Below are positions 1-64,000 of a DNA stretch of 64,000 nt, one piece after another. The translations under genes and the position numbers were made by a program. The stretch is taken from the NCBI GenBank assembly GCA_020442475.1, contig JAGRKA010000001.1:62001-126000 (forward strand), given 5' to 3'. A model generated the notes under the pieces. It saw only the letters and a program-made list of their open reading frames with translations. It was not told the origin of the DNA and made no database searches. The DNA comes from Alphaproteobacteria bacterium. GTDB lineage: Bacteria; Pseudomonadota; Alphaproteobacteria; Micavibrionales; Micavibrionaceae. Position 1 is the first letter of the stretch. Each line of letters begins with the position of its first letter.

Positions 1-2344
1 CGGCTTGCCCGTCTCCGGCACTTAATTCTGCAAAAATCACAGCTAAATTCTCCCGTAATAGCTGCGCTTTTTTGCTGAATTCGGCTTTGAGCTCCTGATC
101 TTCGTCCTGCGCAGCCAATTCTTCAGCCCAATAGAGAGGTAGCCAGACATGAGCTTTTCGCGTATCCAGACCACCATTATTCTTATATTCCTGCTCTTTT
201 TCGAGAAAACGAACATTCGCTTTGTCCAGCGCATCGGCCATAATCAACGCCTTCACATGCCCGCATGTCTGATTCAGCTTTCTTAAGGCGCCGCTCAGCG
301 CGATAATCGTGCCTTCCTCGCCCCATGTGAAATGATTTTTCTCAACCAGATTTTCCAGCAAATCACCAGCCGTGCCGCCTGAGCCCGTCTCGAACATCGA
401 GCCTCCGCTTGGGTAGGAGGTCTCAGATTCCATCTCGTTGCTGTTGCCGATTTGGAGGATCGGATACAGATCCGTCAGGTAATCCCGCAAAACATTTCCG
501 GTGGCTGTGATCGTATTTTTACCTTCCCGCATCCGGTCGGTCGTATAATGCGCGGCTTCCTTATAGGACATGATTTTGATGCCGGAATGGGGTGTTATGC
601 CCGTTTTATCCAGATAGGCCTCAACCTTCGCTTTGACTTCCCTATCATGCGCCCGGCCCTCATCCAGCACGAATACAGCCTCGGCTCCCGGAGGCATATC
701 TGCCATCTTCCGAATCGTCAGATCCACCCAGTTTTTAATCGCCGTATCCCGCGCACGGTTCATCCGCCAGATATCGCCCTTTTGCACTTTATGTTGGTGA
801 ATCTGGCCGTCTTTCCCGGTGATTGAAATGCTTCCGTTACCCGGCGCCATAAAGGTCACGTTGTGAGAGCCGTACTCCTCAGCTTTGTCCCCCATCAATC
901 CAACATTATAAACGCTCCCGGCCTTTGCGGGGTCGATCGCGCCCTTTGTCTTCAAATTCTCCGCCACGGCGTCATAAAACGCTCCGTATGTGCGGTCCGG
1001 AACGTTAATCTGAACCTCTTTCAGCGTCTTCCCGTCCGCGCCGGTCGCCTTCCCGCCTTTGAGGAAAATGTAAGGAATAGATGAATCCACGATCACCGCG
1101 CCCGGCGTCCATAAATTATGAACCAGGCCTTTTTTCGTATTAGTCGTGTAAAGCTCCGGGCCGGTTTTGAGGGTGCACTCAATGTCTCTATGAACATCCC
1201 CGAGGTGTAAGGCAAGCCCTACGGTGCGGGATGGATAGTCTGGTAAAAATCCAATATTCTCTTCTACGGCATTCACAAAATCATCACCTTCCAGCTTTTC
1301 GATTTGATCCTTGAGGTCTTCGAGTTTTGGATTGTCTGAAATATCTTTAAGGATATTTTTCTTGAACGTGTTGTAGATTCCCTCTGCGCCGTCATTGGGG
1401 TTAACGCCGAGTCTCTCAAAAACATCTTGATGGTTTTTAAAGACATCCTCAAAAAATGTCTCAACATACACGCCGAAAATCTCCGGGTCCGAGACTTTCA
1501 TCATCGTAGCTTTCAGATGGACGGAGAAGAGAAGATCTTTATCCTTGGCGGCCTGAATACTCTCTTTGACGGAGGCTTTTAGCGCTTCCCGGCTCATAAA
1601 GGTTGCGCCGACAATTTCACCCGCGTGAAGCTGAATATCCTCATCGCTGAGGTCGATAGTTTTCCCGTCTTCGCCTGTAAATCTAACACTGACGGCCTGT
1701 GCAGACTCTACGGTTCCGGAAACCTCGTTCGCATAAAAGTCACCGCAATCCATGCTTGCAACATGTGTTCTGGATTTTTGATTCCACTGATTATCGGGTT
1801 TAAAATATTTCTTGGCCGCATCGGCGACAGGCTGTGTGACCGCGCGCCATGAATTCCCGTCAGCCCGAATAACCGGGTTAACGGCGCTGCCGCCAATTTT
1901 CTTGTCATAGATTTTCTTGATCTTTTTTTCTGTGTCATTGGCCGGATTGTCCGGATAATCCGGGACCATAAACCCTCTGGAATGCAGCTTTTGGATGGCT
2001 TCTTTCATCTGGGGGGCGGTCGCGCTCATATTCGGCATTTTGATGAGCACGAAATTTTCTGTCTGCGTAAGCTCGCCCAGCATTTTCAGATCGTCGGGAA
2101 CTTGCTGCTTTTCTTCCAAATAGTCCGGGAAATTTGCGAGAATACGCGCTTCAAGGGAAATATCGACTGTTTTTGTCTCAATACCGGCCGCGTTCATAAA
2201 CGCTTGGATAATCAGCTGGGAGGACGCCAGCGCCGCTGCCGGAGATTCATCCGTCTTCGTCAGATAAAGGACGGGCTTATTCTCTTGCCCCTCTCCTAAT
2301 TGCGGTTCTTGTCCTTCATTCATAAGTGCGGGCAATGCTGACAT
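1..2344 (-). CDS. icd: Isocitrate dehydrogenase [NADP+], monomeric type (partial, 3' end outside window)
   Basis: Converts isocitrate to 2-oxoglutarate and CO2 with NADP+ in the TCA cycle; cytoplasmic. The frame is open from ATG 2344 to the window edge (about 781 codons). An AAGGAG ribosome-binding site lies about 9 nt upstream of the ATG. Motifs of the monomeric family (IDH-II, as in Azotobacter) run in order: ISLEARILANFPDYL, GSAVNPVIR followed by a GNS serine, DCGDFYANE, SVHLKATMMKVSDP, NVGLMGDKAEEYGSH, TGNVLRDYLTDLYPI and MFETGSGGTAGD. By comparison with remembered family members only a few tens of residues are missing at the C terminus. The protein is longer than the usual ~740 residues: it has about 20 extra N-terminal residues and a segment of roughly 45-50 extra residues before the VIVDSS motif. 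The family call is very secure; the extra length is by eye. Confidence 0.95.
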   Translation of the reverse strand, partial: MSALPALMNEGQEPQLGEGQENKPVLYLTKTDESPAAALASSQLIIQAFMNAAGIETKTVDISLEARILANFPDYLEEKQQVPDDLKMLGELTQTENFVLIKMPNMSATAPQMKEAIQKLHSRGFMVPDYPDNPANDTEKKIKKIYDKKIGGSAVNPVIRADGNSWRAVTQPVADAAKKYFKPDNQWNQKSRTHVASMDCGDFYANEVSGTVESAQAVSVRFTGEDGKTIDLSDEDIQLHAGEIVGATFMSREALKASVKESIQAAKDKDLLFSVHLKATMMKVSDPEIFGVYVETFFEDVFKNHQDVFERLGVNPNDGAEGIYNTFKKNILKDISDNPKLEDLKDQIEKLEGDDFVNAVEENIGFLPDYPSRTVGLALHLGDVHRDIECTLKTGPELYTTNTKKGLVHNLWTPGAVIVDSSIPYIFLKGGKATGADGKTLKEVQINVPDRTYGAFYDAVAENLKTKGAIDPAKAGSVYNVGLMGDKAEEYGSHNVTFMAPGNGSISITGKDGQIHQHKVQKGDIWRMNRARDTAIKNWVDLTIRKMADMPPGAEAVFVLDEGRAHDREVKAKVEAYLDKTGITPHSGIKIMSYKEAAHYTTDRMREGKNTITATGNVLRDYLTDLYPILQIGNSNEMESETSYPSGGSMFETGSGGTAGDLLENLVEKNHFTWGEEGTIIALSGALRKLNQTCGHVKALIMADALDKANVRFLEKEQEYKNNGGLDTRKAHVWLPLYWAEELAAQDEDQELKAEFSKKAQLLRENLAVIFAELSAGDGQA

Positions 2345-2447
2345 TCTTCAGAAACTCCTTAAGCAGACATAGTAAATTTTCCGGAATGTTGCGGATAGCA
2401 TGCGGAATTCAGATATGTCAATTTAAAAGAGGCTGAAGGATGGCGTT

Positions 2448-3119
2448 TTATTTCACCGGAGCGATATCGAACAGAATTCGATGGGCTGCTGTCCCGCCGG
2501 GGCCAAGCGGGGTTGCCGCCACAAGCCGCACCGGCTTCTTAAAGCGCAGAACAAGGACGGTCCCGCCGTCTTTGCCCGGCTGCGTCCGGTAGCTCCTGAG
2601 AAGGGGATGCGCTGAAAAATCTTTTTGTGATGCTGTTTTCCATACGGCCTCCGGCAAGGTTACGATCAGCACATTCTCATTCTGATCCAGATCATGCCGG
2701 AAAGGCGATACTCCATCCAAATCAAGAACGATCCTCGTTTTTCCGGGATGTTCACCTATACGGACACCTAACACATCCGCCCCGCCACTACCGGATGCTG
2801 TTGCGATATCGCCCAGTGTCTCAGGGCGCTGTTCCATATGCAATGTCCGGGAATGAGGCTTCGCCCGCATCGTCTGTGCATCGGCTTTAAGTGTATAATC
2901 ATGGGGGCTGGAAATTTCCGTCGGATCAACTTGACGACGAGCCCGCATATGCTGTTTGAGCGGGTCGGAATCCTCCTCCGCCTCGACCATCTCCCAAGCC
3001 CCCTTCGACTCGAGAAGCGTTTCCGCACTCTCCGTTTTTGTGCCCTGAAAATCATAAACCGTGCAGGCGCTTAAAAGACCAAGAACGGCAATAGACAAGA
3101 TAGAACGGAATAAAACCAT
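2448..3119 (-). CDS. AMIN-domain lipoprotein
   Basis: A 223-residue predicted lipoprotein. The N terminus is a signal peptide ending in the lipobox LSAC (Cys19). The middle (about residues 35-110) is polar and low in complexity. The C-terminal ~110 residues resemble an AMIN domain: GVRIGEHPGKTRIVLDLDG starts a beta-rich stretch that ends in HRILFDIAP. AMIN domains are known from N-acetylmuramoyl-L-alanine amidases and from PilQ-type secretins, where they bind peptidoglycan. No catalytic domain follows here, so a peptidoglycan-binding accessory role is inferred. It lies alone between icd (same strand, upstream gene start 773 nt away) and a divergently transcribed membrane-protein gene. Confidence 0.75.
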   Translation of the reverse strand: MVLFRSILSIAVLGLLSACTVYDFQGTKTESAETLLESKGAWEMVEAEEDSDPLKQHMRARRQVDPTEISSPHDYTLKADAQTMRAKPHSRTLHMEQRPETLGDIATASGSGGADVLGVRIGEHPGKTRIVLDLDGVSPFRHDLDQNENVLIVTLPEAVWKTASQKDFSAHPLLRSYRTQPGKDGGTVLVLRFKKPVRLVAATPLGPGGTAAHRILFDIAPVK

Positions 3120-3315
3120 GATGGATAAAACGCCCCCAAACGTTACGGATTATGATGATTTTAACCCCGTCTGGGCCATCAAGACAAGGTCATAGGGCGC
3201 GCGATCTAAAAACACATTTAACACATTGAAATTAAATGAAATAATCGGGGTGTTGTTTTTTAATTTTGCCGTCCGCCCGTATTTTCTGATAGACTGAAAT
3301 CTAAATTATAAAAAA

Positions 3316-3330
3316 TTAACTAAATTTTAA
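3316..3330. promoter_or_regulatory. Possible CtrA box (TTAA-N7-TTAA)
   Basis: TTAACTAAATTTTAA is an exact match to the alphaproteobacterial CtrA consensus. It lies 26 nt before the start codon of the membrane-protein gene at 3357, in the 237-nt divergent gap. The surrounding ~100 bases are very AT-rich, so a chance match is quite possible. Confidence 0.3.
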
Positions 3331-3356
3331 TACGGTAAATATTAAATGAGGGTGTT

Positions 3357-3950
3357 ATGTTTGATAAAGGTGAAATCCGTCGTCATTTGTTAGGCTCGCT
3401 CGAAACGGCTCTGTTCATGCCGGGCGGCCCGGAGCGTTTCTGCACAAGCGCACGGGCGATGAAGGCCTCGTTTCTAATCCCTGTTCTCTTATTGCCTCTG
3501 ACGCTTGCGACCGTCTTTTCGGGGCATCCGCTCGGCGTTCTCGATATGACTTCAGCGCAAATTCTCACAGCAATTTACAGTTTGCGCCTGTTTGTCTATC
3601 TGGCACTCTATTGCGGGCTTGTTTACGTCATGGCTAAAAGTACCGGCCGGTTGGACCATTTCTACCGTTTCGTTACGGCGAATAACTGGCTGACCCTTCC
3701 TGCGGCGGCCCTGATGATCCCGTTGCTGGCCCTGTTCCTGAACGGCGCTTACGGGTGGAGCGAGATTTACCCGCTAATGGTCTTCATTACGCTTTATTCC
3801 TACGCCTATACGGCCTTTATGGCGATGTACGTCATGCGCATAAACTGGGAACTGGCGGGCTTTATCGCCATTGCAGGCATGGCCATCCATCAAAGCTCCC
3901 TTGGTGCCTTGAAATGGATCGCTGTGAACACCCTTTATCTGGTATCATGA
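3357..3950 (+). CDS. Hypothetical multi-pass inner-membrane protein
   Basis: A 197-residue protein I do not recognise with confidence. After about 35 polar residues there are roughly five hydrophobic segments (about residues 37-57, 68-90, 112-130, 135-160 and 165-190), so it is an integral inner-membrane protein. The size and spacing resemble small Yip1-like membrane proteins, but no diagnostic motif is visible. The last 16 bases overlap the 3' end of the convergent sugar-transferase gene. A possible CtrA box lies just upstream. Function unknown. Confidence 0.7.
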   Translation: MFDKGEIRRHLLGSLETALFMPGGPERFCTSARAMKASFLIPVLLLPLTLATVFSGHPLGVLDMTSAQILTAIYSLRLFVYLALYCGLVYVMAKSTGRLDHFYRFVTANNWLTLPAAALMIPLLALFLNGAYGWSEIYPLMVFITLYSYAYTAFMAMYVMRINWELAGFIAIAGMAIHQSSLGALKWIAVNTLYLVS

Positions 3951-5026
3951 TCCTCAGCTCTACGATGCAACAGCATCTTGATAAGCCGGACATAGGTTTC
4001 CGGCTTATCCGATAACGCCATATGCGTAAAGAGCAGGGCGATCCATAACAGTGTGAGCAGGATTTGAGGTACGCCCAGCGCGATCCCGACAATGCCAACT
4101 CCCCCCAGCAAGATACTCAGCAACAGAATAAGAGTCGTTGCTTTGCCGGGCGAAAGCCCCGCATCAATAAAGTGATGATGGAAATGCCCGCGATCCGGTG
4201 AGAAAGGATGCCGACCCGCCCGGACGCGCCGGTAAAACTGCCCGCACGCATCCATAATCGGCAAAGCCAGAACCCACGCCACGGCAATCGGCTCAACCGT
4301 CCGGTCGGTTTCTCCTGCGGCCAAGCCAATCGCAAACCAGCCCAGCATAAGCCCGAGGCACATGCTCCCCGCATCGCCAAGAAAAATGGAGGCCTTACTC
4401 CGAAATGGATGACGCATATTATAAATCAGAAATCCGGCCAGCGCGCCCATCAGGATTGCAATCTCGAAAAAGGGTGGCCAGTTTCCACTTATAATGCAGG
4501 CCAGCATGAGCCATCCTAATGCAACAAAGTTTTCGCCAGCGGCAAGCCCGTCCAGCCCATCCATTAGATTTATGGCGTTAATGAGCAGCACCACGGCAAT
4601 AACCGAAAAGGGAAGCGCCATAAATCCAAGATATAACGTCCCAAGGCTAAAAATATTACCAAGATTACTGATCATCGCATGGCCGGGTATGACAATCAGT
4701 CCAGCAGCACAAAATTGGAGAAAAAACTTAACCCAGGGCGTTAAATGCGCCCTGTCGTCAATAGCCCCTGTTATCAGGAGCAATGTCAGAGCGGCAAAAA
4801 GCGGCCAATAGAGGACAAGATCGAAGCCGGATAAAAACCCGACCACCATGAAAACCGGAAAGATGACAAGCCCGCCAACCAGCGGCACCGCGCCCTCATG
4901 CTGTTTTCGCCCACCGGGCCGATCAACGAAGTCGGCCTTAAGCGCAAAAATGCGAGCAAGTGGCACAAGAGCGGCAACAGCCAGAAAGGCCAGCAAAGGA
5001 GGCAATATCCACGCCCATCCAATCAT
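3935..5026 (-). CDS. Polyprenyl-phosphate N-acetylhexosamine-1-phosphate transferase (WecA/MraY family)
   Basis: An integral membrane enzyme of 363 residues and about ten helices that moves a sugar-1-phosphate from a UDP-sugar to undecaprenyl phosphate, the first step of a surface glycan. Family signatures: the N-terminal DRPGGRKQHEGAVPLVGG, the Mg-binding NLMDGLDGLAAGE around residues 155-167, FLGDAGSMCLGLMLGW near residue 215, and the histidine-rich HFHHHFIDAG near residue 285. The last is typical of the WecA/TagO branch rather than of MraY itself. The acceptor is clear from the family; the sugar is not. Polysaccharide genes (the GT4-GT2 fusion and yjbH) lie elsewhere in the window. Its 3' end overlaps the convergent membrane-protein gene by 16 bases. 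Confidence 0.88.
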   Translation of the reverse strand: MIGWAWILPPLLAFLAVAALVPLARIFALKADFVDRPGGRKQHEGAVPLVGGLVIFPVFMVVGFLSGFDLVLYWPLFAALTLLLITGAIDDRAHLTPWVKFFLQFCAAGLIVIPGHAMISNLGNIFSLGTLYLGFMALPFSVIAVVLLINAINLMDGLDGLAAGENFVALGWLMLACIISGNWPPFFEIAILMGALAGFLIYNMRHPFRSKASIFLGDAGSMCLGLMLGWFAIGLAAGETDRTVEPIAVAWVLALPIMDACGQFYRRVRAGRHPFSPDRGHFHHHFIDAGLSPGKATTLILLLSILLGGVGIVGIALGVPQILLTLLWIALLFTHMALSDKPETYVRLIKMLLHRRAEDHDTR

Positions 5027-5083
5027 ATGACTGTCATCTCCTACCGGCCTTCCTCTCTATATATAGCTGATACGGCGAAAATT

Positions 5084-6376
5084 TTAGGCCGCTTTTTCAC
5101 TCTCCAGCGCACGCCAGCCAATATCCCGGCGGCAAAACCCTTCCGGCCATACGATCTTATCGACTGCCTCATAGGCCCGCCTTTGTGCTTCAGCGATCGT
5201 GCTACCGAGCGCTGTTACGCCGAGAACACGGCCTCCCGCATTGACGAGCTCGCCCTGATCATTTTTCGCCGTACCCGCATGGAATACCATGAGACCGTCC
5301 GCGCCTGAAACCTTATCAAAGCCCCGGATAACAGTCCCCTTTTTGTAAGTGTTCGGATAGCCTTTGGAGGCCATGACAACGCACAGCGCCGTCTGCGGGC
5401 TCCATGTCACCTGTCCGCGAATCTCCGCAAGTTTTCCGGTTGCGCCGGCATACAGAATATCCAGCAGATCGCCCTGAAGACGCATCATCATGGGTTGGCA
5501 TTCCGGATCGCCAAAGCGGGCATTATATTCGATCAGGAACGGCTCGCCCTCGACGATCATCACACCGGCATACAGCACGCCTGTAAAGGGGCACCCTTCC
5601 GCAATCATCGCTTTAATCGTCGGTTCTATGATGCGATGGATGATTTTCTCTTCCAAAACCGGGTCCATCAGATGCGCAGGCGAATACGCGCCCATCCCGC
5701 CTGTATTCGGGCCGGTATCCCCGTCCCCGACGCGCTTATGATCCTGCGCTGAAGTCAGAGGCAGCATCGCCTTGCCATCGGCTAACGCGAAATAGCTCAA
5801 CTCTTCTCCAGACAGAAACTCTTCAATCACGATTTCTGCGCCCGCATCCCCGAATGCACTGCCGGAGAGCATATTTTTAGCCGCTTGCAGCGCCTCTTCT
5901 TCCGTTTCGCAGATAATCACGCCTTTCCCGGCAGCCAACCCGTCCGCTTTGATAACGATGGGCACACCCTGATCCCGGATAAAGGCACTTGCCTGCTCCA
6001 GATCGGTGAAGCGCCCGTAGGCCGCGGTAGGAATAGCATATTTGGCACATAAATCTTTCATGAAGCCTTTTGAGCCTTCAAGCCTTGCAGCTTGCGCGCC
6101 GGGACCAAAAACGGCAATCCCAACCTCATGAAGCGCATCAGCCAGCCCCAAGACCAGCGGCGCTTCCGGCCCGATGACCACAAGATCGACACCCTTATCT
6201 TTCGCAAAAGCGCATAAGCCTTGTACGTCCTCTGCAGCAATGGGAACACGCTGTGCGCAAGCCTCAATACCCGGATTGCCCGGTGCGCAATAAAGCGTTT
6301 CACATTTTGAAGACCGGGACAAAGCCCAAGCCAGCGCATGTTCGCGGCCTCCGGAGCCGACCAGTAGAACCTTCAT
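5084..6376 (-). CDS. purD: Phosphoribosylamine--glycine ligase
   Basis: GAR synthetase, step 2 of de novo purine synthesis: ATP-dependent joining of glycine to 5-phosphoribosylamine. At 430 residues it has the normal length for the monofunctional bacterial enzyme. The N-terminal [19 protein letters not shown], the ATP-grasp segment [13 protein letters not shown] (about 140-152), the motif [22 protein letters not shown] (given here in parts: [22 protein letters not shown]) and [12 protein letters not shown] near residue 285 are all intact. It starts 44 nt after the putA stop codon on the same strand, so co-transcription with putA is possible. No purine riboswitch was seen upstream. Confidence 0.97.
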
Positions 6377-6420
6377 AAGCTCTCCATATTCTGCGAGTTT
6401 ATTTCCAACTCTTTGTAAAG

Positions 6421-9400
6421 CTATTCTTCAAGCGATACAAGGGACGCATTTCCACCCGCTGCCGCTGTGTTGACGCTCAAGGCTCTCTCGACAGCGAAGC
6501 GCGGCAGATAATGCGGCCCGCCCGCTTTAGGACCCGTTCCTGAAAGCCCTTGCCCGCCGAAAGGTTGGGAGCCGACGACTGCACCGATCATAGACCGGTT
6601 CACGTAGACATTCCCGGCTCGCATCTGTGCCGTGACGCCTCTATGGAATGATTCGATCCGGCTGTGAATCCCGAGGGTCAGCCCGTACCCTCTCGCATTG
6701 ATATCATGGATCAGGCCACTCAGCTCATCCCTGTGATAGCGAATTACATGCAAGACGGGACCGAAAACCTCGCGGTCCAAAATGCCTAAACGCTCCAACT
6801 CATAGAGGCGCGGGGCAAAGTAAAACCCTTGCGCTTCCAAGCCGTTTTCAAGCGGGCATTGATAGCGCAGCTTTGCAAAACCTTTTAAGGCGCTGCCATG
6901 GCGCATCAGTGCGGTGCGGGCTTCCTCGTCAATGACAGGGCCGATATCGGAGGATAAACGCCCCGGATTACCGATTCGTAACATCTGCATGCCGCCCTCG
7001 ATCAAACCCAGCACCTTGTCGGCAATATCATCCTGCAAACACAGAATCCGTAAAGCTGAGCAGCGTTGCCCCGCAGATCCGAACGCACTCAGCAGCACAT
7101 CGTCAGCTACTTGTTCCGGCAGGGCGGATGAATCGACGATCATCGCGTTCATTCCGCCTGTTTCCGCAATCAACGGCACGATCGGCCCGTCTTTTGCGGC
7201 AAGCGCCCTGTTAATCGCATGCGCCGCTTCGACGGAGCCGGTAAACGCCACGCCCGCAACATCCTTGTGCGCCACAAGTGCAGCGCCAAGCGTACCGTCA
7301 CCGGAAAGCATATTGATGGCACCACCTGGAATTCCGGCCTTGTGCATGAGCTGCACCGCATACATTGCAATCAACGACGTTTGTTCCGCAGGCTTTGCGA
7401 TCACGCTGTTCCCTGCGATCAGCGCCGCCGTGATTTGCCCGGTGAAAATAGCCAACGGGAAATTCCACGGGCTGATACAGACGAAAACGCCTCGTCCATG
7501 CAGGCTCAGCCTGTTCGACTCGCCCGTAATACCCGGCAGATCTTCTCCGCCTGCCCCAAAATCGGCACGTGCGCGGTTCGCGTAGTAACGGCAAAAATCG
7601 ACCGCCTCGCGGACTTCGCCAAGCGCATCCGGGATCGTCTTCCCGGCCTCCCGAATACACAAGCCCACCAGAGCCGCCCGGTTTTCTTCCAGTAAAGCGG
7701 CAAAGCGCTCCAGCGCGGCAGCGCGCTCTTGCACCGGGGTTGCATTCCATCCGGGAAAGGCCTTGGACGCAGCCTTGAAAGCCTCCTCGACTTGTGAATC
7801 GAGGGTAAAACTGACTCGACCAACACACTCTTCGCGGTTCGCAGGGTTCAGAATATCGTGGAAGGGCAGGCCGTCTATCGCCCGCCCTCCGATCAAGGGT
7901 TTGGAGTCAAAAGATTTTTGCTCCTTTTCGACCTGCTTGAGGAGCATTTGCACCTGTGCCGGGTCAGACAGGTCCAGCCCGGCTGAGTTGGTACGGCCTA
8001 CAGGTTTTTCCTGCGCATAAAGAGCTGAGGGGGTTGGAATGGCTGGGTGAGCGTGTTCTTTATGCTTCCGAATCTTTTCCACAGGATCGGCCACAAGCTC
8101 GTCTACAGGGTCATCCGGGTCCAAAAGCCGGTTCACGAAGGAGCTGTTTGCACCGTTTTCGAGAAGCCGGCGCACCAGATAGGGCAAAAGCTCTTCATAG
8201 GCACCGACAGGGGCGTAAATACTTGCCCGCACCCTCCGCTCTTGCAGCAACAGATCGAATAAGCCATCCCCCATGCCGTAAAGCCTCTGGAACTCGAAAT
8301 CCGCGCCGCTCTCCCGCGCCATTTCAAGAATAGCCGCAGCGCTATAGGCGTTGTGCGTGGCCAGCATCGGATAAAAGCGTTCATTTTGTGCCAGTAGCTT
8401 CGCCGCGCAGGCCAGAAAGGATAAATCCGTATTGGGTTTACGGGTGAAGACCGGATAACCCGAAAGGCCGAGCGCCTGCGCCCGTTTAATCTCGCTGTCC
8501 CAATAAGCGCCCTTAACCAGCCGCACCTGTAGGCACCGTCCATGCGCCTCGGCCATATCCGCGAGATGGTCGATCAGTGGCAAAGCGCGTTTCTGGTACG
8601 CCTGCACAGCCAACCCAAATCCGTCCCAGCCCTTGAGCACGGGCAGGGCGGAAACAGTCTCAATAATCCGCAAAGACAGAAGCAGCCGCTCCGATTCTTC
8701 CGCATCAACCGTCAAAGGCAACCCATGAGAGGCCGCTTTTTCAGCTAAAAAAGCAAGCCGCTCGCTCATTTCCGGAACGCAGCGTGATTCTTGCGCATAG
8801 ACATAGCGCGGATGAAGTGCAGAAAGCTTAACGGAAATACCGGGCGGGTGCGGCGCGTCCTTTTGAACGCGCCCGCCCAGATACGCGATAGCCTGCGTGT
8901 AAGAATCGAGGTAACGCTGCGCATCGTCTTGGGTCCGCGCACCCTCGCCCAGAACGTCATACGACATCCTGTAGCCTCGCTCTTCAAAGGAGGCGGCATT
9001 GCGGACCGCCTTTTCGATCGTTTCTCCCAGAACAAAATGCTGTCCCAGAAGCCGCATGGCCTGAATCATCGCCTCCCGGATCACCGGCTCTCCAAGGCGT
9101 GAAAGTGCACCATCCAGCGTTTTTTGCCCGGCAAACAGGCCGATCCCGGCCGCCTTGGCCATCCAGCCCTTGCTTCCACCCGCCGCGGCGAGCCAGTCCG
9201 CCGCCGCCGTTTTATCCCGAATCAGCGCCTTGGCCGTATCCTTATCCGGAATCCGCAAAAGTGCCTCGGCCAGAGACATCAAGGCCAGCCCCTCTTGGCT
9301 TTTGAGGGAATAATCCTGCAAAAATGTTTCAAACAGCCCGCCGCTCTTTTTCCGGGTGCGGATCGTTTCCACAAGATCGCGCGCTTTAGCTTTGGCTGCC

Positions 9401-9507
9401 TGCACCTTAAACGAACCATCCGGCAGGGCGTTTAGCAGCGCTTCAATATCTGCGTTTTCATCACGGGTGGGAACAGCGGATAAAGTATCGGGCGGGAAAA
9501 AAGTCAT
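6421..9507 (-). CDS. putA: Bifunctional proline dehydrogenase / L-glutamate gamma-semialdehyde dehydrogenase
   Basis: Oxidises proline to glutamate in two steps, passing electrons to FAD/quinone and then to NAD+. At 1028 residues it is the short PutA form without the N-terminal ribbon-helix-helix DNA-binding domain, so it should not act as its own repressor. The proline dehydrogenase barrel holds [11 protein letters not shown] (about 225), [15 protein letters not shown] (about 330) and the conserved ending [16 protein letters not shown] (about 450). The aldehyde dehydrogenase half begins near residue 560 with [20 protein letters not shown]-like [10 protein letters not shown] and the catalytic cysteine in GQRCSA (about residue 815). 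It is divergent from xseA with a 50-nt gap. Confidence 0.97.
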
Positions 9508-9557
9508 GGGCGGATACCGGCTTGTGTTTTAACAGCAAACGATTTTATCATGAGCCC

Positions 9558-10991
9558 ATGAACGAAGATATAGTCCCGCAAAGCAACGTCCCCGAATTTT
9601 CGGTATCCGATCTGGCATTTTCCCTGAAACGCACATTGGAAGATACTTTCAGCCATGTCCGGGTACGCGGAGAGCTCTCACGGGTTATGATTGCGGGCTC
9701 AGGACATATGTATTCCTCCCTGAAGGACGATCAAGCCGTCATCGACGCGGTTTGCTGGAAGGGCACGCTTTCAAAGCTTTCAGTACGGCCTGAGGAAGGG
9801 CTGGAAGTCATATGCACGGGCCGTATTTCCTCCTACCCGAAAAGTTCAAAATATCAGCTCATCATCGAATCTATGGAGCTTGCAGGCGAAGGTGCGCTCC
9901 TGAAAATGCTCGAAGAGCGCCGGAAAAAACTGGCCGCCGAGGGATTGTTCGACCAAGCCCGCAAGAAACCTTTGCCGTTCCTGCCGGAAACGATCGGTGT
10001 GGTGACTTCCCCGACAGGCGCCGTAATCCGGGATATTCTCCACCGGCTCTCGGACCGTTTTCCACGCCATGTCCTTGTCTGGCCTGTACTGGTGCAGGGC
10101 GAAGGTGCAGCGAGTCAAATTACCGCCGCCATTGAGGGTTTTGACAGAGCTGACGGCAGAGCCTTTCCACGGCCCGACCTTGTGATCGTAGCACGCGGCG
10201 GCGGCTCGCTCGAAGACCTTATGGCCTTTAACGAGGAAAATGTCGTACGTGCAGCGGCCAACTGCTCGATTCCGCTGATATCCGCAGTCGGGCATGAAAC
10301 CGATACGACGCTGATCGACTATGCTGCGGATTTGCGCGCCCCGACCCCAACGGGCGCGGCTGAAATGGCCGTTCCCGTACGTACCGAGCTTCTGGCGCAA
10401 GTGCTTGATGACGGGCGGCGCCTGCTGGCGGCTTCGAACCGCCTGCTCACTGAAAATACGCATAGGCTGGAGGCCCGCAGTTCAAAGCTTGGCGACCCTT
10501 CAAAGCTCCTGAATATCAAAACACAGAATCTTGATTATCTCAGCGGTAATCTGGTGCGAGGATTCCGTAATTTCGTAACGGCCCGGACAAGCCGCCTGAG
10601 CGAGCTTTCCGCAAAAATTCGTCGCCCGGAAGAGCGCCTGCTCGATGCACAAAAAAGCCTGAACCGCTGGAGTGAACAACTTGCCGCATCAGGGCCGAAA
10701 ATCACCAAAGAGCCCGGCGTACGTTTAAACCATCTTGGGAAGATGCTCGAGGCGTACAGCTTTGAAAAAGTTCTCCAACGCGGCTTTGCCGTTGTCCGGG
10801 ATGAAACGGGTGCGCTCGTTTCGACACCTGAAGGCCTGCGACCCGGCACCTCTTTAGACATACAGTTTAAAAACGATGCGCATATCAAAGCCGTTACGGC
10901 TTCCGGGGGGCATACAACGCGAAGAGAAGAGAAAAAATCAGAAACAGCGGAGACTGGAAAAGACGTACAGGAACAAACGACACTGTTTTAG
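9558..10991 (+). CDS. xseA: Exodeoxyribonuclease VII large subunit
   Basis: Catalytic large subunit of ExoVII, which degrades single-stranded DNA in both directions. The N-terminal OB-fold starts at FSVSDLAFSLKRTLEDTF and continues through VRGELSRVMIAGSGHMYSSL. The nuclease core carries PFLPETIGVVTSPTGAVIRD (about 140-160), the RGGGSLEDLMAFNEE motif near residue 215 and SAVGHETDTTLIDYAADLRA (about 240). A coiled-coil region and a C-terminal GFAVVRD segment follow. A TTG 36 nt upstream is in frame, but the ATG at 9558 (MNEDIVPQ) gives the normal start and 477 residues. The small subunit xseB is not adjacent. hisG follows after 59 nt. Confidence 0.95.
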   Translation: MNEDIVPQSNVPEFSVSDLAFSLKRTLEDTFSHVRVRGELSRVMIAGSGHMYSSLKDDQAVIDAVCWKGTLSKLSVRPEEGLEVICTGRISSYPKSSKYQLIIESMELAGEGALLKMLEERRKKLAAEGLFDQARKKPLPFLPETIGVVTSPTGAVIRDILHRLSDRFPRHVLVWPVLVQGEGAASQITAAIEGFDRADGRAFPRPDLVIVARGGGSLEDLMAFNEENVVRAAANCSIPLISAVGHETDTTLIDYAADLRAPTPTGAAEMAVPVRTELLAQVLDDGRRLLAASNRLLTENTHRLEARSSKLGDPSKLLNIKTQNLDYLSGNLVRGFRNFVTARTSRLSELSAKIRRPEERLLDAQKSLNRWSEQLAASGPKITKEPGVRLNHLGKMLEAYSFEKVLQRGFAVVRDETGALVSTPEGLRPGTSLDIQFKNDAHIKAVTASGGHTTRREEKKSETAETGKDVQEQTTLF

Positions 10992-11050
10992 GGATGCTCT
11001 ACCGGTTTTTCCTTGCATGCTTTGCGCCCTTTGCGTTACTTCATTTCCCT

Positions 11051-11725
11051 ATGAGCAAGACGAGCAAAGACAATTCCGATAAACTTATTTTGGCGGTTCC
11101 AAAAGGGCGGATACTCAAGGAGTTGATGCCTCTTCTGAAGCAATGCGGCATAGAGCCGGAGCCTGATTTTACGGATGAAAATAGTCGGAAGCTCCGTTTT
11201 ACGACGAACCACGCGGATCTTGATATCATTCGTGTACGGGCCTTTGATGTGGCGACTTTCGTGGCCTATGGCGGGGCACAGATCGGTGTGGCTGGAAAAG
11301 ACGCGCTGGAAGAATTCAATTATGCGGACATTTACTCTCCGCTCGATCTCAAAATAGGCTATTGCCGTTTGAGCGTAGCCATGCCTGACAGTGAGCTGGA
11401 GGAAGCCGATTGCACCCGGCGCAGCCATATCCGGATCGCCACGAAATATCCGAACCTGACTGCGCGCTATTTCGAGCGCAAGGGTATTCAGGCCGAATGT
11501 ATAAAGCTCAATGGCGCGATGGAGATTGCGCCGTCTCTGGGCCTCGTGCGCCGGATCGTTGATTTGGTTTCAACGGGAAGCACGTTGCGGGCCAACCATT
11601 TGACGGAGACGGAAACAATTCTGGAAGTCTCTTCACGCCTGATTGTTAACCGCAGCGCACTCAAAACCGATCCGGAGAGACTGGGGGATTGGATTGAACG
11701 ATTCCGGCAGGCCATACTCTCATGA
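11051..11725 (+). CDS. hisG: ATP phosphoribosyltransferase, short form
   Basis: First step of histidine synthesis: ATP + PRPP to phosphoribosyl-ATP. It has 224 residues from ATG 11051; the open frame extends 19 codons upstream, but those codons encode a hydrophobic run that does not belong to the family. Motifs include ILAVPKGRILKEL-like LAVPKGRILKELMPLL at the start, RAFDVATFVAYGGAQIGVAGKDAL (parts: FVAYGGAQIGVAGKDAL) and the PRPP-binding IVDLVSTGSTLRANHL. The length is that of the HisG-S class, which lacks the C-terminal regulatory domain and in known cases needs HisZ. No hisZ or hisD is seen in the window. The stop codon overlaps the next gene's start (ATGA). Confidence 0.95.
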   Translation: MSKTSKDNSDKLILAVPKGRILKELMPLLKQCGIEPEPDFTDENSRKLRFTTNHADLDIIRVRAFDVATFVAYGGAQIGVAGKDALEEFNYADIYSPLDLKIGYCRLSVAMPDSELEEADCTRRSHIRIATKYPNLTARYFERKGIQAECIKLNGAMEIAPSLGLVRRIVDLVSTGSTLRANHLTETETILEVSSRLIVNRSALKTDPERLGDWIERFRQAILS

Positions 11726-12252
11726 CCGGCACGCGGGACCGGCAACAATCGATACGGTCGGTTTCAATTGTAGAAACCTCTCTTCTGCCTTCTGCACAGA
11801 GCCTTATTCACCGTGACCGAGAGATTGCTTTGCGCGATCTTGAAGCCTCCAGCGTTTTTGAGCCATGCGGTGATTTTAGCCGGGGTGGAAGCGGAGGAAC
11901 CGCCGGGGGCGGGCCTTATGATCTGACTCTTTCTGTCGAGGATGGGCGGCTGGTTTTCCGGACTCTGACGGCGTCCGGTGAGGCGCTTCCTATACTCGTC
12001 TTGTCTTTGAAGCCTTACAGGCGGCTCATCAAGGATTATTTTCTGATTGTGCGCAGTTACGACGAAGCCATGCGGGAAGGTAAACCCTCCCGGATTGAGG
12101 CTATAGATATGGGCCGCCGCGGCCTGCACAATGAGGGTGCCGGGCTATTGATCGAGAGGCTCGAAGATAAGATCACGATGGATCTGGATACTGCCCGCAG
12201 GCTCTTTACCCTCATTTGCGTTCTTCATGGCGGGATCACGGCCTTACGATAA
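11722..12252 (+). CDS. UPF0262 family protein
   Basis: A 176-residue protein of the alphaproteobacterial UPF0262 family, whose function is unknown. Family hallmarks are the GPYDLTLSVEDGRLVF strand pair, the LKPYRRLIKDYFLIVRSYDEA block, the strongly conserved IEAIDMGRRGLHNEGA and the C-terminal LDTARRLFTLICVLH. It contains an unusual glycine-rich stretch (GRGGSGGTAGGG-like, residues about 53-65) that family members as I remember them do not have. The ATGA overlap with hisG implies translational coupling. In other alphaproteobacteria the family often sits beside hisD, so an unbroken link to histidine genes is conserved here although hisD itself is absent. Confidence 0.88.
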   Translation: MTGTRDRQQSIRSVSIVETSLLPSAQSLIHRDREIALRDLEASSVFEPCGDFSRGGSGGTAGGGPYDLTLSVEDGRLVFRTLTASGEALPILVLSLKPYRRLIKDYFLIVRSYDEAMREGKPSRIEAIDMGRRGLHNEGAGLLIERLEDKITMDLDTARRLFTLICVLHGGITALR

Positions 12253-12277
12253 AGGCCGGAGCAGGTGCCCCGGCCTT
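12252..12277. terminator. Hairpin between convergent genes
   Basis: AAGGCCGG (12252-12259) pairs with CCGGCCTT (12270-12277) around a 10-nt loop. It lies directly after the UPF0262 stop codon and 30 nt from the 3' end of the convergent peroxiredoxin gene. There is no long T-run on either side, so a bidirectional terminator is likely but not certain. Confidence 0.5.
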
Positions 12278-12306
12278 CGACGCAGAGATGTTTAAATGTT
12301 TGGCTC

Positions 12307-12888
12307 TTAAGCCGCGATCTTGTCTGCTTCCGCAGAGACGTTGATCGTCTCGCCGCCGACCGGGCGACTGCACGGACAAAGTTGTTCCGATTGCAGAGCA
12401 TCCAGAATCCGGAGCGTTTCAGCCGGGTTCCGACCGACATTCAGCCCGTTAACGCTGACATGCTGGATCGTACCTTCGGGATCGACAATAACGGTCGCAC
12501 GCAGCGCAACCCCTGCCGCAGGGTGACGAACGCCTAGCCCGTCGATCAGTGAGCCGTTCGTGTCGGCGAAGGACCATTGGTTCAGACCGTTCAGACCGCC
12601 ATGCTCGCGCCGCCAAGCCAGTTTGCAGAATTCGTTGTCCGTAGACCCGCCAAGGACAACAGTGTTACGCTTTTCGAACTCGTCATTCAGATTTGCGAAT
12701 TCAATGATTTCTGTTGGGCAGATAAAAGTGAAATCCTTCGGGTAGAAGAAAAAGACTTTCCATTTCCCGGCAAAGCTTTTTTCCGTGATTTCTTCAAAAG
12801 CGCTTTCGCCGTTTTCTTCATGTTTGTTAAAGCCGGGCTTTACGCCTGTGATCGTAAATTCCGGAATCTGGTCGCCAATACCGAGCAT
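12307..12888 (-). CDS. AhpC/Prx1-type 2-Cys peroxiredoxin
   Basis: Thiol peroxidase that reduces H2O2 and organic hydroperoxides. At 193 residues it is a full-length AhpC-like protein. The peroxidatic cysteine lies in FYPKDFTFICPTEI (about residue 61), with the usual Pro-x-x-x-Thr/Ser-x-x-Cys arrangement. The resolving cysteine is one of two in QLCPCSRP near residue 172. The FKKHEENGESAFEEIT-like N-terminal region (NKHEENGESAFEEIT) is typical of the AhpC branch that works with AhpD rather than AhpF, but neither partner is in the window. It is divergent from trhO with a 108-nt gap; no OxyR site could be recognised. Confidence 0.92.
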   Translation of the reverse strand: MLGIGDQIPEFTITGVKPGFNKHEENGESAFEEITEKSFAGKWKVFFFYPKDFTFICPTEIIEFANLNDEFEKRNTVVLGGSTDNEFCKLAWRREHGGLNGLNQWSFADTNGSLIDGLGVRHPAAGVALRATVIVDPEGTIQHVSVNGLNVGRNPAETLRILDALQSEQLCPCSRPVGGETINVSAEADKIAA

Positions 12889-12996
12889 AGTGCTTCTCCT
12901 GATCGTTTATCCATAAGGGAAAAGCCAAAATAGCGCGGTGCTACAGGATTTCAAGAGAGATTTGCATTTTTTTACGGCAGAGCCTATATATCGGCT

Positions 12997-13908
12997 ATGA
13001 AGTACAAAATCGCAGCTTTATATCGCTTTACACCGCTTGCGGAGCTTGAGTCTCTGCGCGCGGCTATTCGCGCATTCGGCAGCGAGTGCGATGCGCTGTG
13101 CGGGACCTTGCTACTCGCGCCGGAGGGGATTAACGGGACGATCGGTGCCGCGCCTGAGGCTCTGGACCGTATGGTCGAATTTCTGGACCGCGAGGCCGGA
13201 ATTCTTCAGGGCGAAGTCAAATTCTCATGGAGTGAGGACAGGCCGTTTAACCGGTTCAAGGTCCGGCTCAAAAAGGAGATCGTGACCCTGCGCGCACCTG
13301 AAGCCGACCCTTCCAAACAGGTTGGAATCTATGTTGATCCGGCGCAGTGGAATGCGTTGATCGATGACCCGGAAGTGACCCTTATTGATACGCGCAACGA
13401 CTATGAAACGAAGGTTGGGATTTTCAAAGGCGCGATTGATCCGGATATTTCGACCTTTACGGAATTTAAAGACTATGTTTCGGATAATCTCGACCCGGCA
13501 AAGCACAAAAAGGTCGCGATGTTCTGCACCGGCGGTATTCGCTGCGAAAAAGCCTCATCCTATATGCTCGCGCACGGCTTTGAAGAGGTTTACCATCTTA
13601 AGGGTGGGATTTTAAAATATTTGGAAACGATTCCTGCGGATGAAAGCCGCTGGGAGGGCGAATGCTTCGTCTTCGATCAGCGCGTTGCGGTCGGGCACGG
13701 TCTGAAAGAGAGTGCGTGGAGCGTCTGTCACGGATGCCGTGAGCCTCTATCCGCAGAGGATGTCAGCAGCGCCGCCTATGAAAAGGGGGTATCCTGCCCG
13801 CATTGCATAGAGCATTTGACTCCCGCGCGTGCCGAAGCCTTGCGCACACGCCACAAGCACTACATGGCCTCTGCTTACGGAGAGGATTCAGGCAGAGCTG
13901 AGTCTTAA
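12997..13908 (+). CDS. trhO: tRNA uridine(34) hydroxylase (rhodanese-fold, YceA family)
   Basis: Oxygen-dependent hydroxylase that makes 5-hydroxyuridine at position 34 of tRNAs, the precursor of cmo5U/mcmo5U. The 303 residues show an N-terminal acylphosphatase-like domain (TLLLAPEGINGTIG, about 32-45; WSEDRPFNRFKVRLKKEIV in the first 95 residues) and a rhodanese domain (LIDTRNDYETKVGIFKGA). The active loop is MFCTGGIRCEKASSYM near residue 175, with the first cysteine as the catalytic one. The C-terminal zinc-ribbon-like CHGCREPLS...CPHCIEHL is also typical. The start ATG gives a normal-length product. Confidence 0.93.
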   Translation: MKYKIAALYRFTPLAELESLRAAIRAFGSECDALCGTLLLAPEGINGTIGAAPEALDRMVEFLDREAGILQGEVKFSWSEDRPFNRFKVRLKKEIVTLRAPEADPSKQVGIYVDPAQWNALIDDPEVTLIDTRNDYETKVGIFKGAIDPDISTFTEFKDYVSDNLDPAKHKKVAMFCTGGIRCEKASSYMLAHGFEEVYHLKGGILKYLETIPADESRWEGECFVFDQRVAVGHGLKESAWSVCHGCREPLSAEDVSSAAYEKGVSCPHCIEHLTPARAEALRTRHKHYMASAYGEDSGRAES

Positions 13909-13930
13909 TTTTAATCTCTTTAGGCTTAAT

Positions 13931-14093
13931 TCACCACCACTTGTAGCACTTTTCCCTTAATCCCCTCCCCCTTGAGGGGGAGGGTTAGGGTGGGGGTGTT
14001 AAGCTTTGTGAAGAATGTAAAATCCGTAACCCCCTCACCCCCCCCCTCTCCCCAGAGGGGAGAGGGGGCTTGATACCAAGCCGCTTGTGGTGA
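13931..14093. repeat. GC-rich palindromic repeat element
   Basis: About 163 bp bounded by 7-bp inverted ends TCACCAC (13931-13937) and GTGGTGA (14087-14093). It contains two perfect hairpins: CCCTCCCCCT / AGGGGGAGGG with a 2-nt loop (13963-13984) and CCCCCTCTCCCC / GGGGAGAGGGGG with a 3-nt loop (14042-14068). Between them, GGGTGGGGG and CCCTCACCCC also face each other. The pattern is like the small non-coding palindromic repeats scattered in many proteobacterial genomes. It lies between convergent trhO and the metal-sensor gene, where it may also act as a terminator. Confidence 0.7.
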
Positions 14094-14099
14094 GGTTGT

Positions 14100-14597
14100 T
14101 CATTCCTGATTTTTAGATGTATCCGCCGCCGGTTGTTCCGGTGAAAGCACACGGGGTTTTCTTGCACGGTGAATGCGCCGCTCATGACCGCCCAGCGCCC
14201 TGACCAGATGCTTTGCCAGCTTTTGTCGATCGCTTACAGACAGCTCCATAGCCAGCTCTTTAACCGTTTCGGCCTTGCGGTTCATGACCTCCATTTGCGC
14301 CTCGCGCATACGAGTCAGGTTTTTATCGAAAGCTTGCTCATCAAATGTATCAGCCTTAAGCGTGGCGATCATGTCTTTACGGGCCGCTCGTGCTATTCTG
14401 GCTTGTTCGTGCATATCACGCCGCGCTTTTTGGAAGACTCTGGCGACAACATTCCGGGATTGCGGGTCCAGCTCTTCCCGAACTGCCTGCCAGGGATGGG
14501 CGTTCCAGCGCTGCACGCTCCAGCCTGCAATCATCCCGGCGAGCAGAACATTCAGCGTGATCGACAGGGTTAAAAACAGTTTGAGCCGCCGGTTCAT
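14100..14597 (-). CDS. Periplasmic metal-sensor-like protein (CnrX/Spy-like helical fold)
   Basis: A 165-residue protein with one N-terminal membrane anchor or uncleaved signal (about residues 7-27, LFLTLSITLNVLLAGMIAGW) and then a long, charged, almost wholly helical periplasmic part. The spacing of short helices and the segment FDEQAFDKNLTRMREAQMEVMNRKAE are characteristic of the heavy-metal-resistance / CpxP-Spy superfamily. Its start overlaps the anti-sigma gene stop (ATGA), after the order sigma - anti-sigma - sensor known from cnrYXH-type systems. A role in sensing a periplasmic signal for the sigma factor is inferred; the metal, if any, cannot be told. Confidence 0.75.
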   Translation of the reverse strand: MNRRLKLFLTLSITLNVLLAGMIAGWSVQRWNAHPWQAVREELDPQSRNVVARVFQKARRDMHEQARIARAARKDMIATLKADTFDEQAFDKNLTRMREAQMEVMNRKAETVKELAMELSVSDRQKLAKHLVRALGGHERRIHRARKPRVLSPEQPAADTSKNQE

Positions 14598-14920
14598 GAA
14601 AAATCTCCCGTTTCGAATTCGTCACCGACCAGAAGGAAGGTTGAAAGGTCGTCTTCCCCTGTATCCAGAGCCGGGCTGAAGAAAGAACTGCTTGTCCCAA
14701 CGGCCAGCCCCAGACAAAAGATGAGAGTCAGGACAAAGGCCGGGCGGGGAAGCAACAATCCATGGACGAATGTGCCGATCCATCCATACTGAGGCTTGGC
14801 AGCCACCTGTACACCTGACTGGGAGGCAGCCGCAGCCTCTATAATCCGCTCGGCCAGCCCGCCGGGTGTTTGCGGCACGGCCCGTCTTGTCAGCAAATTA
14901 TCCAATACGTCCTTATCCAT
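14594..14920 (-). CDS. Putative membrane anti-sigma factor
   Basis: A 108-residue protein from ATG 14920. The frame is open 15 codons further upstream, but the ATG at 14920 overlaps the sigma gene stop by 8 bases, as usual for coupled sigma/anti-sigma pairs. The N-terminal ~60 residues are cytoplasmic (MDKDVLDNLLTRRAVPQTPG), with a single membrane helix at about residues 64-86 (RPAFVLTLIFCLGLAVGTSS) and a short acidic periplasmic tail. No zinc-binding ZAS motif (HxxxCxxC) is present. The role is inferred from position and topology, not from sequence similarity. Confidence 0.7.
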   Translation of the reverse strand: MDKDVLDNLLTRRAVPQTPGGLAERIIEAAAASQSGVQVAAKPQYGWIGTFVHGLLLPRPAFVLTLIFCLGLAVGTSSSFFSPALDTGEDDLSTFLLVGDEFETGDFS

Positions 14921-15488
14921 AGCGTTTCGTCCTGTTTTGCATACGCGCCAGAGTATCCCGGACATTGCCCTTTGCCCGCATCAGGAGCGATTCCAGCGCT
15001 TTAACCCTGATCCCTAATATAGCGGCGGCCTCCTTATTGCTTAGCCCTTCGTAGAAACACAAATTCAGAGCTGCTTTCTGCCGGGATGGAAGGGCCTGTA
15101 TCGCGTTTTCCAGTGCGTCCGCTTCCTCACGTTTTGCCAGAAGCTTTTCAGCGTCCGGCTCCGGCGCAGCCATCGTGTCCAGCGCATCGCCTGCTGCCAG
15201 CGGCTTTTTACGGCGCATCGTATCGATAGCCAGATTTGTCACGACCCGTGTAAACCATGTAGTAAAGCGGGCGCCTCGATCCGGCTTAAAGGCGTCCGGT
15301 CTGGCCCAGAGCTTTAAAAATGCGTCTTGCACGATATCCTCCGCCTGAGCGTCGTTTCCGCACATCCGCCATGCGCAGGCGTAAAACCTGTCCGTGTGCC
15401 GCCGGACGAGGGTGGCGAAAGCCCGGTGATCGCGCTCACATATGCGCGCCACCAAGCTTTCGTCGTCATCCTCTTCGCAAGCGGCCAT
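14913..15488 (-). CDS. ECF-family RNA polymerase sigma factor
   Basis: A 191-residue extracytoplasmic-function sigma factor made of regions 2 and 4 only. Region 2: RICERDHRAFATLVRRHTD, the -10-binding DAQAEDIVQDAFLKLWARPD and FTTWFTRVVTNLAIDTMRRKK. Region 4: ALPSRQKAALNLCFYEGLSNKEAAAILGI with its helix-turn-helix (given in parts: SRQKAALNLCFYEGLS, NKEAAAILGI). It is the first gene of the sigma / anti-sigma / metal-sensor set. The EF-hand gene lies 25 nt upstream of its start on the same strand and may be transcribed with it or be its target. The target promoter was not identified. Confidence 0.93.
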   Translation of the reverse strand: MAACEEDDDESLVARICERDHRAFATLVRRHTDRFYACAWRMCGNDAQAEDIVQDAFLKLWARPDAFKPDRGARFTTWFTRVVTNLAIDTMRRKKPLAAGDALDTMAAPEPDAEKLLAKREEADALENAIQALPSRQKAALNLCFYEGLSNKEAAAILGIRVKALESLLMRAKGNVRDTLARMQNRTKRYG

Positions 15489-15513
15489 ACGGCCTTATTT
15501 AGCATGAAGCGGG

Positions 15514-15888
15514 CTATTCGTCACCTGAATGATCGCTTTTGCCTTTTTCTTCACGGTGTTCAGCGGCTTTGTCCTTCATTTCTTCACGGCGCTGCTGCAT
15601 TTCCTCGCGCTTTTTCTCACCAAAAGCTTTGGCTTCCTCAGAGGAAATTTTTCCGTCGCCGTCTGTATCCATTTCATTGAAACGGTTTTCATGCGTTTCC
15701 ATGAATTCGCTTTTGCTGACCTGTCCGTCTCCGTCCAGATCATGCTTTTCGAACATTTTTGCCCCGCCCCGGTGATGGGGAGCGCCTTTTTCGCCGCCCT
15801 CATGGTGGCCCGCAAAAGCCGGGGAAGTGGAAAAGAGCAGTAAGGCTGCGCCGAGCGTTGTCAGTTTGAAAGTTGAGAGTGTTTTCAT
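15514..15888 (-). CDS. Secreted EF-hand calcium-binding protein
   Basis: A 124-residue protein with a signal peptide (about residues 1-26, ending SPAFA-GHHEGG). It has two canonical EF-hand loops, DLDGDGQVSKSE (about 50-61) and DTDGDGKISSEE (about 74-85). A long charged helix rich in Glu, Lys and Arg and a histidine-rich start (GHHEGGEKGAPHHRGG) complete it. Calcium binding in the periplasm is a safe inference from the two complete loops; the histidines could bind a transition metal. It is the first gene upstream of the ECF sigma operon, so a joint role in envelope ion sensing is plausible. It is divergent from the symporter gene. Confidence 0.88.
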   Translation of the reverse strand: MKTLSTFKLTTLGAALLLFSTSPAFAGHHEGGEKGAPHHRGGAKMFEKHDLDGDGQVSKSEFMETHENRFNEMDTDGDGKISSEEAKAFGEKKREEMQQRREEMKDKAAEHREEKGKSDHSGDE

Positions 15889-16039
15889 TGTGTTGATCCT
15901 TGTGTTCGTGTTGTACGCAGATAATCATCATACGGATAGAAAACTGAAAACCCTTCGATTTTTTCGGCAATTTTTCGCATACTTGTAGCTGTGCCCTCTC
16001 AAGGGTCGGAACCGTTCTTTTAAGAAGGAGAAAATTTTC

Positions 16040-17407
16040 ATGCCCGCCGCCCGGAAAGCAAAAAAGACCCGTCAAAGCCTGCGCGGCCAATCCATGCGTG
16101 AATCGACCGGCTTCATGGTTGAGAAAACTTTGTGGCTCAGGATTTTAACCGGGATGGCGCTGGGCGTGATGGTTGGGCTGATTTTCTCACCCGAAGCCGT
16201 AGGGTTGTGGGATAAGGAGGATGCCTACAGTTTCGGAGAATGGGTAGCCTTGCCGGGTATCATCTTTTTGGGGCTGATCCAGATGATTATCGTCCCGCTT
16301 GTTGTTTGCTCCATCATTCTCGGCATCGCGGAAAGCCATAGTCTGGAGTTCCTGAAACGGATGGGTACGCGCCTCATTCCCTATTTTTTATTGACGACGG
16401 CGATATCCATTACGATCGGTCTTGCGATCGTTACCTTCGTCAAGCCCGGCCTTGCGATTGATCAGACCATCACGCAGGCCGCTATTGCATCAGGTGCGGT
16501 GGAAGGGCGCATTCCCGGCACAACGTTCGAAGACCTCACAATCCCGCAACGTATCGCCAATCTGATCCCGGCCAACCCGGCCAAGGCGCAGCTTAATCGT
16601 GACATGCTTCAGATCGTCATTGCATCCATCCTGATCGGGATTGCATTGATTACGATTCCGGCGGGGACCGGCAAGCCATTTCGGGATTTGTGCATGGCCG
16701 GGCAGGTCCTGTCGATGAAAATCGTGAGTTGGGCCATGATTCTTGCGCCCTATGCGGTTTTCGGCCTGCTTTGTAACATCACGATCCGGATCGGCCTAGA
16801 CGCGCTGTTCAGTGTCGGACTTTATATGCTCACGGTTTTGGCAGGGCTAGCCTGTATGCTCGGCGTTTATGCTTTTTTGATCACCGTTTTGGGTAAGCGC
16901 AACCCTTTAGCCTTTTTTGCAGGCATTCGTGAGGTCCAGCTTTTGGCCTTTTCGACCTCCTCCTCAGCGGCAACCATGCCCTTCTCCATTCAGGCAGCGG
17001 AGGAACGGCTGGATGTGCGTCCGGAGGTCAGCCGTTTCGTCGTGCCGCTCGGTGCGACGGTCAATATGGATGGCACAGCTCTTTATCAGGCCGTAGCGGC
17101 TGTTTTTCTTTGTCAGGTTTTCGGCGTCGATCTGTCAATGGGTGAGATGGTTCTGCTGCTCTTGACTACCGTAGGAGCCTCTATAGGAACCCCTGCAACG
17201 CCTGGCGTAGGGTTGGTCGTGCTGGCCACCATCCTGACAGGTATCGGCGTTCCGGCGGAAGGGCTGGCTTTGATCATCGGCGTAGACCGGATCTTGGATA
17301 TGTGCCGTACAGCCGTCAATGTCACCGGTGATTTAACGGCCTCCGTGATCATGAACAGGTGGCTGGGCGGTGCTCACGAGGAAGGGGCCGCCCCTGCCAA
17401 AGTCTGA
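16040..17407 (+). CDS. Dicarboxylate/amino acid:cation symporter (DAACS family)
   Basis: A 455-residue inner-membrane transporter of the GltP/GltT/DctA family, which takes up glutamate, aspartate or C4-dicarboxylates with H+ or Na+. Hallmarks are the serine-rich re-entrant loop FSTSSSAATMPFSIQAAEE (about 307-325), VVPLGATVNMDGTALYQAVA (about 335-355), the GASIGTPATPGVGLVVLA loop of the second hairpin and the RILDMCRTAVNVTGD substrate-binding helix near residue 420. The ATG at 16040 follows an AAGGAG site. A second Met 24 codons on would remove a basic N-terminal tail. The substrate cannot be fixed from sequence alone. Its stop codon abuts the stop of the convergent peptidase gene with no gap. 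Confidence 0.92.
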   Translation: MPAARKAKKTRQSLRGQSMRESTGFMVEKTLWLRILTGMALGVMVGLIFSPEAVGLWDKEDAYSFGEWVALPGIIFLGLIQMIIVPLVVCSIILGIAESHSLEFLKRMGTRLIPYFLLTTAISITIGLAIVTFVKPGLAIDQTITQAAIASGAVEGRIPGTTFEDLTIPQRIANLIPANPAKAQLNRDMLQIVIASILIGIALITIPAGTGKPFRDLCMAGQVLSMKIVSWAMILAPYAVFGLLCNITIRIGLDALFSVGLYMLTVLAGLACMLGVYAFLITVLGKRNPLAFFAGIREVQLLAFSTSSSAATMPFSIQAAEERLDVRPEVSRFVVPLGATVNMDGTALYQAVAAVFLCQVFGVDLSMGEMVLLLLTTVGASIGTPATPGVGLVVLATILTGIGVPAEGLALIIGVDRILDMCRTAVNVTGDLTASVIMNRWLGGAHEEGAAPAKV

Positions 17408-19477
17408 TCAGGCTGCCTTTTCTTCTGCATCCAGCAAGCCTTCCCGGCGCAGCAAAGCATCCGGGTCGGCGTCGCGGCCCCGGAAGCGGTGATAGAGCAG
17501 GGCCGGTTTTTCACTGCCGCCCTTGGAGAGCACTTCCTGCCGGTAGCGTATGCCCGTTTCACGGTCGTACAGGCCACGCTCCAAAAACAGTTCGAACGCA
17601 TCAGCTTCCAGCACTTCCGCCCATTTATAGCTGTAATAGCCAGCTGCGTAGCCACCTGCGAAAATATGGCTGAACGCTGCGGAGAACGGTCCGGCCAACC
17701 TTGGGAATAAAGAAGCGTCCGCCGTATGTTCGTCCTCAAACGCCCCAACATCCTTGATTGTGGCCGGGTCCGTCATATGCCAGGCCATGTCTAAAATACC
17801 GAAAGCGCTCTGGCGCAAGCCTGCCCAGCCGACCATAAAATTCTTCGCAGCTACCAGCTTGTCGATCAGTTCTGAGGGAATTTTTTCACCGGTTTCGTAG
17901 TGGCTTGCAAACATATCCAGCGCTTCTTTCTCAAAGCACCAGTTTTCCTGAAGCTGCGAGGGCAGCTCGACAAAATCCCACAATACGTTGGTTCCAGAGA
18001 GTGAGCGGTAGGTCGTATCAGCCAGAAGCCCGTGCATGGCGTGCCCCATTTCATGGAACAGCGTCGTGACCTCGCCATGGGTCAAAAGGGACGGGTGATC
18101 CGCCGTCGGCTTGGTAAAGTTACATACGATTGCCGTCACGGGCCGTTCGATAAGCCCGCGGAAAAGCCCCTGATCGCGGTAAGAGGTCATCCAGGCCCCG
18201 TCCTTCTTGCCGCTGCGTGGGAAGAAATCGCCATAAAGCGTGCCGATAAAGCGATCATCGCTTTTGTCGTACAGTTCAAAAACTTTTACATCCTTATGCC
18301 AGACCGGATAAGCGTTTGAGGGTTCGAAACGGACGTTAAACAGCTTGCTGAAATGTTCGAAACATCCTTCCAGAACCCGCTCCAGTGGGAAATAGGGCCG
18401 TAAATCTTCGGATGAAAAGGCGAAAAGCTTCTGTTTGAGTTTTTCGCTGTAATAGGTCACGTCCCAAGGTTTCAGATCGTCCAGCCCGTGCTCTTCGCGC
18501 GCGAAGCTTTTGAGGCGCTCCAGATCGTCCAGCGCAGCCTTTTTGTAAGCCGCCTTCGTTTTATTCAGGAACGCTTCGACGGTTTCCGGCCTTTCCGCCA
18601 TCCGATGTTCCAGCACGTAATGTGCATGGGTCTGATAGCCCAGAAGCTGTGCCCGCTCATGGCGGAGGCTGACGATTTTGAGGATGTTGTCTGAGTTGTC
18701 GAATTCATCGCCCCAAGCCCGCGAGGCGTAAGCCCGCCAGATTTTCTCCCGTAAATCCCGCTTGTCTGCATATTGGATAAAAGGGATATAGCTGGGCATA
18801 TCCAGCGTAATCAGCCATTTATCCTGTTCCCCTTCTTCCTGTGCAGCGTGGCGCGCCGCGCTGCGGGCTGTGGCGGGCAGGCCTGACAGATCTTCTTCAT
18901 TGTCGATCCAGAGTTTGAATTGTTCCGCCGATTTTTTTGCATTATTCATGAAAGACGGACCCAGAACCGACATTTCCTGACTGATTTCGCGCAGACGCTT
19001 TTTCTTGCCTTCATCCAAAAGGGCCCCGCCGCGTACAAAATCCTTATAGGTTTCTTCCAGCAAGGTTGATTGTTCCGGCGTCAGCGTAAGCGTATCTCTT
19101 TGATTATAAACAGCTTTAATGCGCGCAAAAAGGTCTTCATCGAGTATAACGTCGCTGGAAAAATGCGCGCTCATCGGGCCGATTTTTTCCACCAGCGCAT
19201 GCAGTGCGTCCCCGCCCATTGCCGAGAGCTGGTTGTAAAAAACACCGCTGGCTACACCAAGCGTTTCCGAAGCTGATTCAAGAGCCACGATTGTGTTTTC
19301 AAAATCCGGGGCCTCTTTATTTGCCTTGATCGCTTCGATGTTCGCACGGGCCTCCTTAATGGCGGCTTCGACAGCAGGAAGATAGTGTTCATCTTTGATT
19401 TTATCGAAGGGGGGCGCGTGATTCGGGAGCGTCGAGGGGTCAAGAAGCGGATTGGCACCGGAGTTTATACTGGACAT
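17408..19477 (-). CDS. prlC: M3-family zinc oligopeptidase (oligopeptidase A / Dcp-like)
   Basis: Cytoplasmic thimet-type zinc peptidase of 689 residues that degrades short peptides. The zinc site is TLFHEMGHAMHGLL (HExxH, about residue 465-478), with the third ligand in the downstream Glu helix, followed by SGTNVLWDFVELPSQLQENW. The VELPSQxxENW wording is closer to oligopeptidase A (PrlC/OpdA) than to dipeptidyl carboxypeptidase, whose motif reads VEFPSQ. That is why the symbol is proposed, with some doubt. The C-terminal GGYAAGYYSYKWAEVLEADAF is the usual ending of the family. It is divergent from mnmD. Confidence 0.9.
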   Translation of the reverse strand: MSSINSGANPLLDPSTLPNHAPPFDKIKDEHYLPAVEAAIKEARANIEAIKANKEAPDFENTIVALESASETLGVASGVFYNQLSAMGGDALHALVEKIGPMSAHFSSDVILDEDLFARIKAVYNQRDTLTLTPEQSTLLEETYKDFVRGGALLDEGKKKRLREISQEMSVLGPSFMNNAKKSAEQFKLWIDNEEDLSGLPATARSAARHAAQEEGEQDKWLITLDMPSYIPFIQYADKRDLREKIWRAYASRAWGDEFDNSDNILKIVSLRHERAQLLGYQTHAHYVLEHRMAERPETVEAFLNKTKAAYKKAALDDLERLKSFAREEHGLDDLKPWDVTYYSEKLKQKLFAFSSEDLRPYFPLERVLEGCFEHFSKLFNVRFEPSNAYPVWHKDVKVFELYDKSDDRFIGTLYGDFFPRSGKKDGAWMTSYRDQGLFRGLIERPVTAIVCNFTKPTADHPSLLTHGEVTTLFHEMGHAMHGLLADTTYRSLSGTNVLWDFVELPSQLQENWCFEKEALDMFASHYETGEKIPSELIDKLVAAKNFMVGWAGLRQSAFGILDMAWHMTDPATIKDVGAFEDEHTADASLFPRLAGPFSAAFSHIFAGGYAAGYYSYKWAEVLEADAFELFLERGLYDRETGIRYRQEVLSKGGSEKPALLYHRFRGRDADPDALLRREGLLDAEEKAA

Positions 19478-19532
19478 TCTTGCAAAAACCTTTCTTACTA
19501 GGACTCGTCTACAACATCATATATGGAGCAAA

Positions 19533-20234
19533 ATGAAAGGCGCGCCAAGGTCTGAACAGTTTGACGACGTTTATTTTTCCGCGCAGGACGGTTTTGCGGA
19601 GACGCTTCATGTTTTTCTGGACGGTAACGATCTCCCGGAACGCTGGGCCGGGAAAGAACGCTTCGTGATTGCCGAAACAGGATTTGGAACGGGTTTGAAT
19701 TTTCTCGCGGCTTGGTCATTGTTTGAGGCAACGACAGCGCCAAATCAAAAACTTGACTTCATTTCATTTGAAAAATTTCCCCTCGACCGGGAGGAGATTG
19801 AGCTGCATCTCCAGCCTTGGAAGCGCGAATTTCCGGAATTATTGGCAACGCTGCTTAAAAAATATCCGCTTCTTGTCCCCGGTTTTCACAGGGCCGCTTT
19901 GAGCGAGCGGGTAAGCCTGACACTTGTTTTTGACGATGTGAACAAGGCGGTGGCGCAGCTTGAAACACCTGTGGATGCGTGGTTCCTTGACGGATTTAAG
20001 CCTTCGACCAACCCGGATATGTGGAGTGCGACCGTTTTTGAGAATATGGCGCGCTTAAGCAAAGAGGGAACTACATTTGCGACATTCACTGCCGCTGGAG
20101 AGGTCAGGCGCGGGCTGGGTACCGCAGGGTTCGATGTCCGGAAAGTCCCCGGTTTTGGTACAAAGCGCGATATGCTGACCGGAACGTTTAAGGGGCTGGA
20201 TCAAGAGGGCCTGAATCAGGGAGCCGGGAAGTGA
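19533..20234 (+). CDS. mnmD: tRNA 5-methylaminomethyl-2-thiouridine methyltransferase (MnmD / MnmC domain 1)
   Basis: SAM-dependent methyltransferase for the last step of mnm5s2U34 synthesis. The 233-residue product starts with GAPRSEQFDDVYFSAQDG, then HVFLDGNDLPERW, the SAM-binding IAETGFGTGLNFLAAW (about 48-63) and DAWFLDGFKPSTNPDMWS (about 150-168), all standard for the DUF752/MnmD domain. ATG 19533 follows a GGAG four nt upstream. An in-frame TTG at 19452 would overlap the divergent peptidase gene. The residues just before the ATG (IWSK) resemble the family's usual N terminus, so the true start may be a few codons earlier at a non-ATG codon. It overlaps the next gene by four bases (GTGA). 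Confidence 0.9.
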   Translation: MKGAPRSEQFDDVYFSAQDGFAETLHVFLDGNDLPERWAGKERFVIAETGFGTGLNFLAAWSLFEATTAPNQKLDFISFEKFPLDREEIELHLQPWKREFPELLATLLKKYPLLVPGFHRAALSERVSLTLVFDDVNKAVAQLETPVDAWFLDGFKPSTNPDMWSATVFENMARLSKEGTTFATFTAAGEVRRGLGTAGFDVRKVPGFGTKRDMLTGTFKGLDQEGLNQGAGK

Positions 20235-21265
20235 GGGTTGCGATCATAGGGGGTGGGCTGGCCGGGACGGCCTGTGCCTATATCCTGCGGCGCGCCGGGC
20301 TGACGCCGGAAATTTACGAGGCCTCTCCTAAGCTGGCCACTGCTGCATCCGGCAATCCTGTTGGGCTGTATAACCCGCGTTTTTCAATGCATAGGACACC
20401 GGAGAGCGATTATTACGCTGCGGCCTTTTCTCTGGCTGTACGGACGTTTGAGCGTTTTGACAATATTGATCATGACCCATGCGGAGCCTTGCATCTGATC
20501 ATAGATGAAAAACGCCGGCAGCGATTCCCTCAGACCCTTAAAAACTGGGGCTGGGATTCGGACCATATGCGTCTCCTCAGTGCAGAAAAAGCCTCGGAAA
20601 TCGCGGGGATCGAGCTGGAACGTGATGCGCTTTATCTGCCTGAGGCCGGCTGTGTTTCACCGCACAGATTGTGTCACGCTTATGCGGAAGGGGTTAGAAC
20701 ATATCCGGGCCGGATCGTTAAAAATCTGCAAAATATTGAGGCTGATATTGTCATTCTGGCATGCGGCATGGCGGTTAAAAATTTTGAGGAGGCAAATTGG
20801 CTGCCCGTTTATCCTGTGCGTGGACAAATCACGATGGTCAAAGCTACGCCGTTATCTGCACAGCTTAAATGTAATCTGTGTTATGGCGGTTATATTTCTC
20901 CAGCACGGGACGGGTTACATATGCTGGGTGCGACCTTCCAGCGTTGGCTGGATCACCGGGAACCAAGACAGGCCGATAATCAGGATAATCTGGATAAGCT
21001 CCGTGAGCGCTGCCCAAATCTTGCTGAAGGATTAGAAATCGCCGGGCATCGGGCGGCTTTGCGGACGGCATCCAAGGATCATTTTCCAATCGTTGGCGCA
21101 TTACCGGGGCATCAGAATCTTTATGTATCCGCAGCCCATGGTTCACACGGCATCCTGAGTACGCTAATGGCTGCGCATCTCCTAACAGACATGATCCTTG
21201 ATCGGCAAAAATGCCTTCCAGATGCGACGATCCAGAAACTCGATCCGGCACGATTTTCGCCTTGA
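20231..21265 (+). CDS. mnmC: FAD-dependent cmnm5s2U34 oxidoreductase (MnmC domain 2)
   Basis: Removes the carboxymethyl group from cmnm5s2U to give nm5s2U, which MnmD then methylates. The 344 residues form a DAO-type FAD protein: the dinucleotide-binding RVAIIGGGLAGTACAYIL at the N terminus, then ASGNPVGLYNPRFSMHRTPE, ADIVILACGMAVKNF (about 175-190), PVYPVRGQITMVKATP and the C-terminal VSAAHGSHGILSTLMAAHLL. The start is GTG 20231, inside the mnmD stop. In E. coli the two activities are fused in one MnmC; here they are separate but translationally coupled genes in the same order. Confidence 0.9.
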   Translation: MRVAIIGGGLAGTACAYILRRAGLTPEIYEASPKLATAASGNPVGLYNPRFSMHRTPESDYYAAAFSLAVRTFERFDNIDHDPCGALHLIIDEKRRQRFPQTLKNWGWDSDHMRLLSAEKASEIAGIELERDALYLPEAGCVSPHRLCHAYAEGVRTYPGRIVKNLQNIEADIVILACGMAVKNFEEANWLPVYPVRGQITMVKATPLSAQLKCNLCYGGYISPARDGLHMLGATFQRWLDHREPRQADNQDNLDKLRERCPNLAEGLEIAGHRAALRTASKDHFPIVGALPGHQNLYVSAAHGSHGILSTLMAAHLLTDMILDRQKCLPDATIQKLDPARFSP

Positions 21266-21278
21266 ACGGACTGTGCCT

Positions 21279-22259
21279 TTAACGGGTATTGATCACCCGG
21301 ATACGGCCATCTTTTTCTTCGTTCCGGCTATCAACGCGCACAGGGTATTTTTCCATGACGGGCTGAATAAAGGCGCGCGGAACAAGCGCTTCCCACTGGG
21401 CACGACCGTTCTTGACTTCGTAACGTACCAGCGTTCCGTCCAGCCGCGCCAGATTATCCAACAAGTCCTGAATATAAACCATGTGTTTGACGGTGTCGCT
21501 CTGCATTACGTTATTGGCGGAGCGGACCAGGTCTATCGAAGCGACCTTAGTTTGGGCCTTCACATCATCAAGATTACGGGCCAAGGCATTAATCGCGATA
21601 AAGTTAAAGACCAGAATCAAAGCTGCCACCAGTGATACAAAAATACCCGATAATACGAGCATACGCGCAGTCGCCCGTGAGAGTTTTTCGGTTCGTAAAG
21701 TCCGGTTACGCCATGGAACAATATCCGCAATCTCGGGGTTGATCGTTACGAAATTGGCGTCCATGCTCTGTACACGCGGCAATATTGTCCGAGATGCGCC
21801 AAGAAAAACCTGCATCCGTGCTGTCTCGGGATCCCAGCGCAGCGCGGAGGCCAACCCTTCTTGCTCATACAAATAAACGGTTTCCCTATCCCAATATTCG
21901 CTGTTCCCCGGTAAGGACGCCGCCAGAGGGCACCAGCTATCCGGATTCGAGGCCAGTGCTGCCGACGGACAGGCCAGATACCAGATCCGCCCCTCATCAA
22001 TTGAGTAGCAATAATGAACCCGCTCCGTCCCACAGGCCTGCGAGGCTGCATTCCAGACAGCCTCTTCTTCGGCACCGGCAATATGGGGAATCATTCCACC
22101 GACAAGTTCAGCCGGAAGATAGGGAGTCAGACTCCTGACAAAGTCACGGGCTTCTCCGGCCAGCATATCGGCCATTCCCGGCGAAGGGCGCATCCCGGTT
22201 CCTCCGCGTTTTGCGGTATTTTTGCCTTGGGCGGCAGCTTTATTATCCGTTGTTACCAC
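21279..22259 (-). CDS. Bitopic inner-membrane pilus/secretion assembly protein (GspL/PilN-like architecture)
   Basis: A 326-residue protein with no family I can name. About 200 cytoplasmic residues come first, then one membrane helix near residues 206-230 (MLVLSGIFVSLVAALILVFN), then a periplasmic coiled-coil-like helix (about 232-270) and a small C-terminal domain. A cytoplasmic domain, a single helix and a periplasmic coiled coil together are the layout of GspL, of PilM-PilN combined, and of BfpC in bundle-forming pili. It is the last gene of the four-gene operon, starting directly after the stop codon of the platform protein. The role is inferred from layout and context only. Confidence 0.7.
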   Translation of the reverse strand: MVTTDNKAAAQGKNTAKRGGTGMRPSPGMADMLAGEARDFVRSLTPYLPAELVGGMIPHIAGAEEEAVWNAASQACGTERVHYCYSIDEGRIWYLACPSAALASNPDSWCPLAASLPGNSEYWDRETVYLYEQEGLASALRWDPETARMQVFLGASRTILPRVQSMDANFVTINPEIADIVPWRNRTLRTEKLSRATARMLVLSGIFVSLVAALILVFNFIAINALARNLDDVKAQTKVASIDLVRSANNVMQSDTVKHMVYIQDLLDNLARLDGTLVRYEVKNGRAQWEALVPRAFIQPVMEKYPVRVDSRNEEKDGRIRVINTR

Positions 22260-23480
22260 CTAGATCGCTCCTTCCATCAAGCCACCCATCATCGAATCCA
22301 TACTCATATTCATGACAGTCAAGGCGTAAATGGCGCTACCGAAAGCAATAGCCAGAAAAACCCCAGTAAGCGCAAACGCCAGCCAGACAATCAATTTATG
22401 TTTCGTTCTTGCCGCCTGCGCGCGCATCTCGGAAATAGACTCCATCACTGTAGCAACTTGCCCGAGATCAGACAAGCTCGCGAGTTCAAGACGTTCGTTG
22501 CGGGTCAAAGGCGCCCGATCCAGCGCAGACCCCAGAGAAATCCCACGCCCAAGATCCGTGAGCGATTCTTCCCAATAGGCTGTCACATCCGGCGCAGAAG
22601 AAGCTTCCGCGGACTGGTGTAGCGTATCGCTGATCGGAACCAACCCATGCAGCATACGGGCGGCGGCAGCCATGGAATCGGCAAAGGCCAGATCCCGCAA
22701 ATATCCACCAATCAATGGAATTTTCCGCACAAGCCGCGCCGTCGGCCAGTCTTTCTTTCCCCGGTTAACCCAATAGGAAAACATGCACCAGCCCATAAAA
22801 AAGGCGGTTCCGACCGATACCCAGATCAGGACATCCCATGTCAGACCAAGCCGCCCGACAACCAGATTAAATTTTTCAAGCTCGGTGGGGTCCGTCGGCG
22901 GGTTATCGTGAAACCAGCCGATCACCATATCTTTCCCGGCCCACAAGGACGAGATGATCGAAAAAACGTCAAAACCCAGCCAGCCCATCGTTCCCATGAT
23001 CGCGCGCGTATTTTTCCGCTTTTGGGTGATGGAGTGAATCGCGTGGGGTATCCCTTCCACAAGCCGGTTGGCCCGCTCCGACCCGGCCAGAATAGCCAGC
23101 GTTCCATGATCGAAAATATTCAAAGCCTTGAGGGCGTCGATCACGCCCAGCCCCCGCGAAAGCGCTTCCCGCGCCGGTGCAAGGATATTCTGCCGCCGAG
23201 GATTTGTTTCCGCCTGAATGATTTTCCACAGCGCTACACCGGGCGATGTCGAAGTCGAACGAAACTGGATACCGCGCAAGAGCTGAACTTGCCACCAGGT
23301 CGAGCGGGCCAGAAGACGCTCCAGCGGAGAGCGGGAATGGGGCCTGATCGCCAGCGGATAACCACCCTTTTTTGTAATGGCTTCGCGTACGTCGTCAACC
23401 GAAGGCAAATAGAAAGATTCCGTAACCTTCTTCGGTCCGGAGGTCGTTTCATATGCGATTTCGGCAATCCATTGCTGCAT
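22260..23480 (-). CDS. Inner-membrane platform protein (PilC/GspF family, PilR-like)
   Basis: A 406-residue polytopic protein of the T2SS-F superfamily, the inner-membrane platform on which the assembly ATPase acts. The N-terminal ~60 residues form a soluble lead-in domain. The first four-helix repeat (LARSTWWQVQLLRGIQFRS...) is followed by hydrophobic segments near 160-180, 215-240 and 370-395. AASMAAAARMLHGLVPISDTL-like text (MAAAARMLHGLVPISDTL, about 268-285) is the typical second-repeat signature of GspF. The closest known type is the PilR of type IVB pili, judging from the operon. It follows the ATPase gene after 22 nt. Confidence 0.85.
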   Translation of the reverse strand: MQQWIAEIAYETTSGPKKVTESFYLPSVDDVREAITKKGGYPLAIRPHSRSPLERLLARSTWWQVQLLRGIQFRSTSTSPGVALWKIIQAETNPRRQNILAPAREALSRGLGVIDALKALNIFDHGTLAILAGSERANRLVEGIPHAIHSITQKRKNTRAIMGTMGWLGFDVFSIISSLWAGKDMVIGWFHDNPPTDPTELEKFNLVVGRLGLTWDVLIWVSVGTAFFMGWCMFSYWVNRGKKDWPTARLVRKIPLIGGYLRDLAFADSMAAAARMLHGLVPISDTLHQSAEASSAPDVTAYWEESLTDLGRGISLGSALDRAPLTRNERLELASLSDLGQVATVMESISEMRAQAARTKHKLIVWLAFALTGVFLAIAFGSAIYALTVMNMSMDSMMGGLMEGAI

Positions 23481-23502
23481 GAAAGAACCTCCGCCTCAGC
23501 CG

Positions 23503-25284
23503 CTAATCCTCAAGATAGGACAGCGCGGCCTTCGGATCGACAAGCCCGCTTGTGACAAGATCGGCCAAGCCCTCCCGGCGCGTATGAACGAGAACGCCTT
23601 CTTCCTTGAGGACTGTATGGACATTCCCGATCAACGCCTCATAAATTTCGTTACGCTGCCCCGGCCCAAGGGTGATGAGCAGCGCGTCCAGCAGAAGTGT
23701 CCGGCCTGAAATCCCGGTTCTGTTACAAAGATCGCAACCGCTCGTATTATGCCGCCGAACGGTTGAACCCGACTCTATACCAAGCCTTTGGATCTCTTCC
23801 GGCGTTAGGACATTAGAGGCCTCATCCCTGTGCGCACAGCCCTGACAAACCGTCCGAACCAGCCGTTGGTTAAGGATCGCCCGGACCTGTTGTGCCAATG
23901 TATAGGTCGAAGAACGCTCCCGCTCGGAAGGCATAAGGGAGCGGAGGCGTTCAAACGTTTGCAGCGCCGTATCCGCATGGATTGTTGAAATCACCGTATG
24001 GCCGGATTCTGCAGCTCGCAGCGCTGTTTCCACCGTATCGCCGTCGCGCATCTCCCCGATCACGATATAATCGGGGTCATGTCGCATGGCTGCGCGAATC
24101 AAATCCGCAAAGCTCCCGCCGGGCATCCCCGGACGAACCTGCCACTGCGTTGCATATCGCAACTCGTATTCGATTGGATCCTCAATCGTTAGAACGTGCC
24201 GTCTACGACGGTCGATCTGCTGAACGCACGCGTAAAGCGTTGTGGTTTTCCCGGATCCTGTCGGCCCTGATAACAGGATCAACCCGCCGCCACCCTTGAT
24301 TTCCGGTGAAAGCAGTTTAGCCAGATAATCCCCGACCTCCTGATGGCGGGCAAACAGCTCGTCAAAGCCTTTGAGCGCAGCCCGGTCAAGAAGACGTAAG
24401 GTCAGCTTTTCTCCGTCCTGCGCCTGCGGCCCGGCGGCAACCCGCACATCGATCGAGCGCCCTTGCCACGTGAAACCGAACCGTCCATCCTTGGGTGTAA
24501 CACGATCCCCGAAATTCAGCCCGGCTTCCCGCTTGAGCAACGTTGTTAAGCGCGCCATCGCTTCAGGCGGCAAGAGATGCATGGGGATTAAATCTCCATC
24601 GATCCTGTACTGAATCCAGTTTGGCGCTTCGGGATTGTTATTTTGGACCAGATGGATATCCGATACACGCATCTGAAGCGCCTCAGCCATCATATCCCGC
24701 TGAAACTGATTGAGCAGCAACCCGTTATCACTGTCGGCCAGCCACAAGGCCAGCGTTTTCTCGCAACGATCGGCCGATAAATCATGGACCGAGCGGAGCG
24801 TATCGATCAGCTCTTTACGGTCCCAAATTTCTATCTCTATGCGCTCGGCATGAAAGCCACTGCGGTTTGCAGTCGAAAGAAGATTATCAATCTGACGGTC
24901 ATTCAAATCATGCAGCGGAGCGATCTTCAAAACGCTATCCCGTAAACCGATCAGGTGAATACTGAGTGGTAACCAGGATTGCACAGGCAAAACCGCCCGA
25001 AGCTGGTCGCCGGTCGCACGGTCCTTGACGCCCTCCTCCTCGATATCGGAGATAATGGCCGCACCGGCCATATCGAGCAACTGCTCGGTCGAGCGGGCAA
25101 TCCCCTGATCCATCATCATGGCGCGTTCGCGCTGAACCATATCGAGATAGCGCTCACGACCCTCGCCTGCGAGACGGCCACGCCGCCCGCGAGCCTTCCG
25201 GCGTTCGACACCGCCCGGTGGATCGCCCGAATCACTGCTGCGCCGTTCTATCGCCTCATCGCTATTTACAGGGTCGTCTGTCAT
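23503..25284 (-). CDS. Type IV(B) pilus / type II secretion assembly ATPase (PilB/GspE/PilQ family)
   Basis: Cytoplasmic hexameric ATPase that powers pilin or pseudopilin assembly; 593 residues. An N-terminal regulatory domain is followed by the N2 domain (ALQMRVSDIHLVQ, IQYRIDGDL). The core has Walker A LSGPTGSGKTTTLYA near residue 341, the Asp box ..LTIEDPIEYEL, Walker B DYIVIGEMRDGDTVETAL and the His box SGHTVISTIHAD. A zinc-binding tetracysteine, CQGCAH ... CDLCNRTG (about 478-520), marks assembly ATPases as opposed to PilT-type retraction ATPases. It lies 2 nt after the Ig-repeat protein gene. It is a different branch from the CpaF ATPase at 55661-57313. Confidence 0.93.
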   Translation of the reverse strand: MTDDPVNSDEAIERRSSDSGDPPGGVERRKARGRRGRLAGEGRERYLDMVQRERAMMMDQGIARSTEQLLDMAGAAIISDIEEEGVKDRATGDQLRAVLPVQSWLPLSIHLIGLRDSVLKIAPLHDLNDRQIDNLLSTANRSGFHAERIEIEIWDRKELIDTLRSVHDLSADRCEKTLALWLADSDNGLLLNQFQRDMMAEALQMRVSDIHLVQNNNPEAPNWIQYRIDGDLIPMHLLPPEAMARLTTLLKREAGLNFGDRVTPKDGRFGFTWQGRSIDVRVAAGPQAQDGEKLTLRLLDRAALKGFDELFARHQEVGDYLAKLLSPEIKGGGGLILLSGPTGSGKTTTLYACVQQIDRRRRHVLTIEDPIEYELRYATQWQVRPGMPGGSFADLIRAAMRHDPDYIVIGEMRDGDTVETALRAAESGHTVISTIHADTALQTFERLRSLMPSERERSSTYTLAQQVRAILNQRLVRTVCQGCAHRDEASNVLTPEEIQRLGIESGSTVRRHNTSGCDLCNRTGISGRTLLLDALLITLGPGQRNEIYEALIGNVHTVLKEEGVLVHTRREGLADLVTSGLVDPKAALSYLED

Positions 25285-25286
25285 AT

Positions 25287-26846
25287 CTACCCGTCATTGC
25301 CGCTATCACCGGTGGACGCGCTTTTACGCCCGCTTCCCTCCGATGATGCCGTAACACGGTTAATAGAAGATAAAGATCTATCGAAAAGCAGAAGAACACG
25401 CCGCCCGCCGCTCAAAAATTCAATGCCGTTCTTTTGAATGACCACATTCCATGGAACACCGCCAAGAACGATTTCTTCGCCGTCAAATACAAGGCGGCTT
25501 CCGCCGGGACCGTTAATAATCGCCCGCGTAGCTGAAAAAGACGTAATTCTGTACCCGTCCAAAACACTGGACGCATTGGCCGGGCCGGCTGTTTGAGAGG
25601 CTTGTCCGGTCGTTTTTTTCTGGCCGCTTCCTTCCGCATTGCCGCCGGATGTCCCGGATGAAAGCACGATCGCCTTTTGATCCTGACTAACTGTCGCAGA
25701 CGAATCCCCACGCACAGGCATAACCAGAATTCCGCGGGCACCGTTATGAGCAACCTGTATATCGTCAAACAAAGCCCCGACGCGTGTCGGCGACCACATC
25801 ACCGTCAACGGGCAAGCCTCTATAGGCTCCAAAACCGTTCCAGCCGTACAGCCGCCGCCTTTAAAGCTCAGGCCGTTATCCGATCCGGAAATCCGTACAT
25901 CGCTAATCGTCAAAGCCGCATCACCGACATTGACAAGGGAAACGGTCATTGTAGAAGCCGTTTCAACATTTTCACCAAAATCGACTTCCTTCTGAGAAGA
26001 GACCAACAAACCGCGCCCCGGGACCGCTTGCGGGAAAATTTCAGCTTCCTCAACATCGTCGGGAACATATTCCCCTTTCAAAGGTACGCTGGACAAGCGC
26101 GCCGGACCGGAATGCTCGATCACTAGAACGCCGGAAGAGCGCCCCTTGAGCTTTGGCGACCATGTGACCGTCGCCATACAAGCCTGCCCCGGTCCCAGCG
26201 CCTTACAGGACGTATTGAGCGTATAACCCGCTTGCTCGCTCGAATCGATATAGATGCTTTCTATATCAATAGGCATAGAGGTAATATTGCGCAGCGTAAT
26301 CGGCTCTACGAGGGTCTGGCTGGCATCCAGCGTCCCGAAATCCAGAATATCCGGCGTGGTTTCAACATCGCTGGTCAGCTTGTCTGAAGCGTCACCCGTC
26401 GATTCGATCATCCCGGCCACTGTGGCAGTGACAAGCCGACTCCGCCCGCTATGGGACATGAGCATCTCCAAACGCCACGGCCCGGCTTGAAGACCCTTGA
26501 CCGATAAAGCAATCGCACACTCGGCTCCAACCGGGAGAGGCGCTTCCTCACACTGGTTCAGCGAGACAACTGCCGTTACCGTAGAAGACGGATATAGACG
26601 AATCAGGCCGGTTTCAACAGCCTGCCCGCCATCATTGCGAAAACGTACAACAACTTGCCCCGTTGCACCGATAGGGATCGTTCCACCATCCACATTCGCA
26701 GATACGGGAACGAGCCCGCCGGTCGAGGCAACTTCCCGCGATCCAGGATCACCAAATCCCGGATATTGTGCTAGGGCGCCAAGCGGAAAAACCAGCGCAG
26801 CGTAACACAGCATAAATGCAGATATGTAAATAATATGCGAACGCAT
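25287..26846 (-). CDS. Secreted Ig-repeat protein with PilP-like C-terminal domain
   Basis: A 519-residue exported protein with a signal peptide ending near residue 26 (GALA-QYPGF). Three beta-rich ASH/MSP-like repeats follow (about 45-145, 160-260 and 285-385). Each carries a cysteine pair 11-13 residues apart and the last two share a TVxWSP ending: NQC...AEC, TSCKALGPGQACMATVTWSP, GGC...EACPLTVMWSP. A low-complexity Gly/Ser/Thr/Gln linker (about 395-430) leads to a ~60-residue C-terminal domain, YRITSFSATRAIINGPGG...EIVLGGVPWNVVI...GGRRVLLLFD, that reads like the PilP/GspC homology domain. It is the first gene of the pilus-like operon. A periplasmic link between inner-membrane platform and secretin is inferred. 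Confidence 0.72.
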   Translation of the reverse strand: MRSHIIYISAFMLCYAALVFPLGALAQYPGFGDPGSREVASTGGLVPVSANVDGGTIPIGATGQVVVRFRNDGGQAVETGLIRLYPSSTVTAVVSLNQCEEAPLPVGAECAIALSVKGLQAGPWRLEMLMSHSGRSRLVTATVAGMIESTGDASDKLTSDVETTPDILDFGTLDASQTLVEPITLRNITSMPIDIESIYIDSSEQAGYTLNTSCKALGPGQACMATVTWSPKLKGRSSGVLVIEHSGPARLSSVPLKGEYVPDDVEEAEIFPQAVPGRGLLVSSQKEVDFGENVETASTMTVSLVNVGDAALTISDVRISGSDNGLSFKGGGCTAGTVLEPIEACPLTVMWSPTRVGALFDDIQVAHNGARGILVMPVRGDSSATVSQDQKAIVLSSGTSGGNAEGSGQKKTTGQASQTAGPANASSVLDGYRITSFSATRAIINGPGGSRLVFDGEEIVLGGVPWNVVIQKNGIEFLSGGRRVLLLFDRSLSSINRVTASSEGSGRKSASTGDSGNDG

Positions 26847-26978
26847 AGGCAGGACAAAGTTCTTTGTAAATAAGGCTCGAAAAACCCTTTCCGATTCTTA
26901 AGTGTAACATAAAATTGTGGATGAAAAGCAGGAAAAGCTGATTTTTTTGAAAAACTGGCCGGTTTATCCGCGTTTTTT

Positions 26979-28301
26979 TTAAGCTACTTTCCGCTGCCCG
27001 GCGGCTGCCGCCCGGCTACATTGCTCGGACAAACTATCCAGACAGGCCCAGAGCATCGCGTAAATATACTCCAGATCCTGCTCTTCGATACAGTAAGGCG
27101 GCAGAACATAGACGCAATTCCCGATCGGACGGAGCAAAACGTCCCGGTCCAGCATAAAATCATAGATTTGGGGACCAAGCGCCGATAAATAGCCGTTCAC
27201 ATCGTCCCGGACATCCAGCGCAAAAATGCTGCCCTTAACCCGGACCCCGGCAACATCAGGACGGGCCATAAACCACCCGGCAGCTTTCTTATGCTGGGCT
27301 TCAACCCGCTCGATCCGTTCCGTGACGGGTTCGCTTTCCCAGATTTCGAGGCTGGCCAGAGCCGCCGCACATGCCAAAGCGTTTCCGGTAAAGGAGGTCG
27401 AATGGAAAAAGGTCTTGCTTCGGTCCTGATGGTAAAAAGCCTTGTAAATCTCTTCCGTCGCCAGTGTCGCCCCCATCGGCAAAAAGCCGCCGGTCAACCC
27501 CTTGGACAGACACAGCAGATCGGGCGCAATCCCGGCCTGTTCACAGGCGAACATCGTTCCGGTACGCCCAAAACCCGTCATGACTTCATCGGCAATCAAC
27601 AAGACGCCGTGTGCCTTGCATAGATCCGCCAGCGCCTTAAGTGTCTCGGGGCTATACATACGCATGCCGGCTGCACCCTGTACGAGCGGCTCCAGAATCA
27701 GCGCCGCGATTTCGCTGCCGCGCTTGACTAGCCAACGCTCAAACGTCTGGATCGTCTGCTGCTCGCTTCCCTGCGTTGGAAAGGGTAAGTGCTTGACATC
27801 AAACAAGAACGGCTCGTATAGCGCGTTAAAAACACCACGCGACCCCGCCGACATCGCCCCGAACGTATCCCCGTGATAACCACCCTCCAGCGCGACGATA
27901 CGCCGCCGGGGCTTGCCTGTATGTTCGAAATAGCCGATCGCCATTTTCAGCGCGGCTTCGATCGCTGTAGACCCGCTATCGGAGTAAAAAACATATTTCA
28001 AAGACGGGTCCACAATCTTCAGGAGCTTGCGCGTCAGTTTTTCCGCCGGATCGTGCGTAAAGCCCGCGAAAATCACCTGTTCCAGCTTTTCAGCCTGCGC
28101 CTGAACGGCCTCAACAATCGAAGGATGGCAATGACCGTGCGTGTTGACCCACCATGAGGAAATTCCGTCGATAATCCGGCGCTCCTGCCCTCTAGCATCG
28201 CGTGCGTACAAACAGGCACCTTCGGCCCGGACGATGGGAATCGCCTCGGGGGAGAGCGCATGCTGCGTCATCGGATGCCAGATCGGAGAAGCGCGTTTCA
28301 C
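26979..28301 (-). CDS. bioA: Adenosylmethionine--8-amino-7-oxononanoate aminotransferase
   Basis: PLP enzyme of biotin synthesis that converts KAPA to DAPA with S-adenosylmethionine as amino donor. At 440 residues it is of normal length. MKRASPIWHPMTQH at the N terminus, DGISSWWVNTHGHCHP, the GGYHGDTFGAMSAG loop (about 140), LLIADEVMTGFGRTG with the PLP Asp (about 235) and the Schiff-base lysine in LLCLSKGLTGGFLPMGA (about 265) are intact. The start is GTG 28301, which overlaps the bioD stop by four bases, so the two are translationally coupled. A second activity cannot be excluded by sequence, but SWWVNTHGH is specific for BioA. Confidence 0.95.
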   Translation of the reverse strand: MKRASPIWHPMTQHALSPEAIPIVRAEGACLYARDARGQERRIIDGISSWWVNTHGHCHPSIVEAVQAQAEKLEQVIFAGFTHDPAEKLTRKLLKIVDPSLKYVFYSDSGSTAIEAALKMAIGYFEHTGKPRRRIVALEGGYHGDTFGAMSAGSRGVFNALYEPFLFDVKHLPFPTQGSEQQTIQTFERWLVKRGSEIAALILEPLVQGAAGMRMYSPETLKALADLCKAHGVLLIADEVMTGFGRTGTMFACEQAGIAPDLLCLSKGLTGGFLPMGATLATEEIYKAFYHQDRSKTFFHSTSFTGNALACAAALASLEIWESEPVTERIERVEAQHKKAAGWFMARPDVAGVRVKGSIFALDVRDDVNGYLSALGPQIYDFMLDRDVLLRPIGNCVYVLPPYCIEEQDLEYIYAMLWACLDSLSEQCSRAAAAGQRKVA

Positions 28302-28927
28302 GACACAAAATCCTCAAGTCTGAAATGATTACCAAAGGCGCTAGTAAGACTCTCCGCGTCCGGAGAGTCAAGCCATGGCAAACGCCCTAAAACCGGAGTC
28401 TTCGAAAAATCTGCAATCGTGCGGATCGTATCGGGATTGTCCTCTCCGACAAAAATCAGCCCGTAAACAGGGATATCCCGCGCCCAGAGCGCCTCCAGAG
28501 ACAGGAGCGTATGATTGATCGTCCCCAGCGCCATCCGGGCGACCAAAATCACAGGCAGGTTCCATTTGCGGAACAGATTGATGAACAGATTTTCACGGGT
28601 AAGCGGGACCATTAACCCACCCGCCCCTTCGATCAGGAGCGGCCCGTCATAGGCCGGAACCGTGAAGGACTCCACGTCGATCTGTGCATTATCCAGCTCG
28701 GCAGCCCGGTGCGGAGAAAGCGGCTCGCTGAAAACATAGCGCTCCTCAAGAAAACGCTCGGCGGGCAGACCGGTCAACTTCTGAACGATCTTCGTATCGA
28801 CTCCGCCCTCAAGCCCTGATTGCACAGGCTTCCAGTAGCCCGCACCCAGCGCCAGCATCAGCATAGACGCCACCATCGTCTTACCGACGCCCGTGTCGGT
28901 TCCGGTAATAATACATCTGTCGGTCAT
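28298..28927 (-). CDS. bioD: Dethiobiotin synthetase
   Basis: ATP-dependent carboxylation and ring closure of DAPA to dethiobiotin. The open frame extends 50 codons upstream, but ATG 28927 (MTDRCIITGTDTGVGKTMVA) places the P-loop GTDTGVGKT at residues 9-17 as in all BioD proteins. The product is 209 residues. YWKPVQSGLEGGVDT and LIEGAGGLMVPLTRENLF are the other family motifs. It lies 67 nt downstream of rluD and overlaps bioA by four bases. bioB, bioF and bioC are not in the window. Confidence 0.95.
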   Translation of the reverse strand: MTDRCIITGTDTGVGKTMVASMLMLALGAGYWKPVQSGLEGGVDTKIVQKLTGLPAERFLEERYVFSEPLSPHRAAELDNAQIDVESFTVPAYDGPLLIEGAGGLMVPLTRENLFINLFRKWNLPVILVARMALGTINHTLLSLEALWARDIPVYGLIFVGEDNPDTIRTIADFSKTPVLGRLPWLDSPDAESLTSAFGNHFRLEDFVS

Positions 28928-28994
28928 GTATCCGTTAAAGCACACGGCGCGGCAAAAGGACACTGGAATCTTACAATCATCATGCCACACGAAC

Positions 28995-30005
28995 CTATTG
29001 GCGGGATGTATCGTCCAAGAGTTTGAGCAACGTGGAAAAATCCTCCGGTGGCGGGGCAGAAAATTGCAGAGACTCACCCGTTACCGGATGATTGAAATGC
29101 AGTTCCCGCGCATGAAGAGCCTGCCGAGGAAAGCTCATAACAAACTCAATATCGTCCTTTTCATACCCTGCCTTATTCAAGGCGGCCCGCAAGGCTGTAG
29201 GCTGCGGGCCATAGAGCGGATCACCGATCAGCGGATGCTTGATCATCGCCATATGGACCCGGATCTGGTGCGTGCGCCCGCTCTCTAAAACACATTCGAC
29301 ACGCGAAGCCGCACCATCTTCATAAGAATCCATAACCGTATAATGCGTTCTGGCCTCTTTCCCACCCCGCACGCCTGCGGCCATTTTCAGCCTGTTATGC
29401 GGATCGCGCCCGATCGATCGGTCAATCGTTCCCTTGGGTGGAACCGGGACTTTCAGAACGAGCGCTTCGTAAATACGGCCAAGGCTCCGGTCTTCCAACT
29501 GCGCAGCCAGCCCCTGATGCGCGCGATCGGTTTTCGCCGCAACCATGAGCCCGCTTGTATCCTTATCCAACCTGTGTACGATGCCGGGCCGCGCCACACC
29601 GCCAATACCGGACAGCGCCCCCTTACAGTGATACAAAAGCGCATTTACAAGCGTTCCGGACATATTGCCCGCGCCCGGATGAACGACCAACCCGGCCTGT
29701 TTATTTATAACGATCAGATCGGAATCTTCATAAATAATCTCCAGCGGGATTGCTTCGGGTTGCGGTATGGGATCGGCAGGCGGCGGTATATTGATCTCTA
29801 TGATATCACCCGCAGACACAGACATTGAATTTCCAATACGGTTCGATCCGTTTATATGAACATGCCCTTCTTTTATGAGGGATTGCAACCGGGATCGTGA
29901 CATATCCGGCAAGAGCGTACTCAAGGTTTTATCAAGCCTCGTTCCCGCCTGCTCCGGTGGGACGGTCAGGCGAGTGATCTGTCTACTCCCATCCTCTGTA
30001 CTCAT
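28995..30005 (-). CDS. rluD: RluA-family pseudouridine synthase (RluD-like)
   Basis: Isomerises uridines to pseudouridine in 23S rRNA (positions near 1911-1917 in E. coli for RluD). The S4 RNA-binding domain comes first (GTRLDKTLSTLL...SRSRLQSLIKEGHVHING, residues about 20-65). The catalytic domain has YEDSDLIVINKQAGLVVHPG and the active aspartate in GIVHRLDKDTSGLMVAAK (about residue 155). RTHQIRVHMAMIKHPLIGD (about 245-265) completes the family set. ATG 30005 (MSTEDGSRQ) was preferred to an in-frame codon 69 nt upstream that would overlap the preceding gene. The RluD rather than RluC assignment rests on the S4 domain and length and is moderately secure. Confidence 0.92.
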   Translation of the reverse strand: MSTEDGSRQITRLTVPPEQAGTRLDKTLSTLLPDMSRSRLQSLIKEGHVHINGSNRIGNSMSVSAGDIIEINIPPPADPIPQPEAIPLEIIYEDSDLIVINKQAGLVVHPGAGNMSGTLVNALLYHCKGALSGIGGVARPGIVHRLDKDTSGLMVAAKTDRAHQGLAAQLEDRSLGRIYEALVLKVPVPPKGTIDRSIGRDPHNRLKMAAGVRGGKEARTHYTVMDSYEDGAASRVECVLESGRTHQIRVHMAMIKHPLIGDPLYGPQPTALRAALNKAGYEKDDIEFVMSFPRQALHARELHFNHPVTGESLQFSAPPPEDFSTLLKLLDDTSRQ

Positions 30006-30027
30006 GCTTTTTGGCCCGGTTTTCGAT

Positions 30028-31473
30028 TCATGGCCGGTTCCGCTTCTGCGCTCCTGGTATTGATCGGGTTTCACACGGGTCCTTGTAGGATTTCATCGCG
30101 GACGCAGCCGCTATCCAGCCGTCCCGGCTGCGGGTTTGCACCACGCTCCCGGTTGTCTCATCTTCGGTCTGATAGACCATTGCGCTGCTCCCGGTCATCA
30201 GGCGCGTTTGCCCTTCGCCAAAGCTCATATGGACGCCTTCAAGCCCTTCACCGTTGAAGAACACCTCGCTTTTCAACAATACGCCCCGCCGGTTCAAGGT
30301 CAGCAAGCGGATATAGTCCTGTCCCTTATACTGGTTGAGCGGGTTAGTGGGGGCCGTTTCCTCTTCCTTGCCTTCGGGCATGACTTGCAAATCCTCCGCA
30401 ACCTCAGGCTTACGGGCATCCAGCGCCACAGCGATCAGCCCATCCTCATTGCTCAGAACGTCATAAGCCGTATAATTCATCTCTCCGGTATAATAGCGCT
30501 GCCAGAGCGGTTCACCATCAGCGGCTTTCAGCAGGGCAATCCAACCGGCCTGCGTGCTCCCATCAGCAGGGCTGACTTCACCCGTAACAATGATACCGGA
30601 TGGGCTGTACTCTTTAGCCGCTGTAAAAGTAGCCTCAATACCTCGCGGATAGGCGCGTTGCCATAAAATTTCACCATTTTCGGTCAGTTTAAGGAGCCAT
30701 CCGGTGCGGATGCCGTTCGCGCCGCGAATAGACCCAGCCGCCAGATAGTGCCCGTCGCGGCTGAGACTCAAACCCAAGATCCGGTTATCGACACCGGGAA
30801 TATAGGATTGCTCGGACACAATCCGGCCTTTACCGTCCAGCCTGTACAAAACCGAAAAGCGGACCGCGCTCGGCTTATCTTTCATCTGTGCGGAGGCGGC
30901 CAGAGCATAACCCTTACCGTCCGGCCTTGCGATCATATCATGTACATGCGGTCCATAATGGCTTTGATCACCGATATCCTGACTCTCCAGCAAAAGGCCT
31001 TGCGAATCAAAAAATCCGAGCCAGAGTGTTTGCCGATTTTTGGCTTTAACCCGCTGCCCGGCCACGATATATCCGTCCCCATGCCGCAGCATCTTGGCCA
31101 CGTTTTGCAGCCCGGCAATATCATGCGCCTGTTCCCATACAACCCGGCCACGCTCATCAGTTTGTATCAGAATCAGCTGTGGGTTTTCCTCTGTGTTCTC
31201 CGAAACTCGACGTTCCCCCGCGACTGTGACATGGTTGGGGTCCGTTACCACAGCGGATACAAAACGCTCCTGTTTATCCTGATGGCCGTAAATCGTATCC
31301 CAGACGCTATAAGCCGGAGCCGTGGGCGTATACATATCGAAGATCACTTCATAGTCCGTATCACAGCTCTGAGCCAGAGCCAGACGGGAAAATACGGCAA
31401 ATGGCACGGCCATGCCAAGAATAAAAGCGGCATATGCGGCAGAGCGTGCGAGATGTCCTATAAGCGTACGCAT
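30028..31473 (-). CDS. Secreted beta-propeller-like protein of unknown function
   Basis: A 481-residue exported protein with a signal peptide to about residue 34 (LALA-QSCDTDYEV). The mature part shows repeated blocks of about 45-55 residues of the type 'G-xx-VAG-x(5-10)-G-W-x-x-x-L-x-x-x-GE-x-L-W-Q-R', for instance GYIVAGQRVK...LWLGFFDSQG, YLAAGSIRGA...GWLLKLTENGEILWQRAYP and GIIVTGEVSP...GWIALLKAADGEPLWQRYY. These look like blades of a propeller of the delta-60/PQQ-like kind. No enzyme motif is visible. It lies 22 nt upstream of rluD on the same strand. Location is probably periplasmic or outer-surface; function unknown. Confidence 0.75.
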   Translation of the reverse strand: MRTLIGHLARSAAYAAFILGMAVPFAVFSRLALAQSCDTDYEVIFDMYTPTAPAYSVWDTIYGHQDKQERFVSAVVTDPNHVTVAGERRVSENTEENPQLILIQTDERGRVVWEQAHDIAGLQNVAKMLRHGDGYIVAGQRVKAKNRQTLWLGFFDSQGLLLESQDIGDQSHYGPHVHDMIARPDGKGYALAASAQMKDKPSAVRFSVLYRLDGKGRIVSEQSYIPGVDNRILGLSLSRDGHYLAAGSIRGANGIRTGWLLKLTENGEILWQRAYPRGIEATFTAAKEYSPSGIIVTGEVSPADGSTQAGWIALLKAADGEPLWQRYYTGEMNYTAYDVLSNEDGLIAVALDARKPEVAEDLQVMPEGKEEETAPTNPLNQYKGQDYIRLLTLNRRGVLLKSEVFFNGEGLEGVHMSFGEGQTRLMTGSSAMVYQTEDETTGSVVQTRSRDGWIAAASAMKSYKDPCETRSIPGAQKRNRP

Positions 31474-31573
31474 TATTCTCCGGTTTTTCTGTATTGGCCA
31501 AACACTCCGCTACAGTGTAGGATCGGCAGGTTCAAAAGTCTATGCTGGTTAAGTTAATGAGCGCTCTATCATT

Positions 31574-33982
31574 ATGAATATCCTTATCGTTACAGATGCA
31601 TGGCACCCGCAGATTAACGGCGTCGTACGAACTTACGACTATCTGTCCGGCGTACTGAAACAGCAAGGGCACACTGTCCGCGTGCTCAGCCATATGGATT
31701 TCGAAACGCATCTCCCCTTACCGGGTTACAGTGAAATCAAACTGGTCATTTTACCATATAGGCACCTGAGGCAGATTGCCGAAGCGTTCGCCCCCGATCA
31801 TATCCATATCGCGACCGAGGGACCGCTGGGCTGGGCGGCGCGGCGCTATTGCCTCAGGCACGGCCTGCCCTTTACCAGCGCCTACCACACCCACTTCCCC
31901 GAATATACCCAGCGGCGCCTTTCAAAACTCTCCCGGATTTTTCCCGCACTCCACAATATCGCCGGAAAGACGGCCCGGCGTACCCTGCAAGCGTTCCACG
32001 CACCTGCCGCAGCTGTCCTTGTCGCAACGCAAAGCCTTGAAGAACGGCTTAAGGGGCACGGCTTCGAAAATGTTTTCCATCTGATGTCGCGCGGAATCGA
32101 TACGGCTTTGTTTTCACCGGGAGATAAAACGCTCTTTCAGGATTTACCAAAGCCTGTCGCGCTTTATGTCGGGCGGCTTGCTGTCGAGAAAAGCGTCGAG
32201 GATTTTCTGGAGATGGACTGGCCCGGCTCCAAAATCGTTGTAGGCAGCGGCCCAGCCTTCAAGACACTTTCAGCCCAATATCCGAATGCATTGTTCCTCG
32301 GGCAAAAAACAGGGGAAGAGCTTGCGGCCTGTTACCGCTCGGCAGATCTGTTCGTGTTCCCCTCCCGGACCGATACGTTCGGTCTGGTTATGCTGGAAGC
32401 TTTGGCCTGCGGCTTGCCGGTGGCGGCTTATGACGTGGCAGGCCCGCGCGACATTATCTCGCAGCCCTTTCTTGGCGCGCTTGATCCCGATAATTTATCA
32501 CGGGCGGCACAGGTGGCTCTGCATTGCGGCAATCCGCAGGAGCGGGCCGCTTTTATCCGAGCCCATTATTCCTGGCCAGATTCGGCAAACCAGTTTATGC
32601 AAGCCGTTGCTTACGCACGCAAAACCGCACCGGCCTACAGCCTTGCAGCACCGGGACACCAGAACGCGGCGATGCTGCGATGGGGCAGCGCGGCCTTCAT
32701 CGCTCTGTCAGCGCTTTTGAAGACCATCACCTTTTTCCCGTTGCTGCCCTATCTGGCCATTCTAACAACCGGGCTTTATATCGGCGTAATTGGCCGTTTC
32801 TTCTCCTTTCCCGTTACCCGACCTTTTACAGATGAGTCGGAACAGGATGCAGACAGGCCTCCCGGCTCCGTCTCGATCGTCATTCCCGCCCATAACGAGG
32901 AAACTGTCATCCGTGAAACAGTTCTGGATATGGCGAATATCACCTATCCAGATTGTGAAATCCTGATCATGGACGACCGCAGTACCGACGCCACCGCGCG
33001 TATTCTGGAGGAAACGATAGAAGAGCTGCATGCGCAGGGCAAAACGCACATCCGTTTCCATACCCGCCCAGCAGATAGCATTCCAGGAAAATCGGCTGTG
33101 CTGAACGATGCACTCTCCATGACAAGCGGAGACTTTATTGCAGTTTTTGATGCTGATGCGCGGGTGACACCCGATATTTTTTCATATCTTTCCACGCATC
33201 TTCTGGACCCGGAAATCAGCGCGTTGCAACTCCGGAAAAGCATCAGCAATCTGGACGGCGCTCTTTTGACACGGGTTCAAGCGCTTGAATACGGGTTTGA
33301 TGCGCTCCTGCAAGAAGGGCGCAGCCTTTTCAAAACAGCTGCGGAACTGCGCGGCAACGGGCAGATCGTACGCCGGGAGGCTGTTCTGGCCGTCAATGGC
33401 TGGAGCGAACATACCATCACTGACGATCTGGATCTCTCTACCCGCCTGCACGCGCAAGGGCGCCATATTGCCTTTATCCCGGAACATGAAGTGCTGGAAC
33501 AGGCCGTCACGGACGCCGGCGATCTCTACAAACAGCGTCTGCGCTGGGCGGAGGGCTCTTTGCGCCGTTATCTTGATTTTGGCTTATCGCTCCTGTGCAG
33601 CCGCCATGCGCCCTTACGAGTCAAGCTGGATGCAGCCCTTTATGCGGTTAATACATTTATCCCTGTCCTGATTGCTCTGGAAGCTCTTCTCCTGATCCTT
33701 CTGTGGCCCTTTATGCCCTTGGCCGGTGCCGGACTTCTCTGGCTCCTGATTGCTCTGGGCCTGCTCTGGGCCGCCCCAATTCCGGGATTACTCAAAACTG
33801 TAGAGTCCGATTTTGCCCTTTCTCGCCCTAAAGCCTTTATCATGGCCATCCAAGCCTCTTCCTATATGCTGATCCTGTGGTTCCCCGTTATTCTTCATAG
33901 TTACCTGCGTATTGTTTTCAAGCCGGGCGGTAAGATGCACTGGCATAAAACGGCACGCGTTGCACCACCTCCAAAAACTTGA
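31574..33982 (+). CDS. Bifunctional GT4-GT2 glycosyltransferase fusion, membrane-bound
   Basis: An 802-residue fusion of two glycosyltransferases. Residues 1-360 are a GT4 (GT-B) enzyme: MNILIVTDAWHPQINGVVRT, SAYHTHFPEYTQRR, LYVGRLAVEKSVEDFL and the donor-binding FPSRTDTFGLVMLEALACGLPVAAYD. Two membrane helices follow at about 372-415. Residues ~430-690 are a GT2 (GT-A) enzyme of the processive type: VSIVIPAHNEE, DDRSTD, FDADARV, the acceptor-site TDDLD and QRLRW (the Q-x-x-R-W motif of cellulose/chitin/hyaluronan synthases). Further helices lie at about 695-735 and 757-783. Synthesis of an extracellular polysaccharide or glycolipid is inferred; the sugars are unknown. The GC-rich coding region is seamless, so this is not a frameshift artefact. 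Confidence 0.88.
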   Translation: MNILIVTDAWHPQINGVVRTYDYLSGVLKQQGHTVRVLSHMDFETHLPLPGYSEIKLVILPYRHLRQIAEAFAPDHIHIATEGPLGWAARRYCLRHGLPFTSAYHTHFPEYTQRRLSKLSRIFPALHNIAGKTARRTLQAFHAPAAAVLVATQSLEERLKGHGFENVFHLMSRGIDTALFSPGDKTLFQDLPKPVALYVGRLAVEKSVEDFLEMDWPGSKIVVGSGPAFKTLSAQYPNALFLGQKTGEELAACYRSADLFVFPSRTDTFGLVMLEALACGLPVAAYDVAGPRDIISQPFLGALDPDNLSRAAQVALHCGNPQERAAFIRAHYSWPDSANQFMQAVAYARKTAPAYSLAAPGHQNAAMLRWGSAAFIALSALLKTITFFPLLPYLAILTTGLYIGVIGRFFSFPVTRPFTDESEQDADRPPGSVSIVIPAHNEETVIRETVLDMANITYPDCEILIMDDRSTDATARILEETIEELHAQGKTHIRFHTRPADSIPGKSAVLNDALSMTSGDFIAVFDADARVTPDIFSYLSTHLLDPEISALQLRKSISNLDGALLTRVQALEYGFDALLQEGRSLFKTAAELRGNGQIVRREAVLAVNGWSEHTITDDLDLSTRLHAQGRHIAFIPEHEVLEQAVTDAGDLYKQRLRWAEGSLRRYLDFGLSLLCSRHAPLRVKLDAALYAVNTFIPVLIALEALLLILLWPFMPLAGAGLLWLLIALGLLWAAPIPGLLKTVESDFALSRPKAFIMAIQASSYMLILWFPVILHSYLRIVFKPGGKMHWHKTARVAPPPKT

Positions 33983-34025
33983 TTTGCTATTTATATGCGA
34001 TTGGGGTTTTATAGCGGCTTCAGAT

Positions 34026-34078
34026 GGTTTTCCGATAAGAAACGAGGAGCGTAGGCTTAGAAAACCGCAGCCTGCTCC
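34026..34078 (+). other. Two overlapping, mutually exclusive hairpins upstream of the cpdR-like gene
   Basis: The 166-nt gap holds GGTTTTC-CGA-TAAG (34026-34039) facing CTTA-GAAAACC (34056-34066), and GGAGC-GT-AGGCT (34046-34057) facing AGCCT-GCTCC (34069-34078). The two stems share bases 34056-34057 and interlock, so only one can form. No T-run follows. A perfect TATAAT lies further on at 34134-34139, ten bases before the receiver start codon, without a good -35. It may be the 3' end of the glycosyltransferase transcript or a small RNA. Confidence 0.4.
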
Positions 34079-34148
34079 GGCATAGGCCGGGGGTAGCGAT
34101 AAGTGACGATGTCGGAAACTAAAATGAAACCACTATAATCGGACTGTT

Positions 34149-34514
34149 ATGGCGCACATTCTTTTAGCAGAAGACGATTCCTCGATGCGGACTTTCCTCG
34201 CGATGGCTCTGGAAAAAGGGGGACATCGCGTGACCGCCAAGGCTGACGGGCTGGAGGCGCTGCGAGCGCTGGATAAAAATGATGCCGCCTACGACCTTCT
34301 CCTCACCGATATTGTGATGCCGGGTGTGGATGGAATTGAGCTCTCAGACAAAGCCAGAAAGAAGCATCCCGGCCTCAAAGTCATCTTCATCACGGGTTTT
34401 GCCGCGGTAGCTATGGAGGATCGCCATAAGCCTCAGGAGAGTACGAGGATTCTTTCCAAACCGTTTCACCTGAACGATCTTGTCGGACAAATTGAGAAAT
34501 TACTCTCTGCCTGA
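34149..34514 (+). CDS. cpdR: Single-domain response regulator, CpdR-like
   Basis: A 121-residue stand-alone receiver domain. MAHILLAEDDSSMRTFLAMAL opens it, with acidic residues at positions 9-10; the phospho-acceptor Asp is in LLLTDIVMPGVDGIELS (about residue 53), the conserved Thr/Ser in VIFITGFAAVA and the Lys in ILSKPFHLNDL. The VMPGVDGIEL...HPGLKVIFITGFA wording resembles Caulobacter CpdR, which when unphosphorylated directs CtrA and other proteins to ClpXP. The gene stands alone, with a tRNA-Val gene downstream. The family call is strong; identity as the CpdR orthologue rather than another CheY-like receiver is probable. Confidence 0.75.
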   Translation: MAHILLAEDDSSMRTFLAMALEKGGHRVTAKADGLEALRALDKNDAAYDLLLTDIVMPGVDGIELSDKARKKHPGLKVIFITGFAAVAMEDRHKPQESTRILSKPFHLNDLVGQIEKLLSA

Positions 34515-34581
34515 CCCATCAAGACGGCCCCGTCCGGCAAGAATGAATTTCAAGCTTTTCAAAATGCTGGGCATAAAAGAC

Positions 34582-34610
34582 TTGAAATTTGCCACGCAGC
34601 CGACTAGGAA
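34582..34610 (+). promoter_or_regulatory. Possible promoter of the tRNA-Val gene
   Basis: TTGAAA (34582-34587) and TAGGAA (34605-34610) are 17 nt apart and end 30 nt before the first tRNA base. The -10 match is poor, so this is tentative. Confidence 0.3.
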
Positions 34611-34639
34611 TAGCTCCACTCTACCTATGTAACCAATGT

Positions 34640-34714
34640 GGGCGGTTAGCTCAGCGGTAGAGCACTTGCTCGACACGCAAGGGGTCACTGGTTCAATCCC
34701 AGTACCGCCCACCA
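34640..34714 (+). tRNA. tRNA-Val (anticodon GAC)
   Basis: A 75-base tRNA with encoded CCA (34712-34714). The acceptor stem is GGGCGGT (34640-34646) with ACCGCCC (34704-34710). The D arm reads GCTCAGCGGTAGAGC. The anticodon stem is CTTGC / GCAAG, a perfect five pairs around the loop TCGACAC, giving GAC at positions 34-36. The variable loop is GGGTC and the T arm ACTGG-TTCAATC-CCAGT. Position 33 would be C instead of the nearly universal U. The gene stands alone between the cpdR-like gene and cspA. Confidence 0.93.
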
Positions 34715-34719
34715 TTTTC

Positions 34720-34748
34720 TTGACATTTTTCATACCATCTGTCATATA
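34720..34748 (+). promoter_or_regulatory. Sigma-70-type promoter of the cspA-helicase transcript
   Basis: A perfect TTGACA (34720-34725) begins six bases after the tRNA CCA. At a spacing of 17-18 nt comes CATATA / ATATAT (34743-34749). This would start transcription near 34756, about 205 nt before the cspA start codon. Confidence 0.6.
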
Positions 34749-34755
34749 TCGCCCG

Positions 34756-34960
34756 GTCGTTTGACGATGATGCTCTTTTTTATAAGCACGGAGCTTTTGT
34801 AGGTGTCTTGGTAAATGCCAAGACTGTGGGCCTTAAAATTCACCTTTCCTCGTAAAGTTCAGTTTTATCGAACAGTTTTTCAAACATCGAACGAAAATTT
34901 GCGTATAGCGGCAATCGTGCCGCCATGCGCCTGAAACTTTGCAGTGAAAGGATTAAACCC
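34756..34960 (+). promoter_or_regulatory. Long structured 5' leader of cspA
   Basis: No gene is visible in this stretch. It has a perfect hairpin GTCTTGG-TAAATG-CCAAGAC (34805-34824) and another GCGGCA-ATCG-TGCCGC (34908-34923), the second 37 nt before the start codon. Long, foldable leaders that respond to temperature are known for cspA-type mRNAs; its function here is inferred. Confidence 0.45.
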
Positions 34961-35182
34961 ATGCAAGACCAACAAACCGGAACAGTTAAATGGTTCAACG
35001 ATCAAAAAGGCTTCGGCTTCATTCAACCTGATAAGGGCGGCAACGATGTTTTCGTACATATCAGCGCTGTTGAACGCGCCGGGATGCGCTCCCTGAGAGA
35101 GGGCCAGAAAATCAGCTACGATCTTCAGCACGACCCCAAAAAGGGTAAAGACAGCGCGACTAATCTGAAAGAAGCTGCGTAG
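34961..35182 (+). CDS. cspA: Cold-shock protein (CspA family)
   Basis: A 73-residue single cold-shock domain that binds single-stranded RNA/DNA and acts as an RNA chaperone. [19 protein letters not shown] carries RNP-1 (KGFGFI) and [10 protein letters not shown] carries RNP-2. The downstream [22 protein letters not shown] is the usual C-terminal half. ATG 34961 (MQDQQTG) is preferred; an in-frame ATG 36 nt upstream would add a non-family tail. It is 29 nt upstream of the DEAD-box helicase gene, with which it probably shares a transcript. Confidence 0.96.
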
Positions 35183-35211
35183 ATTTTACGCCATCACAGA
35201 AAGACATCATT

Positions 35212-36447
35212 ATGAAGAATTTTGAAGGCCTCGGCCTGAATCCTGCGCTTGGAAAATCTCTGGCGCATATGAAGTACACAACACCGACACCCATTCAGGC
35301 GCAGGCTATCCCGCTCGCTCTTGAAGGTCACGACATTATGGGCACGGCTCAGACCGGAACAGGGAAAACAGCAGCCTTTGCCATTCCCCTGATCGAAAAA
35401 CTTTTGAGCAATCCGTGCGGCTCTGCGCTTGTCCTGACGCCCACGCGGGAACTGGGCAAGCAGATCATGGATATCATGCATCAGCTTCTCGGCCCTAAAA
35501 GTACGATCAAGACCGCCTTCATCATCGGCGGGGAACCGATGGGCAAGCAGTTTAACCAGCTCCGCGCCCGCCCGCGCCTGATCGTGGGCACGCCGGGACG
35601 GATCAACGATCATCTGGAGCGCGGCTCTATGATGCTGAATGATACGCATTTCCTCGTACTGGATGAAACTGACCGGATGCTGGATATGGGCTTTTCCGTC
35701 CAGCTTGAAAGAATTTTCAAATATATGCCGGCGCAGCGCCAGACTCTGATGTTCTCAGCCACGTTGCCGCAGAATATCCTGAAACTTTCGGAAAAATACC
35801 TGAACAACCCGAAGCGCGTATCGGTCGGCGAGACGAATGTTGTCGCCAAAAATATCAAGCAGGATGTCATCCGGATCGAGCAGGACAAAAAATATAACGA
35901 GCTGTTATCGCAGCTTCATGAAAGAAGCGGCTCCGTGATTGTCTTTATCAAAACCAAGCACGGGGCCGACCGCATGGCACAGAATTTGCGCCGCGACGGT
36001 TTTACGTCCGAAGCGCTGCACGGGGATCTGCGTCAAAGCAAGCGTGACAGGGTTATGCAGAATTTCCGGAAGCAGAATTTTCGGGTTTTGATCGCAACCG
36101 ACATCGCTGCGCGTGGTCTTGACGTGCCGCATATCGAGCATGTGATCAATTACGATCTGCCGCAGGTTGCCGAAGACTTCATTCACCGGATGGGTCGTAC
36201 GGCGCGGGCGGGTGCAGAAGGCTCCGCTGTCAGCTTCGTATCCAGTCAGGATGGCCGTAAATGGCATGCGATTGAGAGCCTGCTGAACCCGGGTGGGGTT
36301 TCCGGGCGTAAAGATTCCGGGCGCAAGGACAGAGACCGGAAAGGCGAAAATACGGGAAGCGCTAATAAGAAAAGCGGTAAACCGGGTAAGCGCCGCTTTA
36401 GGCAAAAATCGCCGCAAAAAATCACCGCTCAAAAAAGAGCGGCCTAA
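35212..36447 (+). CDS. DEAD-box RNA helicase (RhlE-like) with DETD in motif II
   Basis: ATP-dependent RNA helicase of 411 residues. In order: the Q motif (FEGLGL...YTTPTPIQAQAIP), motif I AQTGTGKT (about 45-52), Ia PTRELGKQ, Ib GTPGRI, motif II LDETDRMLDMG (about 150), motif III SAT, motif IV VIFIKTKHG, V ATDIAARGLD and VI HRMGRTARAG. The C-terminal tail (about 365-411) is lysine/arginine-rich, as in RhlE proteins. The third residue of the DEAD box is Thr instead of Ala. Position directly after cspA suggests a role in unwinding RNA at low temperature. Confidence 0.93.
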   Translation: MKNFEGLGLNPALGKSLAHMKYTTPTPIQAQAIPLALEGHDIMGTAQTGTGKTAAFAIPLIEKLLSNPCGSALVLTPTRELGKQIMDIMHQLLGPKSTIKTAFIIGGEPMGKQFNQLRARPRLIVGTPGRINDHLERGSMMLNDTHFLVLDETDRMLDMGFSVQLERIFKYMPAQRQTLMFSATLPQNILKLSEKYLNNPKRVSVGETNVVAKNIKQDVIRIEQDKKYNELLSQLHERSGSVIVFIKTKHGADRMAQNLRRDGFTSEALHGDLRQSKRDRVMQNFRKQNFRVLIATDIAARGLDVPHIEHVINYDLPQVAEDFIHRMGRTARAGAEGSAVSFVSSQDGRKWHAIESLLNPGGVSGRKDSGRKDRDRKGENTGSANKKSGKPGKRRFRQKSPQKITAQKRAA

Positions 36448-36453
36448 GAACCG

Positions 36454-36502
36454 GCCCTAGAGCATTTTGCCTATATGAAATAAGCAATCACTGCTCTAGG
36501 GC
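36454..36502. terminator. Inverted repeat between convergent genes
   Basis: GCCCTAGAGCA (36454-36464) and TGCTCTAGGGC (36492-36502) form a perfect 11-bp stem around a 27-nt loop. It fills the 57-nt gap between the helicase and yjbH stop codons. There is no T-run, so it may be a bidirectional terminator or a member of a CTAGAGCA-type intergenic palindrome family. Confidence 0.5.
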
Positions 36503-36504
36503 GT

Positions 36505-38637
36505 TTAATCCTGCATCAGGATATCGTCCCAGTAACGGACCATATGGCTGTAGGAGAACGGCTCCGTCAGCTCATAGAGGGAAAGCGGGTTATCGAGTCT
36601 TTGGCCTGAATCACGGCCAAACGGTTCGGCGCGCAGACGAATCTGCGCATTTTCAGGCGCGTATGCATACCCGCCCAGTGGCAAAGTCAACCGCAACCCG
36701 TTCCAGCTTTGGGTCACGCCGCCAAACGGATCGATATCGCTCTTATCCGTGAAGGTTACCAACCCCTCAAGCAGCGCACCGTTCCTGAAGCGTTTCTGAA
36801 GAGCCAGTGAGGCGCCGACATCTTCTGCGAGGTAGCGGCCTACACTGCCTTTCAGCGTTAAATCCACTGAAGGTAAATCATACCATGCATTCACATGCCC
36901 GCTCAGCGCACCCTCTCCTGTAAAGCCCATATTGAGAGGCACGAGCGGATTGCGCTTCAAGGTAATCCAGCTTTCCGCCCCCAGCGCAAAACGTTTGCGG
37001 AATGGCCTGTAGAGCACTTCACCGCCCAGCCCGCCATACATTTCCTCCAGATACCCACCGATCAGGGACATATGCAGCTCCGGCGTAAAGGAATGGGTGA
37101 AGGCACTGTAGAGGTTTTCCACGGCTAGACCCCGCGCTGCGAACAGGTCGATATCGCTGCGTACGGGATGCTCTGCGCGTCCTCGCACAGCGTTGATTCC
37201 TTTCAGATTATGTGCGGCGTTCCAGCGCAGGCCGTACCCCGTATCCAGAAGACCGAACAGCGAGGGACCTTTTGCCTCTGCAAGCAGCGCCGTGCGGGAA
37301 AGGACGCCGTGATCCTCCTCTGACAATGAGATCTGCTGATCGAGCGTCCACTGCGAGTCAAAGATTTCATTCCAGAATTCAAAAAAGCGGTTCTGCTTAT
37401 GGAAGAGTTTGCGGCTGGAGGCGTCAAATTCCGCATTATGCCAGATTTCCTCAGCGCTACCCTGTTTACGGGTCAGCGCCCGTTCGAAATCCCGCCGCAT
37501 GAGCAAGACTGACGGGCCGTACAGCCCCATGAGGGTTGGCGTTATCTTAAGCGATTCTGCAGACGGCCCGGCATGATTGGCCATATGGATAGCAGCGCGC
37601 CCAAGCTGGTACGGTGTAGACAGAACAGGCCTGAGCTTCATAGACGCATGCATATCCAGCCCATCCGTTTGCACATCAGACAGGATAATAAACTCCTTAT
37701 CTGCCGATAGTGCAGCCCGTGAAGGCTGTGCCGTTCCGGTGCGTGCGGGGTTTAATTTGGCCCGTTCAAACCCGTCTCCGTATCCGGCAGCTTTGTCGCG
37801 CCAATGCCCCGCCAACCCTTGCAGGGAGAGGCGCCCCATAATCTTGTCCGTGCCTTGCGCACCAACGCTTATATCCATCCACCGTGCAGGGCTGTAATTC
37901 AGACCCACCGCCCAGGGTGCGGGCACGTTATATGCGAAGGCGGCTTTTTCCGCTTCATAACGGTCTGCCCCGATATCCAGTTTAAAAGACAAGCCTTCAA
38001 AGGGCGTAAAATATTCTACGCCGCCGAACAGGCCGATCTTTTCTCCCGTGAACCACAGGGCCGGGCCGGAAGGGTTCTCACCGTCAAGCGGCCTATCCTG
38101 GCCGAAATGGCTGTGCAGGCTCTTAAGCGGATTGTCCAAATGCGCGGCGCTCCCATAGCGGCCCCAACCGATTCCCCCTGTAAAATCAAAAGCCTTATAA
38201 CGTTTGGAGAGTGCCAGATATTCGCCTGCCATGCGCTTATGCCCCACAGCTGATTGCAAACCTAGCGCGATGGCCGGGCGGGCGCGGCCTTCCTCTATAA
38301 GGCGGAGCTTGAGATCGACACCGGGATAAAGCCGCCGCGCGTTATCGTTAATATCTGAGGTTTCAGCGCTTTGCCGTAAGGCAATATAAAGTGGCGGAGC
38401 AAGCTGAACCCCCAGCGTGGAATGAACGTAAGGATCAAGCGTGGACACACTGGCACGGAGCATCCCGTCTTCATCCATGCGGGCGCTTGGCACGGTATTC
38501 AGTCCAAGCGGACCTGCAATCGAAGGGGAAGCATCAAATGACTGCGCATACACAGGCAAGCGCCCTGCCGTGACAAAAAGCGGCAGGCTTGCAATTCCTA
38601 TGATAACTACCCGCAGCCGAAAGCCAAACATGCGCAT
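36505..38637 (-). CDS. yjbH: YjbH-family outer-membrane beta-barrel protein
   Basis: A 710-residue exported protein with a signal peptide ending near residue 31 (VYAQSFDASPS). The start of the mature protein, GPLGLNTVPSARMDEDGMLRAS, and the segments LKLRLIEEGRARPAIALGLQ and GEYLALSKRYKAFDFTGGIGWGR (written in parts: GEYLALSKRYKAF, GGIGWGR) match the YjbH family (DUF940). It is linked to exopolysaccharide export in enterics and vibrios. The remainder alternates aromatic/hydrophobic strands as in a barrel, to the end at the final DDILMQD. The usual partners yjbE, yjbF and yjbG are not adjacent; the GT4-GT2 fusion 2.5 kb away may make the polymer. Confidence 0.85.
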   Translation of the reverse strand: MRMFGFRLRVVIIGIASLPLFVTAGRLPVYAQSFDASPSIAGPLGLNTVPSARMDEDGMLRASVSTLDPYVHSTLGVQLAPPLYIALRQSAETSDINDNARRLYPGVDLKLRLIEEGRARPAIALGLQSAVGHKRMAGEYLALSKRYKAFDFTGGIGWGRYGSAAHLDNPLKSLHSHFGQDRPLDGENPSGPALWFTGEKIGLFGGVEYFTPFEGLSFKLDIGADRYEAEKAAFAYNVPAPWAVGLNYSPARWMDISVGAQGTDKIMGRLSLQGLAGHWRDKAAGYGDGFERAKLNPARTGTAQPSRAALSADKEFIILSDVQTDGLDMHASMKLRPVLSTPYQLGRAAIHMANHAGPSAESLKITPTLMGLYGPSVLLMRRDFERALTRKQGSAEEIWHNAEFDASSRKLFHKQNRFFEFWNEIFDSQWTLDQQISLSEEDHGVLSRTALLAEAKGPSLFGLLDTGYGLRWNAAHNLKGINAVRGRAEHPVRSDIDLFAARGLAVENLYSAFTHSFTPELHMSLIGGYLEEMYGGLGGEVLYRPFRKRFALGAESWITLKRNPLVPLNMGFTGEGALSGHVNAWYDLPSVDLTLKGSVGRYLAEDVGASLALQKRFRNGALLEGLVTFTDKSDIDPFGGVTQSWNGLRLTLPLGGYAYAPENAQIRLRAEPFGRDSGQRLDNPLSLYELTEPFSYSHMVRYWDDILMQD

Positions 38638-38781
38638 GAAAAATTCAACAACATCCTGAGGAACTGAAAACCAGCTTCTTCAATATACATCCGTATGTCA
38701 AAAATTATGCGAAAAGGCACAGCCATTGCGCTGTGTATAAAAAATAACTTATAGTTGTGTCTTCTTTGGGAGAGCCCTCTC

Positions 38782-40923
38782 TTGTTTTTCGGACTGTTTC
38801 TGATTTGTGGGATTTTAATACTGGGCGCTATCTGTATGGCGCTGTTTGTACTGAGGCTATGGCGAGCCAACACAGTCCTGCGCGAAACGGTTGAGATGCG
38901 GGCACAGATGGCAGATCACGCGGATTGCGGTTTAATTCTGTTTGATGCGCAAGGCGTTTGTCAGGCCGCTAATCGTCAGGCCTGTATTTTTTTACCTTTT
39001 ATGGGAATCTCTTCAAACGATTCAAGTAAAAGTGATACCGGCCGCAAGGGTGGTAACGGCGTAGGCCGCTATGGGTTTAAAGGCACAGCCCCGCTTTTAG
39101 GCGATATTTTGAATTATCTTCACGATCATGCTGTCGAGTGTGATCAAAGCCTGAAAAACACGATAGACCGTTCGTCTGGAAAAACGGATGCCGAGGAAGG
39201 ATTCCGGGAGGTCGTTCGCTGGGGCGATACAGGGCTATGCCTTGTCGAAGCGCGTAAATCGGAGAGCGGCGGAACGGTTTTCCTCCTGAGCGATGTCAGC
39301 GCCGCAAAGCAGCATGAGGACTCTGTTATCCGCCTCCACAAGTTCAACTATGAGCTGATACAGGCGGTTGAGGCTGCGACAAGCGGGATCATGGTGACAA
39401 ACCCCAAGGCTCCGGGGCATCTGGTTGTCTTTGTTAACAAGACGTTCTGTGACCTTGTCGGGGTTGAGAAAGAGGGAATTACAGGGCGTGGAATAGAAAT
39501 ACTATACCGTAAGCTTGGTAAAACTGAATACAGGCACAAGATAGAGGCTGCTTTCACGCAGGCCCGCTCAGAGGAGCTGGAGGTCAGGTTTGATGAAACG
39601 GGTCAAAAACGCTGGTTCGATCTGAAACTGTCACCTGTTTTTGACAGCCGGGGGCGGCTGGATCTGTTTATCGGTATTTTTACCGAAACGACGGCTCTAA
39701 AACTCCGAGAGGCTGAATTCTCGAAAGCCCAGAAACTGGAGGCGCTCGGCCAGATTGCAGGCGGCGTTGCCCATGATTTTAACAATGTTTTGTCGATCAT
39801 CATGGGCTATGCGCAGATGGCCCGCAATCACCTGAACGAACCGGAGACGCTGGAATCCTATCTGGAAAAGATTCTGACCGCTTCAAAAAGAGGGGCAGGT
39901 CTGACGAAAAAGATGCTGACATTCAGCCGCCATAAAATGGTCGAGGATACTGTGATCGATCTGGCTGAAACCGTTCGGCAGCAGGAGGTGCTCTTAAACC
40001 CGTTATTGGATGCGTCCATTGATTTCTCTATTACAACGGAAGGGGATGCTTTGTTCGTCGAGGGCACCGAAGATAATATGGCGCAGATTCTTATGAATTT
40101 ATGTATGAATGCGCGCGATGCTATGAAAGAAGGCGGCACGCTCCGAGTGGATATTCGGAAAGCGGATTTTGCAGAAGCCGGAGAAAATATTCATGAAAAT
40201 CTGGGAGACGCCGGACCCCATGTGTGCCTGTCCGTTTCGGATACGGGAAGCGGGATGGACAAAATGACGCGTGACAAAATCTTTGACCCGTTTTTCAGCA
40301 CAAAGGAGCAAGGCAAAGGGACCGGGCTGGGCATGTCTGTCGTATACGGGTTGGTCCGTCAAATGAAAGGAAGCATAGACGTACGCTCTGCCGCTGGCCA
40401 AGGAACGACAGTGTTTATTTATCTGCCTCTTAGCGATAAGCCGCCAAGCAAGCTGCTTGCAGGTGATCCATCAGACGCCAAGAGTATCTCGTTAAAAGGG
40501 TATACGGCGCTGGTCGCCGAGGATGAACCGGATCTGCTCTTGCTTGTCGCAACCTTTCTTGAGAATCTGGGTATGAGCGTTATCCGCGCGGCGGACGGGG
40601 ATCAGGCGCTGGTCGAGCAGGACAATTTCACGGATGAAATCGATCTGTTGCTGACAGATGTCGTTATGCCGGGGCTGAACGGTGTAAGACTGGCTGAACT
40701 GGTGGAATCGCTGCGACCCGGTATCCGGACGATCTTTATGAGCGGCTATCCCGCCCACGGTGATATGGCGCGGGTCGAACTGCCGAAAGATGCGAGATTT
40801 ATTGCCAAACCGGTTCAGTATGAGGCGCTTGCGCCTTTGATCTACGCGGCATTGAAAGAAGGGAAAACGCATGATTCTGGGCAGGACTCAGATTTGGCGC
40901 TCCCCCATTGGAAAACAGGGTAG
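38782..40923 (+). CDS. Hybrid sensor histidine kinase, CckA-like
   Basis: A 713-residue membrane kinase. One N-terminal membrane helix (FFGLFLICGILILGAICMAL) is followed by two PAS-like regions (about 45-160 and 190-305). The HisKA domain has EALGQIAGGVAHDFNNVLSI with the phospho-His near 330. The HATPase has N box LMNLCMNARDAM, G1 DTGSGMD and G2 GTGLGMSVVYGL. A C-terminal receiver (about 575-705) has its Asp in LLLTDVVMPGLNG. The kinase core is CckA-like, but CckA proper has two membrane helices. TTG 38782 was chosen because GGGAGAG lies seven nt before it; an in-frame TTG at 38755 has no such site. A CheY-like gene follows after 26 nt. Confidence 0.85.
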   Translation: MFFGLFLICGILILGAICMALFVLRLWRANTVLRETVEMRAQMADHADCGLILFDAQGVCQAANRQACIFLPFMGISSNDSSKSDTGRKGGNGVGRYGFKGTAPLLGDILNYLHDHAVECDQSLKNTIDRSSGKTDAEEGFREVVRWGDTGLCLVEARKSESGGTVFLLSDVSAAKQHEDSVIRLHKFNYELIQAVEAATSGIMVTNPKAPGHLVVFVNKTFCDLVGVEKEGITGRGIEILYRKLGKTEYRHKIEAAFTQARSEELEVRFDETGQKRWFDLKLSPVFDSRGRLDLFIGIFTETTALKLREAEFSKAQKLEALGQIAGGVAHDFNNVLSIIMGYAQMARNHLNEPETLESYLEKILTASKRGAGLTKKMLTFSRHKMVEDTVIDLAETVRQQEVLLNPLLDASIDFSITTEGDALFVEGTEDNMAQILMNLCMNARDAMKEGGTLRVDIRKADFAEAGENIHENLGDAGPHVCLSVSDTGSGMDKMTRDKIFDPFFSTKEQGKGTGLGMSVVYGLVRQMKGSIDVRSAAGQGTTVFIYLPLSDKPPSKLLAGDPSDAKSISLKGYTALVAEDEPDLLLLVATFLENLGMSVIRAADGDQALVEQDNFTDEIDLLLTDVVMPGLNGVRLAELVESLRPGIRTIFMSGYPAHGDMARVELPKDARFIAKPVQYEALAPLIYAALKEGKTHDSGQDSDLALPHWKTG

Positions 40924-40949
40924 AATATTGAATTGTAAGGAGAAAGCGT

Positions 40950-41357
40950 ATGGGTACGACAAAAAAGGTCCGTTTTGATGAGCTGAAAATTCTGATCGTA
41001 GAAGACCAGCCTGAAGCGCGGGCAATGCTACGTAACATGCTGGGAGAACTGGGCATTACACAGATTTTTGAATCGCCAAACGGACGGGAGGCACTTGGCT
41101 TCCTTGATTCTGCCTTCGATTTCGTCAATTTGATTATCTGCGACTGGAATATGCCAGCGATGAGCGGCGTGGAGCTTCTCCGCCAGCTTCGGACCGTCGA
41201 TCCGGAGATACCGTTCCTGATGGTTACGGGCCGCAGTGACCTTGAATCCGTAGTTGAGGCTAAGTCTTCAGGGGTTACGGCCTATATATGCAAACCGTTT
41301 TCTCCTGCGCAACTTGAAGCCAAACTTCGGATTATTACGCAACGTATGGCGGCCTAA
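40950..41357 (+). CDS. Single-domain response regulator (CheY-like)
   Basis: A 135-residue stand-alone receiver. LKILIVEDQPEARAMLRNML begins the domain, with the acidic pair at residues 18-19. The phospho-Asp lies in LIICDWNMPAMSGVELL (about residue 65), the Thr in FLMVTGRSD and the Lys in YICKPFSPAQL. A short basic N-terminal lead (MGTTKKVRFDE) precedes it. AAGGAG is placed eight nt before the ATG. It lies 26 nt after the hybrid kinase, so it is probably in the same transcript and a phosphorylation partner. Its output is unknown because there is no effector domain. Confidence 0.88.
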   Translation: MGTTKKVRFDELKILIVEDQPEARAMLRNMLGELGITQIFESPNGREALGFLDSAFDFVNLIICDWNMPAMSGVELLRQLRTVDPEIPFLMVTGRSDLESVVEAKSSGVTAYICKPFSPAQLEAKLRIITQRMAA

Positions 41358-41365
41358 CGCCTTGC

Positions 41366-41376
41366 GGGGGGGGGGG
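41366..41376. repeat. Homopolymeric tract of 11 G
   Basis: Eleven G in a row, 10 nt after the receiver gene's stop codon and about 65 nt before the ilv leader. Such tracts are prone to slip in replication and in sequencing. It is not inside a reading frame. Confidence 0.85.
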
Positions 41377-41406
41377 TGATTTACACGCTTTTCACTCTGA
41401 AAAAGA

Positions 41407-41435
41407 TTGCAATTCACGCTACGCTGTTTTAAAAA
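41407..41435 (+). promoter_or_regulatory. Possible promoter of the ilv leader transcript
   Basis: TTGCAA (41407-41412) and TAAAAA (41430-41435) are 17 nt apart. The start point would fall at about 41442, the first base of the leader-peptide ATG, so the leader would be translated from a leaderless message. Known alphaproteobacterial attenuators such as trpL of Sinorhizobium behave so. The -10 match is weak. Confidence 0.35.
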
Positions 41436-41441
41436 AGACCC

Positions 41442-41516
41442 ATGGGATACGGTTTAGACATCGACAATATGGGGCTTGTGCTCGTGGTGCTTGAAAGGGA
41501 GGCGCTGCGCGGCTAA
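41442..41516 (+). CDS. ilvL: ilv operon leader peptide
   Basis: A 24-codon open frame (ATG 41442, TAA 41514) whose residues 12-17 are Leu-Val-Leu-Val-Val-Leu (codons 41475-41492); Leu5 and Ile7 add further branched-chain codons. It stands 108 nt before ilvB and just before two competing RNA stems. Stalling of the ribosome at these codons when charged tRNA-Leu or tRNA-Val is scarce would leave 41501-41508 free. The peptide itself needs no function. It was found by reading the sequence; it is too short for usual gene callers. Confidence 0.82.
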   Translation: MGYGLDIDNMGLVLVVLEREALRG

Positions 41517-41568
41517 GTTCGCATGTCATAAAGACCGCAGCGCCCCGGACAAACATCCGGGGTTTTTT
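41501..41568 (+). terminator. ilv transcription attenuator (antiterminator plus terminator)
   Basis: Terminator: CCCCGGA (41543-41549), loop CAAACA, TCCGGGG (41556-41562), then six T. Antiterminator: GGCGCTGC (41501-41508), inside the last codons of the leader peptide, pairs perfectly with GCAGCGCC (41537-41544), which overlaps the left arm of the terminator by two bases. The two stems compete. A ribosome that reaches the leader stop codon at 41514 covers the first strand and lets the terminator form; a ribosome stalled on the Leu/Val codons does not. Confidence 0.85.
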
Positions 41569-41624
41569 ATGCGGTAAAACATCGTTATAGATCGTTATGG
41601 ACGACCAAGAAGGGATATAAACGG

Positions 41625-43418
41625 ATGAGCACGACAGACGCTAAACGCGATGCAAGCAAGGCCGAACCGGCGGCGGCAGAGAAAATGACCGGTGCGGACA
41701 TGGTCATACAGGCGCTCGTCGATCAGGGTGTGGAGGTCATTTTTGGTTATCCGGGCGGCGCCGTTTTGCCGATTTACGACGCGATCTATAAGCAGGATAA
41801 AGTCCGCCATGTGCTTTGTCGCCACGAACAGGGCGCAGCGCATGCGGCAGAAGGCTATGCCCGTTCAACTGGAAAAGTCGGGTGCGTCCTTGTGACCTCC
41901 GGGCCCGGTGCGACAAACGCGGTTACAGGATTGACGGACGCTTTGCTCGATTCCATTCCGATCGTGTGCCTGACCGGGCAGGTCCCGACTTTCCTGATCG
42001 GCACGGACGCCTTTCAGGAGGCCGATACAACCGGGATTACGCGCCCTTGTACGAAGCATAATTATCTGGTGAAAAGTGCCACATCCCTCCCCGGCATCAT
42101 TCACGAGGCGTTTCATGTCGCGCGTTCGGGCCGTCCGGGACCTGTCGTGATCGACATTCCCAAGGATATCCAATTCGCTACCGGTGTTTACGAGCCGCCG
42201 AAAAAACCGTCGGTGCAGGCCTATCAGCCGAAGACAAAACCTGATATGGCGGCAATCGAAGAAGCCGTCGAGATGATGGCTGCGGCCAAAAAACCAGTCT
42301 TTTACACGGGGGGCGGCGTAATCAATGCCGGACCGCAAGCCAGTAAATTGCTGCATGAATTTGTGCAGGAAACGGGCTTTCCGATTACATCGACTCTGAT
42401 GGGGCTGGGTGCTTATCCTGCGCGCGACCCGAAATGGCTTGGCATGCTGGGGATGCACGGTACATACGAAGCCAACTGGGCCATGCATGATTGCGACGTG
42501 ATGATCTGTGTCGGTGCGCGCTTTGACGACCGGGTAACAGGCCGCACAGACGCATTCTCACCGGATTCGAAAAAGATCCATATCGATATCGACCCCAGTT
42601 CAATCAACAAGAATATTCATGTTGATCTGCCGATTGTCGCAGATGCGGGCGAGGCCATGAAGGCGATGCTTGATTTGTGGAAAGCCCGCAAATACAAAGC
42701 CGATGCTGCAGCGCTTAAAAGCTGGTGGGCACAGATTGAAGAATGGCGCAGCAAAAACTGCCTCGCCTATAAAAATTCCGACAAGATCATCAAGCCGCAA
42801 TACGCGCTGGAGCGGCTGCGGGCGCATCTGGAGAAGGATAAGCGCAAACAGTTCATCTCTACAGAGGTCGGCCAGCACCAGATGTGGGCTGCACAGTTCC
42901 TGCCCTTCGACAAGCCGAACCGCTGGATGACTTCGGGCGGGCTGGGGACGATGGGCTACGGCTTGCCTGCAGCGATCGGTGCGCAGATGGCGCATCCGGA
43001 CGGGCTGGTCATCGATGTGGCGGGCGAGGCCTCTATCCTGATGAATATTCAGGAAATGAGTACAGCCGTGCAATATCGCCTGCCGGTCAAGATTTTCATC
43101 CTGAACAATCAATGGATGGGCATGGTTCGCCAGTGGCAGGAATTGCTGCACGGCAAACGCTATTCGAACAGCTATACCGAGAGCCTGCCGGACTTTGTAA
43201 AACTCGCCGAAGCCTATGGCGGAATCGGTCTGCGGGCTGAAACGCCGGACGAGCTGGATGGCGTGATCGCGGAGATGATGAAAACCGATAAGGTGACGAT
43301 CGTCGATGTCCGCGTCGATCAAAAGGAAAACTGCTTCCCCATGATCCCCTCGGGCAAGGGTCATAACGAAATGATCCTCTCGCCGGATGCGGAAAAATTT
43401 GATAAGAAGCTGGTATAG
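41625..43418 (+). CDS. ilvB: Acetolactate synthase large (catalytic) subunit
   Basis: ThDP-dependent enzyme that makes 2-acetolactate or 2-aceto-2-hydroxybutyrate, the first common step of valine, leucine and isoleucine synthesis. The 597 residues show FGYPGGAVLPIYDA, the ThDP-activating Glu in CRHEQGAAHAAEGYAR, TSGPGATNAVTGLTDA, QVPTFLIGTDAFQEAD and the FAD/ThDP segments GLGTMGYGLPAAIGAQ and VAGEASILMNIQE...LNNQWMG. The Mg-ligand Asp of the classic GDG motif reads Glu (GEAS), which I remember from other alphaproteobacteria. It is regulated by the attenuator just upstream. ilvH follows after 11 nt. Confidence 0.96.
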   Translation: MSTTDAKRDASKAEPAAAEKMTGADMVIQALVDQGVEVIFGYPGGAVLPIYDAIYKQDKVRHVLCRHEQGAAHAAEGYARSTGKVGCVLVTSGPGATNAVTGLTDALLDSIPIVCLTGQVPTFLIGTDAFQEADTTGITRPCTKHNYLVKSATSLPGIIHEAFHVARSGRPGPVVIDIPKDIQFATGVYEPPKKPSVQAYQPKTKPDMAAIEEAVEMMAAAKKPVFYTGGGVINAGPQASKLLHEFVQETGFPITSTLMGLGAYPARDPKWLGMLGMHGTYEANWAMHDCDVMICVGARFDDRVTGRTDAFSPDSKKIHIDIDPSSINKNIHVDLPIVADAGEAMKAMLDLWKARKYKADAAALKSWWAQIEEWRSKNCLAYKNSDKIIKPQYALERLRAHLEKDKRKQFISTEVGQHQMWAAQFLPFDKPNRWMTSGGLGTMGYGLPAAIGAQMAHPDGLVIDVAGEASILMNIQEMSTAVQYRLPVKIFILNNQWMGMVRQWQELLHGKRYSNSYTESLPDFVKLAEAYGGIGLRAETPDELDGVIAEMMKTDKVTIVDVRVDQKENCFPMIPSGKGHNEMILSPDAEKFDKKLV

Positions 43419-43429
43419 GAGATTTTACG

Positions 43430-43996
43430 ATGGTTCAGGTTGGACGAAAAAAGCGCAGCAAATCCGTTTACGCTCCCAATCCGTTGCAGGAGGAAGAGGA
43501 AACCCATACGCTGGCGATCCTTGTTAGTAACGAGCCCGGCGTTCTGGCACGGGTGATCGGGCTGTTTTCCGGACGCGGCTATAATATCGAGAGCCTGACG
43601 GTCGCGGAAACAAACCACGTCGAACGTCTCTCCCGTATCACGATCGTTTGTTCCGGTACGCCGATGGTCATCGAACAAATCAAAGCGCAGCTTGGCCGCC
43701 TTGTCCCTGTGCGCACCGTGCGCGACCTCACGGTCGAGGGCGAGCATGTCGAGCGGGAGCTGGCATTGATCAAGGTTTCCGGTGCCGGGGAAAAACGGAT
43801 CGAGGCGCTGCGCATCGCCGATATTTTCCGCGCCCGCGTTGTGGATTCGACGCTCGAATCCTTCATTTTTGAAATTACAGGCACGGCGGAAAAAATCGAC
43901 GCCTTTATGGATCTGATGCGCCCCCTCGGCCTCGTCGATGTGAGCCGCACCGGCGTCGCAGCCATTTCCCGCGGGATCGAGGCGATCGGAAAATAG
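43430..43996 (+). CDS. ilvH: Acetolactate synthase small (regulatory) subunit
   Basis: Regulatory subunit that activates the catalytic subunit and gives valine feedback inhibition. At 188 residues it has an N-terminal ACT domain (THTLAILVSNEPGVLARVIG, FSGRGYNIESLTVAE, residues about 24-65) and the C-terminal small-subunit domain (VERELALIKVSG...FRARVVDSTLESFIFEITG, MDLMRPLGLVDVSRTGVAAI). The extra ~20 residues before the ACT domain (VGRKKRSKSVYAPNPLQEEE) are seen in some alphaproteobacterial forms. GGAG lies nine nt before the ATG. ilvC does not follow in the window. Confidence 0.95.
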   Translation: MVQVGRKKRSKSVYAPNPLQEEEETHTLAILVSNEPGVLARVIGLFSGRGYNIESLTVAETNHVERLSRITIVCSGTPMVIEQIKAQLGRLVPVRTVRDLTVEGEHVERELALIKVSGAGEKRIEALRIADIFRARVVDSTLESFIFEITGTAEKIDAFMDLMRPLGLVDVSRTGVAAISRGIEAIGK

Positions 43997-44000
43997 ACGT

Positions 44001-44816
44001 ATGAAACAGGATAATAAATTCTTTACATTTATATGGCGGGTTAACGGCCTTTTTCTTTTTCTGGGAGGACTGACTATCCTTTCGGGAGGTGTGGCTGCTT
44101 TAGGCATGCTGGCTTACTCTATGATAAAGGACACAGCTACAGACAAAAAATTTGTAGAGTTCCACAATGATTCCTCCGGCAAAGATACAAACGAGCAGAT
44201 CACAAAAAAGTTCTGGACACTGTATAAACTGGGAACTGCGGAAAAAGTTCAAGGACAAAAGAATCTATATTTTGCCCCGCTGCTTGCAGACAGTAGCTCT
44301 GATATAAACAGCTATACCTACAGTGAAAAAGGTTACCCTAGAAATATGTTGTTTTTTTCGGCCGAAGATTTCGAACACGCTTCTTGGCTATATCCTTCCA
44401 ACAAGTACGTCATCAGGAACTACAGAAAAATCGAAGAAGAAAAGAAAGACGGCGAAAAAACCATATCAGTAACACGCGCCATCCTTCTCGAGGTCGTTAA
44501 AGAAGATACGAATGGAGATGGCCGCCTTGCTACGGAAGACAAAGCTATTCTGGCGGCTGTAAAACCTGACGGTACAGGATATAAAGAGCTGATTACGGAT
44601 GGAAAAGATATAAAATTACTGTCTTGGGAATTAACCGGATTTTTAGAAAAATCGTTCTACATGCCCCCAACAGGAGAAAAAATTCTTAATCTTCCGGATC
44701 AGGGAGCCTTCTTCTTTTTCTACGGAAAAGAAGAAGGACGGTATTTTGTAAAATTTTCACTTGATGGTTTTAAAAAGCTACAGGAAAAGCAGGTGGATTT
44801 GCCGCCGGAGCTGTAG
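44001..44816 (+). CDS. AT-rich membrane-anchored orphan protein
   Basis: A 271-residue protein of no family I recognise, starting four nt after ilvH. A membrane helix at about residues 15-43 (LFLFLGGLTILSGGVAALGM) is followed by a ~225-residue, charged, probably periplasmic part. DTNGDGRLATEDKAI (about 172-186) looks like one EF-hand/dockerin calcium loop. The gene is visibly richer in A and T, with many AAA, GAA, TAT and AAA-ATA type codons, than ilvBH and the genes after it. This suggests recent arrival, or weak selection on codon use. The position where ilvC often stands is inferred from general knowledge; the function is unknown. Confidence 0.7.
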   Translation: MKQDNKFFTFIWRVNGLFLFLGGLTILSGGVAALGMLAYSMIKDTATDKKFVEFHNDSSGKDTNEQITKKFWTLYKLGTAEKVQGQKNLYFAPLLADSSSDINSYTYSEKGYPRNMLFFSAEDFEHASWLYPSNKYVIRNYRKIEEEKKDGEKTISVTRAILLEVVKEDTNGDGRLATEDKAILAAVKPDGTGYKELITDGKDIKLLSWELTGFLEKSFYMPPTGEKILNLPDQGAFFFFYGKEEGRYFVKFSLDGFKKLQEKQVDLPPEL

Positions 44817-44848
44817 CGCTTTATATAACCCCGCTCAAACAGCTATCG

Positions 44849-46033
44849 CTACACATATTGTCCGGCTACATATCCTGAAGACCAGGCCCATTGGAAGTTA
44901 AACCCGCCCAAATGGCCGGTCACATCAACGACTTCGCCGATGAAATACAGGCCGGGGCTGTTTTTGGCTTCCATGGTCTTGGAGGATAAATCCGCCGTAT
45001 CGACTCCGCCCAGCGTGACTTCGGCAGTGCGGTAGCCTTCTGTGCCGGAAGGTTTGACGCGCCACGCATTAACGCTGCGCGCCAGTTTTTGGAGAGCTTG
45101 ATCGGGCAGATCCGCAATCCGTCCCCGTATATTTTCGGCTTCGCAAAGACTATCCGCCAGCCGGTTCGGAAGGATATGGGACAGCGCAGTCTGGATTTCC
45201 TGTTTCGGATGCGATGCCTTGCGGTCTTTGAGGAAAGAGAGCACATCCGTACCGGGTGCAAGGTCTATGACGATCTCCTCGCCTTCATGCCAGTAAGACG
45301 AGATTTGCAAAATCGACGGGCCGCTTAAGCCGCGATGTGTAAAGAGCAAGCCTTCGGAAAAGCTTGTTTTGCCGCAAGAGACGTTCGCTTCAACAGATAG
45401 GCCGCTCAAAGCCTTGCACCGCTCAAGGAGGGTGGATTGAAAGGTCAGCGGAACAAGCCCCGGGCGCGGCTCTATAATGTTCAGGCCGAATTGCCGCGCG
45501 ATCTCGTAGCCGAATTTGGTCGCGCCGATTTTAGGGATCGACAGGCCGCCAGTTGCGATCACCAGCGAGGTGCATGAGAACATGTTGCCGGCGGTGTGGA
45601 CGCCGTAACGGCCATCCTCTTGCAATGTAATACGATCAACGGTTGTTCCCTTACGGAGGGTTACGCCCGCCTTGGCGCATTCCTGTAAGAGTATGTCGAT
45701 GACATGCTGCGCTGAATCGTCGCAGAAAAGCTGCCCCAGATGCTTTTCATGATAGGCGATGCCGTGCCGTTCCATCAGGGCTATGAAGTCGTTTTGCGTA
45801 TAACGGCTGAGGGCTGATTTGCAAAAATGAGGGTTTCGGGACAGGTAAGCTTGCGGCCCGGCGTGTAGATTGGTGAAATTACACCGCCCGCCGCCTGAGA
45901 TACGGATTTTCTCACCAATCTTTTGAGCATGATCGAGCAAAAGGACACGCCTTGCGCGCTTGCCTGCTTCACTAGCGCACATCATCCCGGCTGCGCCGGC
46001 CCCGATAATAATGACATCATATTCGATACTCAT
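44849..46033 (-). CDS. YhiN/HI0933-family flavoprotein
   Basis: FAD-dependent oxidoreductase of 394 residues, annotated in places as aminoacetone oxidase, with no firmly known physiological role. The N-terminal dinucleotide fold YDVIIIGAGAAGMMCASEAG, the diagnostic KIRISGGGRCNFTN (about 46-59), ATGGLSIPKIGATKFGYEIA (about 165) and the C-terminal AEVTLGGVDTADLSSKTMEAK...GLYFIGEVVDVTGHLGGFNFQWAWSSG (in pieces) are all typical of the family. It is convergent with the AT-rich orphan and shares a strand with the methyltransferase upstream (42-nt gap). Confidence 0.92.
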   Translation of the reverse strand: MSIEYDVIIIGAGAAGMMCASEAGKRARRVLLLDHAQKIGEKIRISGGGRCNFTNLHAGPQAYLSRNPHFCKSALSRYTQNDFIALMERHGIAYHEKHLGQLFCDDSAQHVIDILLQECAKAGVTLRKGTTVDRITLQEDGRYGVHTAGNMFSCTSLVIATGGLSIPKIGATKFGYEIARQFGLNIIEPRPGLVPLTFQSTLLERCKALSGLSVEANVSCGKTSFSEGLLFTHRGLSGPSILQISSYWHEGEEIVIDLAPGTDVLSFLKDRKASHPKQEIQTALSHILPNRLADSLCEAENIRGRIADLPDQALQKLARSVNAWRVKPSGTEGYRTAEVTLGGVDTADLSSKTMEAKNSPGLYFIGEVVDVTGHLGGFNFQWAWSSGYVAGQYV

Positions 46034-46075
46034 GGCGCGGGTTATAGCATGTCTTTGGAAAAAATGCGGCGCTTT

Positions 46076-47320
46076 TTACCCGGCCCCGACTTTACGGCCA
46101 TGAAGAAGCGCTTTGCTCTCATCCGCAAGGGTACAGGCGAAAAGGAACTCTTCCCCGCCGTCTTTCAGGCCGAGTTTTTTCTTTAGAGATTCCGCCCCAT
46201 CCGGGAAATTCCGGACAGCCAGATGCGCTTTCGAAAAGGGTAGCGCTTTGCGCTGAACCGGATAGCGGCCAGCGATTTCAAAAATCCGTCCCGGAAAATC
46301 CGTGCATAAAGCCTGCGCGGTATAAAGATGCGTATGTTTGTGCAGCTTTTTTAGCCCGTAATGCGTGGCCAACAGAGAAAATCCCCCTGCCTTCAAAAAA
46401 GCCGGGCCGGGTTCATATAGGTAACGTTCGGGCAAGGCGTAATCGGCGTGGGCCTTTCCCTCTTCTTTCCGCGTGAAGGTCAAAGCGGAAAGAACGCAGC
46501 CCTCATCATCCAGCCTGACCGCAGTGATCGGGATTGTCTCCAGAGGGTGCATTTTGGCCCGATCCCCACCCATAATATAGACAACCTCCCGGCATTCGCC
46601 GCGCCATTCGAGAATATGGACCGCCTGCACGCAACCCAAGAGTTCCAGCGCTTGCGTAATATCCAGAACAGGGGATGTTTTAAGCATGATAGCACTTGCT
46701 TTTGTACGCAGGTGCGGAAGGAGCGCAAGAATATCGGGGCTGCCGTCTTCCAGACGGAATTTTCCTTTGCGTCCGCTATCCCGGCGCTGCGGATCAAGAA
46801 GAACCAGATCGACAGACGGCATGGTTTTTACAAACTCTTCCGCAGGAAAGCAGCTCACTTTTATGCTGCATGTTTTCGGGCAGAGTAAGGGCAAATTGTG
46901 CGCTAAAAGCGCAGCATTTTTTTTGTCGATATCTATGCATGTTCCAGACGTATAATGCTCGCTAAGTGCGCAGCTATCGACGCCCGCCCCACCTGTGAGA
47001 TCACAAAAAATTTTGCCTTTGATTAAGGACGCCTTGTAACGCGCCGTTACGCCGGATGAGGCTTGTTCAAGAATATCCGCAAGTGGGAAAAGGAGATTGT
47101 CAGGACCGTCTACCCAGCGCGGCAATTTGCTTTTCGCTTTTTGCCGCGCCTTGATCTGATCCATGATAAGCGCATAAGGCCAGTCGGCTGCAGGCGGCTT
47201 TTTCAGAGCCAGCGCTGCGACATCCACATGATCGTGTTTGCGGATAAAATCTTTGATCTCCGGTGCCCATAATTTCTGCCAATCGACGGGGAGTGCAGGT
47301 TCTAGAGCGTGATCGACCAC
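46076..47320 (-). CDS. SAM-dependent methyltransferase with THUMP-like C-terminal domain
   Basis: A 414-residue class I methyltransferase. An N-terminal helical part (about 1-100) leads to the SAM fold: FCDLTGGAGVDSCALS (motif I, about 105-120), TCIDIDKKNAALLAHNL, and VDLVLLDPQRRDSGRKGKF, whose DPxRR resembles the catalytic motif of N-methylating RNA enzymes. The region from about 310 on, including FSLLATHYGLKKLHKHTHLYTA, matches the THUMP-like domain of a family best known from Bacteroidetes; the target nucleic acid is unknown. The start is GTG 47320, overlapping the pyrC 3' end by 19 bases. Lateral origin is possible but unproven. Confidence 0.82.
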   Translation of the reverse strand: MVDHALEPALPVDWQKLWAPEIKDFIRKHDHVDVAALALKKPPAADWPYALIMDQIKARQKAKSKLPRWVDGPDNLLFPLADILEQASSGVTARYKASLIKGKIFCDLTGGAGVDSCALSEHYTSGTCIDIDKKNAALLAHNLPLLCPKTCSIKVSCFPAEEFVKTMPSVDLVLLDPQRRDSGRKGKFRLEDGSPDILALLPHLRTKASAIMLKTSPVLDITQALELLGCVQAVHILEWRGECREVVYIMGGDRAKMHPLETIPITAVRLDDEGCVLSALTFTRKEEGKAHADYALPERYLYEPGPAFLKAGGFSLLATHYGLKKLHKHTHLYTAQALCTDFPGRIFEIAGRYPVQRKALPFSKAHLAVRNFPDGAESLKKKLGLKDGGEEFLFACTLADESKALLHGRKVGAG

Positions 47321-48408
47321 GGTATATCCGTTTGGTTGAGGCCGAGCGGCAAGGGCAGGATCGTCCCCTCCGGCGTTTCCAGCGGCACGGGAGAAGAGGG
47401 CTTGCGTGTCAGGGTGAATGTTTCTTGAGAGCCATCAAGGCCATAAAAAGCGGGTCCGTTTTCGCACAGGAAACGCTTGAAAATGCCTTGCGCGGCATCT
47501 TGCGAAAGATCCTGTCCGGCCTCTTCGAAGGCTTGCGCATAAAGCTGCGGCGCGATCCCACCTGTGAAACATCCGGCGGCGCAGCCGCAATCCGTAGCTT
47601 TTACCGTATGCGGCGCACTGTCTGTTCCTGCAAAAAATTTTGTATTGTCTGGTGCGGTCACGGCTTCCCGGAGCGCGGCCAGATCGTCTTCAAATTTCAA
47701 AAGCGGCAGGCAATAAAGGTGATATTTAAGGCCTTGCAGCAAATCCGCAACCGTATAGAGCAAATGCTGCGGTGTCACGCTGGCCGCGATATTTGGCCCT
47801 GCTTGATTTACGAAATCGACGGCTGTTTTGGTCGTAACGTGTTCGCAGACAATTTTGAGACTTGGGAACTCTTCCGCAACACGCGGGAGCCGTTCACGGT
47901 AGAAAATTTCCTCCGCATTCGTACTGCGCCCGAAATAAGCGCCGCCTGACAGGCCGTGCTCTTCGCCGTGTACACACAGGATAACGCCTGCTTTTTCCAT
48001 TGCGGCCAGCACGCCATTATCGCAGTAATGGGCCAGAGGAGAACCGAATTCCGCACCGGTCGTACCGTGCGGCGGATAGTATTTGCAGGCCCGTAAAATC
48101 CCGGCCTTTGCACCCTCCTCGATCATATGCGGTGTGGTCTGCGCGGTTAGATAGAGCGGAACGATGATATCCGAAAATTGGTCTCCACCTGCCGCACGGA
48201 TCATCTCCAGATAGGATTCGATGCTCCAACCAGCGCTCTCTTCTTCCCGTTCGAATACGCGGGATACGGGCGGCTTTGTATTGGGCATGGCCAAAATTCC
48301 GGCGCAGCCCATTGCCAGCTGTGCTTCTATATAGGCTGCCATTGCGCCACCCTGACGCAAATGGACGTGCAGATCATACCATTTCGGGAGTGTAAAGGAT
48401 GTGCTCAT
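47302..48408 (-). CDS. pyrC: Dihydroorotase (class II, PyrC type)
   Basis: Zinc enzyme that closes carbamoyl aspartate to dihydroorotate in pyrimidine synthesis. From ATG 48408 it has 368 residues. Metal and substrate residues: YDLHVHLRQGG (HxH), the carboxylated lysine in RACKYYPPHGTT (about residue 100), the His in VHGEEHG (about 137), CEHVTT (about 175) and the catalytic FAGTDSAPHT (about 250). CAAGCFTGG-type text after it is as in E. coli PyrC. The frame is open 31 codons further upstream, where it would overlap the CoA-transferase gene, so ATG 48408 is preferred. Confidence 0.95.
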   Translation of the reverse strand: MSTSFTLPKWYDLHVHLRQGGAMAAYIEAQLAMGCAGILAMPNTKPPVSRVFEREEESAGWSIESYLEMIRAAGGDQFSDIIVPLYLTAQTTPHMIEEGAKAGILRACKYYPPHGTTGAEFGSPLAHYCDNGVLAAMEKAGVILCVHGEEHGLSGGAYFGRSTNAEEIFYRERLPRVAEEFPSLKIVCEHVTTKTAVDFVNQAGPNIAASVTPQHLLYTVADLLQGLKYHLYCLPLLKFEDDLAALREAVTAPDNTKFFAGTDSAPHTVKATDCGCAAGCFTGGIAPQLYAQAFEEAGQDLSQDAAQGIFKRFLCENGPAFYGLDGSQETFTLTRKPSSPVPLETPEGTILPLPLGLNQTDIPWSITL

Positions 48409-48439
48409 AACAGCTTTTATAGGATAAGTTTTTGCGGAG

Positions 48440-49675
48440 TTACAGAATTGTTTTATGTGTCTCAATGATCCCCTGCTGTTCAAGAGCGGTGATCTCTTCA
48501 TCGGACAGGTTCAAAAGCGCCTTTAAAACAGCGGCGGTATGCTCCCCGGCTACGGGCGGCGCGATATCATAAGAAACCGGCGTATCAGAAAATTTAAGCG
48601 GGCTGCCGACCAGCGCAATCGGCTCCGGGGCCAGCTTGTGATCCATAAAAATTTCCATATCGCGCGCCTGTATTTGCTCTGTTTCAAAAACCTGATCCAT
48701 CCTGTTGACCGGACCACACGGAACGTCCGCCTCTCGAAGCCCTTCGATCCAGTATGCACCTGTTTGCTCTGCGATCAGAGCGGCGATCCTTGGGCAAAGC
48801 ATCTCCCGGTGCATAAGGCGGACTGTATTGGTTGCAAAGCGCGGATCGGCGCTCCATTCCGGCTTGCCTGCGAAATCACAGAAACGGCGGAACTGGGAAT
48901 CGTTCCCGATAGCCAGAATGATATGGCCATCCCGCGCCTTGAATGCCTGATAGGGCACGATCGTTGAATGAGCGTTGCCTAGCCGGGGCGCGCATATACC
49001 GGATGTCAGGTAATATTGTGCGATATTGGTCAGCGCAGCCAGTGTGCAATCGGTCAAGGCGATATCGATCATCTGTCCGCGTCCGGTCCGGCTGCAGCTG
49101 TGAAGGGCGGCTAAAATACCGGCAGCCGCATTCAGCCCCGTCATCACGTCGCTTAGTGCTACGCCGACTTTCATCGGCTCGCCGTCCGGTTCTCCCGTAC
49201 AGGCCATCAGCCCGGCCATGCCCTGCGCAAGGAAATCATAGCCCGGCTCCGGTGCCAGTGGACCGGTCTGGCCGAATCCGCTGATCGCACAATAGATCAG
49301 CGCCGGATACTCGTTTTTGAGTTGATCGTAGCCCAGCCCGTATTTTTCCAGTCCGCCGACCTTGAAATTATGGATCAGAACGTCGCTTTCTTTCAGCAAA
49401 GCACGGATAAGCGCCTGCCCTTCGCCGGTTTTGATATCGATGGCCACGGATTTTTTATTCCGCCCAACGGAGAGATAATAGGCGCTTTCGCTCGTATCTA
49501 CGCCGTTTGCGTCTTTCAGAAAGGGCGGGCCCCAGTGCCGCGTGTCGTCACCTGCGCCGGGTTTTTCGATTTTGATGATCTCCGCGCCCATATCACCAAG
49601 CATCTGCGTGCAAAACGGCCCGGCCAGAACACGCGAAAGATCCAGAACACGGATATCGTCGAGGGCTTTATTCAC
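48440..49675 (-). CDS. CaiB/BaiF-family (class III) CoA transferase
   Basis: Moves CoA between carboxylic acids through an aspartyl-CoA intermediate. The 411 residues include DIRVLDLSRVLAGPFCTQMLGDMGAEIIKIE (first block, quoted in part: LDLSRVLAGPFCTQMLGD), SVGRNKKSVAIDIKTGEG, and the catalytic Asp in EPGYDFLAQGMAGLMACTG (about residue 145). GRGQMIDIALTDCTLAAL and the C-terminal GQHTxxVL-like GEHTAAVLKALLNLSDEEI follow. The substrates cannot be told from sequence: acyl-CoA:succinate, formyl-CoA and others share the family. It lies 31 nt upstream of pyrC and 2 nt after... its stop is separated from the prepilin peptidase gene by the next upstream start (3 nt), so the peptidase gene may be co-transcribed. 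Confidence 0.92.
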   Translation of the reverse strand: MNKALDDIRVLDLSRVLAGPFCTQMLGDMGAEIIKIEKPGAGDDTRHWGPPFLKDANGVDTSESAYYLSVGRNKKSVAIDIKTGEGQALIRALLKESDVLIHNFKVGGLEKYGLGYDQLKNEYPALIYCAISGFGQTGPLAPEPGYDFLAQGMAGLMACTGEPDGEPMKVGVALSDVMTGLNAAAGILAALHSCSRTGRGQMIDIALTDCTLAALTNIAQYYLTSGICAPRLGNAHSTIVPYQAFKARDGHIILAIGNDSQFRRFCDFAGKPEWSADPRFATNTVRLMHREMLCPRIAALIAEQTGAYWIEGLREADVPCGPVNRMDQVFETEQIQARDMEIFMDHKLAPEPIALVGSPLKFSDTPVSYDIAPPVAGEHTAAVLKALLNLSDEEITALEQQGIIETHKTIL

Positions 49676-49677
49676 GA

Positions 49678-50214
49678 TTACAACCCAACCAACGCGAGCA
49701 GGCCCGGAATCAAAAGAACAGGCAGGTTTTTATAGGCCACACCGGCGGCAATCGCGATTCCGACTGCGAAACCCGGCCCGGCGGGAAGGGACAGGCGGGC
49801 CATAGGGAAGTGCGACCCTGATACCATCCTATGATAAATCAAAAGATAAAGCCCGTGAGCGACGCCTGCCAAAGCCCCCAGAGTAATACCCACCAGAATA
49901 TAAAAAGGGCCAAGCCAAAGCCCGGCAGCCGTTAGAAGCTTGACATCGCCTAATCCCAAAGAGTCTTGCTTGTAGTAAAAATTAGCGATCCCACGAATAA
50001 CATATAGAAAGGCCCCGCCGATAAAGCCGCCTAAAAGGGCGTCCTCAAGCGACATGATCTGAAACATGGTCGAGAGGTGAAAAACCAGCCCAAGCGCCGC
50101 AAAACCCATCACGAACTCATTGGGCAAAAGCCCCTCGCGCAGATCGATGGCACAGAGATAAACCAACAGGACGGCCGCTCCCAAAAGGCATAAAATCGTT
50201 ATAATCTCAAGCAT
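49678..50214 (-). CDS. A24-family prepilin peptidase (catalytic domain only)
   Basis: A 178-residue membrane aspartyl peptidase that cleaves type IV prepilin leaders. The two catalytic aspartates are in CAIDLREGLLPNEF (about residue 27) and LGLGDVKLLTAAG (about 92, the GxGD motif). Five to six membrane helices are visible. The N-terminal cysteine/methylase domain of PilD is missing, as in PilU and TadV. A second A24 peptidase, CpaA at 61966-62514, belongs to the tad cluster. This one is next to the lipoprotein secretin operon (divergent) and therefore more likely serves the second pilus-like machine. Confidence 0.88.
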   Translation of the reverse strand: MLEIITILCLLGAAVLLVYLCAIDLREGLLPNEFVMGFAALGLVFHLSTMFQIMSLEDALLGGFIGGAFLYVIRGIANFYYKQDSLGLGDVKLLTAAGLWLGPFYILVGITLGALAGVAHGLYLLIYHRMVSGSHFPMARLSLPAGPGFAVGIAIAAGVAYKNLPVLLIPGLLALVGL

Positions 50215-50230
50215 TTCCAGCAGCCTCGGT

Positions 50231-50275
50231 CGATTGTCCGATCATCATAACGCAGGGTCGGGCTCATGACAATCG
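50231..50275. promoter_or_regulatory. Inverted repeat in the divergent prepilin peptidase / receiver gap
   Basis: CGATTGTC (50231-50238) and GACAATCG (50268-50275) are a perfect 8-bp inverted pair separated by 29 nt, 17 nt from the prepilin peptidase start. It could be an operator. The remaining part of this 213-nt gap is AT-rich before the receiver gene (TATATT near 50352) and shows no gene. Confidence 0.35.
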
Positions 50276-50427
50276 GGCAAGGTGCGAATGAGAATCTTAA
50301 AGCAAGACATCAGGCAAAGCTGTGCGTATCGGGATTTCAGGGTGTCGTATTTTATATTTTTGCTTTAGAATAGAGTAGATACCTTCGTCTGCCTGATTCG
50401 GGCAGCCAATGACCAGTGTGAATTCAG

Positions 50428-50817
50428 ATGGCGCATGACAACAGAGTTTTAATCGTTGAAGATAACGATTTCGTACGTATGCAGCTCGTCCGCTTTTTAG
50501 AAGAGGCCGGTTACGATATTCTTGAAACGGCTGACGGGACAGATGCGCTGGAGCGGTTGGATCAGGGAATCGGCCTTTTAATCGTCGATATACGGATGGA
50601 GCCTATGGACGGGTTTGAGTTTATCCGCGCTATTCGGGGTGACGGTATTGAAACGCCGGTTATTCTGGTCACAGGCGATCACAATCCGGATTTACTCAGT
50701 GAAGCTGGGAAATGGGGTGTTTCCGCCGTTTTGATGAAACCCGTCCAGCGCGACCGATTGATCAAAACCGTAGAAAAAACCTTGCGGGCAAAGCCTCAGG
50801 CATCTTTGGGCGGATAA
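50428..50817 (+). CDS. Single-domain response regulator
   Basis: A 129-residue stand-alone receiver. RVLIVEDNDFVRMQLVRFLE begins it with acidic residues at 12-13. The phospho-Asp is in LLIVDIRMEPMDGFEFI (about residue 55), the Thr in PVILVTGDHN and the Lys in VLMKPVQRDRL. No output domain follows. The stop codon is three bases before the secretin start codon, so it is certainly in the same transcript as the secretin and lipoproteins. This points to phosphorylation-dependent control of that machine, though the partner kinase is unknown. Confidence 0.88.
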   Translation: MAHDNRVLIVEDNDFVRMQLVRFLEEAGYDILETADGTDALERLDQGIGLLIVDIRMEPMDGFEFIRAIRGDGIETPVILVTGDHNPDLLSEAGKWGVSAVLMKPVQRDRLIKTVEKTLRAKPQASLGG

Positions 50818-50820
50818 TTC

Positions 50821-52362
50821 ATGGCAAAACGAAACAGCTTTGAAGATATGAATAAACCAAGGCGTAGTGCGTCTTTTAACGATGCGCGTGGAAAAATTTC
50901 GCTTTTCTTACTCCTTTTTTTGACGCCTCTTTTGCTGTCCTGCGCACAAGCCACCGCTCCCGGCGCACGGAACGTCTCTATTCCGTCGCCGACGATGGCG
51001 GATAAGCGGCCTGAAGCTGTAAACGAAAAGCCGGACAGCGTGCTGTATTTGCCCTTGGGCAGCGATGTTCTTGTCCCGGAGGATTCCGGAGGGGATGATC
51101 TACCCTCAGACATGGTTGGGCCGTTTGAACTGCGCTCGGAAACACTGGCCGGTGCGCTCCAGCTTATTTTGGCGGATTATGAGATCCCGCTGGCCTTTGA
51201 AACGGATGAGGGTCTAACCCGAACGGTCACAGTTGCCAATCTGCGCGGCCCGATCCGTGACGTCGTGCGGAAGGTCTGCGGTCTTGCGGATCTATACTGT
51301 TCCTATGAATCCGGTCTGCTGGTTGTGAAGGAAACCCAGACCTTTACGGTCCGCGTTCCGCCGATTGGCGGCGATTCAGGGAATATGATCGACGCACTTG
51401 CGCAAGGGCTTCAAGCCATCACCGGTATCGCACCGATCACAGAGGCCGCGACCCGTACGATCATTTACGAAGCAACGAACCGGACAGCCGATCTGGCCGA
51501 GCGCTATTTCCAGCGCGTGCGCTCGAATACGGCGCTGATCGTTTTTGAAGTTTACATCTGGGAAGTCGGCTTGAATTCGGATAATTCGACAGGGATAGAT
51601 TGGGAGAAAATAGATACGTTCGGCAAATTTGCATCCGGAATCAGTATCCCCGGCTCTGTGGGTGCGAATTTTACCCCGATCAGCATCGGTTTGCCTACTA
51701 CGGGCGATGTATCCTTCGGTTCAAACGACGTTTTGCAGTTTATCTCCAATTACGGCGCGGTAAAAACGATCTCTCAGCCCCAAATCACGGTTCTTTCCGG
51801 CGCGGAAGCGACCTTGCGGGCTGCTGATACGGTCAATTACGTGTCTTCCCTCAGCCGTTCTGTTGACAATGGGGAGGTGACGGTATCGACGGAAACGGAC
51901 TCCGTCGATACGGGTTTTACACTCACAATCTCCAGCGCATGGGATAATGCAACGATTTACGGAACAATTAATATCGAGCTTCAGGAATTCCGCCGCTTCC
52001 AAAATTTTGACGCGGACGGAACGGTCCTACAGCTCCCCGAAACGACGGAGCGTGAGCTTTCAACACAGATCCGGATTCGCCCCGGCGATTCTCTCCTGAT
52101 TGCCGGGCTTGTACGAGAAAACGACCAGCTTGATGAAAGCGGCCCCGGCTTCAAACAGCCTTTTTTCCCAACATCCCGCACCGCATCGGCAGCTAATACG
52201 GAGCTTGTCTTTTTACTTAAGCCCCGCGTGATCGTCTATACGGCAGGCGGGCGGAAATCTATGGGGACAGATAGGGCCACCCAGCCTTTTAGCAACCCGG
52301 GTGAAATGGAGGAGTTTCTTGGCAGCACGCTCCCAGCGGAGATTCTTAATCCGGCGCTATAA
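50821..52362 (+). CDS. Lipoprotein secretin (PilN-type, type IVB pilus)
   Basis: A 513-residue outer-membrane secretin. A basic lead sequence of about 25 residues and a hydrophobic helix end in the lipobox LLLSC (Cys41), so it is a lipoprotein like PilN of R64 and BfpB. An alternative ATG ten codons later would shorten the lead. The N domains (about 100-230) contain the N0-like FELRSETLAGALQLIL and IRDVVRKVCGLADLYC. The secretin domain contains QFISNYGAVKTISQPQITVLSG (in pieces: GAVKTISQPQITVLSG, about 310-325), VDTGFTLTISS and TQIRIRPGDSLLIAGLVRE. It is distinct from CpaC at 59355-60851, which has a cleavable signal and a CpaC-type N domain. Confidence 0.9.
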   Translation: MAKRNSFEDMNKPRRSASFNDARGKISLFLLLFLTPLLLSCAQATAPGARNVSIPSPTMADKRPEAVNEKPDSVLYLPLGSDVLVPEDSGGDDLPSDMVGPFELRSETLAGALQLILADYEIPLAFETDEGLTRTVTVANLRGPIRDVVRKVCGLADLYCSYESGLLVVKETQTFTVRVPPIGGDSGNMIDALAQGLQAITGIAPITEAATRTIIYEATNRTADLAERYFQRVRSNTALIVFEVYIWEVGLNSDNSTGIDWEKIDTFGKFASGISIPGSVGANFTPISIGLPTTGDVSFGSNDVLQFISNYGAVKTISQPQITVLSGAEATLRAADTVNYVSSLSRSVDNGEVTVSTETDSVDTGFTLTISSAWDNATIYGTINIELQEFRRFQNFDADGTVLQLPETTERELSTQIRIRPGDSLLIAGLVRENDQLDESGPGFKQPFFPTSRTASAANTELVFLLKPRVIVYTAGGRKSMGTDRATQPFSNPGEMEEFLGSTLPAEILNPAL

Positions 52363-52457
52363 TCTCTGTACGCGCCTTCAAAGACTTGCTAGAATCAGCA
52401 GATAGGGAAAAAATGTCTCCCTCTCATTTTGTGTTTATGATTCACTCAGGATATCTT

Positions 52458-53069
52458 ATGCGCTCCATACTTTTTCTTACGGCTTTCCTGTCGCTGTCGG
52501 CCTGCCGAGTAATCGCTGATCCGACATTCGCACCCTCAGGCTACACCTATCATCAGGATTTATATAAATCGCCACCCGGCCCTGAGGCAGCCGATATCGG
52601 TTATGATTACAGCGCAGTCCGGAACGATGAAGTCCAGCGGCTTTGGCAAATCAGCGTCAGCGATCTGCTGAACCAGCTTGAAGACCAACGGGGGGAAGCA
52701 CTTCCAGATACGGTTTATATCCGGCCTCTCGATCATAAAAACGCCTTTAACGGCGCTTTTGACAACGCTTTGCGGCAAGAGCTGGCCGACCGGGGACATA
52801 TCCTTACGGACAATACAGGGGATGGAGATATTCTGGTCCTAACAATTGATGCCCGCGACCCGGACTGGACACAAAAAAAGCCGCAACCTGAATATAACGG
52901 CGACCTTGAATATGAAACGCACGAACAGATTCATAAAAAATTCAAAGACATTATCTTGATGATCGGGACTTCTAGCGGCTCTCTCATTATGGAGCAAGCG
53001 TCCGCGACCTATACTTTGCCTTTCTACGGTTACGACCGTGAAGCTTGGTATAAAAAGGACGACGAATGA
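52458..53069 (+). CDS. Lipoprotein of unknown function, secretin operon
   Basis: A 203-residue lipoprotein. ATG 52458 is preceded by AGGA and opens a clear signal peptide MRSILFLTAFLSLSAC with Cys at 16; the frame is open 24 codons further upstream without a credible signal. The mature protein is acidic. A middle region (about 65-135) reads like a nucleotide-free alpha/beta domain: VYIRPLDHKNAFNGAFDNAL ... ELADRGHIL ... ILVLTIDARD. This recalls lipoproteins with a FlgO/CsgG-like fold, which the next gene also resembles. It overlaps that gene by ATGA. A role in secretin assembly or anchoring is inferred from position only. Confidence 0.75.
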   Translation: MRSILFLTAFLSLSACRVIADPTFAPSGYTYHQDLYKSPPGPEAADIGYDYSAVRNDEVQRLWQISVSDLLNQLEDQRGEALPDTVYIRPLDHKNAFNGAFDNALRQELADRGHILTDNTGDGDILVLTIDARDPDWTQKKPQPEYNGDLEYETHEQIHKKFKDIILMIGTSSGSLIMEQASATYTLPFYGYDREAWYKKDDE

Positions 53070-53632
53070 TCAAGGCTCTTTCCGCGCTGGGCTGCGTAGT
53101 GCTGAGTGCGGCGGTGTTATTGCCGGGATGCACGCCCTTTACGGTTGCGGCAGGTGGCGGTGCGGCAGCCTATCATTTTTTGCACGAAGACGATGTCAAT
53201 CTGTTGCAGCGTAATTATGCGGCAGCCGATTATCTTGACCAGCAAATGCGCGGTGTTGTAGCGCGCCACGCCTTGATAAGAGCTGTCCCTTTGACGAATA
53301 GCGACGTGCCATCTCTGGATGCCGATATGGCGTTTTTTATTCCCGAAGATATCGGCGAACGCTTCATACAGCTTGGTTATAAGGTCGATCTGGCGCAGGT
53401 CACCACAATACGGGATACTCGTAACCCCGCACCTGCCCAATATACGCAAGATCAGGCCGATTATATCCTCTCCGGCGCTTACAGGCAGGTAGGCAAAGAA
53501 GTCGAGATCAGTCTTCGCGTTACGAGTGCGCAGAGTGGAAAAAGAATCGCAAGCTTCGATTATGTTGTTGCGACGACCCGTAGCATGCGCAGTGCCTCAA
53601 AGCCGGCGCCCAAGATCGTCCGCGTACCGTAA
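53066..53632 (+). CDS. FlgO-like lipoprotein, secretin operon
   Basis: A 188-residue lipoprotein with signal peptide and lipobox LLPGC (Cys22). The mature part has an alpha/beta pattern with GGGAAAYHFL near the start, a helix LQRNYAAADYLDQQMRG, then IPEDIGERFIQLGYKV, DQADYILSGAYRQVGKEVEISLRV (quoted in part: YILSGAYRQVGKEVEISLRV) and SAQSGKRIASFDYVV. Such 'all copies of the promoter unit: x-ILSGxY-x-x-x-x-x-v-x-l-R-x-x-d-x-x-x-g-x-v' patterns occur in FlgO and CsgG-type lipoproteins, so an outer-membrane assembly role is plausible. It is translationally coupled to the preceding gene. It is convergent with tadC across 25 nt. Confidence 0.72.
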   Translation: MIKALSALGCVVLSAAVLLPGCTPFTVAAGGGAAAYHFLHEDDVNLLQRNYAAADYLDQQMRGVVARHALIRAVPLTNSDVPSLDADMAFFIPEDIGERFIQLGYKVDLAQVTTIRDTRNPAPAQYTQDQADYILSGAYRQVGKEVEISLRVTSAQSGKRIASFDYVVATTRSMRSASKPAPKIVRVP

Positions 53633-53657
53633 CGTTGCTTTCTAAAATAGATGCACT

Positions 53658-54620
53658 CTAATGCCCACCTGAGCTTGACGCCTCGATACCGGCAGGACCA
53701 AGAATCACGATAAACAGGGCCGGCAGGAAAAACAGGATCATCGGGACAGTCAGTTTCGGGGGCAATGCCGCCGCTTTTTGTTCGGCGAGCGCCATGCGCA
53801 TTTCCCGCAATTCATCGGCCATCACACGCATGGCCTGCGAAATAGAGGTCCCGTACTGTTCCGCTTGAATGAGCGCTGTTGCAAAACTTTTGGCGCCGCC
53901 GCTGCCTACGCGTCGTGCGAAATCCTGCAAGGCCTGTCTGCGGTCATTCAGCATAGCCATTTCAGCGCTCAATATGCCCAGCTCTTCCGCCAGTGTCGGC
54001 GAATGCTCGGCCACTTCCGCAGCGACCCGGTCTACCGTCTGCTCCAGCCCGATCCCACCCTGCACACAGATCAGCATCATATCCAGAGAATCCGGGAAAG
54101 TCAGATTAATCTCTTCCTGTCGTTTCATGATCATATTTTTAACCAGCAGACCGGGGAGCTTGTACCCGGCAAATGCCGCACCGAATAGCAGGAGCAGAAT
54201 TACACCGCTCGAAAGCTCTTTGCCGCTGGCGGTGATAAAGAACATGGCAATCCCACAAAAAACGAGAGGCAAAATCACTTGTGCGATCATAAATTTGAGC
54301 GGTGCATTCGGATTCCGGATACCGGCCTGCAACATTTTATCGCGGACCTTTTCCCCCATATCACCAGCGAGTTTTTGCATCCTGTACAAACCGGCGATGG
54401 ATTCGCGTGCAGAAACGCTCTCCTCCACCGGCGCCTTATTCATCGCACCGCTCCGTGTGGCTTCGAATAAAGCCTTCCGGCGTTTGTCGATCACGGCCCG
54501 GTAACGCTCTTTTTTCTCTGTTTTATTAAGAAATGGAAGCGCGAAGGCCGCAAAAGAGAGAGCGGCGACCAGAGCGCTGGCAATCGTGATCAGAATATCG
54601 TTATCAATACCAAAATTCAT
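53658..54620 (-). CDS. tadC: Tad pilus inner-membrane platform protein TadC
   Basis: A 320-residue T2SSF-family membrane protein. Helices lie at about 10-30, 118-155 and 290-312. The TadC signature text KLPGLLVKNMIMKRQEEINLTFPDSLDMMLICVQGGIGLEQ (parts: FPDSLDMMLICVQGGIGLEQ, about 178-197) and the paired LIQAEQYGTSISQAMRVMADELREMR (parts: QAEQYGTSISQAMRVMADE) are diagnostic. With TadB it forms the platform driven by CpaF. It is the last gene of the tad/cpa run (22 nt after tadB). tadD and the tadE/F/G pseudopilin genes are not downstream. Confidence 0.94.
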   Translation of the reverse strand: MNFGIDNDILITIASALVAALSFAAFALPFLNKTEKKERYRAVIDKRRKALFEATRSGAMNKAPVEESVSARESIAGLYRMQKLAGDMGEKVRDKMLQAGIRNPNAPLKFMIAQVILPLVFCGIAMFFITASGKELSSGVILLLLFGAAFAGYKLPGLLVKNMIMKRQEEINLTFPDSLDMMLICVQGGIGLEQTVDRVAAEVAEHSPTLAEELGILSAEMAMLNDRRQALQDFARRVGSGGAKSFATALIQAEQYGTSISQAMRVMADELREMRMALAEQKAAALPPKLTVPMILFFLPALFIVILGPAGIEASSSGGH

Positions 54621-54642
54621 GAACTTACCCTTTCCGCCTTCA

Positions 54643-55632
54643 TTACACTTTAAAATTAATCATGATTTTCATGGCGATAATCCCGAAGGACATCCAGACA
54701 ACAGCGATTGCCAGCAAGATGTTGCCCTGTGTTGTTTCGAACAGCACCATAATATATTCACGGTTCGCGAAATACATACCGACCGCAACGAGATTCGGCA
54801 GCGCGCCGATAATCCCCGCGGAGACAACGGCCTCTGAGGAAAGCGCCTTGATTTTGCGTTTCAGGCGGAATCGTGCGCGAATCACACCAGACAGGTTTGA
54901 AAGAACTTCCGACAGGCTGGAGCCGGTTTGTGCCTGAATAGCCAGCCCCGTAGCGAACATCTTCATTTCCGGGAGCGGCATACGGCGCGTTGCTTCATAA
55001 GCAGCCTCATAAAGAGGAATACCGATTTTTTGCTTGTCGTATATCCGGGACATTTCTTCACCAACGGGACCGCTGAACTCCCGGCTGATCATCAAAACAG
55101 CTTCGGAGACAGGCATACCGGCCTTAAGCAGCCGTACGGTCGCATCCAGCGCATCGGGAAACTCCTCCAGAAATTTTTTCTGCCGCCGGGACGCCATCCT
55201 TTTCAGGGCAAGGCGCGGTACACCGAAAAACCCTGTAACTGCTGCCAAAAGCGTAACCAGAGGTGATTGGTGCAAAACTTGTGCAAGCCCTACGAGAAGA
55301 ACCATAGCCAGAATCGAAAAAAGCCAGAACTTACCCGTCGAGATTTCAAGACCGGCCTGCGCAATCATAGTTGCGATTGTTGCCTTCTTTTTCTTTTTGC
55401 CGTCACCTTCTTCGCCGTCTTTTGTTTCCTTAAGCTTTTTGGCGATTTCCGCCCGGCGTTTATCCTGATCGTCCTTCAAAGAAGCGGGACGCTCATGCGA
55501 TCCGGAGCGTCCTGCGATAACGCCTTGCAGGCGTTTTTTGCGCTCGGCTTCCCTGTTCAGCACAAAAGCAAAACCGATTCCGGCGATTACCAGAACGATC
55601 AGAACAATCAAAATAAGTTGTAACGGTGACAT
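54643..55632 (-). CDS. tadB: Tad pilus inner-membrane platform protein TadB
   Basis: A 329-residue T2SSF-family protein. An in-frame start 90 nt upstream would overlap cpaF, so ATG 55632 (MSPLQLILIVLIVLV) was chosen. A first helix is followed by a charged, lysine-rich cytoplasmic region (about 25-90), two helices near 100-140 and the typical LEEFPDALDATVRLLKAGMPVSEAVLMISREF (parts: FPDALDATVRLLKAGMPVSE) and TGLAIQAQTGSSLSEVLSNLSGVIR (parts: AIQAQTGSSLSEVLSNLSG). It lies 28 nt after cpaF and 22 nt before tadC. Confidence 0.94.
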   Translation of the reverse strand: MSPLQLILIVLIVLVIAGIGFAFVLNREAERKKRLQGVIAGRSGSHERPASLKDDQDKRRAEIAKKLKETKDGEEGDGKKKKKATIATMIAQAGLEISTGKFWLFSILAMVLLVGLAQVLHQSPLVTLLAAVTGFFGVPRLALKRMASRRQKKFLEEFPDALDATVRLLKAGMPVSEAVLMISREFSGPVGEEMSRIYDKQKIGIPLYEAAYEATRRMPLPEMKMFATGLAIQAQTGSSLSEVLSNLSGVIRARFRLKRKIKALSSEAVVSAGIIGALPNLVAVGMYFANREYIMVLFETTQGNILLAIAVVWMSFGIIAMKIMINFKV

Positions 55633-55660
55633 ATACAGCCCCTCCAATTGGCTGCCCGGA

Positions 55661-57313
55661 TTAGCCGTAAGCCTCTTCCATCGCATCAAGCACGAGCTGC
55701 TCGACACCGAACTGGCGAGCATTGTCGTAGAATTTGGGCCGCAGCCCCGTCGATTTTTGCTTGGTGATTAGCTTGCCGTTTTCGTCTTCTCCAAGAATTT
55801 CAAGATGGAAGAGATCCTGCATCGTTACGACCTCGCCTTCCATACCTGTAATTTCCGTGACATGAGTGGTCTTCCGGGACCCGTCTCTCAGACGCTGGAC
55901 CTGAATAATGACCTGTACGGCTCCGGCGATCTGCTCGCGAACCGCCTGCTGCGGAAGATTCAGCCCACCCATCGCGATCATATTCTCCATCCTGGAAAGC
56001 GCTTCGCGCGGGTTGTTCGCGTGGACTGTCCCCATAGAGCCGTCATGGCCCGTATTCATCGCCTGTAGCAAGTCAAACGCTTCCGGACCGCGAACCTCTC
56101 CGACGATAATCCGTTCAGGCCGCATCCGCAGGCAGTTTTTGACAAGATCGCGCATCGTCACTTCCCCGACCCCTTCAAGGTTAGGCGGGCGCGTTTCAAG
56201 ACGAACGACGTGCGGCTGCTGCAATTGCAGCTCGCACGCATCCTCACAGGTAACAATCCGTTCCCCCGGTTCGATATAGCGGGTCAAACAGTTCAGCATT
56301 GTCGTTTTCCCGGACCCTGTTCCGCCGGAGACAAGAACGTTCACGCGGCAACGACCGATCGCCATAATTAGCTTTGCGCAAGAAGGGGTCATTGACCCGA
56401 ATTCCAGCAATTTATCGAGAGTCAGCTTGTCCTTCGTAAATTTACGAATGGTCATGCATGCCCCGTCCACAGCCAAAGGCGGGATAATGACGTTTACGCG
56501 GCTTCCGTCGGGCAAACGCGCGTCGCAAATCGGCGAAGCTTCGTCAACACGGCGGCCAATCGCCCCCACGATCCGCTGGCAGATCGTCGTTAAGTGCTGG
56601 TTGTCACGGAATTTGATTTTCGTCTTCTCAATTTTCCCGCCGACCTCGATATAGGTCGTATCGGGGCCGTTAATCATGATATCAGCAATATCGTCGCGTT
56701 CCAGAAGCTCCTCAAGCGGGCCGAAACCCAGCATATCGTCGGCGCATTCCTTGGCGATGCTTTTCAGTTCCGCGGGCGTTAAGTCCAGATTGCGGAAGCG
56801 CGCGATTTCCTCAACAGCGGAATAAACCTCATCCCGCGCGGCCTTGGCGTCCATACGCGCAAGAGCTTTCAGATCGATCCCATCTCGCAAATCCAGCCAG
56901 ATACGGTTACGGGCGCGTTTGAGCCGCAAAGTCGTGATAGAATCGCTGCCGCTTACCTCTTCTTCTAGCTCGGCATCCGCACCCCGCTCCAACTCATCAA
57001 GAACGGCTGCGGCTGTCTGGGGCTGCGCTTTTTTCTTCGGTGCTTCCGCCGTCTGCACATCCTCGCCGCTTGGCTCTCCATTGTTTTCAAAGAATTCGTC
57101 AACAGCCCCGTCCGTATCAGCGGAAGGCTCCTCAAACGTGCTTTCAAGCGGTTTTTTTTCTTCCGCGTCCGTTTTTATATCCATAGGCAAAGAATCTTCC
57201 GGCTCCGGAAAATCGGGTGGTGCGGCAGAAGGAGGAGGCGCGAGGTTATCGAACGTTTCAGGTTCGGGCGCCTTCTTTTTCTTTACATCCTGTGTTTGTT
57301 TTTTACCAAACAT
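55661..57313 (-). CDS. cpaF: Tad pilus assembly ATPase CpaF/TadA
   Basis: Hexameric secretion ATPase of the VirB11/TadA branch; 550 residues. A long acidic, proline-rich N terminus (about 1-120) carries poly-Lys/Glu tracts. The core has DIMINGPDTTYIEVGGKIEK, SPICDARLPDGSRVNVIIPP, Walker A VSGGTGSGKTTMLNCL (about 326-341), the Asp box CEDACELQL, Walker B LRMRPERIIVGEVRGPEAF and the His box HDGSMGTVHANNPREAL. It drives Flp pilin assembly with TadB/TadC and, in known systems, also retraction. It follows cpaE after 27 nt. It has no tetracysteine motif, unlike the ATPase at 23503-25284. Confidence 0.96.
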   Translation of the reverse strand: MFGKKQTQDVKKKKAPEPETFDNLAPPPSAAPPDFPEPEDSLPMDIKTDAEEKKPLESTFEEPSADTDGAVDEFFENNGEPSGEDVQTAEAPKKKAQPQTAAAVLDELERGADAELEEEVSGSDSITTLRLKRARNRIWLDLRDGIDLKALARMDAKAARDEVYSAVEEIARFRNLDLTPAELKSIAKECADDMLGFGPLEELLERDDIADIMINGPDTTYIEVGGKIEKTKIKFRDNQHLTTICQRIVGAIGRRVDEASPICDARLPDGSRVNVIIPPLAVDGACMTIRKFTKDKLTLDKLLEFGSMTPSCAKLIMAIGRCRVNVLVSGGTGSGKTTMLNCLTRYIEPGERIVTCEDACELQLQQPHVVRLETRPPNLEGVGEVTMRDLVKNCLRMRPERIIVGEVRGPEAFDLLQAMNTGHDGSMGTVHANNPREALSRMENMIAMGGLNLPQQAVREQIAGAVQVIIQVQRLRDGSRKTTHVTEITGMEGEVVTMQDLFHLEILGEDENGKLITKQKSTGLRPKFYDNARQFGVEQLVLDAMEEAYG

Positions 57314-57340
57314 GTCTCAATACCTGCTCCCGGTCGTCTA

Positions 57341-58591
57341 TCAGGATTTGGAAGAAATTTTCCGTAAAAATCCATTCAGGACACCGCTTTTTTCAGGAGG
57401 GGGTGCATCGCCTTCAAGCCCACCGCCAAGATCTTTTGCTACAAGCGGTAATAAAGCTTGCTCGACCAGCTTTCGGCCTGCCGCATCATCCGTGAGCCTG
57501 CGGCTTTCATGCTCATTGCCTGAGAAAATTTTGGGTTCAAATGGAATTTGCGCCGCGACAGGACACTCCATCGCCGCCTCTATGTCTTTTTTCCCGACCT
57601 CGAAAGCCGGAGCTAAACCCTGCATATTGATGACCAGAGCCAGCTCCATATGACCGCCGTTACGGGCTTCCTTGATTTCCTGTATCAAGCTGCGCCCAAG
57701 ACGCAAAGCCGGGAGCATCGGGGTTGTTACAAGGACGATCTGGTTTGCCCGCGTGAGCATAATCTTGCGCAAGATATCCGGCGATTGCGACAGGTCAGCG
57801 ATCACAACCGGATATTTGACCATCAGCTTACCCACCAGCATTTCAAGCTGCTCAGCGGTGATTGTCGGCTCCAGCATTACATCCCCGCCGCTGCTCAAAA
57901 CGCTTAGTTTTTCGCCCAAAGGAAGCAACATGCGGTTCAAACTATCTTCGTCATTACCCGCAGCGACCTTAGCCGCTTCCGCTAAAGTCGTCGCCGGTTC
58001 GAATCCTAAACCGACTGCGGCGGTAGACCAGCCACCTGCCGTATCCAGAAAAACTGCTTTCTGACCGAGTATGTCCGCGATTCCGCAGGCCGTAGCCTGT
58101 GCCAGCATAGATGCGCCAACGCCGCCCTTTGCACCTAGAAAGGCAATCAAGCGGCTGCCCGTAATACCGATTTTTTCGATCAGTGTTTTTGCGATCACAT
58201 CGGCCAGCACGGTTTTCTCAATCGGGCGGACAAGATAATCGCCAACACCCATATCGATCAAACGGCGGTATAAATTAACGTCATTCACTGGCCCGATAAC
58301 AACCGCACTGGTCCCTTCATCGCAATGCCCTGCCAATGCCTCCAGACGATCCGTAAAGGCCTCGTCGATCGTATCAGTTTGAATCATGACCAGATCCGGT
58401 GAGGCGTATTCCTTATACGCCTGAATCGCCGTCTCCACGTCACCATCCACGATTTTTATTTTTACGCGGGCAAACCGCCAGTCTTGTTCCGTCTCTTGCG
58501 CCGCCCGAAGTGTTTCGGGATCTTTCGTATATATACTCACGCTCGACGACGGAAGAAGTACCGATGTTCCCCGATTATCAGCCTCGCTCAT
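57341..58591 (-). CDS. cpaE: Tad pilus localisation protein CpaE/TadZ
   Basis: A 416-residue two-domain protein. The N-terminal ~125 residues form a receiver-like, probably non-phosphorylatable domain (VKIKIVDGDVETAIQ, VMIQTDTIDEAFTDRLEAL). The C-terminal ParA/MinD-type ATPase has the deviant Walker A FLGAKGGVGASMLAQATA (about 152-169) and VVIADLSQSPDILRKIML. In Caulobacter CpaE places the pilus secretin at one pole. Near residue 370 NEHESRRLTDDAAGRKLVEQ ends the family region. It lies 28 nt upstream of cpaF and 51 nt after cpaD. Confidence 0.93.
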   Translation of the reverse strand: MSEADNRGTSVLLPSSSVSIYTKDPETLRAAQETEQDWRFARVKIKIVDGDVETAIQAYKEYASPDLVMIQTDTIDEAFTDRLEALAGHCDEGTSAVVIGPVNDVNLYRRLIDMGVGDYLVRPIEKTVLADVIAKTLIEKIGITGSRLIAFLGAKGGVGASMLAQATACGIADILGQKAVFLDTAGGWSTAAVGLGFEPATTLAEAAKVAAGNDEDSLNRMLLPLGEKLSVLSSGGDVMLEPTITAEQLEMLVGKLMVKYPVVIADLSQSPDILRKIMLTRANQIVLVTTPMLPALRLGRSLIQEIKEARNGGHMELALVINMQGLAPAFEVGKKDIEAAMECPVAAQIPFEPKIFSGNEHESRRLTDDAAGRKLVEQALLPLVAKDLGGGLEGDAPPPEKSGVLNGFLRKISSKS

Positions 58592-58642
58592 CAGTCGTTA
58601 ATTTAACCCTCGCAATTATTAAATCCCGGACGTTACTGTCCC

Positions 58643-59311
58643 TTAATCATCTCCAGAAGCGCTCTGCCCCTTTAACGGTTCATTAGGCTGCCCGGAGCGA
58701 TAGAAATCTCCGATATTCGCAGCTCGCCGCCCTTCGCTCGTTCTGCTATCCTGTCCTTGTCCCATTAAATCCTTAGGCCGGGCGATCTGCCGCGCGAACA
58801 GCGTATCAATCGTACAGCCAAGCTTGTAGTCTTTGTCTGCTTCGACCTTTGTATTCGGATCGTAACCGGCCAATAGCGTTTCACAATCCTTCGGGGCCAG
58901 CGCGTCATAGGAGGCATAGGAAATCAGAGTAATGCTCTCTTCACCCTGCCCTCGTACCGGTAAGATTTCAGGCTGTATATCTGCCTGCAAACCCTCAGCC
59001 TTAAAAGCTCGTACGATCCGCCCGGCCTCATCCCCGGCCTTCATGGCTGTATTGGTCCGGGAACCGGGATCGTAAGTCACGCTAACCTGCATAGGCCCAT
59101 CCCCATGACGCTCATAACGCGCCGCAAGCCCGGCTACAACACCCTGATCCAGCAGACGGGTCGGGATTTCCTGGGCAAAATTCTCCTGTTTAACCTGAAC
59201 TCTGTTCTGGGTAAGCTTTGTTTCCTCATGCATGGAGCATCCGCCTGCCAATGAAACGGCAAACAATGCGCCTGCAAGGGTCAGTATTTTACAAGATCCG
59301 GTTTTAAACAT
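58643..59311 (-). CDS. cpaD: Tad pilus lipoprotein CpaD
   Basis: A 222-residue outer-membrane-associated lipoprotein. ATG 59311 (MFKTGSCKILTLAGALFAV) was chosen over an in-frame codon 33 nt upstream because it opens a normal signal peptide. The lipobox is LAGGC, Cys near residue 25. The mature part has the family's VTYDPGSRTNTAMKAGDEAG and the closing block CTIDTLFARQIARPKDLMGQ, followed by a polar tail. It supports CpaC secretin insertion. It lies 43 nt after cpaC and in the same order as in Caulobacter. Confidence 0.92.
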   Translation of the reverse strand: MFKTGSCKILTLAGALFAVSLAGGCSMHEETKLTQNRVQVKQENFAQEIPTRLLDQGVVAGLAARYERHGDGPMQVSVTYDPGSRTNTAMKAGDEAGRIVRAFKAEGLQADIQPEILPVRGQGEESITLISYASYDALAPKDCETLLAGYDPNTKVEADKDYKLGCTIDTLFARQIARPKDLMGQGQDSRTSEGRRAANIGDFYRSGQPNEPLKGQSASGDD

Positions 59312-59354
59312 CTTTACAAGCTCCCGACTTTTCGTCCCGATCATCCGTCATTTC

Positions 59355-60851
59355 CTAATCCAGCAAATATCCGTAGCGCTCATCCGTTGCAAAAAGAGCT
59401 TCATCATCCAGATCGAATATTCGGCGGACATTGGCGGCGAAAACACGGGCCAGCGGATTATTTTCCTGCGCAGGCACAGGGTCTGCGCGCTCGGTTTCCG
59501 CATAAGGTTCAACCAGATAAGGCGTGACGATAACAACCAGCTCCGTTTCGTTGCGGCGGAAACTGTCTGAAGAGACAAGATCTCCCAGAACCGGCGTTTT
59601 GCGGATACCCGGCAGACCGGACATACCTTTGATTGCATCCGATTGTAAAAGCCCGGCAATCATCAATGAGCCGCCGCTTGGAATTTCGACGGTCGTTTCC
59701 GCCCGGCGCACGTCAAGGCCCGGCACAGTCACATCTGCCAGCACGATTGCGTTATCCGTATCCAGCGATGAGACCTCCGTTTTCATTTGAAGGCTGATTC
59801 GCTGATCGGACATAACGATAGGCCGGAAATTCAAAGATACGCCGAACTCCCGGAATTCGATAACCAAATTCCCGATCTGGTCGCGGCCTACAGGGACAGG
59901 AAACTCACCACCTGCAAGAAAGCCTGCCATCTCGCCCGATACGGCCGTCAAATTCGGTTCTGCAAGAATATTAACCAGATTTTCCTCTTCCAGCGCATTC
60001 AGAATTACGCCAATCTGGCCTAAACCGTTAATACCGGTATCAGCCAATATACGACCAATACCAACGGCCTCCTGAGACAGGGCAATCCCTGCGCCGGTCG
60101 CAAAAGCAGCAGAATCTCCACGATTTGTAAGAGAGCTGGACGGTGTGCCACCGAAAATAGTGGTGGCGGATAGCTCGTTTGGATCATTCAACGCTGTTTG
60201 AAGCCCTAATTCCCGCAGGACGTTGCGCGTAGCCTCAACAATCTTGACCTGCAACATTACCTGCTGCTCGCCGCGGACCTCAAGAAGATTGGAGATCAAC
60301 TGATCCGCGGTTTTGCCGCTTTCATCCTGAAGATCGCTCACATAATGTGCAACAAGATCCGTAATTTTAGCCGCAGCATCCGGCGTAGAGACAGTTCCCG
60401 TCAGCAGAATTTGATCATGGATGGAGCTAACCTTGGCCTGCTCGTTTGGAAACAGCTCCTCGACAAGGCTTTGTATCGCCTGAAGGTCGTATTTGACGTG
60501 CACGTCCAAGCGCCGGATCACGTCTCCGTTGGCATCCAAAGCAATCAGGTTCGTATCTCCGACGGAAACGCCGACAAGATAAAGCCTGTTCGATTGAACG
60601 GCCATCACATCTACTATAGAGGGGTTGGCCACGAGAATATCGGCGACATCGCCCTCAACATCAACCAGCTCTGCCTTCCCAAGCGTTATATAAAGCGGCG
60701 GCGGCGTTTTGAGTATTTCCGTTTCAATGACCGTTTCCAGGTCGCCTTTAGCCGCCATAACAGAGACAGGTAGAACAGCCACCGCAAACAGCGCCAGAAA
60801 AAGGGTACAAACACCCTGTAATCTGGAAAAATTTGTGAATAGGTTTGACAT
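59355..60851 (-). CDS. cpaC: Tad pilus secretin CpaC/RcpA
   Basis: Outer-membrane channel of the Flp pilus; 498 residues. The signal peptide ends near residue 33 (SVMA-AKGDLE). The CpaC N domain has LGKAELVDVEGDVADILVANPSIVDV (parts: DVADILVANPSIVDVMAVQS) and YLVGVSVGDTNLIALD. The secretin domain has EENLVNILAEPNLTAVSGEMAGFLAGGEFPVPV (parts: ILAEPNLTAVSGEMAGFLAG, about 300-320), LNFRPIVMSDQRISLQMKTE and VEIPSGGSLMIAGLLQSD. A glycine/serine/alanine-rich segment near 235-260 precedes it. The gap to cpaB is 66 nt. Confidence 0.96.
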   Translation of the reverse strand: MSNLFTNFSRLQGVCTLFLALFAVAVLPVSVMAAKGDLETVIETEILKTPPPLYITLGKAELVDVEGDVADILVANPSIVDVMAVQSNRLYLVGVSVGDTNLIALDANGDVIRRLDVHVKYDLQAIQSLVEELFPNEQAKVSSIHDQILLTGTVSTPDAAAKITDLVAHYVSDLQDESGKTADQLISNLLEVRGEQQVMLQVKIVEATRNVLRELGLQTALNDPNELSATTIFGGTPSSSLTNRGDSAAFATGAGIALSQEAVGIGRILADTGINGLGQIGVILNALEEENLVNILAEPNLTAVSGEMAGFLAGGEFPVPVGRDQIGNLVIEFREFGVSLNFRPIVMSDQRISLQMKTEVSSLDTDNAIVLADVTVPGLDVRRAETTVEIPSGGSLMIAGLLQSDAIKGMSGLPGIRKTPVLGDLVSSDSFRRNETELVVIVTPYLVEPYAETERADPVPAQENNPLARVFAANVRRIFDLDDEALFATDERYGYLLD

Positions 60852-60917
60852 GTCACTTAACTTTCAATGGATTCGGAAAAAGCCGTAGGAGGCAGGTTAG
60901 AGGAAGGAGGCAAGAAA

Positions 60918-61802
60918 CTAGTGAACAGGCGCAACATAAATCTGCCCTCCACTATAGATTCTCACACTATTGGTATTTATGCCAGTTTCCTTTTTCAGGG
61001 TTTCATATTCCTGAAAAATTTCGTCAGAGATCGTCGTCAGACGGGCATCAGATATGGTTTTCCAATCCTTTGCCACAAGCTTATCATCGCCGACTCCACG
61101 CAGAATAAGTGTTAACTCTCCAAGCTGCGAAGCCAGCGCAATTTTCTCCGCATCCCGTACATCCAAAGCCAGCGTAACGGTCTTACCGACTTTGATTTCT
61201 TCTTCTTCCGGGCGTTGCGCATGCTGATCAACAGCCAAAACCTTTACATTTTGAAGAATAGTTTCTGTCGCCATTTTATCCAGATTCAGCTCCATCATTT
61301 GCTGAATACGCGGATCATCATCATTCGTACGGAATGTTTCCTTATAGGTCAAAATCACATCTACGAAATCGCCGGGACCAATAAAACCCGCGACCATGCT
61401 TGAGGCCGAAACCTCAATAGCCACGGCGCGCATACCCGGCTCAAGGCTTGCCGCAACGAAATTCCCCTTGGATTGCCCCAGAACAGAGGATTTCATCACC
61501 GGCTCGCCTTTCGAAATATCCCGTGCCAGCCGCCCCTTCAGGGCTTCTTCCGGTTTCTGATCCTCGACCTGAGACAGTGCGCCTGGGAAAACGCTGCTTT
61601 GCGGCCATTCCTGCCAGCGCAAATCACCATCTTGAAGCTCGCGGCCAATACCCAGATCCTTAGCCGCGACAAGAATATTGATTTTTTCTTCAACGGAAAC
61701 TGCGGTTTCTTTTTTCCCGCCCAAAGAAACCTGAACCAGCAGCGCGACCAGAAGAGCCACGGCTACGGCGCCGCCCAGAACAATCAAAACGTTTTTATTC
61801 AT
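60918..61802 (-). CDS. cpaB: Tad pilus assembly protein CpaB/RcpC
   Basis: A 294-residue protein with an N-terminal membrane helix (LIVLGGAVAVALLVALLVQVSL, parts within residues 5-27). A SAF domain follows (INILVAAKDLGIGRELQDGDLRW, about 43-62) and then RDISKGEPVMKSSV and PGMRAVAIEVSASSMVAGFIGPGDFVDVILTY (parts: VAGFIGPGDFVDVILTY, about 137-153). It is a periplasmic partner of the CpaC secretin. It is separated from cpaA by 163 nt in which no gene is visible. Confidence 0.94.
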   Translation of the reverse strand: MNKNVLIVLGGAVAVALLVALLVQVSLGGKKETAVSVEEKINILVAAKDLGIGRELQDGDLRWQEWPQSSVFPGALSQVEDQKPEEALKGRLARDISKGEPVMKSSVLGQSKGNFVAASLEPGMRAVAIEVSASSMVAGFIGPGDFVDVILTYKETFRTNDDDPRIQQMMELNLDKMATETILQNVKVLAVDQHAQRPEEEEIKVGKTVTLALDVRDAEKIALASQLGELTLILRGVGDDKLVAKDWKTISDARLTTISDEIFQEYETLKKETGINTNSVRIYSGGQIYVAPVH

Positions 61803-61965
61803 TGTGAAAACCTCTTGTAAGGCTTTGGAAAAAATATTCGAACACAGAAAACAAGGACTATCTTGAAACCGAAACTCAAAAAATCCCGGTAGAACTTACA
61901 TCCCTAATGATGCCCCCTAATGGTTAAGAAATCATAAAACGGGGCAGGCAGCGTGGAAAAAGACC

Positions 61966-62514
61966 CTATGAAAGTAGAAAAGAGGACAGAACCTCCGGCC
62001 CAAGATACCCTAATTTTATGAAAGATGCCAGCACGCCGCACAGAATCGCGACACCATAGGGAACTTTGCTCTGCCCGGCCTGAACCTGAGCGACCCAGCT
62101 TCCCTCTGCGGGCGCTTTAAAGGGCTTCGTTTTTCGGATTATAAGCGCGCTGAGGCCAAGCAACCCTCCGGCAAGTGTCATATAGAAGAGAAAAACAAAC
62201 AGGCCGCTCAGACCGCTCCACAAGGCGCAAGCCGTCGCAAGTTTTGAATCACCGGCCCCAAGCCCTTTAAGCGCGAACATGATAAGTGTTACGAGGAAAA
62301 CGATAAAGGCGCTCAAAAAATGCGACAGGAGGGACGAAAAAACGTCCTCACGTCCAAACGTCCATAAAAGCCCGTAGCTCACGGCAAAAGCCACGATAAT
62401 GATCAGGCTGTATATATTCGGGATTTTCAGACCGCGCAGATCAGCGAGTGCCGCCAGAAGCGTTGCGCCTAGCACGGTAAAAAGCCCTGTCAGAAATATA
62501 ATGAGCAACAACAT
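61966..62514 (-). CDS. cpaA: Tad prepilin peptidase CpaA/TadV
   Basis: A 182-residue A24B-type membrane peptidase that matures Flp prepilin and pseudopilins. The catalytic aspartates are in LADLRGLKIPN (about residue 24) and LKGLGAGDSKLATA (about 90, GxGD). Six hydrophobic segments are visible. No methylase domain is present, as is usual for TadV. It lies downstream of the flp gene, from which a strong hairpin at 62548-62575 separates it, so pilin and machine may be made in different amounts. Confidence 0.93.
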   Translation of the reverse strand: MLLLIIFLTGLFTVLGATLLAALADLRGLKIPNIYSLIIIVAFAVSYGLLWTFGREDVFSSLLSHFLSAFIVFLVTLIMFALKGLGAGDSKLATACALWSGLSGLFVFLFYMTLAGGLLGLSALIIRKTKPFKAPAEGSWVAQVQAGQSKVPYGVAILCGVLASFIKLGYLGPEVLSSFLLS

Positions 62515-62547
62515 GGAAAAACAGGATAACAGAATCTACGTAAATGG

Positions 62548-62575
62548 AAAGCCCGCCTTTCGAGGGGCGGGCTTT
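62548..62575 (-). terminator. Terminator after the Flp pilin gene
   Basis: AAAGCCCGCC and GGCGGGCTTT form a perfect 10-bp stem with an 8-nt loop, 41 nt after the flp stop codon and 33 nt before the cpaA start. The stem's own TTT followed by CCATTT gives a modest T-run on the minus strand. It would limit read-through into cpaA and so favour excess pilin. Confidence 0.75.
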
Positions 62576-62616
62576 CGGAAACATTGCCGTAAACCGGCAA
62601 AGATCTTTACAAGGGC

Positions 62617-62799
62617 TTAGTTACGTGATGTCAACTGTGTGTCCATCGTCGTAAAGACCGCATTCAGGTCATCCCCGAACGTAAAGACGATCGCAACGAT
62701 TGCAAGGGAAATCCCTGCGGCGATTAAACCGTATTCGATAGCGGTCGCCCCGTCTTCATTCTTCAGATACGCATCTTTTAAAGCAAGCAGTTTCAACAT
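62617..62799 (-). CDS. flp: Flp/Fap-family type IVb pilin (PilA)
   Basis: A 60-residue Flp prepilin, the major subunit of Tad pili. The leader of about 17 residues ends in Gly before ATAIEYGLIAAGISLAIVA, giving the Flp hallmark G-xxxx-E-Y after cleavage. A hydrophobic helix of about 25 residues forms the pilus core. The short tail is FTFGDDLNAVFTTMDTQLTS. An AAAGGAG site lies seven nt before the ATG. A CtrA box lies about 104 nt upstream. It is the only pilin-like gene found in the window. Confidence 0.97.
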   Translation of the reverse strand: MLKLLALKDAYLKNEDGATAIEYGLIAAGISLAIVAIVFTFGDDLNAVFTTMDTQLTSRN

Positions 62800-62902
62800 A
62801 GTTCATCTCCTTTAAGATTTTTTACTTATCCGGTTTTAACCCAATGCCCCAAAACAGCTTTGAAGCTCCCAACCGTTATATGTACAGAATAGCCCGATTT
62901 GC

Positions 62903-62917
62903 TTAAAGGAGAGTTAA
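62903..62917 (-). promoter_or_regulatory. CtrA box in the flp promoter region
   Basis: TTAA-AGGAGAG-TTAA on the + strand (TTAA-CTCTCCT-TTAA on the coding strand) is an exact TTAA-N7-TTAA match, 104 nt before the flp start codon in the only gap (168 nt) upstream of the cluster. pilA is a known direct CtrA target in Caulobacter. Confidence 0.65.
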
Positions 62918-62967
62918 AAATAGATTGTGTTTTATCATTTAGTTTCAGGATACTAGAGCTGTGACTT

Positions 62968-63468
62968 CTAGCGGTGTAGATAAAGGCTTGCTTGCAATTC
63001 GATCTGCCGGGCCAGATCGTTCAAAGCGTTCAGGCGCGTATTTTCTTCAGAAACGCGGGTAGAAAATTCGCTACCCAGAATATTGTAACTGGTGATGCTC
63101 GTCAGATCGTGATTTAAAACAACCTCTCCGCTTGCCCGCTCTATAAGCGTCATATGCGTTGAAAGACGAAGCTGTCCCCGCGTTGCATCGGAGCTTTTCG
63201 TGATGTCCAGATCGGTCAGCGTTTCACGGACGGGGCTGATCTGGAGCATGTAAACCGGATCGGACGGACGGCCATGCCGGTAAAAACGGTCGATCAGCGC
63301 ATTGCGTAAATATTGTCCCTCCCGGTCTGGGATATTGGCAATATCGATCTGGGCCAGAGTGTCTTCTACCCCGGCACGGCTTGCGTTGTGGCTACCATAA
63401 AGAGGCTGAAACCCGCAAGCGGTGAGAAAGAGCGTTGCACTGAGTATGAAAACAGCGAGACGGTTCAT
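62968..63468 (-). CDS. lptE: LPS-assembly lipoprotein LptE
   Basis: A 166-residue outer-membrane lipoprotein that plugs the LptD barrel in LPS export. The lipobox is LTAC (Cys18), followed by the family's GFQPLYG. The body has [41 protein letters not shown] and [21 protein letters not shown] (parts shown) at the end, typical of the alphaproteobacterial type. It overlaps leuS by four bases (ATGA), a leuS-lptE pairing common in proteobacteria. holA, which often comes next, is not there. Confidence 0.93.
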
Positions 63469-64000
63469 CCGGCCACCACATTGACGATCTTGCCGGGCAC
63501 GACGATGACTTTGCGGATTTCTTTGCCTGCTATGGCGTTTTGAACATTGGGCTCGGCCAGTGCCGTATCTTCGGCTGTTTTCTTATCCGCGTCGGCAGGC
63601 AGCGTGATAGAGGCGCGGACTTTGCCGTTGACCTGCACCCCGATCGTAACCGTATCGGCGCTCAAGAGGGACTTGTCATGCTCCGGCCAGTTTTCATCCG
63701 CAAGAAGCGTCTCATGGCCGAGCATTTGCCACAGCTCTTCACCCAGATGGGGCATCATCGGCCCGGATAGCTTGACCAGCGCTTCCAGTCCTTCACGCAA
63801 AGCCCATGCAAGAGATTCGTCATCCCGTTGGTATTCTGCGTTCGCAGAATTCACACGAACGGGATCCATAAGGTCAGCGGCTTTGCCGCTGTCTTTTTCT
63901 GGATCCCCGCCGTCTAAATCCTCGCTGCTGCTCGGATCGCGGGGATGACAATATTGAGAAAGAGCATTTGACAGTTCCCGGATCCGGGCTACGGCCTTGT
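63465..64000 (-). CDS. leuS: Leucyl-tRNA synthetase (partial, C-terminal end only)
   Basis: The frame is open from the right window edge to the stop at 63465; a shorter frame beginning with the Met at 63869 is only part of it. The visible ~178 residues are the anticodon-binding and C-terminal domains: [17 protein letters not shown], then a non-family stretch, then [30 protein letters not shown] and [20 protein letters not shown]. The family normally joins the first and second blocks with a short link; here about 45 residues are inserted, coded by the palindromic element at 63819-63949. No stop or frameshift arises from the insertion. The rest of the gene lies outside the window. Confidence 0.93.
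63819..63949. repeat. 131-bp nested palindromic element inserted in frame in leuS
   Basis: Perfect 8-bp inverted ends GTCATCCC (63819-63826) and GGGATGAC (63942-63949). Inside are CCCGTT (63824-63829) / AACGGG (63858-63863) enclosing a perfect ATTCTGCG-TT-CGCAGAAT hairpin (63833-63850), a central CAGCGGC-TTT-GCCGCTG hairpin (63875-63891) flanked by two GGATCC sites (63862, 63901), and ATCCCCGC (63903-63910) / GCGGGGAT (63939-63946). On the coding strand it is read through without a stop. The style is that of Rickettsia palindromic elements in genes. Confidence 0.8.

Follow-up and report, generated by a model that had tools for sequence, protein, structure and literature searches.

A head-to-head pair of CGTC-tagged REP units lies in frame within leuS of a Micavibrio-like alphaproteobacterium

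The DNA analyzed here (the window) is a stretch of 64,000 nucleotides of contig JAGRKA010000001.1, from an alphaproteobacterium for which a Micavibrio sp. MAG was the closest relative with a name to be found. The minus strand of its right end carries the C-terminal part of leuS (63465–64000), recognized by its open frame, by Pfam matches of the product to Anticodon_1 and tRNA-synt_1 (class I synthetase and anticodon-binding) and by alignment with 109 LeuRS. The frame continues beyond the window as far as contig base 127036. The contig stops at this base and cuts the gene; thus, only the C-terminal part of LeuRS was read, and the N-terminus lies off the contig. Within this part, the open frame spans a 131-bp palindromic element (63819–63949). 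Directly behind leuS, an LptE-like lipoprotein gene was recognized by reading the sequence, in a minus-strand region (60918–63468) that also holds CpaB-like, prepilin peptidase-like and Flp pilin-like genes.

Read on the minus strand, codons 63950–63819 specify 44 additional in-frame residues (CHPRDP...YQRDD). In the alignment with 109 LeuRS, drawn from the order and other Alphaproteobacteria, the affected stretch was found to be 82 residues long here vs. 37–49 elsewhere, and the insert was present in none of the 109 other proteins. Subtraction of the insert, counted as the element plus one base, leaves 38 residues, which is inside the range of the relatives. The preliminary description, made from the window alone, had counted about 45 foreign residues in LeuRS; these are indeed foreign, and their exact number is 44. 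The insertion is also lineage-specific among the aligned proteins, as had been suspected: the residues are not conserved in distant LeuRS, and many other copies of the element exist. The C-terminal part of LeuRS, as well as AlaRS and AroC, which are considered below, each matched one place in the genome, besides weak paralogue and element matches.

The insertion site corresponds to the position between residues 754 and 769 of structure 6q89, a LeuRS of the Neisseria gonorrhoeae type. It belongs to the anticodon-binding domain, where it falls in a loop that connects helices. An AlphaFold model was computed from the 177 LeuRS residues in the window together with 49 relatives, rather than from the full LeuRS. 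In this model, confident helices (residues 2–17 and 61–78) flank the insert, which was predicted with a pLDDT of 47–60 compared with mostly above 85 outside it. The peptide is therefore modeled as a low-confidence loop, and is probably floppy or disordered.

The element proved to be a head-to-head pair of CGTC-tagged REP units, with tags at 63818–63821 and 63950–63947. Unit 1 (63818–63868, plus strand) contains a CGTC tag, an 8-bp stem ATCCCGTT/AACGGGAT (63822–63829 with 63858–63865), a nested loop and a CCA tail. The nested hairpin ATTCTGC/GCAGAAT (63833–63850) is followed by the linker TCACACG. Unit 2 (63900–63950, minus strand) contains a TGTC tag, an 8-bp stem ATCCCCGC/GCGGGGAT (63946–63939 with 63910–63903), a nested imperfect hairpin, the linker TTAGACG and again a CCA tail. 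The outer stems of both units are perfect, and a spacer hairpin, CAGCGGC/GCCGCTG (63875–63891), separates the units. A search of the whole window for this plan with a perfect stem returned two matches, namely both units of the leuS element, compared with 0 or 1 match in each of 20 shuffles. The minimum free energy of the element strand as RNA was calculated to be −61.8 kcal/mol, against a shuffled mean of −36.5 kcal/mol (z −7.4), and the DNA fold gave −33.5 vs. −17.3 for shuffled sequences (z −6.1). A 131-bp palindrome with 8-bp inverted ends (GTCATCCC / GGGATGAC) is thus present, as first described, and folds far beyond chance. However, the ends are parts of the tag and stem of two facing units and not the termini of a single terminal-inverted-repeat element, and of the three internal hairpins described as perfect, those of the left unit and the spacer are so, whereas that of the right unit contains an internal loop.

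Further copies were found throughout the genome, a draft of 2.12 Mb in 131 contigs. Blastn-level searching yielded 33 matches. With a covariance model based on 26 copies, 77 matches were obtained with both strands counted, corresponding to roughly 37 places. Three of these are in recognized genes, in the frames of leuS, alaS and aroC, and about 34 of the 37 are elsewhere. When the covariance model was applied to 37 other genomes of the order, the element was detected in 14, mostly of the same family; four of the genomes (G001, G010, G017 and G021) have many copies, and the others have few or none. One copy in G010 (L247, G010:C5:124840-124993) contains a run of a GCAAA pentamer in the region of the spacer hairpin (AGCAAAGCAAAGC...), a repeat expansion inside the element.

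A general plan of the unit was derived from 66 copies, all of which were read as head-to-head pairs, giving 132 units. The tag is YGTC in 131 of the 132 units (CGTC in 88, TGTC in 43). All eight stem positions are paired in 102 units and at least seven in 124, with A-T as the first pair in 118; the fully paired stems represent 19 different sequences. The tails are CCA (95), CCG (19), CTA (11) and CTG (5). The inner segment, 22–36 nt long, is itself a hairpin, with a mean minimum free energy of −10.9 kcal/mol compared with −4.4 kcal/mol after shuffling. It is followed, before the stem partner, by a 7-nt linker with the consensus TTAAAC[A/G]; many left units have TTGCACG instead. The common plan also includes a spacer hairpin between the two facing units.

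The two other copies in recognized genes are each 125 bp long and lie in alaS (L014:2252-2376) and aroC (L024:2298-2422). AroC is 42 residues longer than most relatives in the corresponding stretch (87 vs. 45), that is, by 126 bp or the element plus one base, and in 5z9a its insertion site maps to a short turn, with residues 145 and 149 on either side. AlaRS has 47 extra residues, of which the element accounts for 42 and its flanks for five, placed behind the catalytic fragment and ahead of the editing part. All three copies have lengths of 3n+2 and share the same codon phase. The encoded peptides are similar, starting with CHP or RHP and ending with GDD or RDD, even though the leuS copy is oriented opposite to those in alaS and aroC. 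Short direct repeats were seen by eye at leuS, alaS and aroC, none of them convincing as a target-site duplication. Open frames span copies at several other loci (L025, 304 aa; L247, 186 aa; L021, L028, L029, L030 and L033); they appear spurious or are short and were not counted. The 759-aa frame at L020 was likewise set aside, since its overlap with the element is confined to the part before the probable start of the frame.

For 28 intergenic copies, with a net length of the element plus one base, about 11% of the choices of orientation and phase were calculated to keep a frame open. Three open frames in three genes would be expected by chance in about 0.15% of cases, which argues for selection to keep the frame and thus for genes that are in use. 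On these sequence statistics, the in-frame copies point to selection for translation. Coding sequence makes up about 90% of the genome of Micavibrio aeruginosavorus (PMC3189940), and yet three of about 37 copies are in recognizable genes, suggesting that most insertions into genes have been lost.

What kind of repeat is this element? CGTC-tagged REPs, as described in the survey by Di Nocera, De Gregorio and Rocco (2013, PMC3733652), have a CGTC or TGTC tag, stems of 8–9 bp starting with A-T and CCA tails. They occur mostly as head-to-head dimers and mostly in Alphaproteobacteria, including Micavibrio aeruginosavorus. Families 1–4 have a loop of 4–5 nt, with other lengths or compositions in a few species. 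The present element shows the YGTC tag, the 8-bp stem starting with A-T, a CCA-like tail, the head-to-head arrangement, a mostly intergenic location and Micavibrio-like alphaproteobacterial hosts. In place of the short loop of families 1–4, it has an inner segment of 22–36 nt. Because every feature examined except the loop agrees, the element is assigned to the CGTC superfamily and placed outside families 1–4, a separation that follows the published description rather than consensus sequences. Additional similarities to the published CGTC REPs are structured spacers, the nesting of some dimers in longer palindromes and intragenic cases that include tRNA synthetases (PMC3733652). Unlike the REPs described there, the units reported here have a nested hairpin as their loop, with a conserved linker on its 3′ side, and the leuS dimer is about 131 bp long. 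In-frame copies add 42–44 residues here, whereas more than half of the intragenic inserts described there, as dimers or groups, add 20–30.

The resemblance to Rickettsia palindromic elements (RPEs) noted at the outset, that of a dispersed palindrome that is open in frame, has a basis in this classification: RPE-6 of Rickettsia conorii is CGTC-1 and RPE-4 is CGTC-4, according to the same survey (PMC3733652). RPE-4 and RPE-6 have ATGAC ends and are found in coding genes, one of them for a synthetase subunit (PheRS beta) (PMC3767692), with the frame retained as in leuS, alaS and aroC. RPE inserts lie in solvent-exposed areas, and different types may occupy one site in orthologues (PMC3767692). 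The present element differs from RPE-4 and RPE-6 in sequence, in its longer units and in a host outside the Rickettsiales, and the relationship rests on the CGTC superfamily that they share (PMC3733652). RPE-1 and the Wolbachia WPE are likewise longer palindromes translated in genes. According to the literature, RPE-1 to RPE-3 are of other origin and the WPE, from the symbiont of B. malayi, is unrelated to the CGTC-4 REPs of Wolbachia. GTAG REPs are also paired hairpin repeats with an unpaired tag that occur inside genes as well, but they have a different tag and known associated RAYT transposases, whereas none is known for CGTC REPs. An RPE-like insertion in a synthetase outside Rickettsia had been considered notable in the preliminary description. 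However, intragenic REPs are already recorded in the 2013 survey, and in X. oryzae, E. litoralis and S. alaskensis they include cases in tRNA synthetases (PMC3733652), and thus the leuS case is not the first; nor is leuS the only gene of its own genome to carry the element.

In a tree of three proteins, G010 is close to the present genome, with a support of 0.06 for the exact pairing and 0.98 for the clade of seven genomes around it. G010 carries the element type at other places (23 matches), and no insert was found in the alignments of its LeuRS, AlaRS and AroC. In the deep-branching G019, alaS (L178, minus strand, about base 2940–3010 of the reverse strand) contains a different, short-looped CGTC pair in frame, GTCATTCCCGCGAAAGCGGGAATC...GATCCCCGCCTTCGCGGGGATGAC, of 68 bp. 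This pair has the same codon phase as the alaS insert of the present genome (G000), and lies within about one residue of its site. Many lineages that branch between the two have no alaS insert, and the bodies of the two elements differ, so that common descent of the inserts was rejected; two independent insertions are the simpler reading, and the alaS inserts of G000 and G019 apparently arose independently. In a study of R. japonica, different RPE types were reported at identical sites of orthologues, with PheRS beta among the genes studied, and the choice between hotspots and one diverged insertion was left undecided (PMC3767692).

These data are best explained, with high confidence, by a non-autonomous selfish REP dimer that is tolerated in LeuRS after insertion in frame. 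The occurrence of in-frame copies in two other essential genes makes the element look like a tolerated genomic parasite and not like a new part of the enzyme. The extended unit would consist of YGTC, an 8-bp stem starting with A-T, a nested hairpin of 22–36 nt, a 7-nt linker, the stem partner and a CC[A/G] or CT[A/G] tail. Dimers of such units would have spread through the Micavibrio-like lineage, chiefly into intergenic DNA, new copies presumably arising by transposition of folded single strands. The leuS copy would have been acquired once this lineage had separated from the closest genus available, and two sister copies would likewise have entered alaS and aroC. Most hits on genes would be harmful and lost, and only the rare in-frame hit in a flexible loop would stay. 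The leuS copy probably survived because the frame was kept, there is no in-frame stop and the site is a surface loop of the anticodon-binding domain. LeuRS would now carry a tolerated, probably disordered peptide of 44 residues, presumably devoid of function.

Mobilization of single-stranded hairpins by a Y1 transposase of the IS200/IS605 or RAYT type, as proposed for GTAG REPs, is compatible with the tolerated selfish dimer, and we regard it as possible, if rather less than likely. It would suit the hairpin units, the short unpaired tag and the lack of a visible target duplication, and the sole Y1 gene of the genome, a broken remnant, is located directly behind the tail of a REP unit, its end sequence recurring behind another unit. 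No intact gene was found in the draft genome, however, and none in G010 despite its element copies; across 38 genomes gene presence does not follow copy number, with the gene in 8 of 37 relatives, and Di Nocera et al. also report no dedicated transposase for CGTC REPs (PMC3733652). The presence of Y1 genes, in this genome and in relatives, thus gave no support for this mover, and IS200 adjoining REPs may mean that REPs are targets only. At both occurrences (G000:C67:17981-18341, with the broken gene, and C37:3368-3402), an IS200-like end GGATGCAGGCAGGGCCCCCCGGGTTTACCCGGGGG directly follows the unit tail GGGATCCAT(T), and from this juxtaposition the REP tail looks like a target for an IS200-like insertion sequence.

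A more specific proposal treats the extended CGTC dimers as a mobile family in its own right, with a mobilizing enzyme that reads the hairpin and a fixed codon phase (YGT CAT ... GAT GAC) upon entry into genes. All four in-frame cases seen, including the alaS pair of the distant genus, have this phase and a length of 3n+2, and we nevertheless consider the proposal improbable. If it were true, certain protein loops would be recurrent landing sites.

An unlikely alternative is a MITE, with the 8-bp inverted repeats as its termini and, as in other miniature inverted-repeat elements, mobilization in trans by a DDE transposase of the cut-and-paste kind. The inverted ends are in keeping with a MITE, and a larger palindrome, TATAGCCATTCC...GGAATGGCTATA, which measures about 210 bp and has the TA-flanked look of a MITE, encloses about a dozen of the intergenic copies. 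However, the 8-bp ends are variable unit stems and not a fixed terminal repeat, and the outer arms are missing from many copies, including those in leuS, alaS and aroC. The adjoining bases, Y to the left and R to the right, are the first base of each REP tag and no one-base duplication; a longer duplication may exist. A larger palindrome around all copies was also considered, and complementarity of the flanks was not above that of permuted flanks in the present genome and weakly above it in others, which indicates that the outer arms belong to a subset of copies. Nearly all of 16 matches to the arm sequence TATAGCCATYCCRGTTAAAAATTGG adjoin a REP dimer. Copies enclosed by such arms, in a palindrome with a total length of about 210 bp, include those at G000:C65:30085-30295, C79:3689-3897, C58:15100-15310, C86:4271-4479 and several more places, and the copies at L013 and L020 lie in unrelated arms. 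The arm-bearing copies may be a composite TA-flanked MITE.

A benefit to the host, with the hairpin serving in mRNA processing or translation pausing or the peptide having a role in the synthetase, is very unlikely. All three hosts are essential genes, two of them for synthetases, and in a far relative the same loop of alaS harbors another CGTC pair; against this, the inserts are not conserved in relatives, the great majority of copies lie outside recognized genes and the inserted peptide was modeled at low confidence. RNA processing or ribosome bypass could also skip the insert or remove it from the mRNA or the protein, so that the enzyme would never contain it. The very stable RNA fold speaks for this reading, but it is very unlikely, since all three genes keep lengths divisible by three with no stop, which would be needless if the segment were removed.

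Overall, the leuS case is a real and well-supported instance of a known phenomenon, with a structural variant of the REP unit, and its in-frame form in the Micavibrio-like lineage is not described in the literature on CGTC REPs and RPEs consulted. With it, three essential enzymes of this lineage join the known hosts of in-frame palindromic insertions, and the CGTC REPs gain a type in which the loop forms a hairpin of its own. Since one AlaRS loop was hit in parallel, the tolerance of protein loops for added sequence can be studied in a natural experiment. The many copies in several genera also make this lineage a promising one in which to seek the mover of CGTC REPs.
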